This document shows positions 1 to 49,343 of a stretch of 49,343 nucleotides of DNA, piece by piece. The notes below the pieces were generated by a model that had not been told where the DNA came from, did not search any database, and saw only the letters and a list, made by a program, of their open reading frames with translations. Origin of the DNA: a virus; the IMG/VR virus record IMGVR_UViG_3300009425_004611, positions 1 through 49,343 of that record. One strand, 5' to 3'. Made by a program: the position numbers and the translations under genes. Each line of letters starts with the position of its first letter. The stretch's first letter is position 1.

Positions 1-228
1 TCATTTGTCCTCATAGTCTTTAAATTCTTGCCAGCCGCCAATAGATTCGCCATCTACTACAATTTGTGGGAATGTTCTTGCTGTGGGGAATTGTTCAAAT
101 AGTTCTTCTCTGGTGAAGTCTCTATCTAGTTTCTTGTAAGTGTATGTGCTTTCGTTCATTTGTTCTGCTTTGTTTACTGCCATATCGCAAAACGGACAGT
201 TGTCTTTACCAAATATTTCTATAATCAT
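1..228 (-). CDS. grx: Glutaredoxin
   Basis: Small thiol-disulfide oxidoreductase of 75 aa, the usual size of phage glutaredoxins such as T4 NrdC. The redox site CPFC is at residues 11-14, right after the first beta strand. The TFPQIVVDG segment (about 52-60) carries the cis-proline that forms the glutathione site, followed by a GG turn. In T4-like phages such proteins reduce ribonucleotide reductase; no reductase gene is visible here, so the partner is inferred. It is the last gene of the long minus-strand early operon in this window, 10 bp downstream of a conserved unknown gene. Start and stop are both inside the window. Family assignment is confident; substrate is not. Confidence 0.93.
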   Translation of the reverse strand: MIIEIFGKDNCPFCDMAVNKAEQMNESTYTYKKLDRDFTREELFEQFPTARTFPQIVVDGESIGGWQEFKDYEDK

Positions 229-238
229 GTGTTGTTTC

Positions 239-610
239 CTATGTCGTTGAGCTGTGCTTCAATCGAAACCATAACGCATCATCCTCGTTCTCAAATGATA
301 TCATTGCAATCTTCTGGTCTCTAATTAGATTAAAGTTCCACCCGTATTTTCCTTTCGCAGTAGTATTTATGTCGTCGAGTACTCCGTGAGAAATGCCTAC
401 ATTCCTCCATGTTTCATCGGATCCATCGTAGTATTTACTCTCCCAAACTATTTCATGTGGGAAATAATGATTGTATCCACAGTCGTCTCGCCATGCAGGT
501 CCGCTATAATCTTTAGCATCACACCAGTTACATGGCTCACCCTTTGCAACCTGAATGTGCCCTTCGGACTTACAGTGGTGTTCCCAGAATTGTCTATCAG
601 TTACTTTCAT
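239..610 (-). CDS. Hypothetical protein with CxxC motif
   Basis: Predicted 123-aa soluble protein rich in Trp, Tyr and acidic residues. It has a cysteine near residue 13 and a CNWC pair near residues 27-30, with a further Cys at about 44, so it may bind zinc. The rest (HYFPHEIVWE, YGWNFNLIRD) looks like a compact alpha/beta domain. I do not recognise a family. Its start overlaps the end of the 46-aa coiled-coil gene by 14 bp, the packing typical of this operon, which supports it being a real gene. Confidence 0.7.
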   Translation of the reverse strand: MKVTDRQFWEHHCKSEGHIQVAKGEPCNWCDAKDYSGPAWRDDCGYNHYFPHEIVWESKYYDGSDETWRNVGISHGVLDDINTTAKGKYGWNFNLIRDQKIAMISFENEDDALWFRLKHSSTT

Positions 611-737
611 CTAACAGTCTAGCAATACGTTCGTTTTGCTCTTCGATAGCCTTTGCTTGGTCTTTAACTGTCTTCTCTTGAAATGCCAACTGTTGTTTTT
701 GATGCTCGGCTTTATCAATTTGCTCTTGGATTGTCAT
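597..737 (-). CDS. Small coiled-coil protein (46 aa)
   Basis: A 46-codon ORF. The translation starts MTIQEQIDKAEHQKQQ and ends IARLLDESN; it is almost entirely Gln, Glu, Lys and Ala with regular hydrophobic spacing, so one long amphipathic helix or coiled coil is predicted. Its start overlaps the end of the next upstream gene by 4 bp (ATGA) and its end overlaps the gene at 239-610 by 14 bp. That interlocking on both sides is the main evidence that it is translated. Function unknown. Confidence 0.65.
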   Translation of the reverse strand: MTIQEQIDKAEHQKQQLAFQEKTVKDQAKAIEEQNERIARLLDESN

Positions 738-958
738 TTAAATCTTCCTCCATCTACGTTGTTACTGGTAGGCTCAATACCTACGTTCAGATCAACTTTA
801 AAGTTATCGTTTAATTCTTTGCATACTTGGCTTAAAAAGTGTACACTAAACTCCGCTGTAGGTTCATTTGCTTCACGCAACCTTTCTACTTGTACTAAAA
901 ACTTTTCAGTATAAGTTAAATCAGTCTTCATGAGCAACTTGTTCTTTAGATTCACCAT
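734..958 (-). CDS. Hypothetical protein
   Basis: A 65- to 74-aa protein. The longer form starts at 958. A second ATG at 931 (MKTDLTYTEK) overlaps the stop of the upstream small gene by 11 bp and would give 65 aa; I cannot decide between them because both have weak ribosome sites. The sequence is a helical segment (YTEKFLVQVERLREANE) followed by a short tail ending GGRFK. No family recognised. It sits in the tight minus-strand operon of small genes. Confidence 0.6.
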   Translation of the reverse strand: MVNLKNKLLMKTDLTYTEKFLVQVERLREANEPTAEFSVHFLSQVCKELNDNFKVDLNVGIEPTSNNVDGGRFK

Positions 959-1061
959 CTAGCAACTCTTGTTTGCGTAAGTGGCTGTACTTCTCTCGAA
1001 TCTTGGCTCCGAGTTCCATATTGTTAGGTGTGTCGTGTATTAGTTGTTCTAATGTATTCAT
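921..1061 (-). CDS. Small hypothetical protein (46 aa)
   Basis: A 46-codon ORF beginning MNTLEQLIHDTPNNMELG and ending EQVAHED. It is mostly charged and helical (AKIREKYSHLRKQELL). Its ATG overlaps the TGA of the 33-aa membrane gene (ATGA), and its stop lies inside the next ORF. Support is the overlap pattern and the sensible composition; no homologue is recognised. Confidence 0.6.
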   Translation of the reverse strand: MNTLEQLIHDTPNNMELGAKIREKYSHLRKQELLDGESKEQVAHED

Positions 1062-1159
1062 TTTAATATGTTCCAATTATGTTTTATAAACTCTTTTATT
1101 ACATGCATACCATATGTTGCCCATGCAATGAACATGATCCATGATAATAATTCAATCAT
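1058..1159 (-). CDS. Tiny membrane protein (33 aa)
   Basis: A 33-codon ORF: one hydrophobic helix (IELLSWIMFIAWATYGM) followed by a basic tail (IKEFIKHNWNILK). This is the layout of a single-pass inner-membrane peptide with a cytoplasmic tail. It starts 1 bp after the stop of the two-TM gene upstream and overlaps the downstream start by ATGA. Such tiny membrane proteins in early phage operons often act on host membranes or on superinfection, but that role is only inference. Confidence 0.55.
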   Translation of the reverse strand: MIELLSWIMFIAWATYGMHVIKEFIKHNWNILK

Positions 1160-1160
1160 C

Positions 1161-1358
1161 TTACTTTATCTTTTCTTTTGATACTGCCCACACTACAAAT
1201 ATACCTATTGCAATTAATAAGTTACTCGAAACACTTAGGGCCGCCAACGTAGGCTCTATGACATCAAATCCAACTAATAGACTTAATACAACTAATAAAC
1301 CAAATATCGCAACAGCTAATTCTATTAGATTTGCAGTAAATTTAAATACATTATTCAT
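1161..1358 (-). CDS. Small two-TM membrane protein
   Basis: A 65-aa protein with two predicted transmembrane helices (about residues 9-30 and 44-60) joined by a short loop, and a basic C-terminus (KEKIK). It overlaps the upstream gene by 4 bp (ATGA) and is followed by the 33-aa membrane peptide. No family is recognised. A holin-like shape is possible, but its place in the early operon makes a lysis role unlikely. Confidence 0.7.
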   Translation of the reverse strand: MNNVFKFTANLIELAVAIFGLLVVLSLLVGFDVIEPTLAALSVSSNLLIAIGIFVVWAVSKEKIK

Positions 1359-1876
1359 TTTGTATAAGACCTTTTAAGTTTGTTTAGAACTTTAAGACGT
1401 TGCTTTAGCTCTAGTTTAGTTTTAAATGGACCTTCATAACCATATGTAATTAGTGTGCTTAACTTAGGACAGTTGCCATGTTTCCAACCCTTCTCGAAGT
1501 TAATAGCATACCAACCTGCGGCATAGTATACTTTACTGTTCTCTGTCTTAGCAAATAACGGAATCTCTTCCATATAGTCTTCATCGCTAGGCTCAACTGG
1601 TACTGGACTTGGATAGTCAACAGGATATCCTTTAATGTAAAACGTTGCAGGAACTGTCACGTCCATCACAGTCTCTTCATCAAACACAAACTGGTTCTGG
1701 AAAAAGTCTGTTACTTCTTCTTGGTCTGCGAACTGGATTGTTTCTGTCCTGTCTAAGTAAGTGTATTGATCCTGTATAGTCTTATGCAGAATGCCAACAC
1801 GTTTTGTATCGTCATTTACGATCCACGCATCTTCACTTATCTTTTGTAGTTTTACCGATTCTTTAAATTTAATCAC
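1355..1876 (-). CDS. Conserved phage hypothetical protein
   Basis: A 173-aa soluble protein. The middle has a proline-rich acidic stretch (PVDYPSPVPVEPSDEDYMEEIP) followed by a segment that looks like a folded domain (YYAAGWYAINFEKGWKHGNCPKL) and a basic C-terminus. The style of the protein resembles unknowns shared by marine T4-like phages, but I cannot name a family. It overlaps both neighbours by 4 bp, so translational coupling with them is likely. Confidence 0.75.
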   Translation of the reverse strand: MIKFKESVKLQKISEDAWIVNDDTKRVGILHKTIQDQYTYLDRTETIQFADQEEVTDFFQNQFVFDEETVMDVTVPATFYIKGYPVDYPSPVPVEPSDEDYMEEIPLFAKTENSKVYYAAGWYAINFEKGWKHGNCPKLSTLITYGYEGPFKTKLELKQRLKVLNKLKRSYTK

Positions 1877-2076
1877 TGTTCTTCTCCTTTAATTAAAACT
1901 CTTTCTTCATGTGGCTTGCCAAACTCTCTGGCGTATACTGTCTCACCTTTGTCGGGTGATTCATAAATATACTTCTTGCCCCAAGCGGGCCACTTCTCTG
2001 GGTGCTTGATCTTCTCGAACATAATATCGTAGTCAACATCTTCTGTTGTCTCTTTATCATTTGATTCGGTCATCAA
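1873..2076 (-). CDS. Small hypothetical protein
   Basis: A 67-aa acidic protein (MTESNDKETTEDVDYD at the start) with a central segment HPEKWPAWGKKYIYESPDKGE. Overlaps the RNase H-type gene upstream by 4 bp and the next gene downstream by 4 bp. Two ATG codons in tandem make the exact start uncertain by one residue. No recognisable domain. Confidence 0.65.
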   Translation of the reverse strand: MMTESNDKETTEDVDYDIMFEKIKHPEKWPAWGKKYIYESPDKGETVYAREFGKPHEERVLIKGEEQ

Positions 2077-3065
2077 TGTCGCCCAAGTAACATTGCTTGA
2101 TATGTAGTGACCTGGTCACCCATACGTTGCAAGTTCCATTTAGAGCAGAACTTCATGAAGTGAATGCCGATATTACTAGCCGGTTCTGTCTTCTTCTGCT
2201 CATTCATTCGTTGTATACATAACTCTTTAACTTCATCTGGTTGCAAAGTTAAGTCAATTAGTATCTCATTACGAATAAAATCGTCTCTAACCCTATGCTC
2301 TTGCTCTTCGTGGTCGACCCAACGTTGCAACATAAAGTTATTATAGTTGTATCCGCTCGATGCTCTGTCTTCAAAGGCTTCGCGAATACCTGTTTTGTTT
2401 TTAGTCCCTTTAAGTCTTGCGCCGGGATAACTTGCAAATACATTGTCTGAACTATCTCCTCTAACACACTTCTCGAATAGTACCCACTTAGGATCTACTG
2501 GTACCTTCTCTTCTTTAGTCTTTTTATCTATAACTACCTTACCGTCTTTTAACGTATGCCAACCTTCTAATGTAACTATCTGATCCGTAGTGCCGTTGTA
2601 CTGCTGTACATTGGGTGCTAACAGTTGATAGAAGTCACTGTCTGTGCTTACTATCATATGATTAGACTCTGGATGTTGTTGTACCCAAGTAGCAATCATA
2701 TCATCTGCTTCTGCAATCTCACATCTTAGTACGGTGCAATTAGTTTTGTTAGCAAAGAACTGAACCATGTCGTCATACGCTTCAAAGTATAACTCATCGT
2801 CCTCTTGTTCTCTAGGACTACGTTTGTCCATTGTTACTTTGCGATTTGCTTTGTAAGGCTTATAAAAGTCCTTACGCCATGAACGTCCTTCTAAACATAT
2901 TACTACATGGGTGCCGTCAAACTTGTTCCAGCACTTGTTAATACTGTTAAACATAATGTGCATAGCCATACCAATCTTCATATCGATACTATCGCCACGT
3001 CCACCAACATGCTTTGCTCTCATAAACATGTTTAGTCCATCTACTAGTAGGTAATTCTCGCTCAT
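2073..3065 (-). CDS. rnh: 5'-3' exonuclease / RNase H of the T4 Rnh type
   Basis: A 330-aa nuclease of the FEN-1/T4 RNase H family (T4 protein 305 aa). These enzymes remove RNA primers and adjacent DNA from Okazaki fragments. Metal-ligand clusters are visible: VDGLNMF with Asp9, the AEADDMIATW block with Asp121-Asp122, STDSDF with Asp142 and Asp144, and the helix-hairpin region RGDSSDN near 205-212. The C-terminus ends in a helical region. It lies in the early operon with other small DNA-metabolism genes and overlaps both neighbours by 4 bp. It should work with the polymerase and clamp found at 15.7-19.6 kb. Confidence 0.9.
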   Translation of the reverse strand: MSENYLLVDGLNMFMRAKHVGGRGDSIDMKIGMAMHIMFNSINKCWNKFDGTHVVICLEGRSWRKDFYKPYKANRKVTMDKRSPREQEDDELYFEAYDDMVQFFANKTNCTVLRCEIAEADDMIATWVQQHPESNHMIVSTDSDFYQLLAPNVQQYNGTTDQIVTLEGWHTLKDGKVVIDKKTKEEKVPVDPKWVLFEKCVRGDSSDNVFASYPGARLKGTKNKTGIREAFEDRASSGYNYNNFMLQRWVDHEEQEHRVRDDFIRNEILIDLTLQPDEVKELCIQRMNEQKKTEPASNIGIHFMKFCSKWNLQRMGDQVTTYQAMLLGRH

Positions 3066-3316
3066 TTATTGTCTAGTCCTTGTTCCATTATTGCATCAAA
3101 CGGACTGTCTTCCGTCCATTGCTTACTTTGTATTTTACGCTCTTTAGCCGCAGAAGTCAAGTCTTTTATGAGATCAATATTCATGGTCTTATATGCTTTC
3201 ATAAGCTCTAATATCTCATCATCGGATAAACTTGCCACGAAGTCTGAAATTGCAGGACCTATTACCTTATTGACCAATATAGCCAACTTAGTCTGAGCTG
3301 ATGTTTGTTCAGTCAT
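3062..3316 (-). CDS. Hypothetical protein
   Basis: An 84-aa, mainly helical protein (LAILVNKVIGPAISDFVASL near residues 11-30; DEILELMKAYKTM). No catalytic motif is visible and no family is recognised. It overlaps the RNase H-type gene by 4 bp at its end and the larger unknown gene by 8 bp at its start. In T4-like phages the genes next to rnh are often replication or transcription accessory proteins, but nothing in this sequence proves that here. Confidence 0.65.
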   Translation of the reverse strand: MTEQTSAQTKLAILVNKVIGPAISDFVASLSDDEILELMKAYKTMNIDLIKDLTSAAKERKIQSKQWTEDSPFDAIMEQGLDNK

Positions 3317-3821
3317 CGACGCCGTCCGTACTAGGACCGTTTCTTACTTTAATTACGTCTGAATTAGCATCTTGTAGACCAAAGTCCATATCAGCGTTCT
3401 CTTGTAACAATACTGTTCTACATATATCGTTGAACCATTTGTTAACTACACTCTCATCGCTCTCACCAGTGTATCCTTGTGCATGTAACATAGCAACAAA
3501 CTGGTCATTCCAGTCTAACTCCATGTATCCTTGCTTAACATCTTCTGGATTAACTTCCATGTGTTTCACTTCTACCCAAGGTTCCTCTCTCAGTTCAGCA
3601 ACTTTCTTATCACGTACTGACTGTGTCAGGTTACCAGCTTCGACATCAATGTCCATGTCAGATACTTGAGCATCAATGTCATTGTCTATGTCGATTCTAG
3701 CAAGTTCCTTGTTAAGTTCAACGCCTGTAAGTTCATACTCAGCCTTTGCTCTTAGTTTACTTTTGCCTGTTAGTCCCCAACTTGCGGGTAACATCCAAAA
3801 AGGTATTTTATTCGCCATCAT
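3309..3821 (-). CDS. Conserved phage hypothetical protein
   Basis: A 170-aa acidic protein starting MANKIPFWMLPASWGL, followed by a basic helical stretch and then DIDNDIDAQVSDMDIDVEAG. The C-terminal half (WNDQFVAMLHAQGYTG, VNKWFNDICRTVLLQE) looks folded. Two start codons lie in tandem behind AGGAGAAAG; the second gives the better spacing. The N-terminal pattern resembles structural or assembly proteins of T4-like phages, but I cannot assign one, and its place in the early operon argues against a virion role. Confidence 0.7.
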   Translation of the reverse strand: MMANKIPFWMLPASWGLTGKSKLRAKAEYELTGVELNKELARIDIDNDIDAQVSDMDIDVEAGNLTQSVRDKKVAELREEPWVEVKHMEVNPEDVKQGYMELDWNDQFVAMLHAQGYTGESDESVVNKWFNDICRTVLLQENADMDFGLQDANSDVIKVRNGPSTDGVDD

Positions 3822-3942
3822 CTTTCTCCTGTTTATCGTGCCATTTTAAACTGCACTCTGCACCACAAAATATGTGTTGCATGTCTTGTGTGTGGTATGG
3901 AGATGTAAAATATATCACTCCGCACTCACTACACTTATTCAT
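3808..3942 (-). CDS. Small zinc-finger-like protein (44 aa)
   Basis: A 44-codon ORF. It begins MNKCSECGVIYFTSPYHT and contains FCGAEC in the middle, giving two Cys pairs (C4/C7 and C26/C30) at zinc-ribbon spacing, followed by an acidic/basic tail. It overlaps the upstream gene by 8 bp and the downstream gene by 14 bp. A metal-binding adaptor or a transcription-interfering peptide would be typical, but neither is shown. Confidence 0.6.
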   Translation of the reverse strand: MNKCSECGVIYFTSPYHTQDMQHIFCGAECSLKWHDKQEKDDGE

Positions 3943-4465
3943 TTACTATCACTACTGGTATAATCTCTGTAATAACACAGCCCGGGGTCTGTTCTACACG
4001 ATTGTCTATTAATAGATATACTGGTAAGCCTGGCATTAGTTGGTCAAATATTGCATCCATCTCCCAGTTCTTTCCGAAGATATATCCATGTGCTGATTGT
4101 AGATTAAAACATCCTAGCATAAGAGCATCATAACTCCTGCCATCTTTAAACTTAACTCTGATAGCATTCTTGCCTAACTTGTCTGCACCAATAATGTTTG
4201 ATGTCCATAAGTACATTGGTGTATCATCGAACAAGTGTTCATCGTGATGCGGGTTTATTGTGTGTCCATGATATGTTTTATTATCATTTGCCATATCGAT
4301 CAAGGCTTTTTGTTTTTCATAGTTGTCTTCATTGTGATCCGCTTTTGCGTCCATTGATAAGAAACCTATCCACAAAATAGCAAACAATGTCCAATGAAAC
4401 GGCACAAAGTATTTGCTTGTACTGGACCAAGGGCGTTCTTGTTTAATCTTTTTAAATATATTCAT
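3935..4465 (-). CDS. Exported or membrane-anchored hypothetical protein
   Basis: A 176-aa protein with a basic N-terminus, a hydrophobic segment (WTLFAILWIGFLSM, about residues 25-38) and a possible signal-peptidase site after DAKA near residue 42. The remaining 130 residues are predicted periplasmic: His-rich early on (YHGHTINPHHDEH), then a compact beta domain with FKDGRSYDALMLG and a hydrophobic C-terminal strand pair. The His cluster could bind metal. No family recognised. It lies 1 bp downstream of queE. Confidence 0.65.
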   Translation of the reverse strand: MNIFKKIKQERPWSSTSKYFVPFHWTLFAILWIGFLSMDAKADHNEDNYEKQKALIDMANDNKTYHGHTINPHHDEHLFDDTPMYLWTSNIIGADKLGKNAIRVKFKDGRSYDALMLGCFNLQSAHGYIFGKNWEMDAIFDQLMPGLPVYLLIDNRVEQTPGCVITEIIPVVIVNE

Positions 4466-4466
4466 A

Positions 4467-5387
4467 TTATTTTCCTATTGCATTTCCGTAAATATGTACA
4501 TGCACTCGGCTTGTATAGTTGTAGCCACGTTGTATTGCTTCGTCGGCTATGGTGGCTTCTGTTTGTATTAGACCTTCGAACGTTCCACCTACGCCCATAA
4601 TCCACACAGGGAAATTGCATCCTGCTTCTCGAAATAGTTTAGTGTTCTCTTCTACTTCTCTCCAACTCTCTTCTGATCCGTTTACTACGAACTTTAGTTG
4701 TCCGTGATTACTAACTTCTGCATACTTGCCTACTATCTCTGGGCATATTGCTTTACTATGTTTCTCTCCAGCAGTACTCCATAACTTAGGACTTACACTC
4801 CAAAACCATTCTGGCGTACCTAATGAGTCTGGAATCATTCCACCGTATTCATCTGTAGCATAAAATCTACTTGATATAAACTCTTCTAAGTCTGGTGTTA
4901 CTGCTCTAGTACCATTTGTTTCTACTGTAACGTGAGTGTTATTCATCTTACGTCTAGCAAACTCTTCCAACACACTAATCATACCAGGTTGCGACTTCTT
5001 AATCATAGGCTCGCCTCCTGTAAATACCATGTGTGTTTTGTTTTGTGTTGCAGGATGTATAAAGTTACCGTGCGGTAGGTGAGCCTGTAGTTCGTCTACA
5101 GCCTCCTCTACCGTCTTATCGGTAATAAGGTGCTTAAAGCGTTTGCTCCAAGTGTAACTACTGTCACAGCCCTTATCAAAAACTGGTAAATCAAACACGT
5201 TGTCGATGTTTGTTAAATCAATTGTTTCGTACGGTAACTCATAAGTGCTAGGGTCAGTCGGATCTTTCTGTCCAAAGCCATTGCACTGAAGATTACATAA
5301 GAAGAAACGCATCCACAAACTAGGAATGCCTACATAGGAGCCTTCGCCTTGTGCTGAGTAAAACGTTTCACTATACTTTAGAGTCAT
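4467..5387 (-). CDS. queE: QueE-like 7-carboxy-7-deazaguanine synthase (radical SAM)
   Basis: Radical-SAM enzyme that converts 6-carboxytetrahydropterin to 7-carboxy-7-deazaguanine on the preQ0 route. Visible are YSAQGEGSYVG (residues 10-20), the GGEP motif (124-127) that binds SAM, VETNGT, and WSVSPKL near the middle. The 4Fe-4S cysteines are unusual: C31 and C35 fit a CxxxC pair, and the third (C74, in KGCDSSYTW, matching the usual WCDT) comes only after 38 intervening residues. At 306 aa it is longer than the usual 210-250. It overlaps the DUF433 gene by 17 bp and shares the operon with folE and the queD-like gene. Confidence 0.88.
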   Translation of the reverse strand: MTLKYSETFYSAQGEGSYVGIPSLWMRFFLCNLQCNGFGQKDPTDPSTYELPYETIDLTNIDNVFDLPVFDKGCDSSYTWSKRFKHLITDKTVEEAVDELQAHLPHGNFIHPATQNKTHMVFTGGEPMIKKSQPGMISVLEEFARRKMNNTHVTVETNGTRAVTPDLEEFISSRFYATDEYGGMIPDSLGTPEWFWSVSPKLWSTAGEKHSKAICPEIVGKYAEVSNHGQLKFVVNGSEESWREVEENTKLFREAGCNFPVWIMGVGGTFEGLIQTEATIADEAIQRGYNYTSRVHVHIYGNAIGK

Positions 5388-5910
5388 GTTTTTCCTTCGT
5401 TTCTATATATTCGTCGTAATCCAAATCTTCTTTAGTTTGTTCGTTCTGTTCAAATATTGCCGGCACACTATCAGTTAGTGCAATCTCGACTAATTCAAAC
5501 AAATCGTTATCTAAATCTAAGTCTGCTTCTTTGTGTATTAGGATCTCTAGGCAACTAATCCTTAGTCCGTTATTCATACATGTAGCAAAGTTGCTAGTAC
5601 GTCTGTAATAACGTCTGCCTAGCTCTACAAGTTTAATGAACACTACTTGATTAATGTTGCTTACTTCTAATACAATCTCTTCTCCACCTACATTAACTAA
5701 TGTAAGTAACTGTTCTAATGCTTGGTTAGTAGGGATAGCAGTATTAAGAGCATAAAACTCTAATGCTTCAAACACATCTTCCATAGCAAGTGTAGGATAT
5801 AATCTTAATACTTCTGCTACGCTCTTACCTGTGCCAACACTTTCGCATATAGCACTTACTGGTACGAGTCCTTTTGAAACTATATAGCCTTTCTTCCTAC
5901 GTTCTATCAT
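5371..5910 (-). CDS. DUF433-like protein with C-terminal extension
   Basis: A 179-aa protein. Residues about 8-55 (YIVSKGLVPVSAICESV, then GKSVAEVLRLYPTLAMED and EALEFYA) match the DUF433/VapB-antitoxin-like winged helix, in which a G-x-S-x-x-E...YP pattern precedes a helix. DUF433 proteins are normally about 75 aa and DNA binding. The extra 120 residues are helical and end in a strongly acidic tail with a KEKHD end. It sits between folE and queE and overlaps queE by 17 bp, so it may regulate this pathway or be a structural adaptor. Family assignment is by pattern, function is open. Confidence 0.6.
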   Translation of the reverse strand: MIERRKKGYIVSKGLVPVSAICESVGTGKSVAEVLRLYPTLAMEDVFEALEFYALNTAIPTNQALEQLLTLVNVGGEEIVLEVSNINQVVFIKLVELGRRYYRRTSNFATCMNNGLRISCLEILIHKEADLDLDNDLFELVEIALTDSVPAIFEQNEQTKEDLDYDEYIETKEKHDSKV

Positions 5911-5912
5911 AC

Positions 5913-6602
5913 TTAACCTCTGCCATTAGCAAATGACTGCTGTAGTTTAATATTATCCATAAATTCTTGTTGTACCTTTGCCTCTTCTTTGAAGTTGCCT
6001 TTAAGTACTGTAGTCTGTGTAAGACTACTATGTGCCATAATGCCTCTATTCTCACAACAACCATGTGTGGCTTGTATGTAAACGCCAACGTTCTCTGAGC
6101 CTGTTGCTCTTTGAATCTCTCTAGCAATATCATTAGCAAGTTCTTCTTGTAATGTTCCACGCCTTGCACACCATTGTGCGATACGAGTATACTTGCTTAA
6201 TCCAATTAGAGTCTCACCGGCAATTACACCAATGTATGCTACGCCTGATACTGGCTGGTGATGATGTGAGCAAACACTTTTAAGTTCACTACGCACAACC
6301 AACATGCCTTCGTATCTATCTTCTGTTACATTAGGAAATGCTGTTGCATTAGGCATAGGCTCGTACCTACCTGCCATTAGTTCTTTGATATACATTTTAG
6401 CAAGACGCCTACCAGTTTCCATACTGTTAGGATCGTTCTCAATATCAATAACTAGACTTTCTAATACTGATTCAAACTTAGGTGTAAGCTCATTGATGAG
6501 TGCTTCTGTATCACCTTCTTCCATGTACTTACTAATGTTACTACCAGCCCAAAACTTGCCACCGTCTTGTAAGATACGTTGTTTTATTGTGTCACTAATC
6601 AT
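5913..6602 (-). CDS. folE: GTP cyclohydrolase I
   Basis: Converts GTP to 7,8-dihydroneopterin triphosphate, the first step of both folate and queuosine/preQ0 synthesis. Zinc ligands fit C111 and H114 in SVCSHHHQP and C182 in the ATHGCCENRG block; E. coli FolE uses C110, H113 and C181. The core LSKYTRIAQWCARRGTLQEE and the C-terminal SSLTQTT are typical. Length is 229 aa, as in bacteria (about 220). It is 2 bp upstream of the DUF433-like gene and close to queE, which points to 7-deazaguanine synthesis rather than folate. Confidence 0.96.
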   Translation of the reverse strand: MISDTIKQRILQDGGKFWAGSNISKYMEEGDTEALINELTPKFESVLESLVIDIENDPNSMETGRRLAKMYIKELMAGRYEPMPNATAFPNVTEDRYEGMLVVRSELKSVCSHHHQPVSGVAYIGVIAGETLIGLSKYTRIAQWCARRGTLQEELANDIAREIQRATGSENVGVYIQATHGCCENRGIMAHSSLTQTTVLKGNFKEEAKVQQEFMDNIKLQQSFANGRG

Positions 6603-6810
6603 TGCTATTTATTTCCTCTAATGCCATAATGCTAATCATTTCTTCTAATGATGCTATCTCTCTTTTAAGTTCTAGCTTTTCTAATTTCTCTGAGTGGACT
6701 GTTTGGTCATCTACATGTAAGTCGTAATCATCTGATATTTGTTTATCCATTACCCTATGTTTATCTTTAAGGGTAACTAAATGGTTACGCAGACTTACTA
6801 ATGAACTCAT
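6595..6810 (-). CDS. Small coiled-coil protein, DUF465-like
   Basis: A 71-aa helical protein. The pattern LKDKHRVMDKQI early on, then LEKLELKREIASLEEMI, recalls the short DUF465 (YdcH-type) family, a small antiparallel helical hairpin. It overlaps folE by 8 bp and the upstream gene by 26 bp. Function of that family is poorly known; the similarity here is by eye only. Confidence 0.6.
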   Translation of the reverse strand: MSSLVSLRNHLVTLKDKHRVMDKQISDDYDLHVDDQTVHSEKLEKLELKREIASLEEMISIMALEEINSND

Positions 6811-7003
6811 TATCCTCTCCTAATATGCCGTTGGACCAATTCTCTGCCACATCATTTGCATAATGTATGCTCTTATCTCGGACATTAATTGTGCCAAAGA
6901 GTGTATCCTGCTTAAATAAATGAACTATAAATCCGTTGTCATCTACTATTTCTGCTGTTTTTTCTGTCATCTCGTCATGTTCTCCTGTAAATCCACCGCA
7001 CAT
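6785..7003 (-). CDS. Hypothetical protein (72 aa)
   Basis: Starts at the ATG that overlaps the stop of the phosphoribosyltransferase gene as TAATG, giving 72 aa (MCGGFTGEHDEMTEK...). A longer frame from 7039 exists but would run far into the upstream gene. The sequence shows beta-strand-like segments (GFIVHLFKQDTLFGTINVRD). No family recognised. Confidence 0.6.
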   Translation of the reverse strand: MCGGFTGEHDEMTEKTAEIVDDNGFIVHLFKQDTLFGTINVRDKSIHYANDVAENWSNGILGEDNEFISKSA

Positions 7004-7467
7004 TATTTCCACCACTCCTCGTATGGGAATACTATCCAATCTTTGTCTGTATCGTAGCCAACTTCCTTTGCAGTATAGTCAACTTTCTTACCAAAATTAC
7101 TGGATAACTTATCATATATTGTACAGTACTTAGGTGCTATTGTCAAGCTATTTTCAGTAACTACATTATCTATCATGTTTAATGTTTCACCACTGTCGTT
7201 AAGGTCATCACATATTAAAATGTTCTTGAACTTGTATTTAGACAAAATGTGTGTTAGGGCAGGAAAATCTGCGATAACATGGTCTCTTAATGCTAAGTTA
7301 AAGCCTTCAAACGGTACACCAAAGTAATGACTGAGCATTACTCCCATGATATATCCGCCTCTACCAGGCCCAACAATAACATCAGGCTTATAATCATCGA
7401 CTGCCATTTGTTGGCATATAGTTGCTACGTTGCTGTTAAGTTCTTCCCAAGAGTGATAGTACTTCAT
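7003..7467 (-). CDS. Phosphoribosyltransferase-like protein
   Basis: Type I PRTase fold of 154 aa. The PRPP loop is ILICDDLNDSGETL (about 91-104), with two Asp before the D-S-G-E-T phosphate loop. DVIVGPGRGGYIMGVMLSHYFGV (about 32-54) is the usual pyrophosphate-loop strand and helix. Size and order fit hypoxanthine/xanthine-type PRTases, used in purine salvage or, in phages, in NAD or queuine-related steps. ATG at 7467 is preferred over the TTG at 7476. The exact base is not visible from sequence. It is coupled to groES just upstream. Confidence 0.82.
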   Translation of the reverse strand: MKYYHSWEELNSNVATICQQMAVDDYKPDVIVGPGRGGYIMGVMLSHYFGVPFEGFNLALRDHVIADFPALTHILSKYKFKNILICDDLNDSGETLNMIDNVVTENSLTIAPKYCTIYDKLSSNFGKKVDYTAKEVGYDTDKDWIVFPYEEWWK

Positions 7468-7468
7468 G

Positions 7469-7750
7469 TTATTCAATTACACCAAACACATCAGACTCGG
7501 ATAGTATAATAAACTCTTCGCCATCAATTTCAATCTTGTCTCCATTGTTTGGTCCAAAGATAATCTTATCGCCTACTTGACATTCAAGCGGGATAACAAT
7601 ATCTAACTTACTTTTCTTACCTGGTCCTACTGCTATGACTTCGCCTTCTGCAGGCTTATCTTTAGCAACACTAGTTAGTATAATACCACCTGACGTTTTA
7701 GCCATGCTTTTTTTACGCTTCACTAATAGTTTATCGTGTAATGGTTGCAT
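7469..7750 (-). CDS. groES: Co-chaperonin GroES
   Basis: A 93-aa GroES-family protein. It opens with MQPLHDKLLVKRKK, contains the mobile-loop motif TSGGIILTSVA that docks to GroEL, then GEVIAVGPG and the VGDKIIFGPNNG beta-barrel core, and ends FGVIE. Normal GroES is about 95 aa. T4 and other phages carry their own co-chaperonin (gp31) because the capsid protein needs a larger cavity; here the protein is of the bacterial type rather than gp31-like. It presumably works with host GroEL, as no GroEL gene is in the window. Confidence 0.95.
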   Translation of the reverse strand: MQPLHDKLLVKRKKSMAKTSGGIILTSVAKDKPAEGEVIAVGPGKKSKLDIVIPLECQVGDKIIFGPNNGDKIEIDGEEFIILSESDVFGVIE

Positions 7751-7759
7751 AATGATTCC

Positions 7760-8746
7760 TTATAAATTATGTTTACGTTTCAGCTTTGGCTTCTGCCAAG
7801 CCAATTCATCAACAATAATATCGTTGATTGTTTTTGTAGGCTCCCAGCCCAAGTTGTTCTTAGCAAATGTTACATCTGCATAAGTCTTAACCATGTCGCC
7901 TTCACGCGGAGCAACTAGTTGAGTGTTAATGTCTTCGCCTAGTTCAGTCTCTACTGCTTTAATAAGTTCTAGTACACTTACTGGTGTGCTGTTACCTAAG
8001 TTGTATGTGTTGTTTATGCCATTATCAAACATCTGATGTAATGCTAATAAGAAACCTCTAGCAATATCGTTGATGTGTGTATAGTCTCGCAAACATGTTC
8101 CATCAGGTGTGTCATAGTCATCCCCACATATATCAAACGTTTCGTTTGTTAATGCTTTCTCTACTATGATAGGTAGTACATGTACATACGGAGTCTTTTG
8201 ATATCCGTTCCTGCCATCATTACTTCCTGCTACGTTAAACAATCTTAGAATGCTGTGGTTCATGTCATAAACTTCACTGTAGTCTTTAATTATTTGTTCG
8301 CATATCTGCTTTGTTCTTCCATATGGATTGATTGGAAACATTGGATCGGTTTCTTTGTAAGAGCCGTCTTCATGAATACTGTGTCCATATACACTACTGC
8401 TTGATGCAAACATAAAGTTCTTTACGCCAGCTTCAACACATACGTTTAGTAAACTAATAGTCTGCTCTACGTTGTCGTGATATGTATCCTTAGGATTAAT
8501 TACGCTGTTAGGTACGCTGTTGTTTGCCGCAATATGTATAACACATTCAGGCTTAATAATATCTATTACACCTTTAACTTGTTTTGTATTAATCTCGAAG
8601 GGATACTGGACTACGCCTGGTATCTCACGTTTACGTCTATCAATATTAAATACATTATATCCACTAGCAACTAACAGTTCGCAGACATTACTGCCTATAA
8701 ATCCACTGCCACCTGTTACTACAATTGCTTTCTCATCATTATTCAT
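7760..8746 (-). CDS. galE: NAD-dependent epimerase (GalE-like)
   Basis: A 328-aa extended SDR enzyme that interconverts UDP-sugars, as UDP-glucose 4-epimerase. Motifs: VTGGSGFIGSNV (NAD-binding GxxGxxG), the NIDRRKR strand end, ASSSSVYG with the catalytic Ser, and YGRTK (YxxxK). PYVHVLPIIV and YNLGNSTPVSV follow the GalE order. ATG at 8746 follows GGAG at a good distance, so I used it instead of the TTG at 8758. Placed next to a glycosyltransferase, it probably supplies an activated sugar for a glycan or for modified DNA. Confidence 0.9.
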   Translation of the reverse strand: MNNDEKAIVVTGGSGFIGSNVCELLVASGYNVFNIDRRKREIPGVVQYPFEINTKQVKGVIDIIKPECVIHIAANNSVPNSVINPKDTYHDNVEQTISLLNVCVEAGVKNFMFASSSSVYGHSIHEDGSYKETDPMFPINPYGRTKQICEQIIKDYSEVYDMNHSILRLFNVAGSNDGRNGYQKTPYVHVLPIIVEKALTNETFDICGDDYDTPDGTCLRDYTHINDIARGFLLALHQMFDNGINNTYNLGNSTPVSVLELIKAVETELGEDINTQLVAPREGDMVKTYADVTFAKNNLGWEPTKTINDIIVDELAWQKPKLKRKHNL

Positions 8747-9794
8747 TATTATCTCCAATTACTTCATACAATGCCTTTCCACTGAAGAAGTCGTCTTTTA
8801 ACTGTTGTGCTAATACTTCGTTATTGTCTGACATTAGCCAATTAAATGCTAACAGTTCTTTAATCTTATCAACCAACTTGTCTTTGTGCGTTAAGTAACT
8901 ATCCCAACTCTCTGTCCATTCGCTTGGGTACTTAAATTTATCGCCATACATTTCTGTATAACTTAATCGGTCCGGGACCAATGGTGTCGCACCAACCAAT
9001 GCTCCTTCAAAGCAACTAATACCTAATGTTTCTTGTGTGTTAGCACTGAACACTATCTTACTACGCATGAGTAAACTGTGATACTCATCCTTATTAAGGT
9101 TTCGTTCTTGTGCAACTACAAAATCTACATCAGGAAATTCTTTGCCTAAATCTTTAAATATCTCCACTTGCTTTTCAGGTGCTACCCTGTGTGGAAATAA
9201 TACTATATCCGTTTTACTTGTAGGTACGTTGTACTCAGCAAGTAAGTCTACCATATACTCCATGGGCCATCCCACCCTGTGAATCTTATTAGTATCCACA
9301 TTCGGGAATGACTTCATGAACAAGTCTATATGGAACTCTGTGGCAAAGAAGTTATGATCAAATACATTGAACATACTTTCTTCCGCAAGCCTTACCCAAG
9401 GAGCATCACCAATTAGTCTACCTAAAAAGTCTGCCGGGTCATAGGATCCTGCATGCCACATGCCACCAATTTTAACTTTAACACCTAATAACTCTGACAT
9501 ATATTTTAGTTGTAACACCGTTGGATTCCAAGCATCAGTGTAGAGGAAGTAATCTCCATCTTGTACTGTGCCATCTGCAAACATTTGACTAATAGTCTTT
9601 AACTGTTCACTTTTCCAATAGTTAGTTCCGCTAAAGTTTAAGAATGCCCCAGGAGTTGTATCCTGCGGTGCATCACTCGGTCCTTGTATAACTTTAACTT
9701 CTAGTCCTGAGGCTTCCATTTGCCTAGGCAACCACGTCTTCCACTGAGCGGTGTAGCGTGTTTCAACAGGTTCTAGCTCAACAATATAAATCAT
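8739..9794 (-). CDS. Glycosyltransferase, GT4/GT-B-like
   Basis: A 351-aa protein. The C-terminal half looks like the nucleotide-sugar domain of retaining GT-B enzymes: FPHRVAPEKQ, then ETLGISCFEGALVGATPLVP, an E-x7-E motif. The N-terminal half has GGMWHAGSYDP. Donor is probably a UDP-sugar, in keeping with galE immediately downstream (8-bp overlap). Possible acceptors are a phage protein, host LPS or modified DNA; the sequence does not say which. The C-terminus ends in an unstructured acidic stretch. Confidence 0.8.
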   Translation of the reverse strand: MIYIVELEPVETRYTAQWKTWLPRQMEASGLEVKVIQGPSDAPQDTTPGAFLNFSGTNYWKSEQLKTISQMFADGTVQDGDYFLYTDAWNPTVLQLKYMSELLGVKVKIGGMWHAGSYDPADFLGRLIGDAPWVRLAEESMFNVFDHNFFATEFHIDLFMKSFPNVDTNKIHRVGWPMEYMVDLLAEYNVPTSKTDIVLFPHRVAPEKQVEIFKDLGKEFPDVDFVVAQERNLNKDEYHSLLMRSKIVFSANTQETLGISCFEGALVGATPLVPDRLSYTEMYGDKFKYPSEWTESWDSYLTHKDKLVDKIKELLAFNWLMSDNNEVLAQQLKDDFFSGKALYEVIGDNNE

Positions 9795-9797
9795 AAT

Positions 9798-9971
9798 TTA
9801 TCCAGCGTTTTTGCTTTCTTGGATTTCTTTTCTTCTATCACCAGCAAGGTTTTTGATATCCATCAATGCCTTTCTAGCTCTAGTACCAGCGGCTTTATTA
9901 CCACCTTCGAACTTTTCGCTTTCTTCGATGTATGTTTCGAATGCCGCTTTCATTTTTAAATGAGCTTCCAT
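9798..9971 (-). CDS. Histone H1-like (Hc1-type) nucleoid protein
   Basis: A 57-aa protein. The core GNKAAGTRARKALMDIKNLA followed by RRKEIQ closely matches the small Hc1/histone-H1-like family of Bacteroidetes and chlamydia (N-K-A-A-G-T-R-x-R-K pattern). The N-terminal half is a short amphipathic helix (AFETYIEESEKFEGG). Strong ribosome site AAGGAGA ahead of the ATG. In marine phages such proteins may bind DNA and influence host nucleoid or phage DNA packing. Identification is by motif; DNA binding is not shown here. Confidence 0.78.
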   Translation of the reverse strand: MEAHLKMKAAFETYIEESEKFEGGNKAAGTRARKALMDIKNLAGDRRKEIQESKNAG

Positions 9972-9998
9972 AATATTCTCCTTAAGAATTGTTTATTA

Positions 9999-10469
9999 TT
10001 AATCATCAAGTCCCTTAACATAAGTTGCTTGACTGTCGTCCTTATAAGGATTTCCACCCTCATACCAACTACCCTCAGCTCTTTCCGTTACCGGAACATC
10101 ACTATAAGGATAATCTATTTCGCAACCGTTTTCATTATCTTCGGCTACTGAAATCTTTATATCACGATTAGGATACTTTGTTTGTATCTCTGTCGCAAGT
10201 TCATTTGCAATCATCTCGCATGACTTAAAGTCCAGTTGTATAACGTCTCCGCTATACAACCTTTCTAGCCAGCGTTTAAACTGTATAAATTCAATGTCTC
10301 TATCGTTATGGAATATTTCTATCCAAACTCTAAAGTAAAAAGTATGTCTGTGAGGGTAACCTAGAAAAGATACATCGTCCCAATCGCCAGTAGCGAGTAG
10401 AGGATCTGTGTCTGCTCCAGGATACTTGTGAATTCCTTCCTTTGTAAATGTTACCCAAATACTTCTCAT
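9999..10469 (-). CDS. queD: QueD/PTPS-like protein
   Basis: A 156-aa protein with the layout of 6-carboxytetrahydropterin synthase, which would turn FolE product into the QueE substrate. EGIHKYPGA (His14) fits the first zinc His, YPHRHTFYFRVWIEI (His40, His42) fits HGHSF...VRLEI, FIQFKRWLERL fits the helix after IDF, and SCEMIANELATEIQ, KISVAEDNENGCE match the end. The catalytic Cys that lies before HGH in E. coli QueD (C27) is missing here. So it may be an altered QueD or a related pterin enzyme. ATG at 10469 follows AAGGAAG. In the same operon as folE and queE. Confidence 0.62.
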   Translation of the reverse strand: MRSIWVTFTKEGIHKYPGADTDPLLATGDWDDVSFLGYPHRHTFYFRVWIEIFHNDRDIEFIQFKRWLERLYSGDVIQLDFKSCEMIANELATEIQTKYPNRDIKISVAEDNENGCEIDYPYSDVPVTERAEGSWYEGGNPYKDDSQATYVKGLDD

Positions 10470-10478
10470 CAATCTTCC

Positions 10479-10676
10479 TTATACAATATTAGTTGCTTGT
10501 GGGCCTTTCGGTCCTTCTTCGACATCGTATGATACTTTTTGATTCTCATCAAGTGAAGCATACCCGTCTGTTTTTATAGCTGAAAAATGTGCGAACACAT
10601 CCTTTCCACCGTCGTCAGGTGTAATAAATCCAAAACCTTTAGATGTATTAAACCATTTTACTGTTCCATTTGCCAT
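10479..10676 (-). CDS. csp: Cold-shock-domain protein
   Basis: A 65-aa CspA-type protein: [15 protein letters not shown] (RNP1 at KGFGFI) and [10 protein letters not shown] (RNP2, VFAHF) form the nucleic-acid face of the five-strand barrel, and the protein ends [14 protein letters not shown]. It binds single-stranded RNA or DNA and is often used as an RNA chaperone. It lies between the outer-membrane-like gene and the queD-like gene, and its leader has a hairpin at 10694-10735. Confidence 0.96.
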
Positions 10677-10693
10677 TTTATTTCTCTCTTTAT

Positions 10694-10735
10694 GAAGTCT
10701 TACCTTCGGTTATTAATTCTAAAGGTAATTCCTTC
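10694..10735 (-). promoter_or_regulatory. Hairpin in the csp leader
   Basis: On the minus strand, TTACCTT (10722-10728) pairs perfectly with AAGGTAA (10700-10706) across a 15-base AT-rich loop, and an outer GAAG/CTTC (10732-10735 with 10694-10697) extends the stem with a small bulge. It lies about 20-60 bases upstream of the csp start codon in a 78-bp intergenic stretch that has no clear promoter. It may affect csp translation with temperature or processing of the long operon mRNA. Structure is read by eye. Confidence 0.5.
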
Positions 10736-10754
10736 AAAATATTACTTGCCTTAC

Positions 10755-11441
10755 TCAAAGTGTTACCTTAAAGTTAAACATGAAGATGCTTTCATCTTCG
10801 TAATCCTGTGTGTATTCGTTTGCTAAACCAATACTAAATCTTTCTGTAATCGCATAACTAAGTTCTTGTTCTATTCTCAAGTAATACTCATCACTGTTTT
10901 CGTGTAGTATTTTATTAGTTAATGTTAAATTTGCTGTGGGCTTGTACTCTACCCAAATACTAGTTCGTAGAATCATTTCAGTATCCATAGCTTTCAAGTA
11001 TGCTACTGATGACTCCGTACTAATCTTCCATTTGTCGTTCTTGAATACTTTGTATCCGTACCCAACACCTGCTACTGTTCTTAGTGAGTAGTCTCTAAAC
11101 TTGTCTGCATCTGTTTGTAATACAGCAAGTACATACATCTTTTCGTTGATGTCTTTGTTTAACTTCCAGTTAGTATACAAACTTTGTTGACGTTTATCGC
11201 TGTCTGCATAACTTGTATAAAAGTCTGCTTCAACTGTGTACTGCCAACCGTTCTCTAATTTTGTTCTATGGTCGAAGTCTAAGTTAATCTGTACATCTTC
11301 ATCTACATTAAAAAAGTCTCCACCTCCACCAATAGTGGTGTCTGCATTGGCTTCTTGTGCTACTAACATAAAGAACATAACAACTGCCGCTATCAACCAC
11401 GGACTAAAGTTGATTAAAAAGTTTTTATCGAGTTTATTCAT
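10755..11441 (-). CDS. Outer-membrane beta-barrel protein, DUF481-like
   Basis: A 228-aa protein with a signal peptide (hydrophobic WLIAAVVMFFMLVAQEANA, cleavage likely before DTTIGG, near residue 34). The mature part is alternating beta strands with aromatic ends: FDHRTKLENGWQYTVEADFY, then RTVAGVGYGYKVFKNDKWKI, a pattern seen in DUF481/YdiY outer-membrane proteins, and the C-terminus IFMFNFKVTL fits the last strand of a barrel. It is presumably in the host outer membrane. It is the third gene of the 11.9-kb promoter operon. A phage-encoded barrel could alter receptors or permeability; function unknown. Confidence 0.72.
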   Translation of the reverse strand: MNKLDKNFLINFSPWLIAAVVMFFMLVAQEANADTTIGGGGDFFNVDEDVQINLDFDHRTKLENGWQYTVEADFYTSYADSDKRQQSLYTNWKLNKDINEKMYVLAVLQTDADKFRDYSLRTVAGVGYGYKVFKNDKWKISTESSVAYLKAMDTEMILRTSIWVEYKPTANLTLTNKILHENSDEYYLRIEQELSYAITERFSIGLANEYTQDYEDESIFMFNFKVTL

Positions 11442-11647
11442 TATTTGTCCTTTATCTCATCAAGAGCTTGTTGTCTAGTCATGCCCATTTTGTCTAATGC
11501 TTCAGTAATTTCAAAGTCGTAATAAGCACCTGTGAACTTCCTCAATTGATTACGCTCTGTTAACATTACACTCGAGTCCCATATCATATACCCACCGACT
11601 GTACCGATTAGTATTCCTATAAAAATTTGTGCAATCTCTACTATCAA
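11441..11647 (-). CDS. Small single-TM protein
   Basis: A 68-aa protein with one hydrophobic helix (IAQIFIGILIGTVGGYMIWDSSV, near residues 5-27) and a soluble tail (LRKFTGAYYDFEITEALDKMG). Its stop overlaps the next start as TAATG, and it shares 4 bp with the gene upstream. Likely an inner-membrane protein. No family recognised. Confidence 0.65.
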   Translation of the reverse strand: MIVEIAQIFIGILIGTVGGYMIWDSSVMLTERNQLRKFTGAYYDFEITEALDKMGMTRQQALDEIKDK

Positions 11648-11856
11648 CTGTTTCGTCTCCTTTTGTTATAGAATCTCTTCTTAGGTTTAGGATTCTCCGC
11701 TACGATTTCTTCCTCGTATTCTTCATCATTATCATCGAAGTCATCTTCATTAAAGTTTTCTAGCTTTGCCTTAAACTCTGTGACAAGTACAATCATATCT
11801 TCTATATCAGACTGGTCTTCGTGAGTATCAATTTCTAATTCTATTTTTATTTTCAT
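11644..11856 (-). CDS. Small acidic protein with basic tail
   Basis: A 70-aa protein: a beta start (KIKIELEIDTHED), a helix, a very acidic middle (NEDDFDDNDEEYEEEIV) and a strongly basic end (PKPKKRFYNKRRRNS). Charge segregation suggests a nucleic-acid or polymerase-interacting protein, but no family is recognised. It is the first gene after the consensus promoter at 11878-11906, with a leader of about 15 bases, so it should be among the earliest and strongest expressed. Confidence 0.65.
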   Translation of the reverse strand: MKIKIELEIDTHEDQSDIEDMIVLVTEFKAKLENFNEDDFDDNDEEYEEEIVAENPKPKKRFYNKRRRNS

Positions 11857-11877
11857 AAGTTTTTCACATTAATATAT

Positions 11878-11906
11878 ATTATATGTTCTTTATTGGCACA
11901 TGTCAA
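11878..11906 (-). promoter_or_regulatory. Consensus sigma70 promoter
   Basis: On the minus strand: TTGACA (11901-11906), 17-bp spacer, TATAAT (11878-11883), preceded by an A8 tract like an UP element. This is a perfect match to the host sigma70 consensus. Transcription should start near 11871, about 15 bases before the ATG of the 11644-11856 gene, and runs through the long operon down to position 1. Confidence 0.88.
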
Positions 11907-11922
11907 CCATTTTTTTTGGTAA

Positions 11923-12453
11923 TTAATCAATTACTTTGTCTCCAACATAGTCGGACCAATCGGTGTATTTGGATCTATCCATCAAGTCATGTAACTGATG
12001 ACACCACACACCTGAGTTCTTTCCTTTAAAGGAACTGTCATCTAATTTAATAGTTGCATTGTAATTGAACTGTTTGATGTAAGGCAATCTAACAGCAATC
12101 ATAGGTATGAACTTGTCATACTCATTCCAGCCATTGTCATGGAACCATTCGTGATTAGCATAGCCACTGTCAAAGTCTAATGTTACCCAAATATCTGCCT
12201 TCATTAGCTCTAGTATAATATGATCCCACTCTTCCCATTCCTCATTACTATCGCCTGGTTGGAATGTGTTAGCACAACCTAAGTATGCATGTTCGATAGT
12301 ATTTTCTAAACATCGTTGCAGTATCTCTTTAGGATTCTGTTTACCAATAACAAACAATGTTTGCTTACCATACATTGGAGTATGCTCTACCTCAATCCCT
12401 ATAAAAAACTTAGGATCTTCACCGAAGTTATCTCTGCCTTCTACTATACCCAT
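11923..12453 (-). CDS. Conserved marine-phage hypothetical protein
   Basis: A 176-aa protein. FFIGIEVEHTPMYGKQTLFVIG is followed by WEEWDHIILELMKADIWVTLDFD, FIPMIAVRLPYIKQFNYNATIKLDD and GVWCHQLHDLMD. This type of sequence is seen in cyanophages and related T4-like phages near sugar genes, to my memory, but its activity is unknown. It is the last gene of the clamp/dpdA operon and overlaps the ADH-like gene by 10 bp. Its acidic and aromatic patches (e.g. ANHEWFHDNGW) hint at a binding pocket. Confidence 0.75.
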   Translation of the reverse strand: MGIVEGRDNFGEDPKFFIGIEVEHTPMYGKQTLFVIGKQNPKEILQRCLENTIEHAYLGCANTFQPGDSNEEWEEWDHIILELMKADIWVTLDFDSGYANHEWFHDNGWNEYDKFIPMIAVRLPYIKQFNYNATIKLDDSSFKGKNSGVWCHQLHDLMDRSKYTDWSDYVGDKVID

Positions 12454-13340
12454 TCTATATAACTCCTACCCATACCGGGTTTCTTTGTTATGTTCTCAGC
12501 AAATGCTATTGGCACTTGATTAAAACTATTGTACGAGTGTGTCCACATATCAGCAACTTCTATACTGCCTTCACGTACCATTACAACACCAATTCTCATA
12601 CACTCTATAAACTTATTGTCTCTTGGACTAGGACAATGTATTTTAATATTGTTCCAAAGGAACTTACTAAAGTCTGTGCTAACTGGCTTAGATTTTTCCG
12701 CACCAACAACATAATGTCCGTTAGGCTTAACGCTAATGTTCTCGAAGTGACTAGGACTAGAACTTAAATCAAATACTATATCGTATTCCTTCGAAGGTCT
12801 AGTCTTAACTATTACATTATTTTGCTCTTCCCAGAAGTCCATTGCACTTCTACCTATTACATCTATGTTAGTATTTAGACTAAACTTAATGTACTGGTAC
12901 AAAACTCTCGCTAAAAATCCTGTGCCGATAATACATACTTGCTTGTTCTTTCCTATCTTACCAACGCTTTGTGCAATGTTAATAGCACATGCAACAGGCT
13001 CAATTATATACTTAGGACTTGCTTCAGGAACCTTAACAAACGTGCCTTGTGGGGCATTGTAACGCTCTGCGTAGGCTGGTTCGCCTCTTGTGGCAACATA
13101 GTCGCCGACTGCTACATTGTATATACCTGATCCAATCTCTAAAACCTTACCAAGTGATTCGTGTCCATGCATGTGAGTAGGTAGTAAAGGAAACTCTCCC
13201 TTATACATTGCTACATCACTACTACAAACACCTGTGTAAACACTCTTTACAGCTATCTCATTAACTTCTATTGGAGGAACATCATACTCTTGTTTGTGTA
13301 TGTCCATCATTCCAGTCGTGTAGTATTGATTAACCTTCAT
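12444..13340 (-). CDS. Zinc-dependent alcohol-dehydrogenase-like oxidoreductase (MDR)
   Basis: A 298-aa medium-chain dehydrogenase/reductase. GVCSSDVAMYKGEFPLLP (about 37-54) and HGHESLGKVLEIG (about 58-71) are the catalytic-zinc region, with the Cys of GVCSSD and the His of GHE; VAVGDYVATRGEPAYAERY follows. The Rossmann loop KQVCIIGTGFLARVLYQ is near residue 135-150. It is shorter than normal ADH (about 340 aa) and the four-Cys structural zinc lobe is absent. It is flanked by Gfo/Idh (11-bp overlap), so it may act on a sugar or polyol. Confidence 0.82.
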   Translation of the reverse strand: MKVNQYYTTGMMDIHKQEYDVPPIEVNEIAVKSVYTGVCSSDVAMYKGEFPLLPTHMHGHESLGKVLEIGSGIYNVAVGDYVATRGEPAYAERYNAPQGTFVKVPEASPKYIIEPVACAINIAQSVGKIGKNKQVCIIGTGFLARVLYQYIKFSLNTNIDVIGRSAMDFWEEQNNVIVKTRPSKEYDIVFDLSSSPSHFENISVKPNGHYVVGAEKSKPVSTDFSKFLWNNIKIHCPSPRDNKFIECMRIGVVMVREGSIEVADMWTHSYNSFNQVPIAFAENITKKPGMGRSYIEWV

Positions 13341-14211
13341 GGTATGCCTCTAAGTTCTTATGTATCCAAGTATCAATATGTCTGTGTAATTCATATGGTT
13401 CTGTTACGCCTACGGCTATCATACTACCGTATGCGTATGCAGGACATAAGCCAAAGTTCCATTGGTACATACTACTCTCAGTATATATCTTAACACTTTG
13501 GTCATCGTAACCTTGTTTCCAACTAGCTCTAACATTAATAGGATACTTGTCATCGATGTACCATGTCTCTTGAGCATAGTCACATACGTTGTATATACCA
13601 TTGTTAGATAGTGTACCGTAGTCACTACCAGTTAGGTCGCCTAATACATGTTGTTGTGCCATGCTGTGGCTACTGCGATCCATTTCTGGAACACCGCCAA
13701 ATATCTTAACCAGTTGACAATACAAGTGTGGGAATAAATCTAATGCAACTCCGCCCCATGCTTTACGTCTTTGTGTACTCCATCCACCGGGATTTGGTAT
13801 TCTATCAGCACTAAACCATGTGATGTCTATACCAGTTAGTTCCTCATCTCCTTTTAAAAAGTCATCTAGAGCACCATAACTATTTCTATATAAGTTATTC
13901 TTACACAAGATAAACTTAGTGTGTGGGAAGTCTTCGCAAAGGTTATTCCATTGTGATGAACTTGGCAAGCCTGGCTTCTCAATGAATATAGTTTCTACTT
14001 TGTCTGCTAATAGTCTAGCAATGTTGTCGTGTGTAAAGTTAGGTGTACAAATGACCGCCACATCGTATTGGTCAGTCACTTGCTTTGTATCTTCAAATGT
14101 AGCACCACCAACAATAGGGTCAACTGTTTCTACAGTATAGCCTAGTTTAATAAGTTCAGGAAGATAAACGTTACTGCCTATGCCTCCTAATCCAACAAGT
14201 AGTGCTTTCAT
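13330..14211 (-). CDS. Gfo/Idh/MocA-family oxidoreductase
   Basis: A 293-aa NAD(P)-dependent oxidoreductase. N-terminal Rossmann motif LLVGLGGIGSNVYLPEL, then VAVICTPNFTHDNIARLLAD and IFIEKPGLPSS (the EKP motif characteristic of the family). The middle GGWSTQRRKAWGGVALDLFPHL has the conserved G-G-x-x-x-D-x-x-x-H substrate-binding pattern. It precedes the ADH-like gene and follows dpdA with 1 bp between; the substrates are probably sugars or cyclitols. Confidence 0.88.
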   Translation of the reverse strand: MKALLVGLGGIGSNVYLPELIKLGYTVETVDPIVGGATFEDTKQVTDQYDVAVICTPNFTHDNIARLLADKVETIFIEKPGLPSSSQWNNLCEDFPHTKFILCKNNLYRNSYGALDDFLKGDEELTGIDITWFSADRIPNPGGWSTQRRKAWGGVALDLFPHLYCQLVKIFGGVPEMDRSSHSMAQQHVLGDLTGSDYGTLSNNGIYNVCDYAQETWYIDDKYPINVRASWKQGYDDQSVKIYTESSMYQWNFGLCPAYAYGSMIAVGVTEPYELHRHIDTWIHKNLEAYHEG

Positions 14212-14212
14212 T

Positions 14213-15748
14213 TTATAACTCCGATGCTAGGTTTGTTAGCGAGTCTTCCATCATTTGATCAAACTCTCCTTCCACTTGTTGCTCTACTTCTTCATCGAAG
14301 AAAGAACTAGTAGGTGAGGAGTTGAATGCCGTGTCTGCATCTTTGTGTTTATTATTACTAACATCATCTAAGAACAGTTTAGCATCGTCTAATAGTTTGT
14401 GAGGATCATCACTAGTGAATAGTTCTTTAACAAATGTATCAAACATCAACATATTTCTAGGTGTGTATAAACTTTCTTGATTAAGTTTCTTACCTTTCTT
14501 CTGCCAGTTTCTCCAATCTAGTTGGTAGTTCTCGCATTCTAATGTTGCTAGGCTGTTTGCTTCTTGTACTGCTCTAATATGCATGTATACATTGTGAGAC
14601 ATCAGTAAACCGTATGTGAAACTATCCCATGAAGTCTTACCTTCCTTGTGGATCTTGTTCAGCATACCCGGAGCATACCAATTAACATCACCAGTAACTA
14701 GCCTGCTACCAATCTCACTCTCCCAAGGGAAAGGATTGTTAGACAAGTTGCCAGGTGAGTGATGACTGAATGCTTTGTTATCAAAACACTTCTCCATAAT
14801 GTAACTCATCTGATTACTAGTAACTTTGTTTCTAGTGTATACTAAACCGTTCGCACTACTAATGTATGGACTAGCACAATCAAAACTAACTGTGATGTTA
14901 GGGTTAACATGTTCTCTTAACTGTCGCTGTATGCTTGTAAGCATTACACCCCATTCAAGTTTACTAGTACCCAGGAAATGAATCCAATCTCGGTCTTGTA
15001 ACTTCTCATCATCACGCAAAGTAATGATACGTTTCAGTGCCATGTGCATGTCGCGGATATTGTTACCACCCATGCCCCATCCTTCAGTGGGATAGTCTTT
15101 AACTTTTTGATACCATTCTTCTGCATCGTCCCAGTATGTTCCTTGTAATACATTAAGGAACTTTGTGTGTCCTTGTCTGTGATCCATAAACCAATCTAAG
15201 TTATATGTAGTACACTTCAAGCATTCGTCAAAGTTCTGTAGTCCAGTCTTCTCTTTAAAGCCAGGCTTACATGCCCAACTCGGAACATCAAATGTCATAC
15301 TCCAGTCTGCTGTGTGTTCTAACCAGTTGAGGATCTTACCTCTAACTTTATCAGCATCACCTTTGTATCCAACATCGCCGGGCTTCTCGAAGAAGTTTTC
15401 CCAGTCAAACTTAATAACACCTTTACCAATCTGGAAACCACCGGAGTCGCCTACAATAGTTGTGTTATCTCTGTCTCTGCATTGAATAATGTGTTCCATG
15501 ACCTTGCTCTTCTCAATATCGAGATATGCATGACCGGCACTATAAAGTGCTTTGTTATAATAGTAATAGCCTTTCTCTTTATCCAGGAAGTTCATGCCTT
15601 CGAAGCCATGTTCAAATCCATTCGGGACTCTGCCTTCAGGGATATATCCAGGCACACTCTTACATCTGCCTAGTAGCTCTGTCATAAAGCCGCTCACCGC
15701 AGGTAAAAATGTTGCATAGTCACTATGCGTCTTGGATAAATCTCTCAT
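14213..15748 (-). CDS. dpdA: DpdA-like DNA guanine transglycosylase (TGT family)
   Basis: A 511-aa protein of the tRNA-guanine transglycosylase superfamily. VGDSGGFQIG (Asp101, 100-108) matches the TGT DSGGFQ site for the base; FLNVLQGTYWDDAEEWYQ and GWGMGGNN fit the VQGG and GG-loop region; TVSFDCASPY (Asp290) is the place of the nucleophile (DCVLP in TGT). The Cys cluster for structural zinc found in tRNA enzymes is not visible. Such phage DpdA proteins insert 7-deazaguanines into DNA to avoid restriction. It is 2 bp downstream of the clamp and shares its operon. The last 90 residues are acidic and probably disordered. Confidence 0.86.
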   Translation of the reverse strand: MRDLSKTHSDYATFLPAVSGFMTELLGRCKSVPGYIPEGRVPNGFEHGFEGMNFLDKEKGYYYYNKALYSAGHAYLDIEKSKVMEHIIQCRDRDNTTIVGDSGGFQIGKGVIKFDWENFFEKPGDVGYKGDADKVRGKILNWLEHTADWSMTFDVPSWACKPGFKEKTGLQNFDECLKCTTYNLDWFMDHRQGHTKFLNVLQGTYWDDAEEWYQKVKDYPTEGWGMGGNNIRDMHMALKRIITLRDDEKLQDRDWIHFLGTSKLEWGVMLTSIQRQLREHVNPNITVSFDCASPYISSANGLVYTRNKVTSNQMSYIMEKCFDNKAFSHHSPGNLSNNPFPWESEIGSRLVTGDVNWYAPGMLNKIHKEGKTSWDSFTYGLLMSHNVYMHIRAVQEANSLATLECENYQLDWRNWQKKGKKLNQESLYTPRNMLMFDTFVKELFTSDDPHKLLDDAKLFLDDVSNNKHKDADTAFNSSPTSSFFDEEVEQQVEGEFDQMMEDSLTNLASEL

Positions 15749-15750
15749 GC

Positions 15751-16503
15751 TTATCTTCTCGCTGGTAGTAAGTAAGTATAAATGCCTAAGCCACTGTCTA
15801 CTTTAATTTGTAGTAAGCCTTGATTGTTAATACTTAATACTAAGTTGCTATTGTCTCCAAGTCTAAGGATCTTTAACACAATATCTAAGGGCCAGTTCCA
15901 TTCGGAAGTAAGTTCGCCTTCAACATTGTTATCAATTAGGATCTTAGTCCTGTCACTTGCATCACCGCCAACTAGGAAGTACAATGCACCATTCTCTGTC
16001 TTAGGTGTGAAGTTTGCTTCATAGCCTGCTTGTACGCCATTAAAGTATGCTAAATCCTTTAACGCTTTAACACTTGGTAAAATGTTTACATCAAACTCTG
16101 CACCTTTAAACTTGATGTCTTTAAGTTGTTGGTTAATAACATCTGCTAACATAAATCTATAATATGCATCTGAGCCAGTGTTGTCTTTAAACTTAACTTC
16201 AACAGGAGTTTCAGTTCCGTTTCTATCTTGTGTAATTACTTCAACTGTACCATCGTCAGCATCAAAGCCTGGATAGTTAATAAAGCCTTGTAATACACCC
16301 ATTCTGCTTAGACCAATAGTTGCATCTGCAAAGTCTACTACAGGATTGATAGAGTGACCTTTAACAATAACGGTCTTATCTGCATCAACTGTTTCAATCT
16401 CAGTACGCTCGGTTGTTCCTCTAATTTTTGCCATTTCAAAGATGCCTAGACCATGTGTATGTCTTAGTACGTCTTTAAAAAAGTCTTTTACATAATTATT
16501 CAT
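15751..16503 (-). CDS. 45: Sliding clamp (T4 gp45-like)
   Basis: A 250-aa protein (T4 clamp 228 aa). FADATIGLSRMGVLQGFINYPGFD (about 57-80) parallels the DVAIYDLNGFLGILSLV strand-helix of T4 gp45. GALYFLVGGDASDRTKILIDNN, WPLDIVLKILRLGDNSNLVLSI and QGLLQIKV show the repeated beta hairpins of the clamp fold. Its job is to tether the polymerase (16926-19619) to DNA and, in T4, to activate late transcription. It is first in the operon of the 16534-16562 promoter, with CCGGAGAAA before ATG. Confidence 0.75.
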   Translation of the reverse strand: MNNYVKDFFKDVLRHTHGLGIFEMAKIRGTTERTEIETVDADKTVIVKGHSINPVVDFADATIGLSRMGVLQGFINYPGFDADDGTVEVITQDRNGTETPVEVKFKDNTGSDAYYRFMLADVINQQLKDIKFKGAEFDVNILPSVKALKDLAYFNGVQAGYEANFTPKTENGALYFLVGGDASDRTKILIDNNVEGELTSEWNWPLDIVLKILRLGDNSNLVLSINNQGLLQIKVDSGLGIYTYLLPARR

Positions 16504-16533
16504 ATTTTCTCCGGTAAATGAATTCGTTTTAAC

Positions 16534-16562
16534 ATTATACTACTTTTATTTAGGCAAGTCAA
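16534..16562 (-). promoter_or_regulatory. Sigma70 promoter for the clamp/dpdA operon
   Basis: Minus strand: TTGACT (16557-16562), 17-bp spacer, TATAAT (16534-16539). Start expected near 16527, giving a leader of about 25 bases with CCGGAGAAA before the ATG at 16503. It lies directly behind the stop of the 16564-16917 gene. Confidence 0.85.
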
Positions 16563-16563
16563 G

Positions 16564-16917
16564 TTATTTCTTACCCTTAATCTTGTTTAACATTTTAATT
16601 GTGTTGAACATGTCTTTGATTGGATTATCATCATCCAACTCTTTAACAACTTGTAACAGCACCAATAAGTCTCCAAGGTTGCCTTCATTAATCTCATGCT
16701 CACCGATTGTAATGCATGTTTCCATACCTTCGTCTAACCAAATCGAGTTGGCACCTGCTCCTGTAATAGTGTATGGAGTACCTGCTGTAATACTACCTGC
16801 TGTAATACTACCTGTTGTAGAAGTAACTGCATGAGTAGTGTAGATTGTTGAATTGCTTGGTGGCCCAGTTAGTGTTATTGTTCCAGCTGGACTAGGGTTA
16901 GCATTAATTGTATTCAT
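16564..16917 (-). CDS. Thr/Ser/Gly-rich hypothetical protein
   Basis: A 117-aa protein. Residues 1-60 are Thr/Ser/Gly/Pro-rich (PAGTITLTGPPSNSTIY) with an exact SITAG repeat encoded by a tandem 15-bp unit, and a short TPYTIT strand. Residues 61-117 are helical and charged (ETCITIGEHEINEGNLGDLLVLL). The composition recalls small virion or fibre-associated proteins, yet it is placed next to DNA polymerase. Function unknown. Confidence 0.6.
   Translation of the reverse strand: MNTINANPSPAGTITLTGPPSNSTIYTTHAVTSTTGSITAGSITAGTPYTITGAGANSIWLDEGMETCITIGEHEINEGNLGDLLVLLQVVKELDDDNPIKDMFNTIKMLNKIKGKK
16781..16810 (-). repeat. Tandem 15-bp repeat in coding sequence
   Basis: The 15-bp unit CCTGCTGTAATACTA occurs twice in perfect tandem (16781-16795 and 16796-16810), with a diverged third start at 16811. 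It encodes the doubled SITAG in the Thr/Ser-rich gene. Length is a multiple of three, so it can expand without breaking the frame. Confidence 0.8.
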
Positions 16918-16925
16918 ATGTTGCC

Positions 16926-19619
16926 TTAAAATTCAAAGTATTGTTGGAATGCCGCACTATCGTTAGCACTCTTAAGGTCCCAATTCATTACACCTAGTAC
17001 GTTTTGTATCTTCTTATCCAATACTGCTTCTTCCATTGCTTCTTCATCGAACGGCATTTCTTTAAACCATTTTGGAATCTGCATTTCATCTGTAGGATAA
17101 GCCATACTAGTATAGCCCATTGGGTTTGGCTTCAGTCTGCACACTACAACTTTACTGCCGTCCATAATCTGTAAACTGTAGTTGTCTCCGTTAGCAAATC
17201 GCATAGCATTGTAATTAATACTAGCTCTAACATGTCCAGGTATCATTTTGTTCTCACCATCATCGGCGGCACCGGTCATACCAAACATAGTACTGCCAGT
17301 TGGCATACTGTTTTGTTGCTTACGAAGTTTATCGGTGTACTTGGTTAAGTTGTTAACACGTTTAGGCATTCCTTTTCTCCAAGCATCTAACTTACCAAAC
17401 GATTCTTTAAAGTCTTTAATCATTTGTATAACTTCTGGCTCTTGCTTTCCTTCAAGTGTATCGTCTAGTATCTCTTCAAGGAAGTCTTGTATGAACTCAG
17501 GTGTGTCAGAACGTTTAATGTCCATACCCATAATTTTAAGATAGCCACCTTCTGGTTGCCAGCCTTCAATATCTAAACACTTGATCGCATAACGCTTCTT
17601 AGTAATAAAGATACCCGACTTACCAACTACCTCTCTACCTGCTTTAATAACACTACCCATCTCTATCGGACTATTAAAGTCTTGCCTCATAAACTCTGGG
17701 AAGGTATCACTAACTTGGTCACTGATACGATCATACAAGCCGACAGCACTATCCATATCTAAATGCATATCATCAGGTAAGGCAGGCGTTGCCGTGAAGT
17801 ACACTGAGTCAGTGTCTCCATAAATGATTGTGTCGCCTGTATGATCGTAACTTCCTGTGAGCAACTCATTCACTTTTGCTCCCATGTGGCGTGTGATACG
17901 CCTTCCGGTCAAAGTAGTACTCTGACCAATACGTTTATCAAAGAATCTACAGCCTGGATTAAGTATCGCACCATACAAACTGTTCAAGTTAATCTTCTTA
18001 ACTAACTGTCGCTTGTCATAGAATGCCTTCTCCGCATCTGTAGTTGCTTCTTTCTTCTTTGCTTGTAGTACTTGACGTTCAGTATACCAACGCTCTAGTA
18101 AGCCTGGTACAATGCCTAGTACATCTGTTTTAAATATAGTTCCGTTAGCACTAATGCTCCAAGGTTGACCACTGTTGAATATTAAGTTGTACACATCACT
18201 GCCTGTTACTTCTGCAGTTGTGCCGTCTTCCATATCCAATGTCATTGTACGAGCATTGTCTTGCTCCATAACTAGCTCGTATTCGTTTGAGCCGAACTTG
18301 CCTAGCCAAGCATCTGCAAATGAACTCTTCTCTAATCTAATCTTTGCTTCAACTTCTTCATCAGTAAAGTCTGGACGCAACTGTCCAACGATAGTTTCGT
18401 TAGCCATATTCAATGCACGGAATACACTTGGGTACAGACTGTTAATATCCATACTGCCAATCCATTCGTGAAAGCCTTTCTTAGGTGTTGCCACAAAGGC
18501 ACCAGCCGCCGCTGATCCTTTCTTACTGCCACCTCGCTTTCTATCTGGCACTACCATGTCACGTCTGTGTGCTTCATTAATAATTGCTTGTTCAGTAGTT
18601 GCCACAGCACCCATTGTAGTATACAGTAGCACGGTGTTGTCATGTGCAATAGTATTAGCTAAGTCAATGAACTGTAGTTTCTTATCCATACGAGCAATAA
18701 GCATAACGTCTTGTATGTTATACTCTAAGAATCTACCAAAGTCATGATTGTATAGTCTGTCAAGTGATCCATCATAGACAACTTTCTTCTCGCCTAGTTC
18801 AATCTCTCCGATAGCATCTAATCTATAACTGTGTCGTTCCTCATAGTTGTACTTACGATATAGTTGCAAGTAGTCTAAATGTACACGACCAATTAGGTCA
18901 TAGCTCTGTCTCTCAGTACCAAAGTTCTCATACATTCTTTCCTTAGGCAACTGATTAAACAAACACATCTGTCTAGTAGCACTACGTCCTAGTATCTTAA
19001 CGATCCTATTAATAGTGTAAGGGATATCATAACCCTCGCTGTTCCAACCGGACAATATATCTGCGTCATCAATCAATGTGAGGAATGTTCTAAGCATCTC
19101 TGCTTCGTCTTTAAATAGTATTACTTCTTTGTATTCACTAGCAATGTTCTCTGCCTGTTCCCATGTTAATGTTTTAGGAGGAACTGCAAGACACACCATA
19201 GTATCCATCCAGTCCATATAAAATCCAATTGCCGTGATAGGCATGAGAGCATCTTCCGGCGTACTAAATCCGTTAACGGGATCAAAGTCTACCTCGATGT
19301 CAAAGAAACATGTATGTAGTTTAGGTGGATCAATATTGAGATAGTTCTTCTCTAGCGTTTTATTAACAGGCTTAACATCAGTTTCATATAACTTACCAGT
19401 TGCTCTGTTAATAGCAATGTTCTTCCTGAACTCTTTGAGACTTTTGCATCTAATCTCGGTGACTGGCTCATTATGAATACTACGCTTCTTGCCTTTAGAA
19501 TCACTAAAGTAAAAGTTGTACTCAGGCTGATGAGTAATAATCTTACGTTCGCCGTTCACTCGTTCGGCTACATAAATTTTATCTTTGGCTGTGTCGTGGA
19601 ATGCATCGACGTAACTCAT
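16926..19619 (-). CDS. 43: DNA polymerase, family B (T4 gp43-like)
   Basis: An 897-aa polymerase (T4 gp43 898 aa). Exonuclease motifs: FFDIEVD (Asp107, Glu109), GWNSEGYD (191-198) and YNIQDV (300-305). Polymerase motif A has D391 and SLYPS (394-398), motif B KINLNSLYG (542-550), motif C YGDTDSVY (600-607). The C-terminus ends FQQYFEF, like the clamp-binding tail of T4-type polymerases. With a clamp at 15751 and RNase H at 2073 it is the replicative polymerase. The start ATG follows a modest ribosome site; all key residues are intact. Confidence 0.98.
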   Translation of the reverse strand: MSYVDAFHDTAKDKIYVAERVNGERKIITHQPEYNFYFSDSKGKKRSIHNEPVTEIRCKSLKEFRKNIAINRATGKLYETDVKPVNKTLEKNYLNIDPPKLHTCFFDIEVDFDPVNGFSTPEDALMPITAIGFYMDWMDTMVCLAVPPKTLTWEQAENIASEYKEVILFKDEAEMLRTFLTLIDDADILSGWNSEGYDIPYTINRIVKILGRSATRQMCLFNQLPKERMYENFGTERQSYDLIGRVHLDYLQLYRKYNYEERHSYRLDAIGEIELGEKKVVYDGSLDRLYNHDFGRFLEYNIQDVMLIARMDKKLQFIDLANTIAHDNTVLLYTTMGAVATTEQAIINEAHRRDMVVPDRKRGGSKKGSAAAGAFVATPKKGFHEWIGSMDINSLYPSVFRALNMANETIVGQLRPDFTDEEVEAKIRLEKSSFADAWLGKFGSNEYELVMEQDNARTMTLDMEDGTTAEVTGSDVYNLIFNSGQPWSISANGTIFKTDVLGIVPGLLERWYTERQVLQAKKKEATTDAEKAFYDKRQLVKKINLNSLYGAILNPGCRFFDKRIGQSTTLTGRRITRHMGAKVNELLTGSYDHTGDTIIYGDTDSVYFTATPALPDDMHLDMDSAVGLYDRISDQVSDTFPEFMRQDFNSPIEMGSVIKAGREVVGKSGIFITKKRYAIKCLDIEGWQPEGGYLKIMGMDIKRSDTPEFIQDFLEEILDDTLEGKQEPEVIQMIKDFKESFGKLDAWRKGMPKRVNNLTKYTDKLRKQQNSMPTGSTMFGMTGAADDGENKMIPGHVRASINYNAMRFANGDNYSLQIMDGSKVVVCRLKPNPMGYTSMAYPTDEMQIPKWFKEMPFDEEAMEEAVLDKKIQNVLGVMNWDLKSANDSAAFQQYFEF

Positions 19620-19638
19620 ATTTGTTTCGCCCTAAGAA

Positions 19639-19902
19639 TTAAAGTGTTTTACCGACAGTTTCCAGGATTGTTTCGAGTTCATCGAACTTATCTCTTTCAT
19701 CTGTAAACTTAGCCTTATGAGCAACTTTAACTGCTTTCATAAGTACTCCAGCTTTAAGGTCCATTTCTTCTGCAATTGCTTTTACAGTTTCTCGTAACCC
19801 TTCGCTCAGTGCGTCTACTTCGTATAGGACTTGGTCGCCCTCTTGAATAAGTTTCTTTAGTCTTGCTTGTTCTTCTGCGTTGAATGTTTTGTTAAATGCC
19901 AT
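19639..19902 (-). CDS. Small helical protein, DsbA (dsDNA-binding)-like
   Basis: An 87-aa all-helical protein. Order of helices and length resemble T4 DsbA (89 aa), a dsDNA-binding protein that supports late transcription: helix with EEQARLKKLIQEGDQVL, then LSEGLRETVKAIAEEMDLKAGVLMKAVK and a final acidic helix. Sequence similarity is weak, so this is a structural guess. It is first in the operon from the 19962-19989 promoter, 19 bp before the polymerase gene. Ribosome site AAAGAGGTAG. Confidence 0.5.
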   Translation of the reverse strand: MAFNKTFNAEEQARLKKLIQEGDQVLYEVDALSEGLRETVKAIAEEMDLKAGVLMKAVKVAHKAKFTDERDKFDELETILETVGKTL

Positions 19903-19941
19903 TTCTACCTCTTTGTTACTGTGTGTGTTTGAATGTAGTAA

Positions 19942-19949
19942 TATTTATT
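19942..19949 (-). promoter_or_regulatory. Possible late promoter element (minus strand)
   Basis: AATAAATA on the minus strand, 40 bases upstream of the DsbA-like gene and downstream of a sigma70 promoter. It is one base off the T4-late consensus TATAAATA, so only weakly supported. Confidence 0.3.
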
Positions 19950-19961
19950 ACACATGCCCTT

Positions 19962-19989
19962 ATTATACACTAAAAGCTGGTTAAGTCAA
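19962..19989 (-). promoter_or_regulatory. Sigma70 promoter for the polymerase operon
   Basis: Minus strand: TTGACT (19984-19989), 16-bp spacer, TATAAT (19962-19967). It precedes the DsbA-like gene and DNA polymerase and is back to back with the plus-strand late promoter at 20003-20010, leaving only 13 bp between the two. Confidence 0.8.
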
Positions 19990-20002
19990 GAACTATCTTT
20001 TA

Positions 20003-20010
20003 GATAAATA
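20003..20010 (+). promoter_or_regulatory. Late-type promoter for the plus-strand operon
   Basis: GATAAATA at 20003-20010, one base off the T4 late consensus TATAAATA, 50 bases before the ATG at 20061. No plausible -35 is needed for this class. A strong ribosome site TAGGAGAAAC lies just before the start. It is probably the entry point for the four plus-strand genes. Confidence 0.6.
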
Positions 20011-20060
20011 CTAATTGTAGAATACATACAGTAAACAGTAGTTTTGTAGGAGAAACGAAC

Positions 20061-20492
20061 ATGGCAGAAGATAAAGCAGAAGTAAGCATGAGTAGAAAAG
20101 AATACGATGCACTGACGGCAAAAGCGGCAGGTGATGCTCCAGCTGGAACCGGACCGACAGTTGATTCGCGAGGATTTAAAACAGTCGAAGGAATGGAAGA
20201 AATAGACACTAACGGAGATGGACATATCTCCAAAGGTGAAATGGATATGCATTTAGAGTTTAAACGTAAAGAACTAGAAGATGCTGATGCAATGAGAGAT
20301 GCTCAACGTAAGATGGCATGGTTCTCATTATTTGGTATGTTACTATACCCATTCGCAGTAGTAATTGCATCATTGGCAGGACTAAGCGAAGCACAATCAA
20401 CACTAGGATCAATGGCACCAACATACTTTGTAGCAGTAGCAGGTATTGTTGCCGCATTCTTTGGTGCTCAGGCATTTAGCAAAGGTAAATAA
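20061..20492 (+). CDS. Two-TM membrane protein with EF-hand
   Basis: A 143-aa protein. Residues 49-60 (DTNGDGHISKGE) form a canonical 12-residue EF-hand calcium loop: Asp49, Asn51, Asp53, His55, Glu60. A helix of charged residues follows, then two hydrophobic helices near 87-105 and 122-140 (FGMLLYPFAVVIASLAGL, TYFVAVAGIVAAFFGAQAF). The N-terminus is acidic and probably disordered. The size and two helices resemble a class II holin, with the Ca loop in the cytosol. It leads the plus-strand late operon. A virion-associated role is also possible. Confidence 0.78.
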   Translation: MAEDKAEVSMSRKEYDALTAKAAGDAPAGTGPTVDSRGFKTVEGMEEIDTNGDGHISKGEMDMHLEFKRKELEDADAMRDAQRKMAWFSLFGMLLYPFAVVIASLAGLSEAQSTLGSMAPTYFVAVAGIVAAFFGAQAFSKGK

Positions 20493-20497
20493 TCGTA

Positions 20498-20809
20498 ATG
20501 GCATTTATTAAACACTTTACAAGAATGATTACTCGAGAAGAGTTATCCGACGAAGACGTTATCGAATACTTTGATATCGTGCAGAGTGTTGTTGCCACTA
20601 AATTATTAACTGCGTATGACCAAGAGAAAGAACAAGTAGGCATTGAAGTTATATCATACGAAGACGAAGACAAGGAAGGAGCGTTATTCATATACGAAAT
20701 AGTATTAGATGAAATGATTCTCCCTACAGAGGGTGATGAGATAAGTACTATCTTATTCGACGAGTTCGAAGACATCACCTTTAGCTTCGAAGCCAGCATA
20801 GAGATTTAA
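20498..20809 (+). CDS. Acidic hypothetical protein
   Basis: A 103-aa strongly acidic protein (e.g. EVISYEDEDKEGALFIYEIVLDE), likely alpha/beta. It follows the EF-hand gene by 5 bp and is followed by the first oxygenase gene by 1 bp. No family recognised. It may be an adaptor for the neighbouring enzymes. Confidence 0.65.
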   Translation: MAFIKHFTRMITREELSDEDVIEYFDIVQSVVATKLLTAYDQEKEQVGIEVISYEDEDKEGALFIYEIVLDEMILPTEGDEISTILFDEFEDITFSFEASIEI

Positions 20810-20810
20810 C

Positions 20811-21605
20811 TTGGCTAGAGACAAACACGGCATTCCGTTTCACCCTGCGGAGTACGATCCAGACTATCCCAGAATAAAATGTAAACAATGTGGACTAATG
20901 AATAGTTGCACACATACACCTATGGACGCTGAACCTTGGTACCCTAGGCTACCTATCTTACTTGAAGGTGGTAGTGTTCAAAGCATAGGAGAGATACAAT
21001 TTCATCCTTACACATTACATTCGCTAAAGGCAATAGCTAAATCTAAAATATCCCAAAGCAAGATAGTCATAGAAAACTTTATTGCTCCAGAACTAATAGA
21101 GAGTCTTAATGCTAACTGGCCCACAGAGTTTTTACCGCCAGAAGTTAAAGGAAGACTACAAGCAAACATAGACTGCAATCCTGCATTCCAGGAGCTACAT
21201 GACTTAGTATTCAATCATGAGTACATTAGAATGGCTATAGCAGACAAGTTTGAAATACATCAAGAGCACGAGTGTAGAGTTTGGCTGTGGCAAGATACTA
21301 ATCAATTCACAGTTAATGATGTACATGTAGATAGCGATGAGTTTGGTATTACGTTTGGCATGTACTTGCCAGGTGAGGATCAAGTAGCAGAGTTTGGAAC
21401 ACAGTTTTGGCAACCAAACGAGTTCGAAACAGATTTAGAAGCATCTTTGATTAGAGAAAACTGTACACTTATAGACCAACTACCATTCACTAACGGCACA
21501 GCATACTTTATACCTAGGTCTGCAAAGGCTTGGCATAGTAGTCCTATAATTAATAAAGACGTTAGGAGAAAGCATGTATACGGATTTTATACAGAATCTA
21601 AATAA
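20811..21605 (+). CDS. 2-oxoglutarate/Fe(II) oxygenase-like protein with Cys cluster
   Basis: A 264-aa protein. The jelly-roll iron site is H172-x-D174 (NDVHVDSDEFGITFG) with distal H242 (KAWHSSP) and Arg252/253 for oxoglutarate. A small zinc-like site (KCKQCGLMNSC, C24, C27, C33) precedes it. Substrate is not apparent; relatives hydroxylate proteins, nucleobases or small molecules. It starts with TTG at 20811, one base after the preceding stop; no ATG is available without losing the Cys cluster. Its end overlaps the next gene by 32 bp. Confidence 0.68.
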   Translation: MARDKHGIPFHPAEYDPDYPRIKCKQCGLMNSCTHTPMDAEPWYPRLPILLEGGSVQSIGEIQFHPYTLHSLKAIAKSKISQSKIVIENFIAPELIESLNANWPTEFLPPEVKGRLQANIDCNPAFQELHDLVFNHEYIRMAIADKFEIHQEHECRVWLWQDTNQFTVNDVHVDSDEFGITFGMYLPGEDQVAEFGTQFWQPNEFETDLEASLIRENCTLIDQLPFTNGTAYFIPRSAKAWHSSPIINKDVRRKHVYGFYTESK

Positions 21606-22269
21606 TACAATATATAAAGTAGAGCAGTCTGAACTACTTACAGCACCCTGGCCTCACATGTATGTTGCCGAACCTATCAATCAAAACTATCGTACTTTTC
21701 TAGAGTATGCAGATTCTGTTAATATAATTCATGAACATGATGTTTACGGTGGCAGAGATGATTATGTATTAACTCCATTAGATGTTAGTGCCTCAGACTT
21801 AAGACATTTCAACAAGTTAATGGAAAAACTATTTTTTGCTATTGCTAAGAAGTTTGGCGATGAAGTATCAGAAGCTCCAGAGCCCACAGTTAGATTTTGG
21901 AAAGACACAGATAAGTTATTAATAAACGATATACATACAGACGAATTCTTTGATCCTACTTTCTATACCATTAGTGCTATGATTTACTTACCTAAGGATA
22001 ACAGTCAAAGACGTTATGGTACTAAACTTTTTACTTACATAGGCGATGATATTTATACAGATGCTATGCAAGATGAAGGCATGGCTCAACCCCACATGGC
22101 ACATAAAGACAAAGAACATAATTGGAAACACGAAGTTACCGTACCTTTCATGCCTAACACAATGTTTATAACAACCAACGCACAAGGCTCATGGCATCAG
22201 GCTCCGACTAATATCGCTCCTGGTGATGTAAGGGAAAGTGTTATGATTCGTTGGAAGTGTGAGTATTAA
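21574..22269 (+). CDS. 2-oxoglutarate/Fe(II) oxygenase-like protein
   Basis: A 231-aa protein with the same core: H121-x-D123 (NDIHTDEFFDPTF), then SAMIYLPKDN, YGTKLF, distal H208 (GSWHQAP) and Arg220 or Arg226. It lacks the N-terminal Cys cluster of its neighbour. The ATG at 21574 lies inside the upstream gene and follows a good ribosome site (TAGGAGAAAG), so the overlap is real. Two such enzymes in tandem suggest a two-step or heteromeric modification. Its stop overlaps the opposite stop of the fibre gene. Confidence 0.72.
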   Translation: MYTDFIQNLNNTIYKVEQSELLTAPWPHMYVAEPINQNYRTFLEYADSVNIIHEHDVYGGRDDYVLTPLDVSASDLRHFNKLMEKLFFAIAKKFGDEVSEAPEPTVRFWKDTDKLLINDIHTDEFFDPTFYTISAMIYLPKDNSQRRYGTKLFTYIGDDIYTDAMQDEGMAQPHMAHKDKEHNWKHEVTVPFMPNTMFITTNAQGSWHQAPTNIAPGDVRESVMIRWKCEY

Positions 22270-23441
22270 CTAGCAACAGCTCTGTCAGCCATTCTACGCC
22301 AACTAGTTCCATCATTAAATACAACTGAAGCTCCACCTGTTTCGTCAGTACACAATGCAAGGTCTCCTGCACTTACTGAGCTAGGTAAACTTGCTACCGT
22401 ATAATTAGGTAGTTGTGGTAAGCCACTGTTAACTTGTATATAACCCGAGTCACTAAATGTAACGTTTCCTGTTGCAACATTACCCCAATCGCTAGTAAGT
22501 GTTGTACTACCACTTATTAGTCCGTAGTCTGTTAATGCTCCAAATGATAATGCTGTAACTTTATCTACGTTAGTAGTACTTGAAGCAGACCCTTCCCAAG
22601 AAAGTATACCAGTTGAATTATTATATGTAAGTTCGTTACCGGCTGTCGAGTTATCACTTACACTAATAGCCGCTCTGGCTCTTGGGTTGCTGTAGTATAA
22701 GTTGCCTGCACCTTCTGGTAAACTGTCTGTGCTTAGATTACTAACTCTAGTGTCTACCCTAGCGTCAGTGTAATACAAGTTAGTTTCTTCTGTAACACTT
22801 GAACTCTTAAGTCCAGTTACAGTTGCATCAGTTACTGTGATACCAGTTGTAAATGTCTTTTGACCAGCAAATGATTCAACACCAGTGTTATGCATAATAC
22901 TTGCATTAGCAATTTCAGTAGTAATCATTTGGTCTATTCGACCTGTTGTGGCAAACTCGCTGTCGTCACTGTTCCAAGTTTCACCTTGGGTAACATAAGC
23001 CGATGAGGCAAAGTCTTCAACTGCTACTGCACCACCAAGTAGTAATGTACCACTTGCATTAGGTATAGTAATAGTTCTGTCTGCTGTTGGGTTTGTTGTT
23101 GTTAGAGTAGTTTCGTAATCGTCTGCCGCAGAGCCTTCAAATACTAAACTCTCTTGTACATTTATCGTTGTAGAATCAATAGTAGTCGTTGTGCCTTCAA
23201 CCGTAAGGTTACCGGAAATTGTTAAGTCTCCAACTGCTTCGGTTAAAATTGTGTTCCAAGTAACTGAACCACCAGTTTTAGTTGCTATCTTAGTAAGTTC
23301 GCTTGACTTATCTAGCCAAATATCGCCTGTACTAACATCGTTTGCAACTGGTGTTGCTACTCCGCCAAAGATCTTGCCACCACGTTTACCTATCTGGTAG
23401 TTCGTATTAGTGGTACCTTTGGCATTCATAAAGACTGCCAT
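22266..23441 (-). CDS. Fibre-like structural protein
   Basis: A 391-aa low-complexity protein rich in Thr, Ser, Gly and Asn. LTISGNLTVEGTTTTIDSTT and NVQESLVFEG are the beta-repeat signature shared with the large fibre at 33927-37154. The middle has NLYYTDARVDTRVSN, and the C-terminus contains VASLPSSVSAGDLALCTD and FNDGTSWRRM, a typical end of marine phage fibre or base-plate proteins. Likely trimeric and exposed on the virion. It is preceded by a GATAAATA element at 23513-23520 and faces the plus-strand oxygenase genes. Confidence 0.78.
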   Translation of the reverse strand: MAVFMNAKGTTNTNYQIGKRGGKIFGGVATPVANDVSTGDIWLDKSSELTKIATKTGGSVTWNTILTEAVGDLTISGNLTVEGTTTTIDSTTINVQESLVFEGSAADDYETTLTTTNPTADRTITIPNASGTLLLGGAVAVEDFASSAYVTQGETWNSDDSEFATTGRIDQMITTEIANASIMHNTGVESFAGQKTFTTGITVTDATVTGLKSSSVTEETNLYYTDARVDTRVSNLSTDSLPEGAGNLYYSNPRARAAISVSDNSTAGNELTYNNSTGILSWEGSASSTTNVDKVTALSFGALTDYGLISGSTTLTSDWGNVATGNVTFSDSGYIQVNSGLPQLPNYTVASLPSSVSAGDLALCTDETGGASVVFNDGTSWRRMADRAVAS

Positions 23442-23474
23442 TATATTATACTCCGATCTGTTATTGTTAACAGT

Positions 23475-23496
23475 CTAGAAACCCTAAAGTTTCTAG
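23475..23496 (-). repeat. Perfect 8-bp hairpin before the fibre gene
   Basis: CTAGAAAC (23475-23482) and GTTTCTAG (23489-23496) form an 8-bp stem with a 6-base loop in the 70-bp gap between two minus-strand genes. No U-tract follows in either direction, so a simple terminator is unlikely. It lies downstream of the probable late promoter at 23513-23520 and would be in the leader of the fibre mRNA. Confidence 0.65.
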
Positions 23497-23511
23497 TTCT
23501 AAGTTATAATA

Positions 23512-24219
23512 CTATTTATCTTCTGTATGAACATTGACCCTATTAATAAATGTCTCTTTACATTTAGAGTACTTAGAAACGTCATGACCTTTAACATAGC
23601 CCACGAAGTTAATAGTTTTGCCTTCAGCGAGTGCTGTTTTAGGCTCGAAATCAGGTGAACGTCTGTATAAGTCATAAAAGAACTTAACTATGTTACCGTT
23701 CTCAGTGAGTACTGCAACCAATAAACTATTAGTTCTGTTCATAAAACGTGACATCTTAACGACACCAGTGAACTCTTGTCTAGTCTTTATCTCACCTTCA
23801 AAATCAGATGTTTTACGCAAACTTTGTTCTTCTTCTGCCCAAACATCATGCTTGTTATTGTTTCTATACACGTTAGGCAACGATCCAACAATAGGAAGCC
23901 TGTCATCTCTGCCTCGTAGATTAATATCCTTCGCTTTAATAAGGTCAGTAATCTTCTTCTCATACTCACTTAGTTCACGTTGCATAGCCTTAAACACCAA
24001 TCCTTCGAAGTATTCAATGATTAAGTCTGCTGTAACATAGTCCTGGTCAGTAACGGAACCAACTACTGACGTCTTAGGGTCCTTTAATGAATGGATTAGT
24101 AGGCTGAAGTTGGCTTTTGTAGAACCTGTTGCTTCATGCGATTTGATATACTTATACCCTTGATGTCTGTCAACAGCAACGGCATGGGCAATAACTTCTT
24201 TTCCGGTATATAATCGCAT
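23512..24219 (-). CDS. Conserved hypothetical protein
   Basis: A 235-aa protein from ATG 24219, which follows AAGGAAA at good spacing. A longer reading from 24270 is less likely. It shows GKEVIAHAVAVDRHQGYKYIK near the start, a basic helical middle, a predicted beta C-terminal half (GVVKMSRFMNRTNSLLVAVLTENGNIVKF) and ends VNVHTEDK. No family recognised. Confidence 0.65.
   Translation of the reverse strand: MRLYTGKEVIAHAVAVDRHQGYKYIKSHEATGSTKANFSLLIHSLKDPKTSVVGSVTDQDYVTADLIIEYFEGLVFKAMQRELSEYEKKITDLIKAKDINLRGRDDRLPIVGSLPNVYRNNNKHDVWAEEEQSLRKTSDFEGEIKTRQEFTGVVKMSRFMNRTNSLLVAVLTENGNIVKFFYDLYRRSPDFEPKTALAEGKTINFVGYVKGHDVSKYSKCKETFINRVNVHTEDK
23513..23520 (-). promoter_or_regulatory. Late-type promoter for the 22.3-kb fibre gene
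   Basis: GATAAATA on the minus strand, overlapping the stop codon of the 23512-24219 gene and 72 bases upstream of the fibre ATG. One base off the T4 late consensus. Confidence 0.5.
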
Positions 24220-24229
24220 AGTAGTTTCC

Positions 24230-24853
24230 TTATCTAATATATTGAATAGGTTTGTTTTTAGTCTCGTCAATTAGGATATTGTAAATCTGTTCCCAATCTT
24301 TAACAATGATAGCATCTACATTGGTATCCATGTTATGACCATGTTCCATTAAAATTCCTTTAAAGCCTACGTTGTTACCAGATTCGATGTTGCTAGGCTT
24401 GTCCTCAATCCAATAACAGTCTTTGTACTTGGCATATCCTGCCAACTCTGCCAATGCTTCATCTTTATCAGCGCCAGTGTCTAGACAAATAACTCTTTCA
24501 AATGCATCGCCCATTAACTTCGCAAGGTTTCTTTCCCTTAGGTATTTCGCATAAGGATCTAAGCTCAGACTTGTTAAGGCAATAAACTTGTAACGATGTT
24601 TCTCATGGAGTAAATTAATATACCATTGAGCATCTCTTAATGGAGGCAAAAAGCCTATTGCGGCACTCTCATTAAATTGCTTAATAAGTTTATGTCCAGC
24701 ATTTCTGCTCATGCCGTACCTGTCTCCAATGCTGTAAATGAACTGGGCGCCTTCGACTTTCTCATGTCCGTGATGCTCCATCCAAATGCTGAAGCCTTCT
24801 TCCCAATCTAAGACAACGCCATCGATGTCTGTTATGATATACTTAGTTCCCAT
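24230..24853 (-). CDS. HAD-family phosphatase / nucleotidase
   Basis: A 207-aa HAD-type protein (ATG at 24853, overlapping the next ORF by 11 bp). Motif I is ITDIDGVVLDWEEGF (Asp nucleophile and general acid), motif II is ALTSLS near 95, motif III/IV is CYWIEDKPSNIES near 160. It has a cap domain between motif I and II. Fits 5'-nucleotidase or deoxynucleotidase-like proteins, and in phages a role in nucleotide handling or end repair is plausible. Exact substrate unknown. Confidence 0.78.
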   Translation of the reverse strand: MGTKYIITDIDGVVLDWEEGFSIWMEHHGHEKVEGAQFIYSIGDRYGMSRNAGHKLIKQFNESAAIGFLPPLRDAQWYINLLHEKHRYKFIALTSLSLDPYAKYLRERNLAKLMGDAFERVICLDTGADKDEALAELAGYAKYKDCYWIEDKPSNIESGNNVGFKGILMEHGHNMDTNVDAIIVKDWEQIYNILIDETKNKPIQYIR

Positions 24854-25052
24854 GTTTAATGATCTCTTGTTGCGAGTTGCCGCCATCCGCCATAAATTCT
24901 TCTTCAGATTGCACCTTAGCAATATATTTGTCATCTGCTTCAATAGTGAATCCGTTATCTAACATCACGTGGTAATTGTCAACTATGCCAACAACACGGA
25001 AGTAATCGTTTGCCCCATGCAATCTAATGTAGTCACCTTCGAATACTATCAT
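24843..25052 (-). CDS. Small hypothetical protein
   Basis: A 69-aa protein, beta-rich at first (VFEGDYIRLHGANDYFRVVGIVDNYHVMLDNG, SH3-like pattern) and with an acidic tail (SEEEFMADGGNSQQEIIKHGN). Overlaps the HAD gene by 11 bp and shares one base with the gene upstream. No family recognised. Confidence 0.6.
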   Translation of the reverse strand: MIVFEGDYIRLHGANDYFRVVGIVDNYHVMLDNGFTIEADDKYIAKVQSEEEFMADGGNSQQEIIKHGN

Positions 25053-25264
25053 TATTTAACAGCCTTTATTAAACCATTTGACATTGTAACTTCAGCAAAG
25101 AATTCACGTCCTGGAAGTCCGGTAACTGCTGGACGGTGTGCTCCTACAAACGAACCGTCAGCTTTAAATTCGTCACCGAACATGCTAGTCTCTTGATAGT
25201 CTAGGCGTTGACCTACAGACTCTTTCAATTCTTTCTTACTTTTGTAACCCATAAATAACATCAT
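25052..25264 (-). CDS. Conserved phage hypothetical protein
   Basis: A 70-aa protein. The core YKSKKELKESVGQRLDYQET, then SMFGDEFKADGSFVGAHRP and the end REFFAEVTMSNGLIKAVK, is a pattern I recall from marine T4-like phage hypothetical proteins. Function unknown. Start at 25264 is chosen because AGAGG lies 9 bases upstream. Confidence 0.68.
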   Translation of the reverse strand: MMLFMGYKSKKELKESVGQRLDYQETSMFGDEFKADGSFVGAHRPAVTGLPGREFFAEVTMSNGLIKAVK

Positions 25265-25265
25265 G

Positions 25266-25733
25266 TTATGCTACCTCTAATAATTTAGTTTCTACTTCTT
25301 TAAAGCCCATGCCGTCTACCATGTGGAACTTGCCAGTTGAAGTGTCTTCAACAATGTCACCAACTGATAGTGAATGCATGTCTCTGTAAGTTACAACTTC
25401 ACCGTCCTTACGAGTGACTGTCTTCATTTTAAAACCACTAACGAAAGCATCAAATGTTTCGTCTTTCTCAGTCTCTTCATCGAAGTAGTAACCGTTTAAG
25501 ATTTTAAACACTTCTTCTAGACATGGGCAAGAAGTTTCAAAGTTAGCAACCTCACAAACCTTAGTGTAATGTGCAAACATCTCAGGAGTATAACCGTTTG
25601 AACCCTTGTGCATTACTTCCATATGAGTGTTATACTCTGGGTACTTTTCAGCAGTCTTTGTGTGTCCGCCTTCTGGACCGTTAACAAAGTTGTATACTTG
25701 TTCGCTTAGTTTGATTTGGTAAATGTTGTACAT
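25266..25733 (-). CDS. Hypothetical protein with YodL-like C-terminus
   Basis: A 155-aa protein. The N-terminal half (YQIKLSEQVYNFVNGPEGG) is unassigned. The C-terminal segment YRDMHSLSVGDIVEDTSTG, followed by HMVDGMGFKEV, resembles the YodL/LPD-type domain, which has S-L-S-V-G-D then x-V-x-x-x-G-F. Such domains occur in plasmid and phage proteins of unclear role. First gene behind the 25765-25793 promoter, with ribosome site AAGGGAAAG. Confidence 0.68.
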   Translation of the reverse strand: MYNIYQIKLSEQVYNFVNGPEGGHTKTAEKYPEYNTHMEVMHKGSNGYTPEMFAHYTKVCEVANFETSCPCLEEVFKILNGYYFDEETEKDETFDAFVSGFKMKTVTRKDGEVVTYRDMHSLSVGDIVEDTSTGKFHMVDGMGFKEVETKLLEVA

Positions 25734-25764
25734 ATTGCTTTCCCTTATTGCTTAATATACAACT

Positions 25765-25793
25765 ATTATACTAGGTTTCGGGGGCAGAGTCAA
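25765..25793 (-). promoter_or_regulatory. Sigma70 promoter
   Basis: Minus strand: TTGACT (25788-25793), 17-bp spacer, TATAAT (25765-25770). A 6-bp hairpin (TACCAC/GTGGTA, 25801-25817) and an A-tract lie just upstream of the -35. The -10 region and first transcribed bases are nearly identical to those of the promoter at 32205-32233. Confidence 0.85.
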
Positions 25794-25800
25794 CCTTTTT

Positions 25801-25817
25801 TACCACTATTTGTGGTA
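25801..25817 (-). promoter_or_regulatory. Small inverted repeat upstream of promoter
   Basis: Perfect 6-bp inverted repeat TACCAC/GTGGTA with a 5-base loop, 7 bp before the -35 of the promoter. Could be an operator or a weak terminator of the SDR gene (25830-26522), without a clear U-tract. Confidence 0.4.
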
Positions 25818-25829
25818 TATTTTAAGGTG

Positions 25830-26522
25830 CTAAGTGTTTGATTTGTTTGCTTTTTTAATAGCTCGGTCGCTTCGGATTACATGTTTTGCCATGTTTCTGC
25901 TCCCGGTCATGAAGTTTTGTACTAATTCTTCACTGGTAATCTCTTTACATTGGACTACTTGCTCTACTATATCATAGCCTTTGCCGTTGTCTTCCATGCA
26001 ATCCAAAATCAGTTCAGCGGCATCCATGGTGTCTATCATACGCTCTAGATGAAGCTCATGTCCTATTGATCTTGTAAGTAGAGCCGAGTTAACAAAACTA
26101 AAACTGATATTGAACATTCGTATTTGATGTTCATTCCCATCTCTAAAACTGTTACGAATAATGAACTGAGCTTGTTCAAACTTATCGTCACCGTAAGTAC
26201 TCAATCTCGTATCTTCTGGTTCTGGTGTGTATCCTGCGATAGAGCCTACATTAACAATTGTTTTCGGTTTCCCTTTCCACTCTTCGAAGAGTGTGGTGAG
26301 TATCTTAGTTTGTATTTTGGGATAGTATGCATTGTTTATAAACACATCGGGGTCAAAGTCGACTAATTCTTGAATTAACTTATCGCCATCTTGTTCAGCA
26401 AGATTCCATCCGTTGCTTTTTGAATAGCCACGGACATCATTCTCACCTTCCAATGTAAGGTCACACATGTCATAGACGCTTTGTCCTATTCCGCTTGTAT
26501 GTCCTGTAATTGCAATCTTCAT
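25830..26522 (-). CDS. Short-chain dehydrogenase/reductase (SDR)
   Basis: A 230-aa classical SDR: ITGHTSGIGQS (TGxxxGxG cofactor loop), INNAYYPK (NNA-type motif), VNVGSIAGYT with the catalytic Ser, and YGDDKFEQ (YxxxK). SDRs reduce or oxidise small molecules with NAD(P)H. Substrate is unknown; it shares an operon with small unknown genes. ATG start is clear; one-base overlap with the upstream gene. Confidence 0.86.
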   Translation of the reverse strand: MKIAITGHTSGIGQSVYDMCDLTLEGENDVRGYSKSNGWNLAEQDGDKLIQELVDFDPDVFINNAYYPKIQTKILTTLFEEWKGKPKTIVNVGSIAGYTPEPEDTRLSTYGDDKFEQAQFIIRNSFRDGNEHQIRMFNISFSFVNSALLTRSIGHELHLERMIDTMDAAELILDCMEDNGKGYDIVEQVVQCKEITSEELVQNFMTGSRNMAKHVIRSDRAIKKANKSNT

Positions 26523-26848
26523 TAGTCGAAGTGTTTCCCTAATACATCATTTACTTTCTTTTTAGTTAGTTGCTCTACGTTGTTAACATCAACTACAATA
26601 GTAATCTGTTTAACATTAGTAAAAGCCTGGATCATCGTCGCCCAAGTTTTGTTAGGGGCAGTTGGTAATGGATCTTTGAGTTCCGTATGATCCAGCTTTG
26701 CTTGTGTTCCGTCAATAAATTCTAAAACTACTTGGTCAATCATCTCAACCGGGATTTCTGTAGGAAAGACTTCCTTGAGTAACGACTCAAACTTCTTGTT
26801 CTTACTATGCTTCGCAACCAATAATATCTTAATGTCGTGAGCTGACAC
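26522..26848 (-). CDS. Hypothetical protein
   Basis: A 108-aa protein of alpha/beta type: KILLVAKHSKNKKFESLLKE start, VVLEFIDGTQ, then KQITIVVDVNN and EQLTKKKVNDVLGKHFD. Similar sequences occur in marine T4-like phages, to my memory, but I cannot assign a function. It begins after an AT-rich 41-bp gap with TTAAAGGAGA ahead of the ATG. Confidence 0.62.
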   Translation of the reverse strand: MSAHDIKILLVAKHSKNKKFESLLKEVFPTEIPVEMIDQVVLEFIDGTQAKLDHTELKDPLPTAPNKTWATMIQAFTNVKQITIVVDVNNVEQLTKKKVNDVLGKHFD

Positions 26849-26889
26849 GTTATCTCCTTTAACCCTACAGTTATGTTTTAGAACTGGTA

Positions 26890-27507
26890 CTATACTGTAT
26901 CAGTTTTTGGCGGTCGTCCTGGGCCTCTTTTAGGCTTCAGTTCTGGTGCCATTTCGTATGCCTGTGCCAATTTGGCTTGAGCATCACTCAACATTGCATT
27001 TGCGTCTGCTTCAATAAGTTCTGATTGTGCAATTAAACCTTTTGCAATTCCTTCAGGACTATTGTCTGCTTCAACAACAGGTGGGACATTAGCCGTTTGC
27101 GATTCCGCAATTGGGTTCATAGCCGCTTCTGTTTTTAACGCTGGGTTACTACCTGCCGTAATATTACTTAACTGCTTATTAATTTCTGCAAGTTCAACTT
27201 GTTGGTTAGGTAGTGGAGTTAACTTTACCATATTGACTGGTACTTTTAACAATTTCTTTCTTCCATGTAGTGCTTCAAGCATGTTCTCGCCATCGCTTAA
27301 TCTACGTCTAAAAAATACTTCACTAATTTCATTTGAGTTCTGACCTTCAGGACTATCTACTACAGACATAACGTCATCATGTAGTGATCCTTCTAGACCA
27401 TCACTTATACAAATAAGTGCTGATTCTGTTTCTTCCGGGAGTGCTCTAAACACTACTACGCAAGGTTTCTCGCCGTATACTCCGACGTGTTTCATCATGT
27501 TAGCCAT
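26890..27507 (-). CDS. Hypothetical protein with C-terminal AT-hook
   Basis: A 205-aa protein. Residues 1-100 form a compact alpha/beta domain (HVGVYGEKPCVVVFRALPEE); residues 110-185 are helical and Ala-rich, with a long coiled-coil-like stretch (EADANAMLSDAQAKLAQAYE); the C-terminus ends KPKRGPGRPPKTDTV, with a classical AT-hook (GRP core, residues about 195-201). An AT-hook would bind the minor groove of AT-rich DNA. Its neighbour at 27511 is a small conserved virion-like protein. Confidence 0.72.
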   Translation of the reverse strand: MANMMKHVGVYGEKPCVVVFRALPEETESALICISDGLEGSLHDDVMSVVDSPEGQNSNEISEVFFRRRLSDGENMLEALHGRKKLLKVPVNMVKLTPLPNQQVELAEINKQLSNITAGSNPALKTEAAMNPIAESQTANVPPVVEADNSPEGIAKGLIAQSELIEADANAMLSDAQAKLAQAYEMAPELKPKRGPGRPPKTDTV

Positions 27508-27510
27508 AAT

Positions 27511-27825
27511 CTATTCTCCTGCAGGTGCTTCTGCTGGTGCTTCTGCGCCAGTTCCGTCTGCTGTTTCCTGTTTTGCGGCATCCTGAGCATCTTTAACTGA
27601 TGCTAAGAATTTTGTTAATTTATTAAACAATGCGCCGACTGGTTCTAATTCTCCGCCTCTGAATGCACCTCTTGTAGATGCGAGGTCAATAATTTGTGCC
27701 AAGCTGTTTAAGTCAACTAGTGAAATACTTTCAACAATTGCCTCATCGCCTGCGTTTACTTCTGGGTTAGCTGTTTCTGTTTGCTCAACTACTTTTTCAG
27801 CTACCTTACTTTCTGCTTTTGCCAT
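27511..27825 (-). CDS. Conserved small phage protein
   Basis: A 104-aa protein. The central ISLVDLNSLAQIIDLASTRGAFRGGELEPVGALFNKL pattern is one I recall from cyanophage and pelagiphage hypothetical proteins. Both ends are Ala/Glu-rich and disordered. It is led by a perfect TATAAATA late-type element 45 bases upstream and ends 3 bp before the AT-hook gene. Confidence 0.7.
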   Translation of the reverse strand: MAKAESKVAEKVVEQTETANPEVNAGDEAIVESISLVDLNSLAQIIDLASTRGAFRGGELEPVGALFNKLTKFLASVKDAQDAAKQETADGTGAEAPAEAPAGE

Positions 27826-27869
27826 TTTTACTGCTCCTATTTGTGTATGTAATAATGTTTGTACAGCAA

Positions 27870-27877
27870 TATTTATA
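27870..27877 (-). promoter_or_regulatory. Consensus T4-type late promoter
   Basis: TATAAATA on the minus strand, an exact match to the T4 late consensus, 45 bases before the ATG of the 27511-27825 gene. It suggests that this gene and the AT-hook gene are expressed late. Confidence 0.6.
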
Positions 27878-27915
27878 GATAAGTGAGTATTTAATTACAA
27901 TTAATTGGTTAGTTT

Positions 27916-28125
27916 TTATACGTTTCGTACCACAATGATACCATAGCGGTCCATTGCAGTATGTTCGCACCCAATTCTCTCTATAACTTTGTTCACAATG
28001 TCTATCATTACGTTACTGTTACCGCAAACTATTGTTAACGGTACGTTGGTTTGATTTACTAATATAAAGTTTTCGACCATAAGGTCAACTTCGGCATGAC
28101 GGACGCCATGTAGGTCAAGCTTCAT
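27916..28125 (-). CDS. Small Smr-domain-like protein
   Basis: A 69-aa protein starting MKLDLHGVRHAEVDLMVENF. LDLHG at residues 3-7 is the start of the Smr domain; the TIVCGNSNVMIDIVNKVIER segment that follows fits the GxG part loosely. Full Smr domains are about 80 aa, and they cut or bind DNA/RNA. ATG at 28125 lies inside the end of the phosphoesterase gene. Role uncertain. Confidence 0.62.
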   Translation of the reverse strand: MKLDLHGVRHAEVDLMVENFILVNQTNVPLTIVCGNSNVMIDIVNKVIERIGCEHTAMDRYGIIVVRNV

Positions 28126-28840
28126 CTTCGAATGATACGAAGTCTTGTACAACTCCGCTATCGTCTATGATAACTCCACTAACAAATCCACCCTTACCAG
28201 CTCCAGTGTCTGTAAATATCACAGTACCACCTTGCTCGTTTTCACTAACTACAACCTTGTTTATGTTTGAATCAAATGCAGGCTTTACTTGAAATGGACT
28301 TCTGTCATGTCCAACTATAACAGTTTTGCCTGCAGGTATTGATCCAGTCCAGCCGTAACTTCTGTGCGGGTATAGTTGTCCGAATCTTTCTACGAATGGT
28401 AAACTCTTATCTACTTCACCAAACAAGAATGTCTTCCTAACTTTCTTATTATCAACACCTTCCCAAAACTCTCCACTAAATCCTGCGTGAGTAATGTAAG
28501 TGTCTCCAATTGAAACGTAAGAAGTCATTTTGTTATACAATTCAGTCCAAGCAGTTAATACTTTAGGATCTTCTAATGCATCAACTGTACCTTGTTGGCT
28601 CGCACCAATGATTACATCGTTGCCTTTAGCATATCTGTGTATTTTGTTATCGTGATTGCCTTCTATGAATTGTGCGTTGGATAATGAGTTAGCAAGTTTG
28701 ATAACTTCTGCTGGGTTAGGACCGTAGTCAACTAGGTCACCAACAAATATCAAGTCCAAGTCTTTACTCGTAGCAAAATCGACGACTGCTGTCATCTGCT
28801 CGATCTCGTTATGTATGTCTCCTACGACTAAAAATCCCAC
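28115..28840 (-). CDS. Calcineurin-like metallophosphoesterase
   Basis: A 241-aa PPP-type phosphatase/phosphoesterase. VGDIHNEI (metal-1), VGDLVDYGP, EGNHDNK (GNHD/E motif), then YITHAGFSG and VIVGHDRSP supply the two-metal site. It resembles lambda-type protein phosphatases and ApaH-like enzymes; RNA 5'-end or protein dephosphorylation are both possible. It starts with GTG at 28840 behind AAGGGGA, and follows a consensus promoter at 28869-28897. Confidence 0.86.
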   Translation of the reverse strand: MGFLVVGDIHNEIEQMTAVVDFATSKDLDLIFVGDLVDYGPNPAEVIKLANSLSNAQFIEGNHDNKIHRYAKGNDVIIGASQQGTVDALEDPKVLTAWTELYNKMTSYVSIGDTYITHAGFSGEFWEGVDNKKVRKTFLFGEVDKSLPFVERFGQLYPHRSYGWTGSIPAGKTVIVGHDRSPFQVKPAFDSNINKVVVSENEQGGTVIFTDTGAGKGGFVSGVIIDDSGVVQDFVSFEDEA

Positions 28841-28868
28841 TGTCTTTATCCCCTTACTTTATATAACT

Positions 28869-28897
28869 ATTATAGCAAATTCCATGGTGGATGTCAA
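28869..28897 (-). promoter_or_regulatory. Consensus sigma70 promoter
   Basis: Minus strand: TTGACA (28892-28897), 17-bp spacer, TATAAT (28869-28874). The stop codon TGA of the upstream gene is embedded in the -35 hexamer. A TATAAATA late element sits at 28902-28909, just ahead, so the operon may be switched from early to late expression. Confidence 0.85.
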
Positions 28898-29280
28898 GTG
28901 TTATTTATAGCAATTCCCTTGCGTATTCCCTTCATTATACCAATATATTCGTTTGATTCAGCTACTCCAGAGCTTATAATGTAGTGTACTTCGTCAGCTT
29001 CTTGTAACTTAGTTCGCAACCATGCTTCACCCATTGGCATCATCCAGTCTTTATATGATATTGTAATAACCATCCCACCGTTATTCCATTTACGGTCTAA
29101 GGCAAGTACTTTATTAATCCGCCGGGTAGGGCTTTGGGCATGAAAGGCAATTCGATTTTCGCCTAGGAAGTTTGTAGTTAACGTTGAGTTAATTACTGCA
29201 TCAATACCATGTTGTTTGGAGAGTGCTTGAGCAAACTCTGTACTGGCATTAAAATCATCTGACACTACTATTATATTCAT
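28894..29280 (-). CDS. Hypothetical protein
   Basis: A 128-aa protein: MNIIVVSDDFNASTEFAQAL, then IAFHAQSPTRRINKVLALDRKW, MVITISYKDWMMP and EVHYIISSGVAES. Looks alpha/beta and single-domain. No family recognised. Its start shares one base with the amidinotransferase stop (TAATG), and its stop lies in the -35 of the next promoter. Confidence 0.6.
   Translation of the reverse strand: MNIIVVSDDFNASTEFAQALSKQHGIDAVINSTLTTNFLGENRIAFHAQSPTRRINKVLALDRKWNNGGMVITISYKDWMMPMGEAWLRTKLQEADEVHYIISSGVAESNEYIGIMKGIRKGIAINNT
28902..28909 (-). promoter_or_regulatory. Consensus late promoter element
   Basis: TATAAATA on the minus strand, an exact match to the T4 late consensus, inside the end of the 28894-29280 gene and 62 bases before the GTG of the phosphoesterase gene. 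It is in tandem with the sigma70 promoter at 28869-28897. Confidence 0.5.
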
Positions 29281-30344
29281 TAGTATTGTTCTAAGTTTCC
29301 TTCCCTAACTAAGTCAGTACTCACACAATGTGGTCCGCCAGCTAATGTTCTCATATGGCGCATCTGTACTGGGACCGGAGTAACTCCATGTTTCTCCATC
29401 TCTCGCATCAAGTGTATTTCTTTGCTTGGTACGATAACTGTGTTAGGATCAATGCTTAATGTGTTCATACCGATCCAATCACTTGCTGGAGCATAGTCTT
29501 CTAAGCACGGCTGTCCAACACACATCTCTTCAGTGTACCAGATCTTATCCCACGATTTGAATAGCTCAGGAACTTTATGCTTGTCTACTCTACTAGCATT
29601 TAACACTACTAATCCAGGACGTAACGGCATAATAGTACTGTCTACATGAGCCCAGCTATAGAGATCGTGCATCATATGAACTTTAAATGCGTCTCCGAGT
29701 GTGTTCTGTAGCCATTTAGCACCTTGCTCGTTACCTGTATTAGATATCAAATACAGTATGTCGTACCCACATCTAATTAAGTTAGCAGGATCTAAGATAG
29801 GCTCGTTGTTATTTACACTAGGGTCTCTGCCTGGCTGTAACTTGTACAAGTCATCTTGTAGCATGGGCTTAGGCATTGGTAGCCATCTAGCACCTTGCAT
29901 ACTTTTCTCTTTGAATAGTTTGTTAAACAAGAATGTCTCGTGGTACCTTGCTCGTAAACTCATAGCACCTTCTATTATAGTATCGCCTATAACAGTTACA
30001 CTATCACGTGGGCAGTATGCTTCGTATTGTGTTGACTCCCATAAGCCATTGCTCACAGTACTAGCGAAGTCTATGACGCTTGTATCAGGTCTGTGGACCT
30101 TAACGTCTGCTTGTTCTAGTACAGTAACTAATGCATCTAAGTCCTCTTCTGCCTCTTCGTATACATGCTCAGGGTATCGTCCCTTAGGCAGTTGTGCATA
30201 CTCTTCTGGAGTTAAGTTAGCATAGTTAGTAGCATGGTGGCTTAAATCATTATCAGGTATGTTGGCATCTATTGCCGTTCCGATTATAATTTCTTTTAAA
30301 GTGTCCCACTCGTTGCAGGACCATATTGGTTTAGGAATGCTCAT
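29280..30344 (-). CDS. Amidinotransferase (glycine amidinotransferase-like)
   Basis: A 354-aa protein of the guanidino-group modifying family (pentein fold). SIPKPIWSCNEWDTLKEIIIG opens it; PILDPANLIRCG, WAHVDSTIMPLRPG and GGPHCVSTDL supply the catalytic Asp, His and Cys, in the AGAT order (His about 233, Cys about 340). It normally transfers an amidino group from arginine, for example to make guanidinoacetate. The ATG at 30344 is preferred over a TTG at 30350. It is in the operon of the VWA gene (promoter 32205-32233). A TATAAATA motif lies just before the ATG. Confidence 0.86.
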   Translation of the reverse strand: MSIPKPIWSCNEWDTLKEIIIGTAIDANIPDNDLSHHATNYANLTPEEYAQLPKGRYPEHVYEEAEEDLDALVTVLEQADVKVHRPDTSVIDFASTVSNGLWESTQYEAYCPRDSVTVIGDTIIEGAMSLRARYHETFLFNKLFKEKSMQGARWLPMPKPMLQDDLYKLQPGRDPSVNNNEPILDPANLIRCGYDILYLISNTGNEQGAKWLQNTLGDAFKVHMMHDLYSWAHVDSTIMPLRPGLVVLNASRVDKHKVPELFKSWDKIWYTEEMCVGQPCLEDYAPASDWIGMNTLSIDPNTVIVPSKEIHLMREMEKHGVTPVPVQMRHMRTLAGGPHCVSTDLVREGNLEQY

Positions 30345-30633
30345 ACCCAATATTTATACCTTGTATTGCTGGTGCAGGCTCTGATCCTGGATCTACATAC
30401 TGCTTGGCTAGTATGATGTCTCCAACACTTGCTAGGTACATTAGGTAACCATCTCGATAAGGTACAGCACACCAAGTCCCGGTGGCATGTGCATCTAATA
30501 ATTCTATTACTTCGGGGCAGTCAGTAAACCATTTATTGGTTAACATTTTCTCTGCCAACTCAGTTCCTTTCAATAGAACAAACTCGTCTTGAGTTAACCT
30601 ATGAAACTTTTCAAACTTATAGACTGACGTCAT
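30331..30633 (-). CDS. Hypothetical protein
   Basis: A 100-aa protein (FHRLTQDEFVLLKGTELAEK, TGTWCAVPYRDGYLMYLASV). Alpha then beta, no known motif. It overlaps the amidinotransferase start by 14 bp and shares one base with the gene upstream. Confidence 0.6.
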   Translation of the reverse strand: MTSVYKFEKFHRLTQDEFVLLKGTELAEKMLTNKWFTDCPEVIELLDAHATGTWCAVPYRDGYLMYLASVGDIILAKQYVDPGSEPAPAIQGINIGYEHS

Positions 30634-30833
30634 TATTGTGTACCTTTATTAAAAGAAACAATATTATATCTTCTTAAATCAATCTTTAGTCTTTCCTTTA
30701 ACATGTCGTTAAGGATATCTAAATAACCATTAAGTAATGCTGTGGTCTCTTCAAAGTTAATAGCAATATTAAATTCAGATTTAAACTGACTAGGGCCTGG
30801 CTCGATTCGTTTTACTGAAATTGAATTTATCAT
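30633..30833 (-). CDS. Small hypothetical protein
   Basis: A 66-aa protein starting MINSISVKRIEPGPSQF, then FNIAINFEETTALLNGYLDI and a basic end. The ATG at 30833 lies 1 bp after the stop of the VWA gene; a longer in-frame start (30845) would overlap it. No family recognised. Confidence 0.62.
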   Translation of the reverse strand: MINSISVKRIEPGPSQFKSEFNIAINFEETTALLNGYLDILNDMLKERLKIDLRRYNIVSFNKGTQ

Positions 30834-30834
30834 A

Positions 30835-32169
30835 TTATTTCTCATCTCTGTCGTATGGTACTGTTATGCCGAAAGGTGCAACGGGAGTGTTGCCTCCATA
30901 GCCTCCACCGTGTACAATAAACAATGTATCACAGTAGTTTTCATCACCCCAACTATCCCAAGGATAGCCATCTGTGAACATTACAAACTTCTTAGGTACA
31001 ATACCTTCTTCCTTGAACCAGTTGAAACAACATTCAAAGTCTGTACCTCCGCCTCCGCCTGGCTCGTATTCCATAAACTCTTCCATGTTATGCTCAGTGA
31101 ACACTTGTGGATTGTGTACTTCAGTATCAAAGCAGAACAAGTGTATACGGAAATCACTGTATTGATCCATCACACCTTTTGTTTCGCTAAGGATATCTCT
31201 AAGCATTTCATCGCTCATTGATCCTGATGTATCTATACCAACTGCAATATCAATAGTTTCTTCTCTGTCCATACCTGGCAACCAAATGCCACTGTCCATT
31301 CCTTTACGTGAACATTGATTGTAACTGTAGTCACTTCTCATTACACTTTGAATTTGCTGTGGTAGTAACTCTTTCCAACTTAGTTGCGGATTAATTAAGT
31401 CATCTACAAGACGCTTAACACCACTTGGTAAGTTGCCAGCACCAGCCGAACGTGCCGCCTGTACTGTAGCATTCTTAAATGATTCTTTAATAGAACGCTT
31501 TTCTTCTTCAGTGTAACGTACTGGGCCTTTGGTGCCGTCATTAACGTTACCTTCTTGACCTTGTCCACTACCTTCGTCTTCACCATCTTCCATATCTAAG
31601 TGAACATCTAATGTAGTTCCATCCTGGAAGTCTTTACCGTCCTCTTCCATTTGCTTAAACAAGTCAGCATATACTTCTTCAGAAGTCCATTTGCGGTACT
31701 TGTAATCAAACAGTATCTCAACCAATGTAATCTTCTCACCAACATTACCTTCTACTAGATCCATGTTTACTACATAGTCATTAGCAATGTTCCAAAGCAT
31801 AGGGTTACGATCGCCTCGTCTACCAAAGTGATCGTAAACACAATGCTCTACTTCGTGTCCCCAAAGGAACACTAAGTTTGGAATAGTTAGTGCTGATATA
31901 AAGTCTTTGTTATAGTAGAAGTACTTGCCATCTGTTGCGGCTGTTGGACACCATTCACTAGCGTCTTTGAATTCTAAACGACATGCTAAGTTTCCGTAGA
32001 ACGGACATTGCAGTAACATGTTAATACGAGTTGAAATAAGTCTATCTTCAACTTCTTTATCTGTGAGTTTGGACTCAGGAATACTAGCAATAGCCTTGTG
32101 AGCTGTATCACTTGGTGTGCCTGTTATCTTTGGTCCTTTCACTTCTAATGTATCTGTTTTAAATGACAT
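30835..32169 (-). CDS. HExxH metallopeptidase-like / VWA-domain protein
   Basis: A 444-aa protein. The N-terminal half has FLWGHEVEHCVYDHFGRRGD (H105-E-V-E-H109), as in the DUF2201/metallopeptidase-like family; residues about 195-230 are acidic and low complexity. The C-terminal half is a VWA-like domain with the MIDAS motif DIAVGIDTSGSMSDE and a later MFTDGYP. It is transcribed separately from its MoxR partner, from the promoter at 32205-32233. VWA/MoxR pairs are known to assemble or remodel metal- or protein-containing complexes; here the target is unknown. Confidence 0.86.
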   Translation of the reverse strand: MSFKTDTLEVKGPKITGTPSDTAHKAIASIPESKLTDKEVEDRLISTRINMLLQCPFYGNLACRLEFKDASEWCPTAATDGKYFYYNKDFISALTIPNLVFLWGHEVEHCVYDHFGRRGDRNPMLWNIANDYVVNMDLVEGNVGEKITLVEILFDYKYRKWTSEEVYADLFKQMEEDGKDFQDGTTLDVHLDMEDGEDEGSGQGQEGNVNDGTKGPVRYTEEEKRSIKESFKNATVQAARSAGAGNLPSGVKRLVDDLINPQLSWKELLPQQIQSVMRSDYSYNQCSRKGMDSGIWLPGMDREETIDIAVGIDTSGSMSDEMLRDILSETKGVMDQYSDFRIHLFCFDTEVHNPQVFTEHNMEEFMEYEPGGGGGTDFECCFNWFKEEGIVPKKFVMFTDGYPWDSWGDENYCDTLFIVHGGGYGGNTPVAPFGITVPYDRDEK

Positions 32170-32204
32170 AAAAACCTCCTACAATTTCTACTTAATATAC
32201 AACT

Positions 32205-32233
32205 ATTATACTACCAATGTACCCTATAGTCAA
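32205..32233 (-). promoter_or_regulatory. Sigma70 promoter for the VWA operon
   Basis: Minus strand: TTGACT (32228-32233), 17-bp spacer, TATAAT (32205-32210); leader of about 30 bases with TAGGAGG before ATG 32169. The 23-bp stretch 32191-32213 is identical to 25751-25773 in the other promoter. A terminator lies immediately upstream. Confidence 0.85.
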
Positions 32234-32243
32234 CCTTTTAATC

Positions 32244-32271
32244 AAAAAAAACCCCGCCTTGTGAGCAGGGT
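32244..32271 (-). terminator. Rho-independent terminator of the MoxR transcript
   Basis: Minus strand stem ACCCTGC / GCGGGGT (32265-32271 with 32251-32257; one G-U pair) with a 7-base loop, followed by a T8 run (32244-32251). It is downstream of the MoxR gene and a conserved-looking hairpin region, and 10 bp before the VWA promoter. Confidence 0.88.
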
Positions 32272-32282
32272 AAAACTTTTTG

Positions 32283-32349
32283 CTGTTAGGTTGTAGGAGT
32301 AACTTACGGTACGAGTATAACCAAGTACCGTTGTAGGATACAGCAACAG
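32283..32349 (-). ncRNA. Structured 3' element between MoxR stop and terminator
   Basis: A 67-base region with a perfect 7-bp hairpin (ACGGTAC 32306-32312 with GTACCGT 32325-32331, 12-base loop), flanked by two copies of a 9-base direct repeat (GTTGTAGGA at 32290-32298 and 32330-32338) and closed by CTGTT/AACAG (32283-32287 with 32345-32349). On the minus strand it follows an A8 run. It lies within a 3' UTR of 90 bases. It could be a small RNA or an mRNA-stability element; no known RNA family recognised. Confidence 0.45.
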
Positions 32350-32360
32350 TTTTTTTTGTC

Positions 32361-33455
32361 CTATGCCGCCTGAGGGAACAAGTACTTCCAGTACCTTTCC
32401 TTAAACTCCTTTTTACCTTGAAGTTTTCTAGGCTTAATATCAATGTCGTGGTCACTAAGAACACTCTTAGCACTAAAGATAACTAACTCTGGTTCAAAGT
32501 TCTCCATTATAAAGTCAAAGAAGTAATCAACACCTTTGTCAAATGCCGCTTCGTCGTCCGCTTTATTAAGAGCGGCTAGTTCGTAGCATAAACCAATTGC
32601 GAATGAGTACTGAGCTGACTTCTCTTTTACCTTAAGCGTCTTAACTTTACCAGTTAATACATCTTCTGGGTTAGGTAGCTTTGAAGCAACCTTTCTATGT
32701 TCACAAAACTTAATAGCCATGCCTTCTCCAACTGCTCCAGCAATTTCTGCCTTCTGCTCAAAGTCAGGAGCAAACTCAAACCCTTCAGTTTCTAGTATTT
32801 CGCTTACGAAAGACCAACTACGTGGTGTAGCAAATGACTGACTTGATGTCTTAGGATCAAAGTCAAATAAATCTGCTTTACTATATGTTAAGTACCCAAC
32901 AACATCTTGGTGTATCTTGTTATTAACAGCCCAAACACTCCAATCTTCGAAGTTAATGTCCATGTTAATATGACGGAATCTGTTTGCTAACGGACTAGGC
33001 ATTCTATAAGTAACACCTCTGTCAGTCTCTCTGTTACCAGCCGCTACAATTCTTACATTGCTTGGCATCTCATATTGACCAATTCGACCATTGAGGACTA
33101 ACTGGTATGCCGCCGCTTGTACACTTGGAGGAGCTGAGTTCAACTCATCTAAGAACAATACAATCATGTCGTACATTTCTGACTGTTCCATAGATGGAAG
33201 GTCTGCCGGTGGCGCCCACTCCATTTGATTTGTTTCTGCATTACGGAACGGATAACCTCTAAGGTCAGTTGGCTCCATCAATGCTAGACGCATATCAATC
33301 ATTAAATTATTACCAGGCATGTCCTTTACAATGCCTTCAATTAGTTCAGATTTACCAATTCCTGGTGCTCCCCACATGAATATTGGTCTCTTTGCCAAAA
33401 AGGCTCTGTTTACAATGTTCTTTGTCTGACTGGGTCTTACTGTTAATGTGTCCAT
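32361..33455 (-). CDS. MoxR-type AAA+ ATPase (CobS-like)
   Basis: A 364-aa ATPase. Walker A is GAPGIGKS (29-36); MIVLFLDELNSAPP is Walker B; then NVRIVAAGNRETDRGVTYRMPSPLANRFRHIN is the sensor/arginine-finger block of MoxR/CobS-type proteins. In T4-like marine phages such genes are often annotated cobS. It is monocistronic, with its own promoter (33503-33531) and terminator (32244-32271). It likely works with the VWA protein directly downstream. Confidence 0.9.
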   Translation of the reverse strand: MDTLTVRPSQTKNIVNRAFLAKRPIFMWGAPGIGKSELIEGIVKDMPGNNLMIDMRLALMEPTDLRGYPFRNAETNQMEWAPPADLPSMEQSEMYDMIVLFLDELNSAPPSVQAAAYQLVLNGRIGQYEMPSNVRIVAAGNRETDRGVTYRMPSPLANRFRHINMDINFEDWSVWAVNNKIHQDVVGYLTYSKADLFDFDPKTSSQSFATPRSWSFVSEILETEGFEFAPDFEQKAEIAGAVGEGMAIKFCEHRKVASKLPNPEDVLTGKVKTLKVKEKSAQYSFAIGLCYELAALNKADDEAAFDKGVDYFFDFIMENFEPELVIFSAKSVLSDHDIDIKPRKLQGKKEFKERYWKYLFPQAA

Positions 33456-33502
33456 ATATTACTCCTACGAAATGTATGTTTGTTTTCTCAACCTATGCAT
33501 AT

Positions 33503-33531
33503 ATTATACTAAAATCCGGTACCAATGTCAA
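33503..33531 (-). promoter_or_regulatory. Consensus sigma70 promoter for MoxR
   Basis: Minus strand: TTGACA (33526-33531), 17-bp spacer, TATAAT (33503-33508). The TGA stop of the 33528 gene is inside the -35. The leader of about 40 bases has TAGGAGT before the ATG. Confidence 0.87.
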
Positions 33532-33830
33532 CCTTTTTCTGGGGCAAACTCTAAAAATAGCTCTTTTAACTTGATTTCTAGGGCCTGTAACCGGGCTAGA
33601 TCTAAATCTGTGGTGAAATTATGCATGGTATATTCAATTGCTTTGGCATAGTGAAAACATGCCTCATACGATTCGTCAATCTCTGACATTCTGGTGTGCA
33701 ACTCTTCGGGACTAAAACTCTCAATAGTTATTTCGTAATGAGTGTCGTTGTCTGCCTTCTTTGGTTTTGAAGGAAACTTTACTACGTTGTCTTTTGGCTC
33801 GTTACCGTCGCCGTCTTTGTCTTTAGTCAT
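33528..33830 (-). CDS. Hypothetical protein, likely leaderless
   Basis: A 100-aa protein starting MTKDKDGDGNEPKDNVV, with a disordered basic/acidic N-terminus and a helical C-terminal half (HYAKAIEYTMHNFTTDLDLA, LKELFLEFAPE). ATG 33830 lies 7 bases from the -10 of its promoter, so the mRNA may have no leader. The TGA stop lies in the -35 of the MoxR promoter. No family recognised. Confidence 0.62.
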   Translation of the reverse strand: MTKDKDGDGNEPKDNVVKFPSKPKKADNDTHYEITIESFSPEELHTRMSEIDESYEACFHYAKAIEYTMHNFTTDLDLARLQALEIKLKELFLEFAPEKG

Positions 33831-33836
33831 ACATGT

Positions 33837-33865
33837 ATTATGCACTCATTGACTGTAGATGTCAA
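33837..33865 (-). promoter_or_regulatory. Sigma70 promoter, leaderless type
   Basis: Minus strand: TTGACA (33860-33865), 17-bp spacer, CATAAT (33837-33842). The ATG of the gene is 7 bases downstream of the -10, about where transcription should begin. Confidence 0.75.
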
Positions 33866-33876
33866 CCGTTTTAGCC

Positions 33877-33904
33877 AAAAAAAAGCACACCTAAGTGTGC
33901 TTTT
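33877..33904. terminator. Bidirectional-looking rho-independent terminator
   Basis: AAAAGCACAC (33881-33890) and GTGTGCTTTT (33895-33904) pair with a CTAA loop; on the minus strand the stem is followed by T8. It sits 23 bp downstream of the 1075-aa fibre stop, so it ends that transcript, and just before the next promoter. Confidence 0.93.
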
Positions 33905-33926
33905 AATTTGTTTATATATCTACTTC

Positions 33927-36900
33927 TTATGTAAAGAACTGATATTCAACAGTTGCCGTAACCGCGCCAGCAGTTGGAACACTTGCTGTGCTTCCATCTG
34001 ATTGCTTGAATGAACAACTAATAGTTGCTCCGCCTGTGATTACTTCTGCACCTAAATCAACAACATAAAGACCAGTAACAGTTGGATCATTCTGAGCCAC
34101 TGCCATTAAGTCATTACTTCCGTCGTTAACAACAATACCATCAACGCCGTCACCGGAAAAACCAGTAGCAACTTTAATAGTAAGTTTTGAGCCAGTATAA
34201 GTTCTACCAGCTGTGCTAGGCATAGTGCCAATGTTGAATGAACTGTCTGCCGAGTTAGCTGTAAAGGAAGCTCTTAAGACTGTGTCATCTACTGCGGCAA
34301 CTTGTGAATCAACGTATGCTTTAACAGATTGTTGTGTAGGAACAAGAGTAGCACTATCGCTAGCCATGTTATCTTCATCAACAAATGCTGTTACAGTAAC
34401 AACACCATCGCTTAAACTTGCGAAAGTAACTGTTCCTGAACTTAGTACGTCACCAACTTTAATACCTGCATCTGCAAGTGTTAAGTCGCCAGTGGCTGTA
34501 CCTGTTGCTGTAGTTGTTGCAAAAGCAAATTTGTCTTCGCTCTCGTCCCAACCCATAAAGCCGTTATCACCAGTACTACCACGTTCTAGTACAATACCAA
34601 TATCACTGCTGTTAGCACCAGCTAAACCACTTTGTAGTTCAATCAATGTATCACTAATAGTAGTGTTAGTTGAACTTACAGAAGTAGTAGTACCGTTAAC
34701 AGTCAAGTTACCTGACAATGTCAAGTCTTGAGCCGCTACAGTTGTTGCACCAGTGATAGCACCAGCGTTTACGCTGAATGTGCCGTCTGTTACTGTTGTA
34801 CCTGTTACTGTCGTTGCACCCAAAGATGTTAAACCAGTTACGTTAGAATCTAGATTAACTGTTAATGTATCAGTTGCACTAGCTACTGTAGTAATGTTAG
34901 ATCCGCCTGCGATGTCAACTGTGTCTCCACCGTTAACAACTTCAGAACCTGTATCACCAGTTAGTGTCCAAGAAGTACTAATAGCCGCTGTTCCAGCCGC
35001 TGTCAGTCTACCTTGTGCATCTACTGTAAAAGTAGGTATAGCAGATGAACTACCATATGATCCTGCCGTTACTGCTGTTGCATCTAGGTCTAGTGTCATA
35101 GTATTGCCTGCACCAGTTGAACTAATTCCTGTTCCGCCTGCAATAGTTAATGTTTCACTATCAAAATCAATACTTAAAGCACCACCGCTATCGCCTTGGA
35201 AGTCCAAGTCTGAAGCCGAAACTGCTGTGGCAATAGCCGCATCAGTATATGCTTTAACAGATTGCTGTGAAGGTACTAAAGTTGCACTATTAGTTGCTAA
35301 GTCATCTTCATCAAGTACGAAAGCGGCAATAGTTGCTACTGTTCCTGCTTGACCAGAAGTTGCTTGGTTACCTGCGGCGTTAACACCTGGCAAGTTAATA
35401 TCAGCAGTACCATCAAATGATACTCCACCAATTGCTCTTGCTGTTGCTAATGCTGTTGCTCCAGCGGCAAGTGTTGATGCTGAAGCTGTACCAGTTACGT
35501 TACCTGTTAAAGGTCCTGCAAAACCGCCTGCTGTCATTGTTCCACTTACTGTTGGTGCGTTAACTAATCCAACAGTAATAGCATTGTCGCTAACTGTTGT
35601 TTCAATTTCATTTGCTGTACCGTTAAAGTTAATAGTGTCTGTACCAACAACTACACCGTCATCTGAACCACTGTCTGCGCCAATTGTTAGTGTAGTACTA
35701 ATAGCACCCACTGTAGCGTCGACGTATGCTTTAGTTGATTCTGCAGAAGCTACGTTAGTTGCCGAAGCACCTGCCATAGAATCTGAATCAATTAAGTGAG
35801 CCGCAATACTAGTTACTGTACCTGCTGATCCCGAAACATCTCCTGTTACGTTACCAACTACTGCACCAGTATGTGTTCCTTCTGTGTTAGCAACAAAACT
35901 TGCTACAGTATAACCTGTTGCACTTTTGTCTACTACGTTACCTGAAATAGTTTCTTGAGAGTCTGCGAACAAATGGTATTTACCATCGTTTGCGTCTCTG
36001 AATAAACCAGTTGCTAGGTCATTTGAACCATCGTTATATGAACCAAAGAAACCAATATCAACTGCGTCAGATGAATTACTAGTAGCATAAGCAACTAGTG
36101 AATCTTCTACAGCCATGTTAGTTACGTTAACGTCTGTTCTTGTACCAGAAACAGTTAAGTTTCCAGAAACAGTTAAGTTACCGCCAATTGTTGGATTCTG
36201 TACTAGACCAACTTGGATTTGATTTGCAGTTACGGTTGTTTCTACTTCATTAGTTGTACCAGCGATAGTGAAAGTTTCACCGCCGTCTAATGCGTTAGCA
36301 GTTCCACTATCAGCCGCAATGTTAAATGATGTTGCGATTGTAGCCGTTGTAGCCGCTGTTACTAAACCTTTAGCATTAATTGTTAATACTGGAATAGTTG
36401 TAGTACTACCAACTGAACCTACGTCTGTATTAACTGTTGCTAAAGTCGCCGCGCCTGTTACGTTACCTGAACCATCAAATGATGCTGAAGTCCATGCAAT
36501 GTCGCCAGTTGCCGCTATTGTTCTTCCAGTTGTTAATGTTGCCGCTGAACCAGTTGTATCTTGGTTACCAGTTGCGTTAACGCCTGGCAAGCTAATATCT
36601 CCGGAACCATCAAATGATACTCCGCCAATATTTCTTGCTGTTGCTAATGTTGTGGCTGTTGAAGCGTTACCAACTAATGCACCAGTAATATTTCCTGTTG
36701 CGTTAATAGTTGTAAAGCTACCTGCCGCGGCGCTGTTTGCGCCAATTGTTGTTCCGTCAATAGCACCACCGTCGATGTCTATTGCTGTATTTGCCTGGGT
36801 TGCAACGTTGCCTAACCCTAATGCTGTTCTACCAGCCGCCGCATCTGCACTACCTAATAGTGAAATACCTGTTGCTGATATATCTGTTTGGCCAAATGTG

Positions 36901-37154
36901 TCGGTGCCTGTAGTGTAAAGAATTTTGCCAGTCGCAACGGTCGTTAAACCTGTTCCGCCTTTTGCAACTGATATCGCAGTACCTGCCCACGTACCCGCCA
37001 GTACGGTTGCAAACTCAATATCTTCTAAACTACTACCAGAATCTTTAACTTGGAATTTGTTTGCGGATTTGTCATATACCATGAACCCTCCACCTTTACC
37101 AAATTGAATATCTGCGGCAACACCTTTGATACCAAAGTTTTTAATGTTCGCCAT
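33927..37154 (-). CDS. Large fibre/structural protein
   Basis: A 1075-aa Thr/Ser/Ala/Gly-rich repeat protein. Repeated blocks include IGGVSFDGSGDISLPGVNATG and a near copy GGVSFDGTADINLPGVNAAG, LTVSGNLTVSGTRTDVN and the SDIGIVLERGSTGDNGFMGWD module. Segments of this type form the beta-helical repeats of marine myovirus tail or base-plate fibres. The C-terminal 120 residues (TVLRASFTANSADSSFNIG...) look like a folded end domain. A GATAAATA late element precedes it; AAGGAGT is the ribosome site. Host adhesion is the likely role. Confidence 0.85.
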   Translation of the reverse strand: MANIKNFGIKGVAADIQFGKGGGFMVYDKSANKFQVKDSGSSLEDIEFATVLAGTWAGTAISVAKGGTGLTTVATGKILYTTGTDTFGQTDISATGISLLGSADAAAGRTALGLGNVATQANTAIDIDGGAIDGTTIGANSAAAGSFTTINATGNITGALVGNASTATTLATARNIGGVSFDGSGDISLPGVNATGNQDTTGSAATLTTGRTIAATGDIAWTSASFDGSGNVTGAATLATVNTDVGSVGSTTTIPVLTINAKGLVTAATTATIATSFNIAADSGTANALDGGETFTIAGTTNEVETTVTANQIQVGLVQNPTIGGNLTVSGNLTVSGTRTDVNVTNMAVEDSLVAYATSNSSDAVDIGFFGSYNDGSNDLATGLFRDANDGKYHLFADSQETISGNVVDKSATGYTVASFVANTEGTHTGAVVGNVTGDVSGSAGTVTSIAAHLIDSDSMAGASATNVASAESTKAYVDATVGAISTTLTIGADSGSDDGVVVGTDTINFNGTANEIETTVSDNAITVGLVNAPTVSGTMTAGGFAGPLTGNVTGTASASTLAAGATALATARAIGGVSFDGTADINLPGVNAAGNQATSGQAGTVATIAAFVLDEDDLATNSATLVPSQQSVKAYTDAAIATAVSASDLDFQGDSGGALSIDFDSETLTIAGGTGISSTGAGNTMTLDLDATAVTAGSYGSSSAIPTFTVDAQGRLTAAGTAAISTSWTLTGDTGSEVVNGGDTVDIAGGSNITTVASATDTLTVNLDSNVTGLTSLGATTVTGTTVTDGTFSVNAGAITGATTVAAQDLTLSGNLTVNGTTTSVSSTNTTISDTLIELQSGLAGANSSDIGIVLERGSTGDNGFMGWDESEDKFAFATTTATGTATGDLTLADAGIKVGDVLSSGTVTFASLSDGVVTVTAFVDEDNMASDSATLVPTQQSVKAYVDSQVAAVDDTVLRASFTANSADSSFNIGTMPSTAGRTYTGSKLTIKVATGFSGDGVDGIVVNDGSNDLMAVAQNDPTVTGLYVVDLGAEVITGGATISCSFKQSDGSTASVPTAGAVTATVEYQFFT

Positions 37155-37246
37155 TTGTGTTACTCCTTAAGGATGATCAATTTATTAAATCATATTTTAT
37201 CTATAGATCGCACCATAATCAAAGGTTCTGACTACAATACTAGTTG

Positions 37247-37254
37247 TATTTATC
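37247..37254 (-). promoter_or_regulatory. Late-type promoter for the large fibre
   Basis: GATAAATA on the minus strand in the 137-bp gap, 93 bases before the ATG of the 33927-37154 gene. The leader is AT-rich and ends with TTAAGGAGTAAC. Confidence 0.55.
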
Positions 37255-37291
37255 GTTCAAATTAGTTTTGAGTGGGTTACTGGATTGAATG

Positions 37292-39319
37292 CTAGACGTA
37301 TGTAACAGTTACTACAAAGTCACCTGAAGATGCTGTTCTATGGGAGATTCTAGCCTTAAGACTAAGGTCAACTGTTTGTGTTGATGGGTATAAGTAGTTT
37401 GGATTAGCAGTGTATGTTCCAGCAAGAGATAAGTCACTTTCCTCACCAGTCATAAACTGATCTAAGTCAGCCGCTGTACCAACATCAACTGTAGGTTCTG
37501 TGGCGCCTGTGTAATTACTTAATGCAGTATTAACTTCAACACTGACATCTACAATTCTAGCGCCAGGTGATATATTTGCTAAGTTTACAGTTTCAACTCC
37601 GCCAAAGCCTCCGCCAGGTGCAGTATAGTTGAAACTAATAGTTTGAGCATCAGTTGCCGCACTATCCTGGTTACCAACTTCTACCCATGAACTGCCATCA
37701 TATATAAACAGACCCCATTCGCCATCACCAGCATCAGTAACATAAGCCATATCACCGCCTTGTGCTGTTAATGAATTACGAGCCGCCGCGTTAGCAACGA
37801 TAGTAATACCACCACTTCTAACTCCGTGTTCGATGTATAGTCCTAATGGATATTGCCCATTGTGTGTACTATAAATGGCTAGATCTTCTGCAGGAGTTCC
37901 CACAGTATTTTCTATATCAATTGGTCCGCCATCTGCTCTAGTTATTTGTAAGAAACTTCCTGTTGTTGCACTAGCAGTTAAAGGTAAACCAGTAACACTA
38001 CTTGCACCAGCAAATGGATGTCCATTAGCATCAGAAGTAACGTTAGTAATAGTAACGGCATTACCATTAGCTTCGTTTAATTTTAATTGTCCTGTACCCA
38101 TTAAAGTAACAGATAGGTTTGCAATGTTTAATGCATCAATTGAATTTTTAATATCTGTGGCACTTGCAATGCCGGCACCATATACTCCACTGCCATGCGC
38201 CGCCGTGCTTTGAGTTACTGTTTGGTCTCCACTTCCTGTGCTAATTGTACCTGCAAAAGGAATGTATCCACCTAGTAATCCGTAATTATATGTACTTGTA
38301 TCACTAGTTAATGCTGTAGGCTCTGGTTGTGTACTAGCTGTTACATAAGTGTTAGCCGTGCCGTTAATGTCAGATACGACAGATGAAACTGTTGTACCAG
38401 TAAAGGTTACGTTGGCTCCGTTGATTTCAATTTGATCCGATGTAGTAGCAGTGGGTGATGCATTCGTGCTAGTAACTGTTGATGCAACAGAGTTTTTAAG
38501 TTTTAAGAATATAACTTTACCAGTATCGGTTGTAGTTAAGTCTCCGTCAGTGTCTGCATATATGTAGTCACCAACTGTTCCTGGCAATGCAGGATTGAAA
38601 TCTATAATTCTATTTTGTGGCATTACTGCAAATTGATTCGGACCAGGCCCAACAACACTAACTACACCAATTGTTCTTGACATAGTAACCGCATTTGCCT
38701 TAGCATAGGCTCCAGCTTCAGTGACAACAATTACATCGCCTCTAGAGAACCCATGAGCAGTCTTTTCCAATCTAAAGTTTTCAGCAGGGTTAAAGTATTC
38801 AAACCTACTGGTTACGTTTGGATAAAAGTCTGTACTAACAACACTGGCAGGCAACGGGTCAATGATAGGCTTACCGTTTTCGTTAAGCGTAAATAGTAAT
38901 GCTGTACCTGGTACGGAAAAAATCGGACTACCAGCCGCACTTCTGAATGTATTATATCTCAATACATCTTCTACAATGCAAGTAACGGTAGTTGCTGTCT
39001 TGGCACTTACACTGATGATTTGCATACACTTGCCGTCTTGTGAGCCAGCGATCCAATCGCCAACTGCTACGTCAAGTCCATTATATTTTTTGTGTGCTCT
39101 AGTCTTATGTGAACCATGTGCATATTCTGTAACGGTCATTACCAATTTGTATTGATAAAACTTAGGACTTGCACTTGAACTCCACCACGGATCGCCTTCG
39201 CCATCATTATGAGGCCAATACTTTTCGCCAGTTGCACTACTAACACTTAGTTGTAATACTTTTGCTGGTTTATATATATCTAGTGTTGAAGTTGAATTTT
39301 TATTAATTACGTCTGCCAT
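37292..39319 (-). CDS. Structural/fibre protein
   Basis: A 675-aa protein from ATG 39319 (MADVINKNSTSTLDIYKPAK), chosen because it lies 1 bp after the upstream stop and behind GGGAAG. The N-terminal third shows folded domains (GVRSGG, WSSSASPKFYQYKLVMTVTEY), while the later part has TATTSDQIEINGANVTFTG type beta repeats, a MAYVTDAGDGEWGLFIYDGSSWVEVGNQDS motif of fibre/base-plate proteins, and a final ADLDQFMTGEESDLSL region. Probably a virion tail component. Confidence 0.8.
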   Translation of the reverse strand: MADVINKNSTSTLDIYKPAKVLQLSVSSATGEKYWPHNDGEGDPWWSSSASPKFYQYKLVMTVTEYAHGSHKTRAHKKYNGLDVAVGDWIAGSQDGKCMQIISVSAKTATTVTCIVEDVLRYNTFRSAAGSPIFSVPGTALLFTLNENGKPIIDPLPASVVSTDFYPNVTSRFEYFNPAENFRLEKTAHGFSRGDVIVVTEAGAYAKANAVTMSRTIGVVSVVGPGPNQFAVMPQNRIIDFNPALPGTVGDYIYADTDGDLTTTDTGKVIFLKLKNSVASTVTSTNASPTATTSDQIEINGANVTFTGTTVSSVVSDINGTANTYVTASTQPEPTALTSDTSTYNYGLLGGYIPFAGTISTGSGDQTVTQSTAAHGSGVYGAGIASATDIKNSIDALNIANLSVTLMGTGQLKLNEANGNAVTITNVTSDANGHPFAGASSVTGLPLTASATTGSFLQITRADGGPIDIENTVGTPAEDLAIYSTHNGQYPLGLYIEHGVRSGGITIVANAAARNSLTAQGGDMAYVTDAGDGEWGLFIYDGSSWVEVGNQDSAATDAQTISFNYTAPGGGFGGVETVNLANISPGARIVDVSVEVNTALSNYTGATEPTVDVGTAADLDQFMTGEESDLSLAGTYTANPNYLYPSTQTVDLSLKARISHRTASSGDFVVTVTYV

Positions 39320-39320
39320 C

Positions 39321-42300
39321 TTAACTTCCCATCGTAAAGTAAATCCAAGCATGACTGGCTGAGCCAAATCCACTGCTCGAGCCTGTTTCGGATCGTGTCA
39401 AACTCATTGTAATTATGTTTGATCCTAATGATCCATGCGGAGTGCCAGTGCCATCCATTTTTAATGTAGTGTTAACTAAATTTTGTATCATGCTCTTTAT
39501 GTTATATTCACTTGTTGATTGGGAATAACCATAAGCAGTAATTCCTAATGGAGGTCTGTTATAGTTGTTGTTAAAATGTAATGTTATTTCACAGGCATTG
39601 CTTGCCGCATTAGTTACTGTAACGGTTCCCATCTTAGTACTCTTATCACTAATACCACCAGTGCCTTGAGTTGTGTCAATGGCTCCTGCTGATGTATAAT
39701 ATATTTTAAAGTATTCGTAAGCAGTACCACTACCACTACCACCTCCGGAGATTGCTTGTTCTGATACACTAGTTATTCTACCTTGTTGGTCAACTGTAAT
39801 ACGTGGACTGTTTGTTGAGCTACCATATGTACCTGGAGTAACTGCTGTATCTGTTAACCCAATAACACCAGAAGCATAAGATATCTCATTACCAGTGCCT
39901 TGTAAATAAGCATTAACATCCGAGTCTCCATAACTGCCGCCGCCACTGTTTGCTACCCAGGCATAGTCTGATCCATTCCAAGAAAGAACATGTCCAGATG
40001 TAGGACCACTTTGGTTAAGGTGAGTATCAACTGATGCGTTAGTATAACTACTACCTAAACTACTTACGTCTAGAGTGTTACCACCACTAATTGTTAAGTC
40101 TGTTCCGCTTAATGATAATGTCTGTGCATCTAAATCTGTTTTGGTATACGGACTCAACATAGTTGTTAAGTCTACGGTATCGTTGTTACCACTAATAGTA
40201 ATAACATTACCTGAAGCACTTAATGTTTGGTCTACTGCGCCTGCGGCTCCGTCTGCTCCAGCGGCTCCTGTGGTTCCAGTTGCTCCTCTAACACTTCCCA
40301 TATCTTGCACAGAAGCATTTGAGTAAGTTAATATTAAGTTGTCGCCACTTAGAGCAACAGTTGTAATTCCGTTTCCATCTGTACCTGCGGCTCCAGTTGC
40401 ACCTGTAACACTACCACTAACTACTGTAGTACTTGAATCACTATGCGTGAGTGTTAATGTGCTACCTGATACTGCGGCACTTGATATAAATTTACCGTCT
40501 GTTCCGTTTGTACCGTTACTACCTGCTGGCCCTGTTGCACCAGTTGGTCCTGTGGAACCTGTGGCTCCTAAGCCACTTAAATCTAGTGTAGTACCATCAT
40601 ATGTTAAGTTACTTCCACTTACTGATATTGTTGGTCTACTTGTTAAATCGTTGTATAGTCCGCTTGTTCCTACTGTGGATAGCGAACTAGTGTCTGCCTT
40701 AGTGGCAATTGAATTTGTTATTGTTGTACTAAAGTTTGCATCGTCACCTAGTGCCGCGGCTAGTTCATTCAACGTATCTAATGTGCCTGGAGCACTATCA
40801 GTAATTGCCGCTACTATTGTTGACTGTGTTGCAAAACCTTGAGCACCTAAGTATGTTGAAACATTGCTGTCGCCATAGTTTCCACCGCCAGTTGCTATAG
40901 CACTTGTTAAGTCAACTGTGCCGCCACTAGTTAATGTAATTACATTACCTGACATACTTAAATCTTGTGTATCAGTATCAGTGTCTGCCGCATTAGCCCA
41001 TGCACTACCGTTCCACTTTAATACTTGTCCGGATGATGGACCTGAAATAGCAGTATCAGTTAGTCCTGCAATAGTAGTTGTTCCACCACCACTTGCAATA
41101 GCACTAGTAATATCTACTGTGCCACCGTTAACTAAACTAATTACGTTACCGCTAATACTTAAATCTTGTGTATCAGTATCTACTAATGAACTCAAATCAA
41201 TTGAGTTGCCTGAACTAATACTTAATGTACTTGTACCACTGTTCCAACTTAGGCTTTGTGTAACAGCACTAACGTCTGCTGGTGTAAATGTAAATGCGCC
41301 TGTTGAATTGTTGTAAGTTAAACTGCCGTTGCCACTAGCACTTGCACTAGTAACACTTAAATCTGTTAATGAAATACCTCCGCCGGCACCTGCGTCATTC
41401 GCCGGAGCCCAACTGGAACCATTGTATTTTAATACTTGTCCAGATGTTACGCCTGATGTACTAACATCACTTAGTCCGTTAAGGTCACCACCGCCACCTG
41501 TTGCAGTAATTGTAATTGTATCTGTGTCTGGATTTGCCGCTACGGTAATACCTGTGCCACCTGCAATGTTTAATATGTCAGTGGTTGTTTCAGGTATAAC
41601 ATATTTACTTGCATCACCATCTGCACTAAATCTTGTAAATTGGTATTTAGTATCGTTGAATGTTAAGTCTACATATTTGCCTGCTGTATCAGGAGCAATA
41701 CCAATACTACTATCTGAAGACCTTAGGTCAACTTTACCGCTCTCATGTACATACGACACTGAATTATTAGTAACTGTTATATTGCTTAATAAGTTTGTAA
41801 TGTCTGGAACAGCAACACCGGACACTAATGAATCTACTTGTGATGTTGTATATGAATCTGCCGCTAGTCTATAGTCTGATGCAGGCAATGAACCTAAGTT
41901 TAATGCGTTTGCAGAAACGTCTGCTTGTCCTCTGAAATATTGTGAGAACACCTGTGAATATCTATTTGTGCTATTACCTAAACTATAAGTAACATCTAAT
42001 GCAGGTTGATGATTACTTGTAGTAGTTATTGCACTGGCAATGTGGGCATTGAATGTAGCACTTGCTAATAAACCTGCTGTTGAAGTTTGGTTAGTCCATG
42101 CTAATGCTCCGGCACCATCCGTTGCAAGTACTTGGTTAGCACCGCCGTCTGCTGTTGGGAACACTTGAGTGCCAATTGTTAAGTTAGTTGTAACTAAACC
42201 GTTTGCTGTAACTAAACCGTTTGCTGTGGTAACATTTTGAGATGCACCAGTATGAGTTAATGTAGTGCCATCAAATGTTAGAGCTGATGTACCTGTTGCT

Positions 42301-42650
42301 GTAGTACCAGCCGCATCATATACTAATATGCTTGTTGCTGATCCACTAGCTAAGGTAGTTGTACCAGTTCCAACAACTGCATCAATTGTAATAACATTAT
42401 CGTTTAAGGATAAAGTTACATTGGGCCCAGCATCTATCTGATAGAACTCTAAATATGCACTATCGTTTTGTTTATATACTCCGACTCCGGTAGAACCTAC
42501 ATTTCTTCCTTGTCCAGTTATACTTGCATTTGCCGATACTGCCGCTGTTTCATTAATGAAAACACCTTGTGCCGCATCATAGACAAGTACTTGGTTATCT
42601 TGAATGTTAGATAAGTTAAATTCTACGCCGTCATTTGATCCTATTGCCAT
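39321..42650 (-). CDS. Large tail-fibre protein with collagen-like segments
   Basis: A 1109-aa protein. It has VLVYDAAQGVFINE and VLKYNGSSWAPAN repeats, internal duplicates (LSISGNVISLVNGGTVDITSAI and LSMSGNVITLTSGGTVDLTS), and short collagen-like runs such as GSTGPTGATGPAGSNGTNG, GATGAAGTDGNG and GATGTTGAAGADGAAG. The C-terminus (AYEYFKIYYTSAG onward) is a globular end. Collagen-like Gly-X-Y repeats trimerise and are known in phage fibres. It is preceded by a GATAAATA element at 42678-42685 and sits first in the structural cluster. It is probably a receptor-binding fibre. Confidence 0.86.
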   Translation of the reverse strand: MAIGSNDGVEFNLSNIQDNQVLVYDAAQGVFINETAAVSANASITGQGRNVGSTGVGVYKQNDSAYLEFYQIDAGPNVTLSLNDNVITIDAVVGTGTTTLASGSATSILVYDAAGTTATGTSALTFDGTTLTHTGASQNVTTANGLVTANGLVTTNLTIGTQVFPTADGGANQVLATDGAGALAWTNQTSTAGLLASATFNAHIASAITTTSNHQPALDVTYSLGNSTNRYSQVFSQYFRGQADVSANALNLGSLPASDYRLAADSYTTSQVDSLVSGVAVPDITNLLSNITVTNNSVSYVHESGKVDLRSSDSSIGIAPDTAGKYVDLTFNDTKYQFTRFSADGDASKYVIPETTTDILNIAGGTGITVAANPDTDTITITATGGGGDLNGLSDVSTSGVTSGQVLKYNGSSWAPANDAGAGGGISLTDLSVTSASASGNGSLTYNNSTGAFTFTPADVSAVTQSLSWNSGTSTLSISSGNSIDLSSLVDTDTQDLSISGNVISLVNGGTVDITSAIASGGGTTTIAGLTDTAISGPSSGQVLKWNGSAWANAADTDTDTQDLSMSGNVITLTSGGTVDLTSAIATGGGNYGDSNVSTYLGAQGFATQSTIVAAITDSAPGTLDTLNELAAALGDDANFSTTITNSIATKADTSSLSTVGTSGLYNDLTSRPTISVSGSNLTYDGTTLDLSGLGATGSTGPTGATGPAGSNGTNGTDGKFISSAAVSGSTLTLTHSDSSTTVVSGSVTGATGAAGTDGNGITTVALSGDNLILTYSNASVQDMGSVRGATGTTGAAGADGAAGAVDQTLSASGNVITISGNNDTVDLTTMLSPYTKTDLDAQTLSLSGTDLTISGGNTLDVSSLGSSYTNASVDTHLNQSGPTSGHVLSWNGSDYAWVANSGGGSYGDSDVNAYLQGTGNEISYASGVIGLTDTAVTPGTYGSSTNSPRITVDQQGRITSVSEQAISGGGSGSGTAYEYFKIYYTSAGAIDTTQGTGGISDKSTKMGTVTVTNAASNACEITLHFNNNYNRPPLGITAYGYSQSTSEYNIKSMIQNLVNTTLKMDGTGTPHGSLGSNIITMSLTRSETGSSSGFGSASHAWIYFTMGS

Positions 42651-42677
42651 ACTAGTTTATCTCACTTTATATAGCAG

Positions 42678-42685
42678 TATTTATC
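42678..42685 (-). promoter_or_regulatory. Late-type promoter for the collagen-like fibre
   Basis: GATAAATA on the minus strand, 28 bases upstream of the ATG at 42650, in a 75-bp gap. One base off the T4 late consensus. Confidence 0.55.
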
Positions 42686-42725
42686 ACTTTAGTCGTTTTT
42701 TTTGAATTAAGGCTGAACTGCTTGA

Positions 42726-43139
42726 TTAAGCAGATAATCTGACACTATCAATTTGTCCATAGTCAGCCGCGTATGTAGTACCGTCGCCTAAATAAGACCT
42801 GTCAAACTTCAATCTAAGCCAAGCAAAGTTACCCGTTATATTATAGCCTTCTGAAGCAGTATAACCAGTTGTTCCGCTTTGTGGGAATTGTTTATAGCCG
42901 CCAAGGTTAATACTTACGCCGCCAGGTACTTGTACATTAAACCAGTCTGCTTCTGTAGGCACTAATGATAATGTGGCTTGCACATATACTCTGCCTTTGA
43001 ATGCATTATACTTTACAGCGAATGTATGTAAACCGTCGCTGTAACCATAGTAACTGTCGCCTTCTACTTTATTAGTAGTAACGTTCATAGTATCTGCTGT
43101 TGCACTCTGTACTAAAATTGATTTTCTATTAATTGCCAT
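42726..43139 (-). CDS. Small structural protein
   Basis: A 137-aa, mostly beta protein (AINRKSILVQSATADTMNVTT, GDSYYGYSDGLHTFAVKYNA, ITGNFAWLRLKFDRSY). It looks like a small virion or fibre-associated domain and is placed just ahead of the fibre genes. A GATAAATA element lies 6 bp before the ATG. Exact role unknown. Confidence 0.7.
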   Translation of the reverse strand: MAINRKSILVQSATADTMNVTTNKVEGDSYYGYSDGLHTFAVKYNAFKGRVYVQATLSLVPTEADWFNVQVPGGVSINLGGYKQFPQSGTTGYTASEGYNITGNFAWLRLKFDRSYLGDGTTYAADYGQIDSVRLSA

Positions 43140-43144
43140 ACAAC

Positions 43145-43152
43145 TATTTATC
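43145..43152 (-). promoter_or_regulatory. Late-type element directly before a start codon
   Basis: GATAAATA on the minus strand, only 6 bases before the ATG of the 42726 gene. If active it would start the mRNA at or in the first codon. Confidence 0.4.
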
Positions 43153-43155
43153 CAT

Positions 43156-43851
43156 TTACAGGTTTTTCTCTACTAATGCTTTAGAGATATGTAGCCTTGC
43201 ATCAGGGTGTTTAAGTTTAACAAACATCTTAATGTCATCTATATGCTTACTGTCGCAATAAAAGTAATTCCATCGGCTATCTCTATACTTATCTACAATG
43301 TCTTTACAAGTATCTTTAACACCGGATCGTATTTGTTCTCTGTGTTTATGTATGTTGGGTCGCCGTCCGTACCCAGTGTTACCATACTGTCGTGTGGTAT
43401 ACTTGCCGTTGCCAAAAACTCGCGTCATTCCAACTTCTACTTTTAAATCGTATTCTGTATGCCACAGTTTGTTTCTAATAACAAGTTCAACGTCTCCATG
43501 AAAATGATAGTGCTTCTTATTATCAATCATGTTCTGATTAACTTGCTGTAAGAATACTACATGCTGTTGCGATACAGGTCCTTTAATTTCATTTACTTGG
43601 TCTGCAAACATATCAACAAAGAAATCTAAGTCTTTCTTATGTTTAAAATAAAAATGTCTTGTAAGGTTGCTTACAAACTTTACGTTTTCTTTTCCGGTAA
43701 ACTCCCACCAATCTAGCATTTCTAATGCTCGAGTGACATCGTATGAAACGTTTGTATCTATGAGTGCAACCTTATAAGGATACTGTTTATAATATATTCT
43801 GTCTGAGCCTATTATTGTAGGGAAGTAATCATCACGTGACAACTCTTCCAT
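43156..43851 (-). CDS. Hypothetical protein
   Basis: A 231-aa soluble protein (ATG 43851), rich in Tyr, His and Lys: YYKQYPYKVALIDTNVSYDV, LTRHFYFKHKKDLDFFVDM, NKKHYHFHGDVELVIRNKLW and a basic YTTRQYGNTGYGRRPNIHKH. A GTG at 43893 would lengthen it by 14 residues but overlaps the ClpA gene. No family recognised. Placed between ClpA and structural genes, it may be a virion or assembly protein. Confidence 0.62.
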   Translation of the reverse strand: MEELSRDDYFPTIIGSDRIYYKQYPYKVALIDTNVSYDVTRALEMLDWWEFTGKENVKFVSNLTRHFYFKHKKDLDFFVDMFADQVNEIKGPVSQQHVVFLQQVNQNMIDNKKHYHFHGDVELVIRNKLWHTEYDLKVEVGMTRVFGNGKYTTRQYGNTGYGRRPNIHKHREQIRSGVKDTCKDIVDKYRDSRWNYFYCDSKHIDDIKMFVKLKHPDARLHISKALVEKNL

Positions 43852-43864
43852 ACCATTATATATA

Positions 43865-46048
43865 TCACGCAGGCTGGATGTCAATCTCTTCACCTTTAAC
43901 AGTTACATTTAAAACGACATCTTTTAATTCTTCAAATAATATTTTTTTACTTAATGGCTTTTTGAGATCCTTTTCAAATAATCTCTTCAACGGTCTAGCA
44001 CCCATATCCGGGCTGTACCCATTTTCCATAAAGTATTTAATAGCCTTAGTATCAAGTACAACTTCAATATTCTTGTCCTTAAGTTGTACGTTAATCTCAT
44101 CTTGTAGTCTGCCTACAATCTTTTCAATAACAGGCTTGCCTAGTTTGTTAAACTTAATAACTGCATCTAGTCTGTTTCTAAACTCCGGAGCAAAGAATGC
44201 CTTAATTGCTTTAGTGTCAGTATCTTTTTTAACTTGGTCACCAAAACCAATTTTATTAGTCTCGCCGTCTGCGGCTCCTAAGTTGCTAGTCATTAGCATA
44301 ATAACATTACTGAAGTCTGTAGTCTTACCAGTTGCTCCTGTTAGTCTGCCATCGTCCATAACTTGTAGTAATAGTTGTAGCACTTCAGGTGCGGCTTTCT
44401 CAACCTCATCTAATAGTAGTACACAATTAGGATTCTCTTCTACTGAAGTAAGTAGTTGTCCTTGTCCCATCTTTCCTTCTGCGTGTCCAACGTATCCTGG
44501 AGGAGCACCAATTAACTTACTTACACTATGACGTTCTTGATACTCACTCATATCAAAACGTATTAGTTTTGCTTCTAGTTGTGCCGCTAGTTGTTTTGCT
44601 GTTTCAGTTTTACCTGTGCCAGTTGGTCCTACCAGTAAGAACGATCCAATTGGCTGTCCTTCTTCTCTAAGTCCTGCTTTAGCAACAAGTATGGCTTCTA
44701 CAATTTGGTCTATTGCTTCGTCTTGTCCAAATACCTTAGTTTTAATACGTTTGTCTAAACTCTTGTAACCTTCTGTACTATCAACGTCAATAACGTCTGC
44801 ACCAATCTTACTCATTTTACTAATAACATGTACAATGTCTGGTGTATTAACAACCTCTTCTCCACGAAGTTTAACTGTGGCTCCGGCGGCATCCATTACA
44901 TCTACTGCTTTGTCTGGGAAGAACTTGTTTTTAATATAACGGTCTGCTAAGTCTACACTTTTTGCAACTAGCTCATCAGTATAAGTAACACCGTGGAACT
45001 CTTCAAAGAAAGGCTTTAACCCTTTCATAATTTCAATAGTCGTAGGAACGTCTGTGGGCTCGATGTCCACACGTTGGAACCTACGCAATAGTGCTTTATC
45101 CTTTTCAAAATGTGTGCTGTATTCATCATTAGTTGTAGCACCCATTGTTAATAGTTTACCTCTACCTAGTAGTGGCTTTAACAAGTTAGCAACGTCTACG
45201 TTACTACTGCCAGCACTTCCGGCACCCATAATCATGTGTATCTCATCAATGAACAAAATGACATTCTTGTCTGCTTCTAAACTATCTAAGACAACTTTAA
45301 TACGTTCCTCAAAGTCTCCTCTATATTTTGTGCCAGCAAGTAAACTACCAATATCTAAACTGTAAACAACTTTGTCTTTGAGTGCATTAGGTACTTGTCC
45401 TTCTACAATCTTTAATGCTAGTCCTTCTGCAATAGCAGTCTTACCGACGCCTGGCTCACCAATTAGTAATGGGTTGTTCTTTTTACGTCTTGCTAAAATA
45501 TGTACAACGTCACTTACTTCTTCATGCCTGCCAATCAATGGATCAATTTCCATCTCAGCCGCTTTGGCATTTAAGTTGGTAAGGAATTCTTCAGCCTCTT
45601 TAAGTCCAGCATTGCCATTCATAGCCGTAAGTACTTGTACAACACTCAGTCTATCAATACCATTAAGCTCACATATATATTTGGCATGTGTATCGTTCTC
45701 TGAAAGGATACTAACAAATAAATCTATGCTACTAACTTGATCCCTAGAACTAAAAATTACTTGGGCAAATGCTCTTTGCATTACACGTTCAACGCCTTCT
45801 GTTTTCTTAGGCTTCCCATCGTATACAATTTCGCCTTTCAATCCGTTAACGCCATCATCGGCAAGGTAATTAACTAAATCCGACTTTGCTAACTCCATAT
45901 CGAGTTGGTCATCAATTTCGTGTAGTACGTCTAGTACATCATCGTCTTCCAGGCAACATAGCATTAAGTGTTCTAACGTTACATATTCATGGTTACGTTC
46001 TGATGCGTAATTTACTGCACATGTTATAATATTATCTAATTGGCTCAT
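43865..46048 (-). CDS. clpA: ClpA-type AAA+ unfoldase
   Basis: A 727-aa protein (E. coli ClpA 758). N-domain 1-140, then AAA-1 with GEPGVGKT (197-204) and the FIDEIH Walker B; AAA-2 with GPTGTGKT (474-481), LLDEVEKA, and SNL sensor. There is no ClpB-type middle coiled coil, so it is a ClpA/C-like unfoldase rather than a disaggregase. The IGF tripeptide at 600-602 (NKIGFGD) sits where ClpA has IGL, the ClpP-docking loop. It could pair with host ClpP. DnaJ is 8 bp upstream. Confidence 0.94.
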
Positions 46049-46056
46049 ACTACTAT

Positions 46057-46845
46057 TTACATCTCCTGGTCATAAAATTCTTTTATTTTTCGTAATTGTT
46101 CATCACTAATGCTTGGTGCAACAACATGAACATTTACATACATATCTCCTTTCCTGCCATTTTGTGGGTTTGGCATACCCTTACCGCTAAGTCGTAGTCT
46201 CGAACCAGGACTAGTTTTAGCTGGAACTTTAACACTTAATGTTGCCCCATCTAAATGAGGGAACCTAACTTCTGTACCAATCATGGCTTCGAAGAAATCT
46301 ATCTCTACTCTCACAATTAACGAATCGTCTACTCTATCCCAATCGCTTGGCATGTGAACAAATGTTCTACATATTAAATCACCTGGAGGTAATTGTTTAT
46401 TCTGGTGTGGGCCTTTTCCTTGCATCTTAAACTTACTGCCGTGTCGTGTACCGGCTGGTATAGTTAGTTTATACTTTGCATAGCCCACGTCTATTAGTTT
46501 TTCAGCACCAGTGTACGCTTCTTGCAAATCAATGTGTATATCGCACACACCATCTGGGTTACGAGATTGTTGTTGCCTGCGTTGTCCAAATATATCGCCA
46601 AATATATCACCAAATGGATTACCTTGCCCTTGGAAAGGATTTTGTCCACCGAATGGATCTGGATTGTCGTACTGCTGTTTCTTTTGTGGGTCGCTTAATA
46701 CTTCGTATGCGGCTTGGATCTTTTTAAACTCAGCTTCGTCACCGCCTTTATCCGGATGATGTTTACTAGCCAATTTCTTGTAGGCTTTCTTTATCTCATC
46801 TGGTTGAGTCGTATGGTTAACGCCAAGAGTTTCATAATAGTCCAT
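46057..46845 (-). CDS. dnaJ: DnaJ/CbpA-type J-domain co-chaperone
   Basis: A 262-aa type II J-protein. J-domain: [20 protein letters not shown] with HHPDKGG (HPD at about 31-33), then a Gly/Phe-rich region ([12 protein letters not shown]) and two C-terminal beta domains ([16 protein letters not shown] and [19 protein letters not shown]). No zinc-finger CxxCxGxG is present, as in CbpA. It stimulates host DnaK. ATG at 46845 is 7 bases from the -10, so translation may be leaderless. It is transcribed with clpA. Confidence 0.95.
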
Positions 46846-46851
46846 AGTGGT

Positions 46852-46881
46852 ATTATACACTAGAAGAACCGCCTAAGTCAA
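46852..46881 (-). promoter_or_regulatory. Sigma70 promoter for dnaJ/clpA, leaderless type
   Basis: Minus strand: TTGACT (46876-46881), 18-bp spacer, TATAAT (46852-46857). The ATG of dnaJ begins 7 bases after the -10. Confidence 0.75.
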
Positions 46882-46897
46882 GTTAAAAATAAAGGTT

Positions 46898-47128
46898 TTA
46901 AGAATTTTCGTCTATGAATGAGATTACTTGTGGAATCGTCAGAAGCTCATCAACAATATCGTCTGGAATTTCAATATCAAACTCTTCTTCCATCTCTAAG
47001 ATCATTTCAATAGCATCTAAGCTATCAAAGTTTAAATCGTTGAATAAGTGTGAGTCTTCTTTAATTTTGTCTAGATCAATACTAAGATGTAGATTAATTA
47101 ATCGCTGTAGTCTTTCAAATGTTGTCAT
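46898..47128 (-). CDS. acpP: Acyl carrier protein
   Basis: A 76-aa acidic four-helix protein. LNFDSLDAIEMILEMEEEFD contains the DSL site, whose Ser (about residue 35) carries 4'-phosphopantetheine; IEIPDD and a final helix follow. It matches bacterial AcpP (78 aa) closely in layout. No acyltransferase or ketosynthase is nearby, so it may divert or carry host acyl groups, or act as a partner protein. Transcription is probably from further upstream with the spanin genes. Confidence 0.92.
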   Translation of the reverse strand: MTTFERLQRLINLHLSIDLDKIKEDSHLFNDLNFDSLDAIEMILEMEEEFDIEIPDDIVDELLTIPQVISFIDENS

Positions 47129-47136
47129 GTGTGTCC

Positions 47137-47844
47137 TTAGTCATTATTACCTAAACTAGGTAAAAGTGATTTTAAACTGAATGCACTCTTAGTTTCTTTT
47201 ACGCTAGGTGCAGGTCCAGTTGGTTGTTCATTGTCTGCCGCCGCGGCATCTAAGTCGTTTTGTTGGCGTTCTTTATTTTCTTCTAACCAACCATCTTTAC
47301 CTTTAGGGGCAGTTGCCTCTCTATAGTAATATATAATGTCTTTTTGTTGTGCAACATATCTTCTAATCTCTTGTAAGTTAGTTGCCATTGCTTGGTAACC
47401 ACTCGGAGTTAATGCAAATACTACAAACTCTCCGTCTAGTAGTTTCTCAACTTCGTAAATTTGTTCATCTAAGTTACCGCATACTTCTTGACCTTTTATA
47501 ACTGGTAGCTCAATACGTTTGTTTTCAGCATCACGTTTTAGTCTCGTTTTAGTCTCACCTGCTTCGTTAACAAACTCTTCACGTTCGAATCTATCGTATG
47601 TGTATAAGCCAGTCTTTTCATCTTTGCCAGTTGCTGGTCTACAAGGATAGTTGGAAATAACTTTCCATTCAACGTCTTGTAAATCTATTTGGGGTGGAAG
47701 GGGCGGTGCATAAATTTCTACTTCAACAGTTTCAGTAATAACTTTAACTGGAGGTAAAGGTTGGTATTGTTGTGTACTTGCACATGCACCTAGTAATAAG
47801 GTTGTTGCAAGTACCAATGCGGTAAGTTGTGTGTTAGTTTTCAT
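47137..47844 (-). CDS. Outer-membrane lipoprotein, candidate o-spanin
   Basis: A 235-aa protein with a lipoprotein signal: MKTNTQLTALVLATTLLLGACAST, lipobox LGAC with Cys near residue 21. Then Pro-rich PLPPVKVITETVEVEIYAPPLPP, a domain with CRPATG and GQEVCGNLDEQ, and a long C-terminal tail, part Ala/Asp/Asn-rich. It overlaps the upstream membrane-anchored coiled-coil gene by 11 bp, as Rz/Rz1 pairs do. It is much larger than classical Rz1 (about 40-60 aa) but similar phage-borne versions exist. Function as spanin is inferred. Confidence 0.75.
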   Translation of the reverse strand: MKTNTQLTALVLATTLLLGACASTQQYQPLPPVKVITETVEVEIYAPPLPPQIDLQDVEWKVISNYPCRPATGKDEKTGLYTYDRFEREEFVNEAGETKTRLKRDAENKRIELPVIKGQEVCGNLDEQIYEVEKLLDGEFVVFALTPSGYQAMATNLQEIRRYVAQQKDIIYYYREATAPKGKDGWLEENKERQQNDLDAAAADNEQPTGPAPSVKETKSAFSLKSLLPSLGNND

Positions 47845-48247
47845 TTGTATCAGTACTTAACTCTTCTAGTGCTTGGAACTCCGATTTTGTGGCTTTATTT
47901 GCTCTTGGTTGCATCAAGCCGGGCTTGTTCTTTGCAAGTTTGGTTATGTCATGGTCATTAAATATTCTTAATGCCTCGTTCTTTTGTGCTGTTGCTAAGT
48001 TAAATTGGTCTTGTAAGTTGCCAATTTGTTCTATTTGTCTTGCGGCACCTTCTTCTAAACTTCTGATAGTGCTTTCGTTCATATCAGCCGCAGTCTGTAA
48101 TGCTACGTTCTGTGCAACATACATTTCAACTTGTTGTTGAAGTTTGTCTACTTGTTTATTTAATCCACCTACTATAAATGTGTGTGCTCCGTAAGCCATA
48201 AGCAATACTATTGCCATAAACGGTAATGCTTTTAGAAAACCTAACAT
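47834..48247 (-). CDS. Membrane-anchored coiled-coil protein, candidate i-spanin
   Basis: A 137-aa protein with an N-terminal transmembrane helix (ALPFMAIVLLMAYGAHTFIVGG) followed by a long coiled coil (NKQVDKLQQQVEMYVAQNVA to NLQDQFNLATAQ) and a C-terminal KNKPGLMQPRANKAT motif. This is the i-spanin layout: inner-membrane anchor and a periplasmic rod to the o-spanin. The overlap with the lipoprotein gene supports this. Confidence 0.75.
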   Translation of the reverse strand: MLGFLKALPFMAIVLLMAYGAHTFIVGGLNKQVDKLQQQVEMYVAQNVALQTAADMNESTIRSLEEGAARQIEQIGNLQDQFNLATAQKNEALRIFNDHDITKLAKNKPGLMQPRANKATKSEFQALEELSTDTNEN

Positions 48248-48993
48248 GGTTTGACCACTAGTACTTGATCCGTGTGTGGATTGTGCAACACTACGTTTCT
48301 ATTGATAGGTAAAACATTTAGTTTACCTCTCATACTTTCCATTGTTTTAATAAGGTGTCTATCGAAATCGTAATCAATGGCTAAGTCGCTAAGTCCTGCT
48401 TCTTCTAAAGTAGGCTTGCCTTCACCAAAGGAAACAATTTCAAACTGTAATTTGTTTCGCTTTCCATCTCTAATAGTAATAATACTATCAGTTAGTTCAA
48501 CTGCTGTAGCAATTGTATTATCTAACACAAAGTCTTTTATGCTAGTTTCTTGTTCTTGTTTCATATTAGCCTCATGCTCGTCTTTAGTGACGTACTCTTC
48601 AGGTGTGGTTTTTACAATACCTTCAAGTTGTGGATCACTTAAATCAAAAGAGCTATCACTTAGTAGTGGCTTACCCTTCCAATCCATCTCTCCTGAAATA
48701 TTTAATATATCTTTTGCAACTTCTCTCAACATGCCAATCATGCCAGGGTCTCTATCTACTTCAATAAATACCATGTACAAGTTATCTGGATTAGGATTAG
48801 GAGTTACTTCAACGTCTCTAAATTCAAAGGAACTTTTCTCTAAAAAGTTTGCTAGGTCTTCGCCTACTTGCTTTTCAGTTACATAAAAACCAAATACTGC
48901 AACATTCTCTTTCTCACCTGTCTTAGGTTCAAACTCGTCAATGCTGATCTCGTTAGTTACTACGCCTTTTAAATCTTTTGATTGTAGACTCAT
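48241..48993 (-). CDS. Conserved phage structural-like protein
   Basis: A 250-aa protein starting MSLQSKDLKGVVTNEISIDE. The first 90 residues have beta character (AVFGFYVTEKQVGEDLANFL), the middle is acidic and helical, and the end HNPHTDQVLVVKPC looks structured. It precedes the spanin pair and follows a small membrane protein by 2 bp. It looks like a virion or assembly protein; no family recognised. Confidence 0.65.
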   Translation of the reverse strand: MSLQSKDLKGVVTNEISIDEFEPKTGEKENVAVFGFYVTEKQVGEDLANFLEKSSFEFRDVEVTPNPNPDNLYMVFIEVDRDPGMIGMLREVAKDILNISGEMDWKGKPLLSDSSFDLSDPQLEGIVKTTPEEYVTKDEHEANMKQEQETSIKDFVLDNTIATAVELTDSIITIRDGKRNKLQFEIVSFGEGKPTLEEAGLSDLAIDYDFDRHLIKTMESMRGKLNVLPINRNVVLHNPHTDQVLVVKPC

Positions 48994-48995
48994 TG

Positions 48996-49343
48996 TTACT
49001 TGTCTCCTGGATGGTCTTTTTGATGTTCTTTCATATGATCATCAAATTCTTCTTGTATTTTAGCTATTTCCTTTTGGAGGTATTCAATGTTTAAATCTTG
49101 AACAGCGTCATCAGGTAAAGCCCCTAGTTCACCTCTTGGCCATTTGATTCTAAACTCTTCATTCATTTCAACAGAATCTTGCATTCTAATTACATCTAAT
49201 TGTAATGTCGCTAATGAACCAGTCAATGTAAAATACACTCCTGATATAGTTAGTAGTGTTAGAACGACACCTACGAGACTTTTAACATCTATAGTTAATT
49301 GACTCCTGTCGTTCAACGCCATTGGTTTGGTGTCATCACTCAT
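48996..49343 (-). CDS. Single-TM protein
   Basis: A 115-aa protein whose ATG is the last codon of the window. One hydrophobic helix at about residues 24-44 (LVGVVLTLLTISGVYFTLTG), then a charged coiled-coil-like tail (EIAKIQEEFDDHMKEHQKD) with His/Lys end. The N-terminus is polar. A holin-like or tail-membrane role is possible but not shown. Confidence 0.65.
   Translation of the reverse strand: MSDDTKPMALNDRSQLTIDVKSLVGVVLTLLTISGVYFTLTGSLATLQLDVIRMQDSVEMNEEFRIKWPRGELGALPDDAVQDLNIEYLQKEIAKIQEEFDDHMKEHQKDHPGDK

Follow-up and report, generated by a model that had tools for sequence, protein, structure and literature searches.

A ClpA-type unfoldase encoded beside DnaJ in a jumbo-phage fragment, the probable motor of a phage-encoded ClpAP(S) protease

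Architecture of the dnaJ-clpA locus

The window, by which we mean the whole stretch of DNA analysed, measures 49,343 bases and is a piece of a virus genome. The DNA polymerase that it encodes comes nearest to those of Phosso, Vibrio 2.275.O, Atu_ph07, SCTP-2 and K64-1, all of them jumbo phages (40-46% identity). An intact clpA reading frame, with exactly the limits given in Table 1, lies directly behind dnaJ. The pair is flanked on one side by genes for an acyl carrier protein (ACP), an Rz-like spanin and a head or virion protein, and on the other by large tail-fibre-like genes. The ACP gene (46898-47128), of phage type, is directly upstream of dnaJ. An ORF at 43156-43893 overlaps the 3' end of clpA by 29 nt and shows ~32% identity in two relatives (L003 and L004). 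It was rejected as a candidate adaptor, because its predicted fold is not credible (pLDDT 35) and it matches no family.

Table 1. Positions of the features discussed in the window
Feature	Position	Strand	Basis or remark
clpA	43865..46048	-	727 aa, two AAA+ modules; TIGR02639 830 bits; phrog_4871 791 bits
ClpA N-domain, residues 1-142	45623..46048	-	identity to ClpA N-domains and phmmer match to 1k6k
IGF ClpP-docking tripeptide, residues 600-602	44243..44251	-	[IV]GF in 80/80 viral relatives
dnaJ, ATG at 46845	46057..46845	-	PF00226 (J domain) and PF01556 (C-terminal domain)
sigma70-type promoter, TTGACT-18-TATAAT	46852..46881	-	6 nt before the dnaJ ATG
GroES	7469-7750		33-36 kb from clpA (range for GroES and Csp)
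Csp	10479-10676		33-36 kb from clpA (range for GroES and Csp)

Pfam finds two AAA+ modules, an AAA lid and a D2-small domain in the protein. At the level of sequence the motor is intact: Walker A (residues 197 and 474) and Walker B (264 and 544) are preserved in both modules, and the pore loops (KYR at 241, GYVG at 518), the Arg-finger regions (320 and 621) and sensor-2 (683) can all be located. The NCBIfam ClpA model gives a single continuous alignment (3-710 to 4-726 of 734). With the ClpB model the alignment breaks into two pieces, implying that the middle domain of ClpB is absent. A preliminary description of this DNA had proposed two complete AAA modules lacking that domain, and both the motifs and the model alignments agree with it. 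ClpA ranks top in NCBIfam with a score under the equivalog cut-off of 993 bits, and in PHROGs the protein belongs to a known phage family, phrog_4871 (aligned over 4-724 of 727). Judged by these scores, it is a phage-specific ClpA-type protein and is not classed with the orthologues of bacterial ClpA.

A Clp-type N-domain is present: by phmmer, residues 6-140 match the N-domain of ClpA in structure 1k6k. Its identity is 26% to the N-domain of E. coli ClpA and 43-61% to those of three members of its own clade (L014, L005 and L003). An AlphaFold model of the whole protein, built from 32 homologues, has a mean pLDDT of 83, and its best matches among solved structures are ClpC-ClpP, ClpA, and ClpA from ClpAP-ClpS complexes.

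The D2 loop carries an IGF tripeptide, as had been described earlier. Its first position is I or V and its GF is invariant in every viral relative compared, in the midst of a loop that is otherwise variable, which argues that the motif is not there by chance. It sits at the same place as the IGL loop of E. coli ClpA, residues 610-628 (PMC9663308). Residues 597-605 are the low-confidence, flexible part of the model (pLDDT below 50), as expected for an IGL/IGF loop that is modelled without ClpP.

The domain order, both ATPase sites, the KYR and GYVG pore loops and the place of the docking loop are shared with the ClpA of E. coli ClpAPS, and identity reaches 53% in D1 and 47% in D2. The differences lie in the divergent N-domain and in IGF instead of IGL. 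The gene context also departs from that of bacterial clpA, in that clpS is not adjacent and dnaJ is linked.

Predicted transcription with dnaJ

Only 8 nt separate the end of dnaJ (46057) from the clpA ATG, and of the 70 viral loci with more than 1.2 kb of sequence before clpA, 59 have a DnaJ-like ORF there. The domain search gave no match to a Zn-finger domain in the window DnaJ. The promoter before dnaJ is conserved as well: all 12 phages of the clade have TTGAC[AT]-16..18-TATAAT with no more than one mismatch, and between its end and the dnaJ ATG lie 5-8 nt. Its score was equalled by only 23 of 3000 random 60-nt pieces of the window (0.8%). The region before clpA itself holds nothing comparable in the clade loci; for several of them the reference point in this control was the start of the BLAST match, a few codons inside clpA. 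The earlier proposal that clpA shares one transcript with dnaJ is thus well supported by the spacing and the conserved promoter. If transcription starts ~7 nt beyond the -10 box, the predicted dnaJ-clpA mRNA would have no leader (a leaderless mRNA). The preliminary description also listed GroES and Csp; both are in the window, but lie far from this transcript (Table 1) and are not part of it.

Across the window, 14 sigma70-type promoters with at most one mismatch were counted against 2.4 expected, so the phage appears, by this count, to use host sigma70. Near-consensus promoters fall mostly on the minus strand (e.g. 33531, 32233, 28897, 25793, 16562 and 11906), and several have GG before TTGAC[AT]-N17-TATAAT. 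The T4-type late promoter TATAAATA was discarded, its count being no more than chance and none lying near clpA. In Phosso (L286, 1033-4795) a peptide deformylase gene stands between dnaJ and clpA; as a regular partner it was dismissed, since only 6 of 26 related records have one.

The linkage raises the question of whether ClpA and DnaJ act purely as chaperones, remodelling or disaggregating phage proteins, for instance in tail-fibre or head assembly, without proteolysis. Like the ClpB/Hsp104 disaggregases that act with DnaJ and DnaK, the window protein belongs to the Hsp100 family and is encoded beside DnaJ, and the adjacent dnaJ-clpA genes are surrounded by genes for virion structure, spanin and tail fibres in the window and lie near structural or tail-fibre genes in PA5oct and Atu_ph07. 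However, the middle domain that such machines use with DnaK is missing, a ClpP-docking loop is present and strictly conserved, and a DnaK of the phage's own is absent from 23 of 24 relatives' records. A pure chaperone role therefore seems quite unlikely.

ClpP and ClpS in related phages

The window contains neither clpP nor clpS, but no more than 3.3 kb of it lie upstream of clpA, and the missing clpP therefore says nothing about the genome. Over ~45 kb, the window runs collinear with a contig of 109,775 bases (G055) at 90-95% nucleotide identity, and the ClpA of that contig is 98% identical. G055 has a clpP of its own, on the same strand as clpA and ~18 kb upstream, and a clpS still further upstream, ~45 kb from clpA. 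Neither gene is adjacent to clpA, which weighs against the reading of one protease, and their co-expression with clpA is at most putative.

The linkage of clpP and clpA was followed from both sides. Selection for a ClpP of 72% identity or more gave 31 contigs. In 19 of them clpA follows clpP on the same strand, at a distance of 11.3-21.1 kb; the other 12 all end before 18.2 kb, and no contig that extends further lacks clpA. Conversely, 14 contigs were selected for a ClpA at least 58% identical, of which 6 are too short to tell; the eight that extend over 12 kb upstream all have ClpP, again on the same strand. Of 24 related records, 11 yielded a ClpS; many of the rest are short.

Residue numbers for the ClpP pocket, the catalytic triad and ClpS follow E. 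coli. The G055 ClpS keeps N34, D35, D36, T38 and H66 of the N-degron pocket and E79 and K84 for ClpA binding. Two pocket positions are changed, M40V at the gatekeeper and M62T, and the gatekeeper is V in four of its relatives too. Its score is under the NCBIfam equivalog cut-offs. The idea of an N-degron pathway made self-contained by a phage aminoacyl transferase was considered and dropped, as no Aat was found in 18 records.

The comparison was extended to eight named jumbo phages chosen for having this ClpA family (Atu_ph07, PA5oct, 121Q, GAP32, SCTP-2, Vibrio 2.275.O, Phosso and Munch). All eight encode both a ClpP-family and a ClpS-family protein, the ClpS matches in 121Q and Munch being weak. 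The catalytic triad S97/H122/D171 is kept in all nine phage ClpPs compared.

Prohead proteases do occur among the ClpP-like proteins of phages, and PHROGs places phage ClpP nearest a head-maturation family, which would suit a role of phage ClpAP or ClpP in processing head proteins. The NCBIfam scores point elsewhere, with 307 bits for the G055 ClpP against PRK00277 (above the cut-off) and 107 against the head-maturation model. Moreover, a separate T4-type S77 prohead protease is encoded in 8/8 named phages and in 6 IMG/VR contigs, so ClpP is not the head protease. In a further contig (G004) a clamp loader and a protein of the polymerase family are among the neighbours of ClpP, and capsid genes are not. 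The prohead-protease assignment was ruled out by the scores and the separate S77 enzyme, and we regard a function in virion maturation as very improbable.

Where the ClpA loop is IGF (the window with G055, Atu_ph07, Phosso and PA5oct), ClpP keeps most of the hydrophobic docking pocket. In contrast to this canonical form, the loop reads IGM in 121Q, LGM in GAP32, MNM in Munch, IGV in Vibrio 2.275.O and IGY in SCTP-2, and the ClpP pockets of these phages are altered, for example at F82, which has become S, N, C or M; four of the phages also have G or T in place of L114. Although the comparison covers few independent lineages, 121Q, GAP32 and Munch being related, loops and pockets seem to change together, which is suggestive of phage ClpP as the evolved partner of ClpA. 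The ClpS proteins of 121Q, GAP32 and Munch have largely lost the pocket and K84; their adaptors, to judge from these residues, probably read something else.

These observations bear on the proposal of the preliminary description that the phage ClpA hijacks host ClpP, i.e. that it docks mainly the host enzyme and redirects it to new substrates, any phage ClpP being incidental. The part that holds is the ability to dock a ClpP, for which the IGF loop, the family and the model all speak; [IV]GF is moreover the canonical form that host ClpPs accept, and no ClpP is encoded in the window. The part that fares poorly is the identity of the partner, because every clade contig of sufficient length and all the named phages encode a ClpP of their own, the named phages and relatives encode ClpS too, and loop and pocket diverge together. 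We consider hijacking of host ClpP as the main function unlikely. Since the window clade retains the canonical IGF loop and pocket, its ClpA could nevertheless dock host ClpP in addition.

Discussion

We think it likely that the product of clpA is the unfoldase in a ClpAP protease which the phage itself encodes, most likely one working with a phage ClpS adaptor, and that the window is a fragment of a jumbo myovirus. We infer that ClpA, ClpP and ClpS form a complex, and the genome of the window presumably carries clpP and clpS beyond its end. In such a protease, ClpA hexamers would take substrates via the N-domain; phage ClpS would hand over N-degron proteins, and other unfolded proteins would enter directly. 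Substrates would be threaded through the KYR and GYVG pores and fed, by way of the IGF loop, into the phage's own ClpP, and DnaJ from the same predicted leaderless mRNA may work with host DnaK on folding. The targeted degradation proposed earlier would presumably act on host or phage proteins.

A broader proposal, which we put forward tentatively and consider rather doubtful as a whole, is that a complete and self-contained ClpAPS N-degron protease is general among the jumbo phages of this lineage, and that co-evolution of its docking loop with the ClpP pocket makes it partly orthogonal to that of the host. Since its gatekeeper is altered, the window-clade ClpS may read a different N-degron code, and the protease would remove host or defence proteins on the schedule of the leaderless dnaJ-clpA mRNA.

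Phage ClpA, ClpP and ClpS are already known individually; the Atu_ph07 report names all three and DnaJ in that phage (PMC6102473). In an overview of jumbo phages, ClpP and ClpS figure as separate genes of patchy occurrence, or as alternatives, and phage ClpS is proposed to feed host ClpAP (PMC7824862). We found no experimental study of phage ClpA or ClpP function in the literature. The present comparison finds ClpA, ClpP and ClpS together in the named phages tested and in the closest relatives of the window. Should the three proteins assemble, the phages would come equipped with a regulated protease of their own, and the N-degron pathway would be a tool of phage takeover that is open to test.

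By score the window ClpA is a member of phrog_4871, annotated 'ATP-dependent protease' (Atu_ph07 gp292, PA5oct gp186, 121Q, GAP32). These genomes carry clpP and clpS as well, and dnaJ is directly upstream of clpA in Atu_ph07 and PA5oct as well; identity to the isolates is only about 41-49%. In a tree of 53 sequences, 30 viral ClpAs form one clade (100/99), apart from the 21 sampled bacterial ClpAs. Two MAG contigs, L184 and L192, fall inside the viral clade, and L184 is the closest 'bacterial' match. Recent capture of a host ClpA was rejected, because viral ClpA is an old clade of its own that includes this match. The two contigs, labelled Rickettsiales and Neomarinimicrobiota, have a phage-type dnaJ-clpA and a neighbouring homologue of the window, and are probably misbinned phage contigs.

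Elsewhere in the window, an AAA ATPase recognised by motif (32361-33455) lies beside a DUF2201 metallopeptidase-vWA protein (30835-32169), and the two (30835-33455) resemble the paired MoxR and vWA chaperones that have been described from jumbo phages (PMC7824862). The 4467-7039 region includes a GTP cyclohydrolase I gene (5913-6602) and, identified by eye only, a QueE-like ORF (4467-5387); a possible Tgt/DpdA-like ORF (14213-15748) was likewise assigned by eye only. It is possible that the genes of this region, with the ORF at 14213-15748, serve 7-deazaguanine DNA modification.
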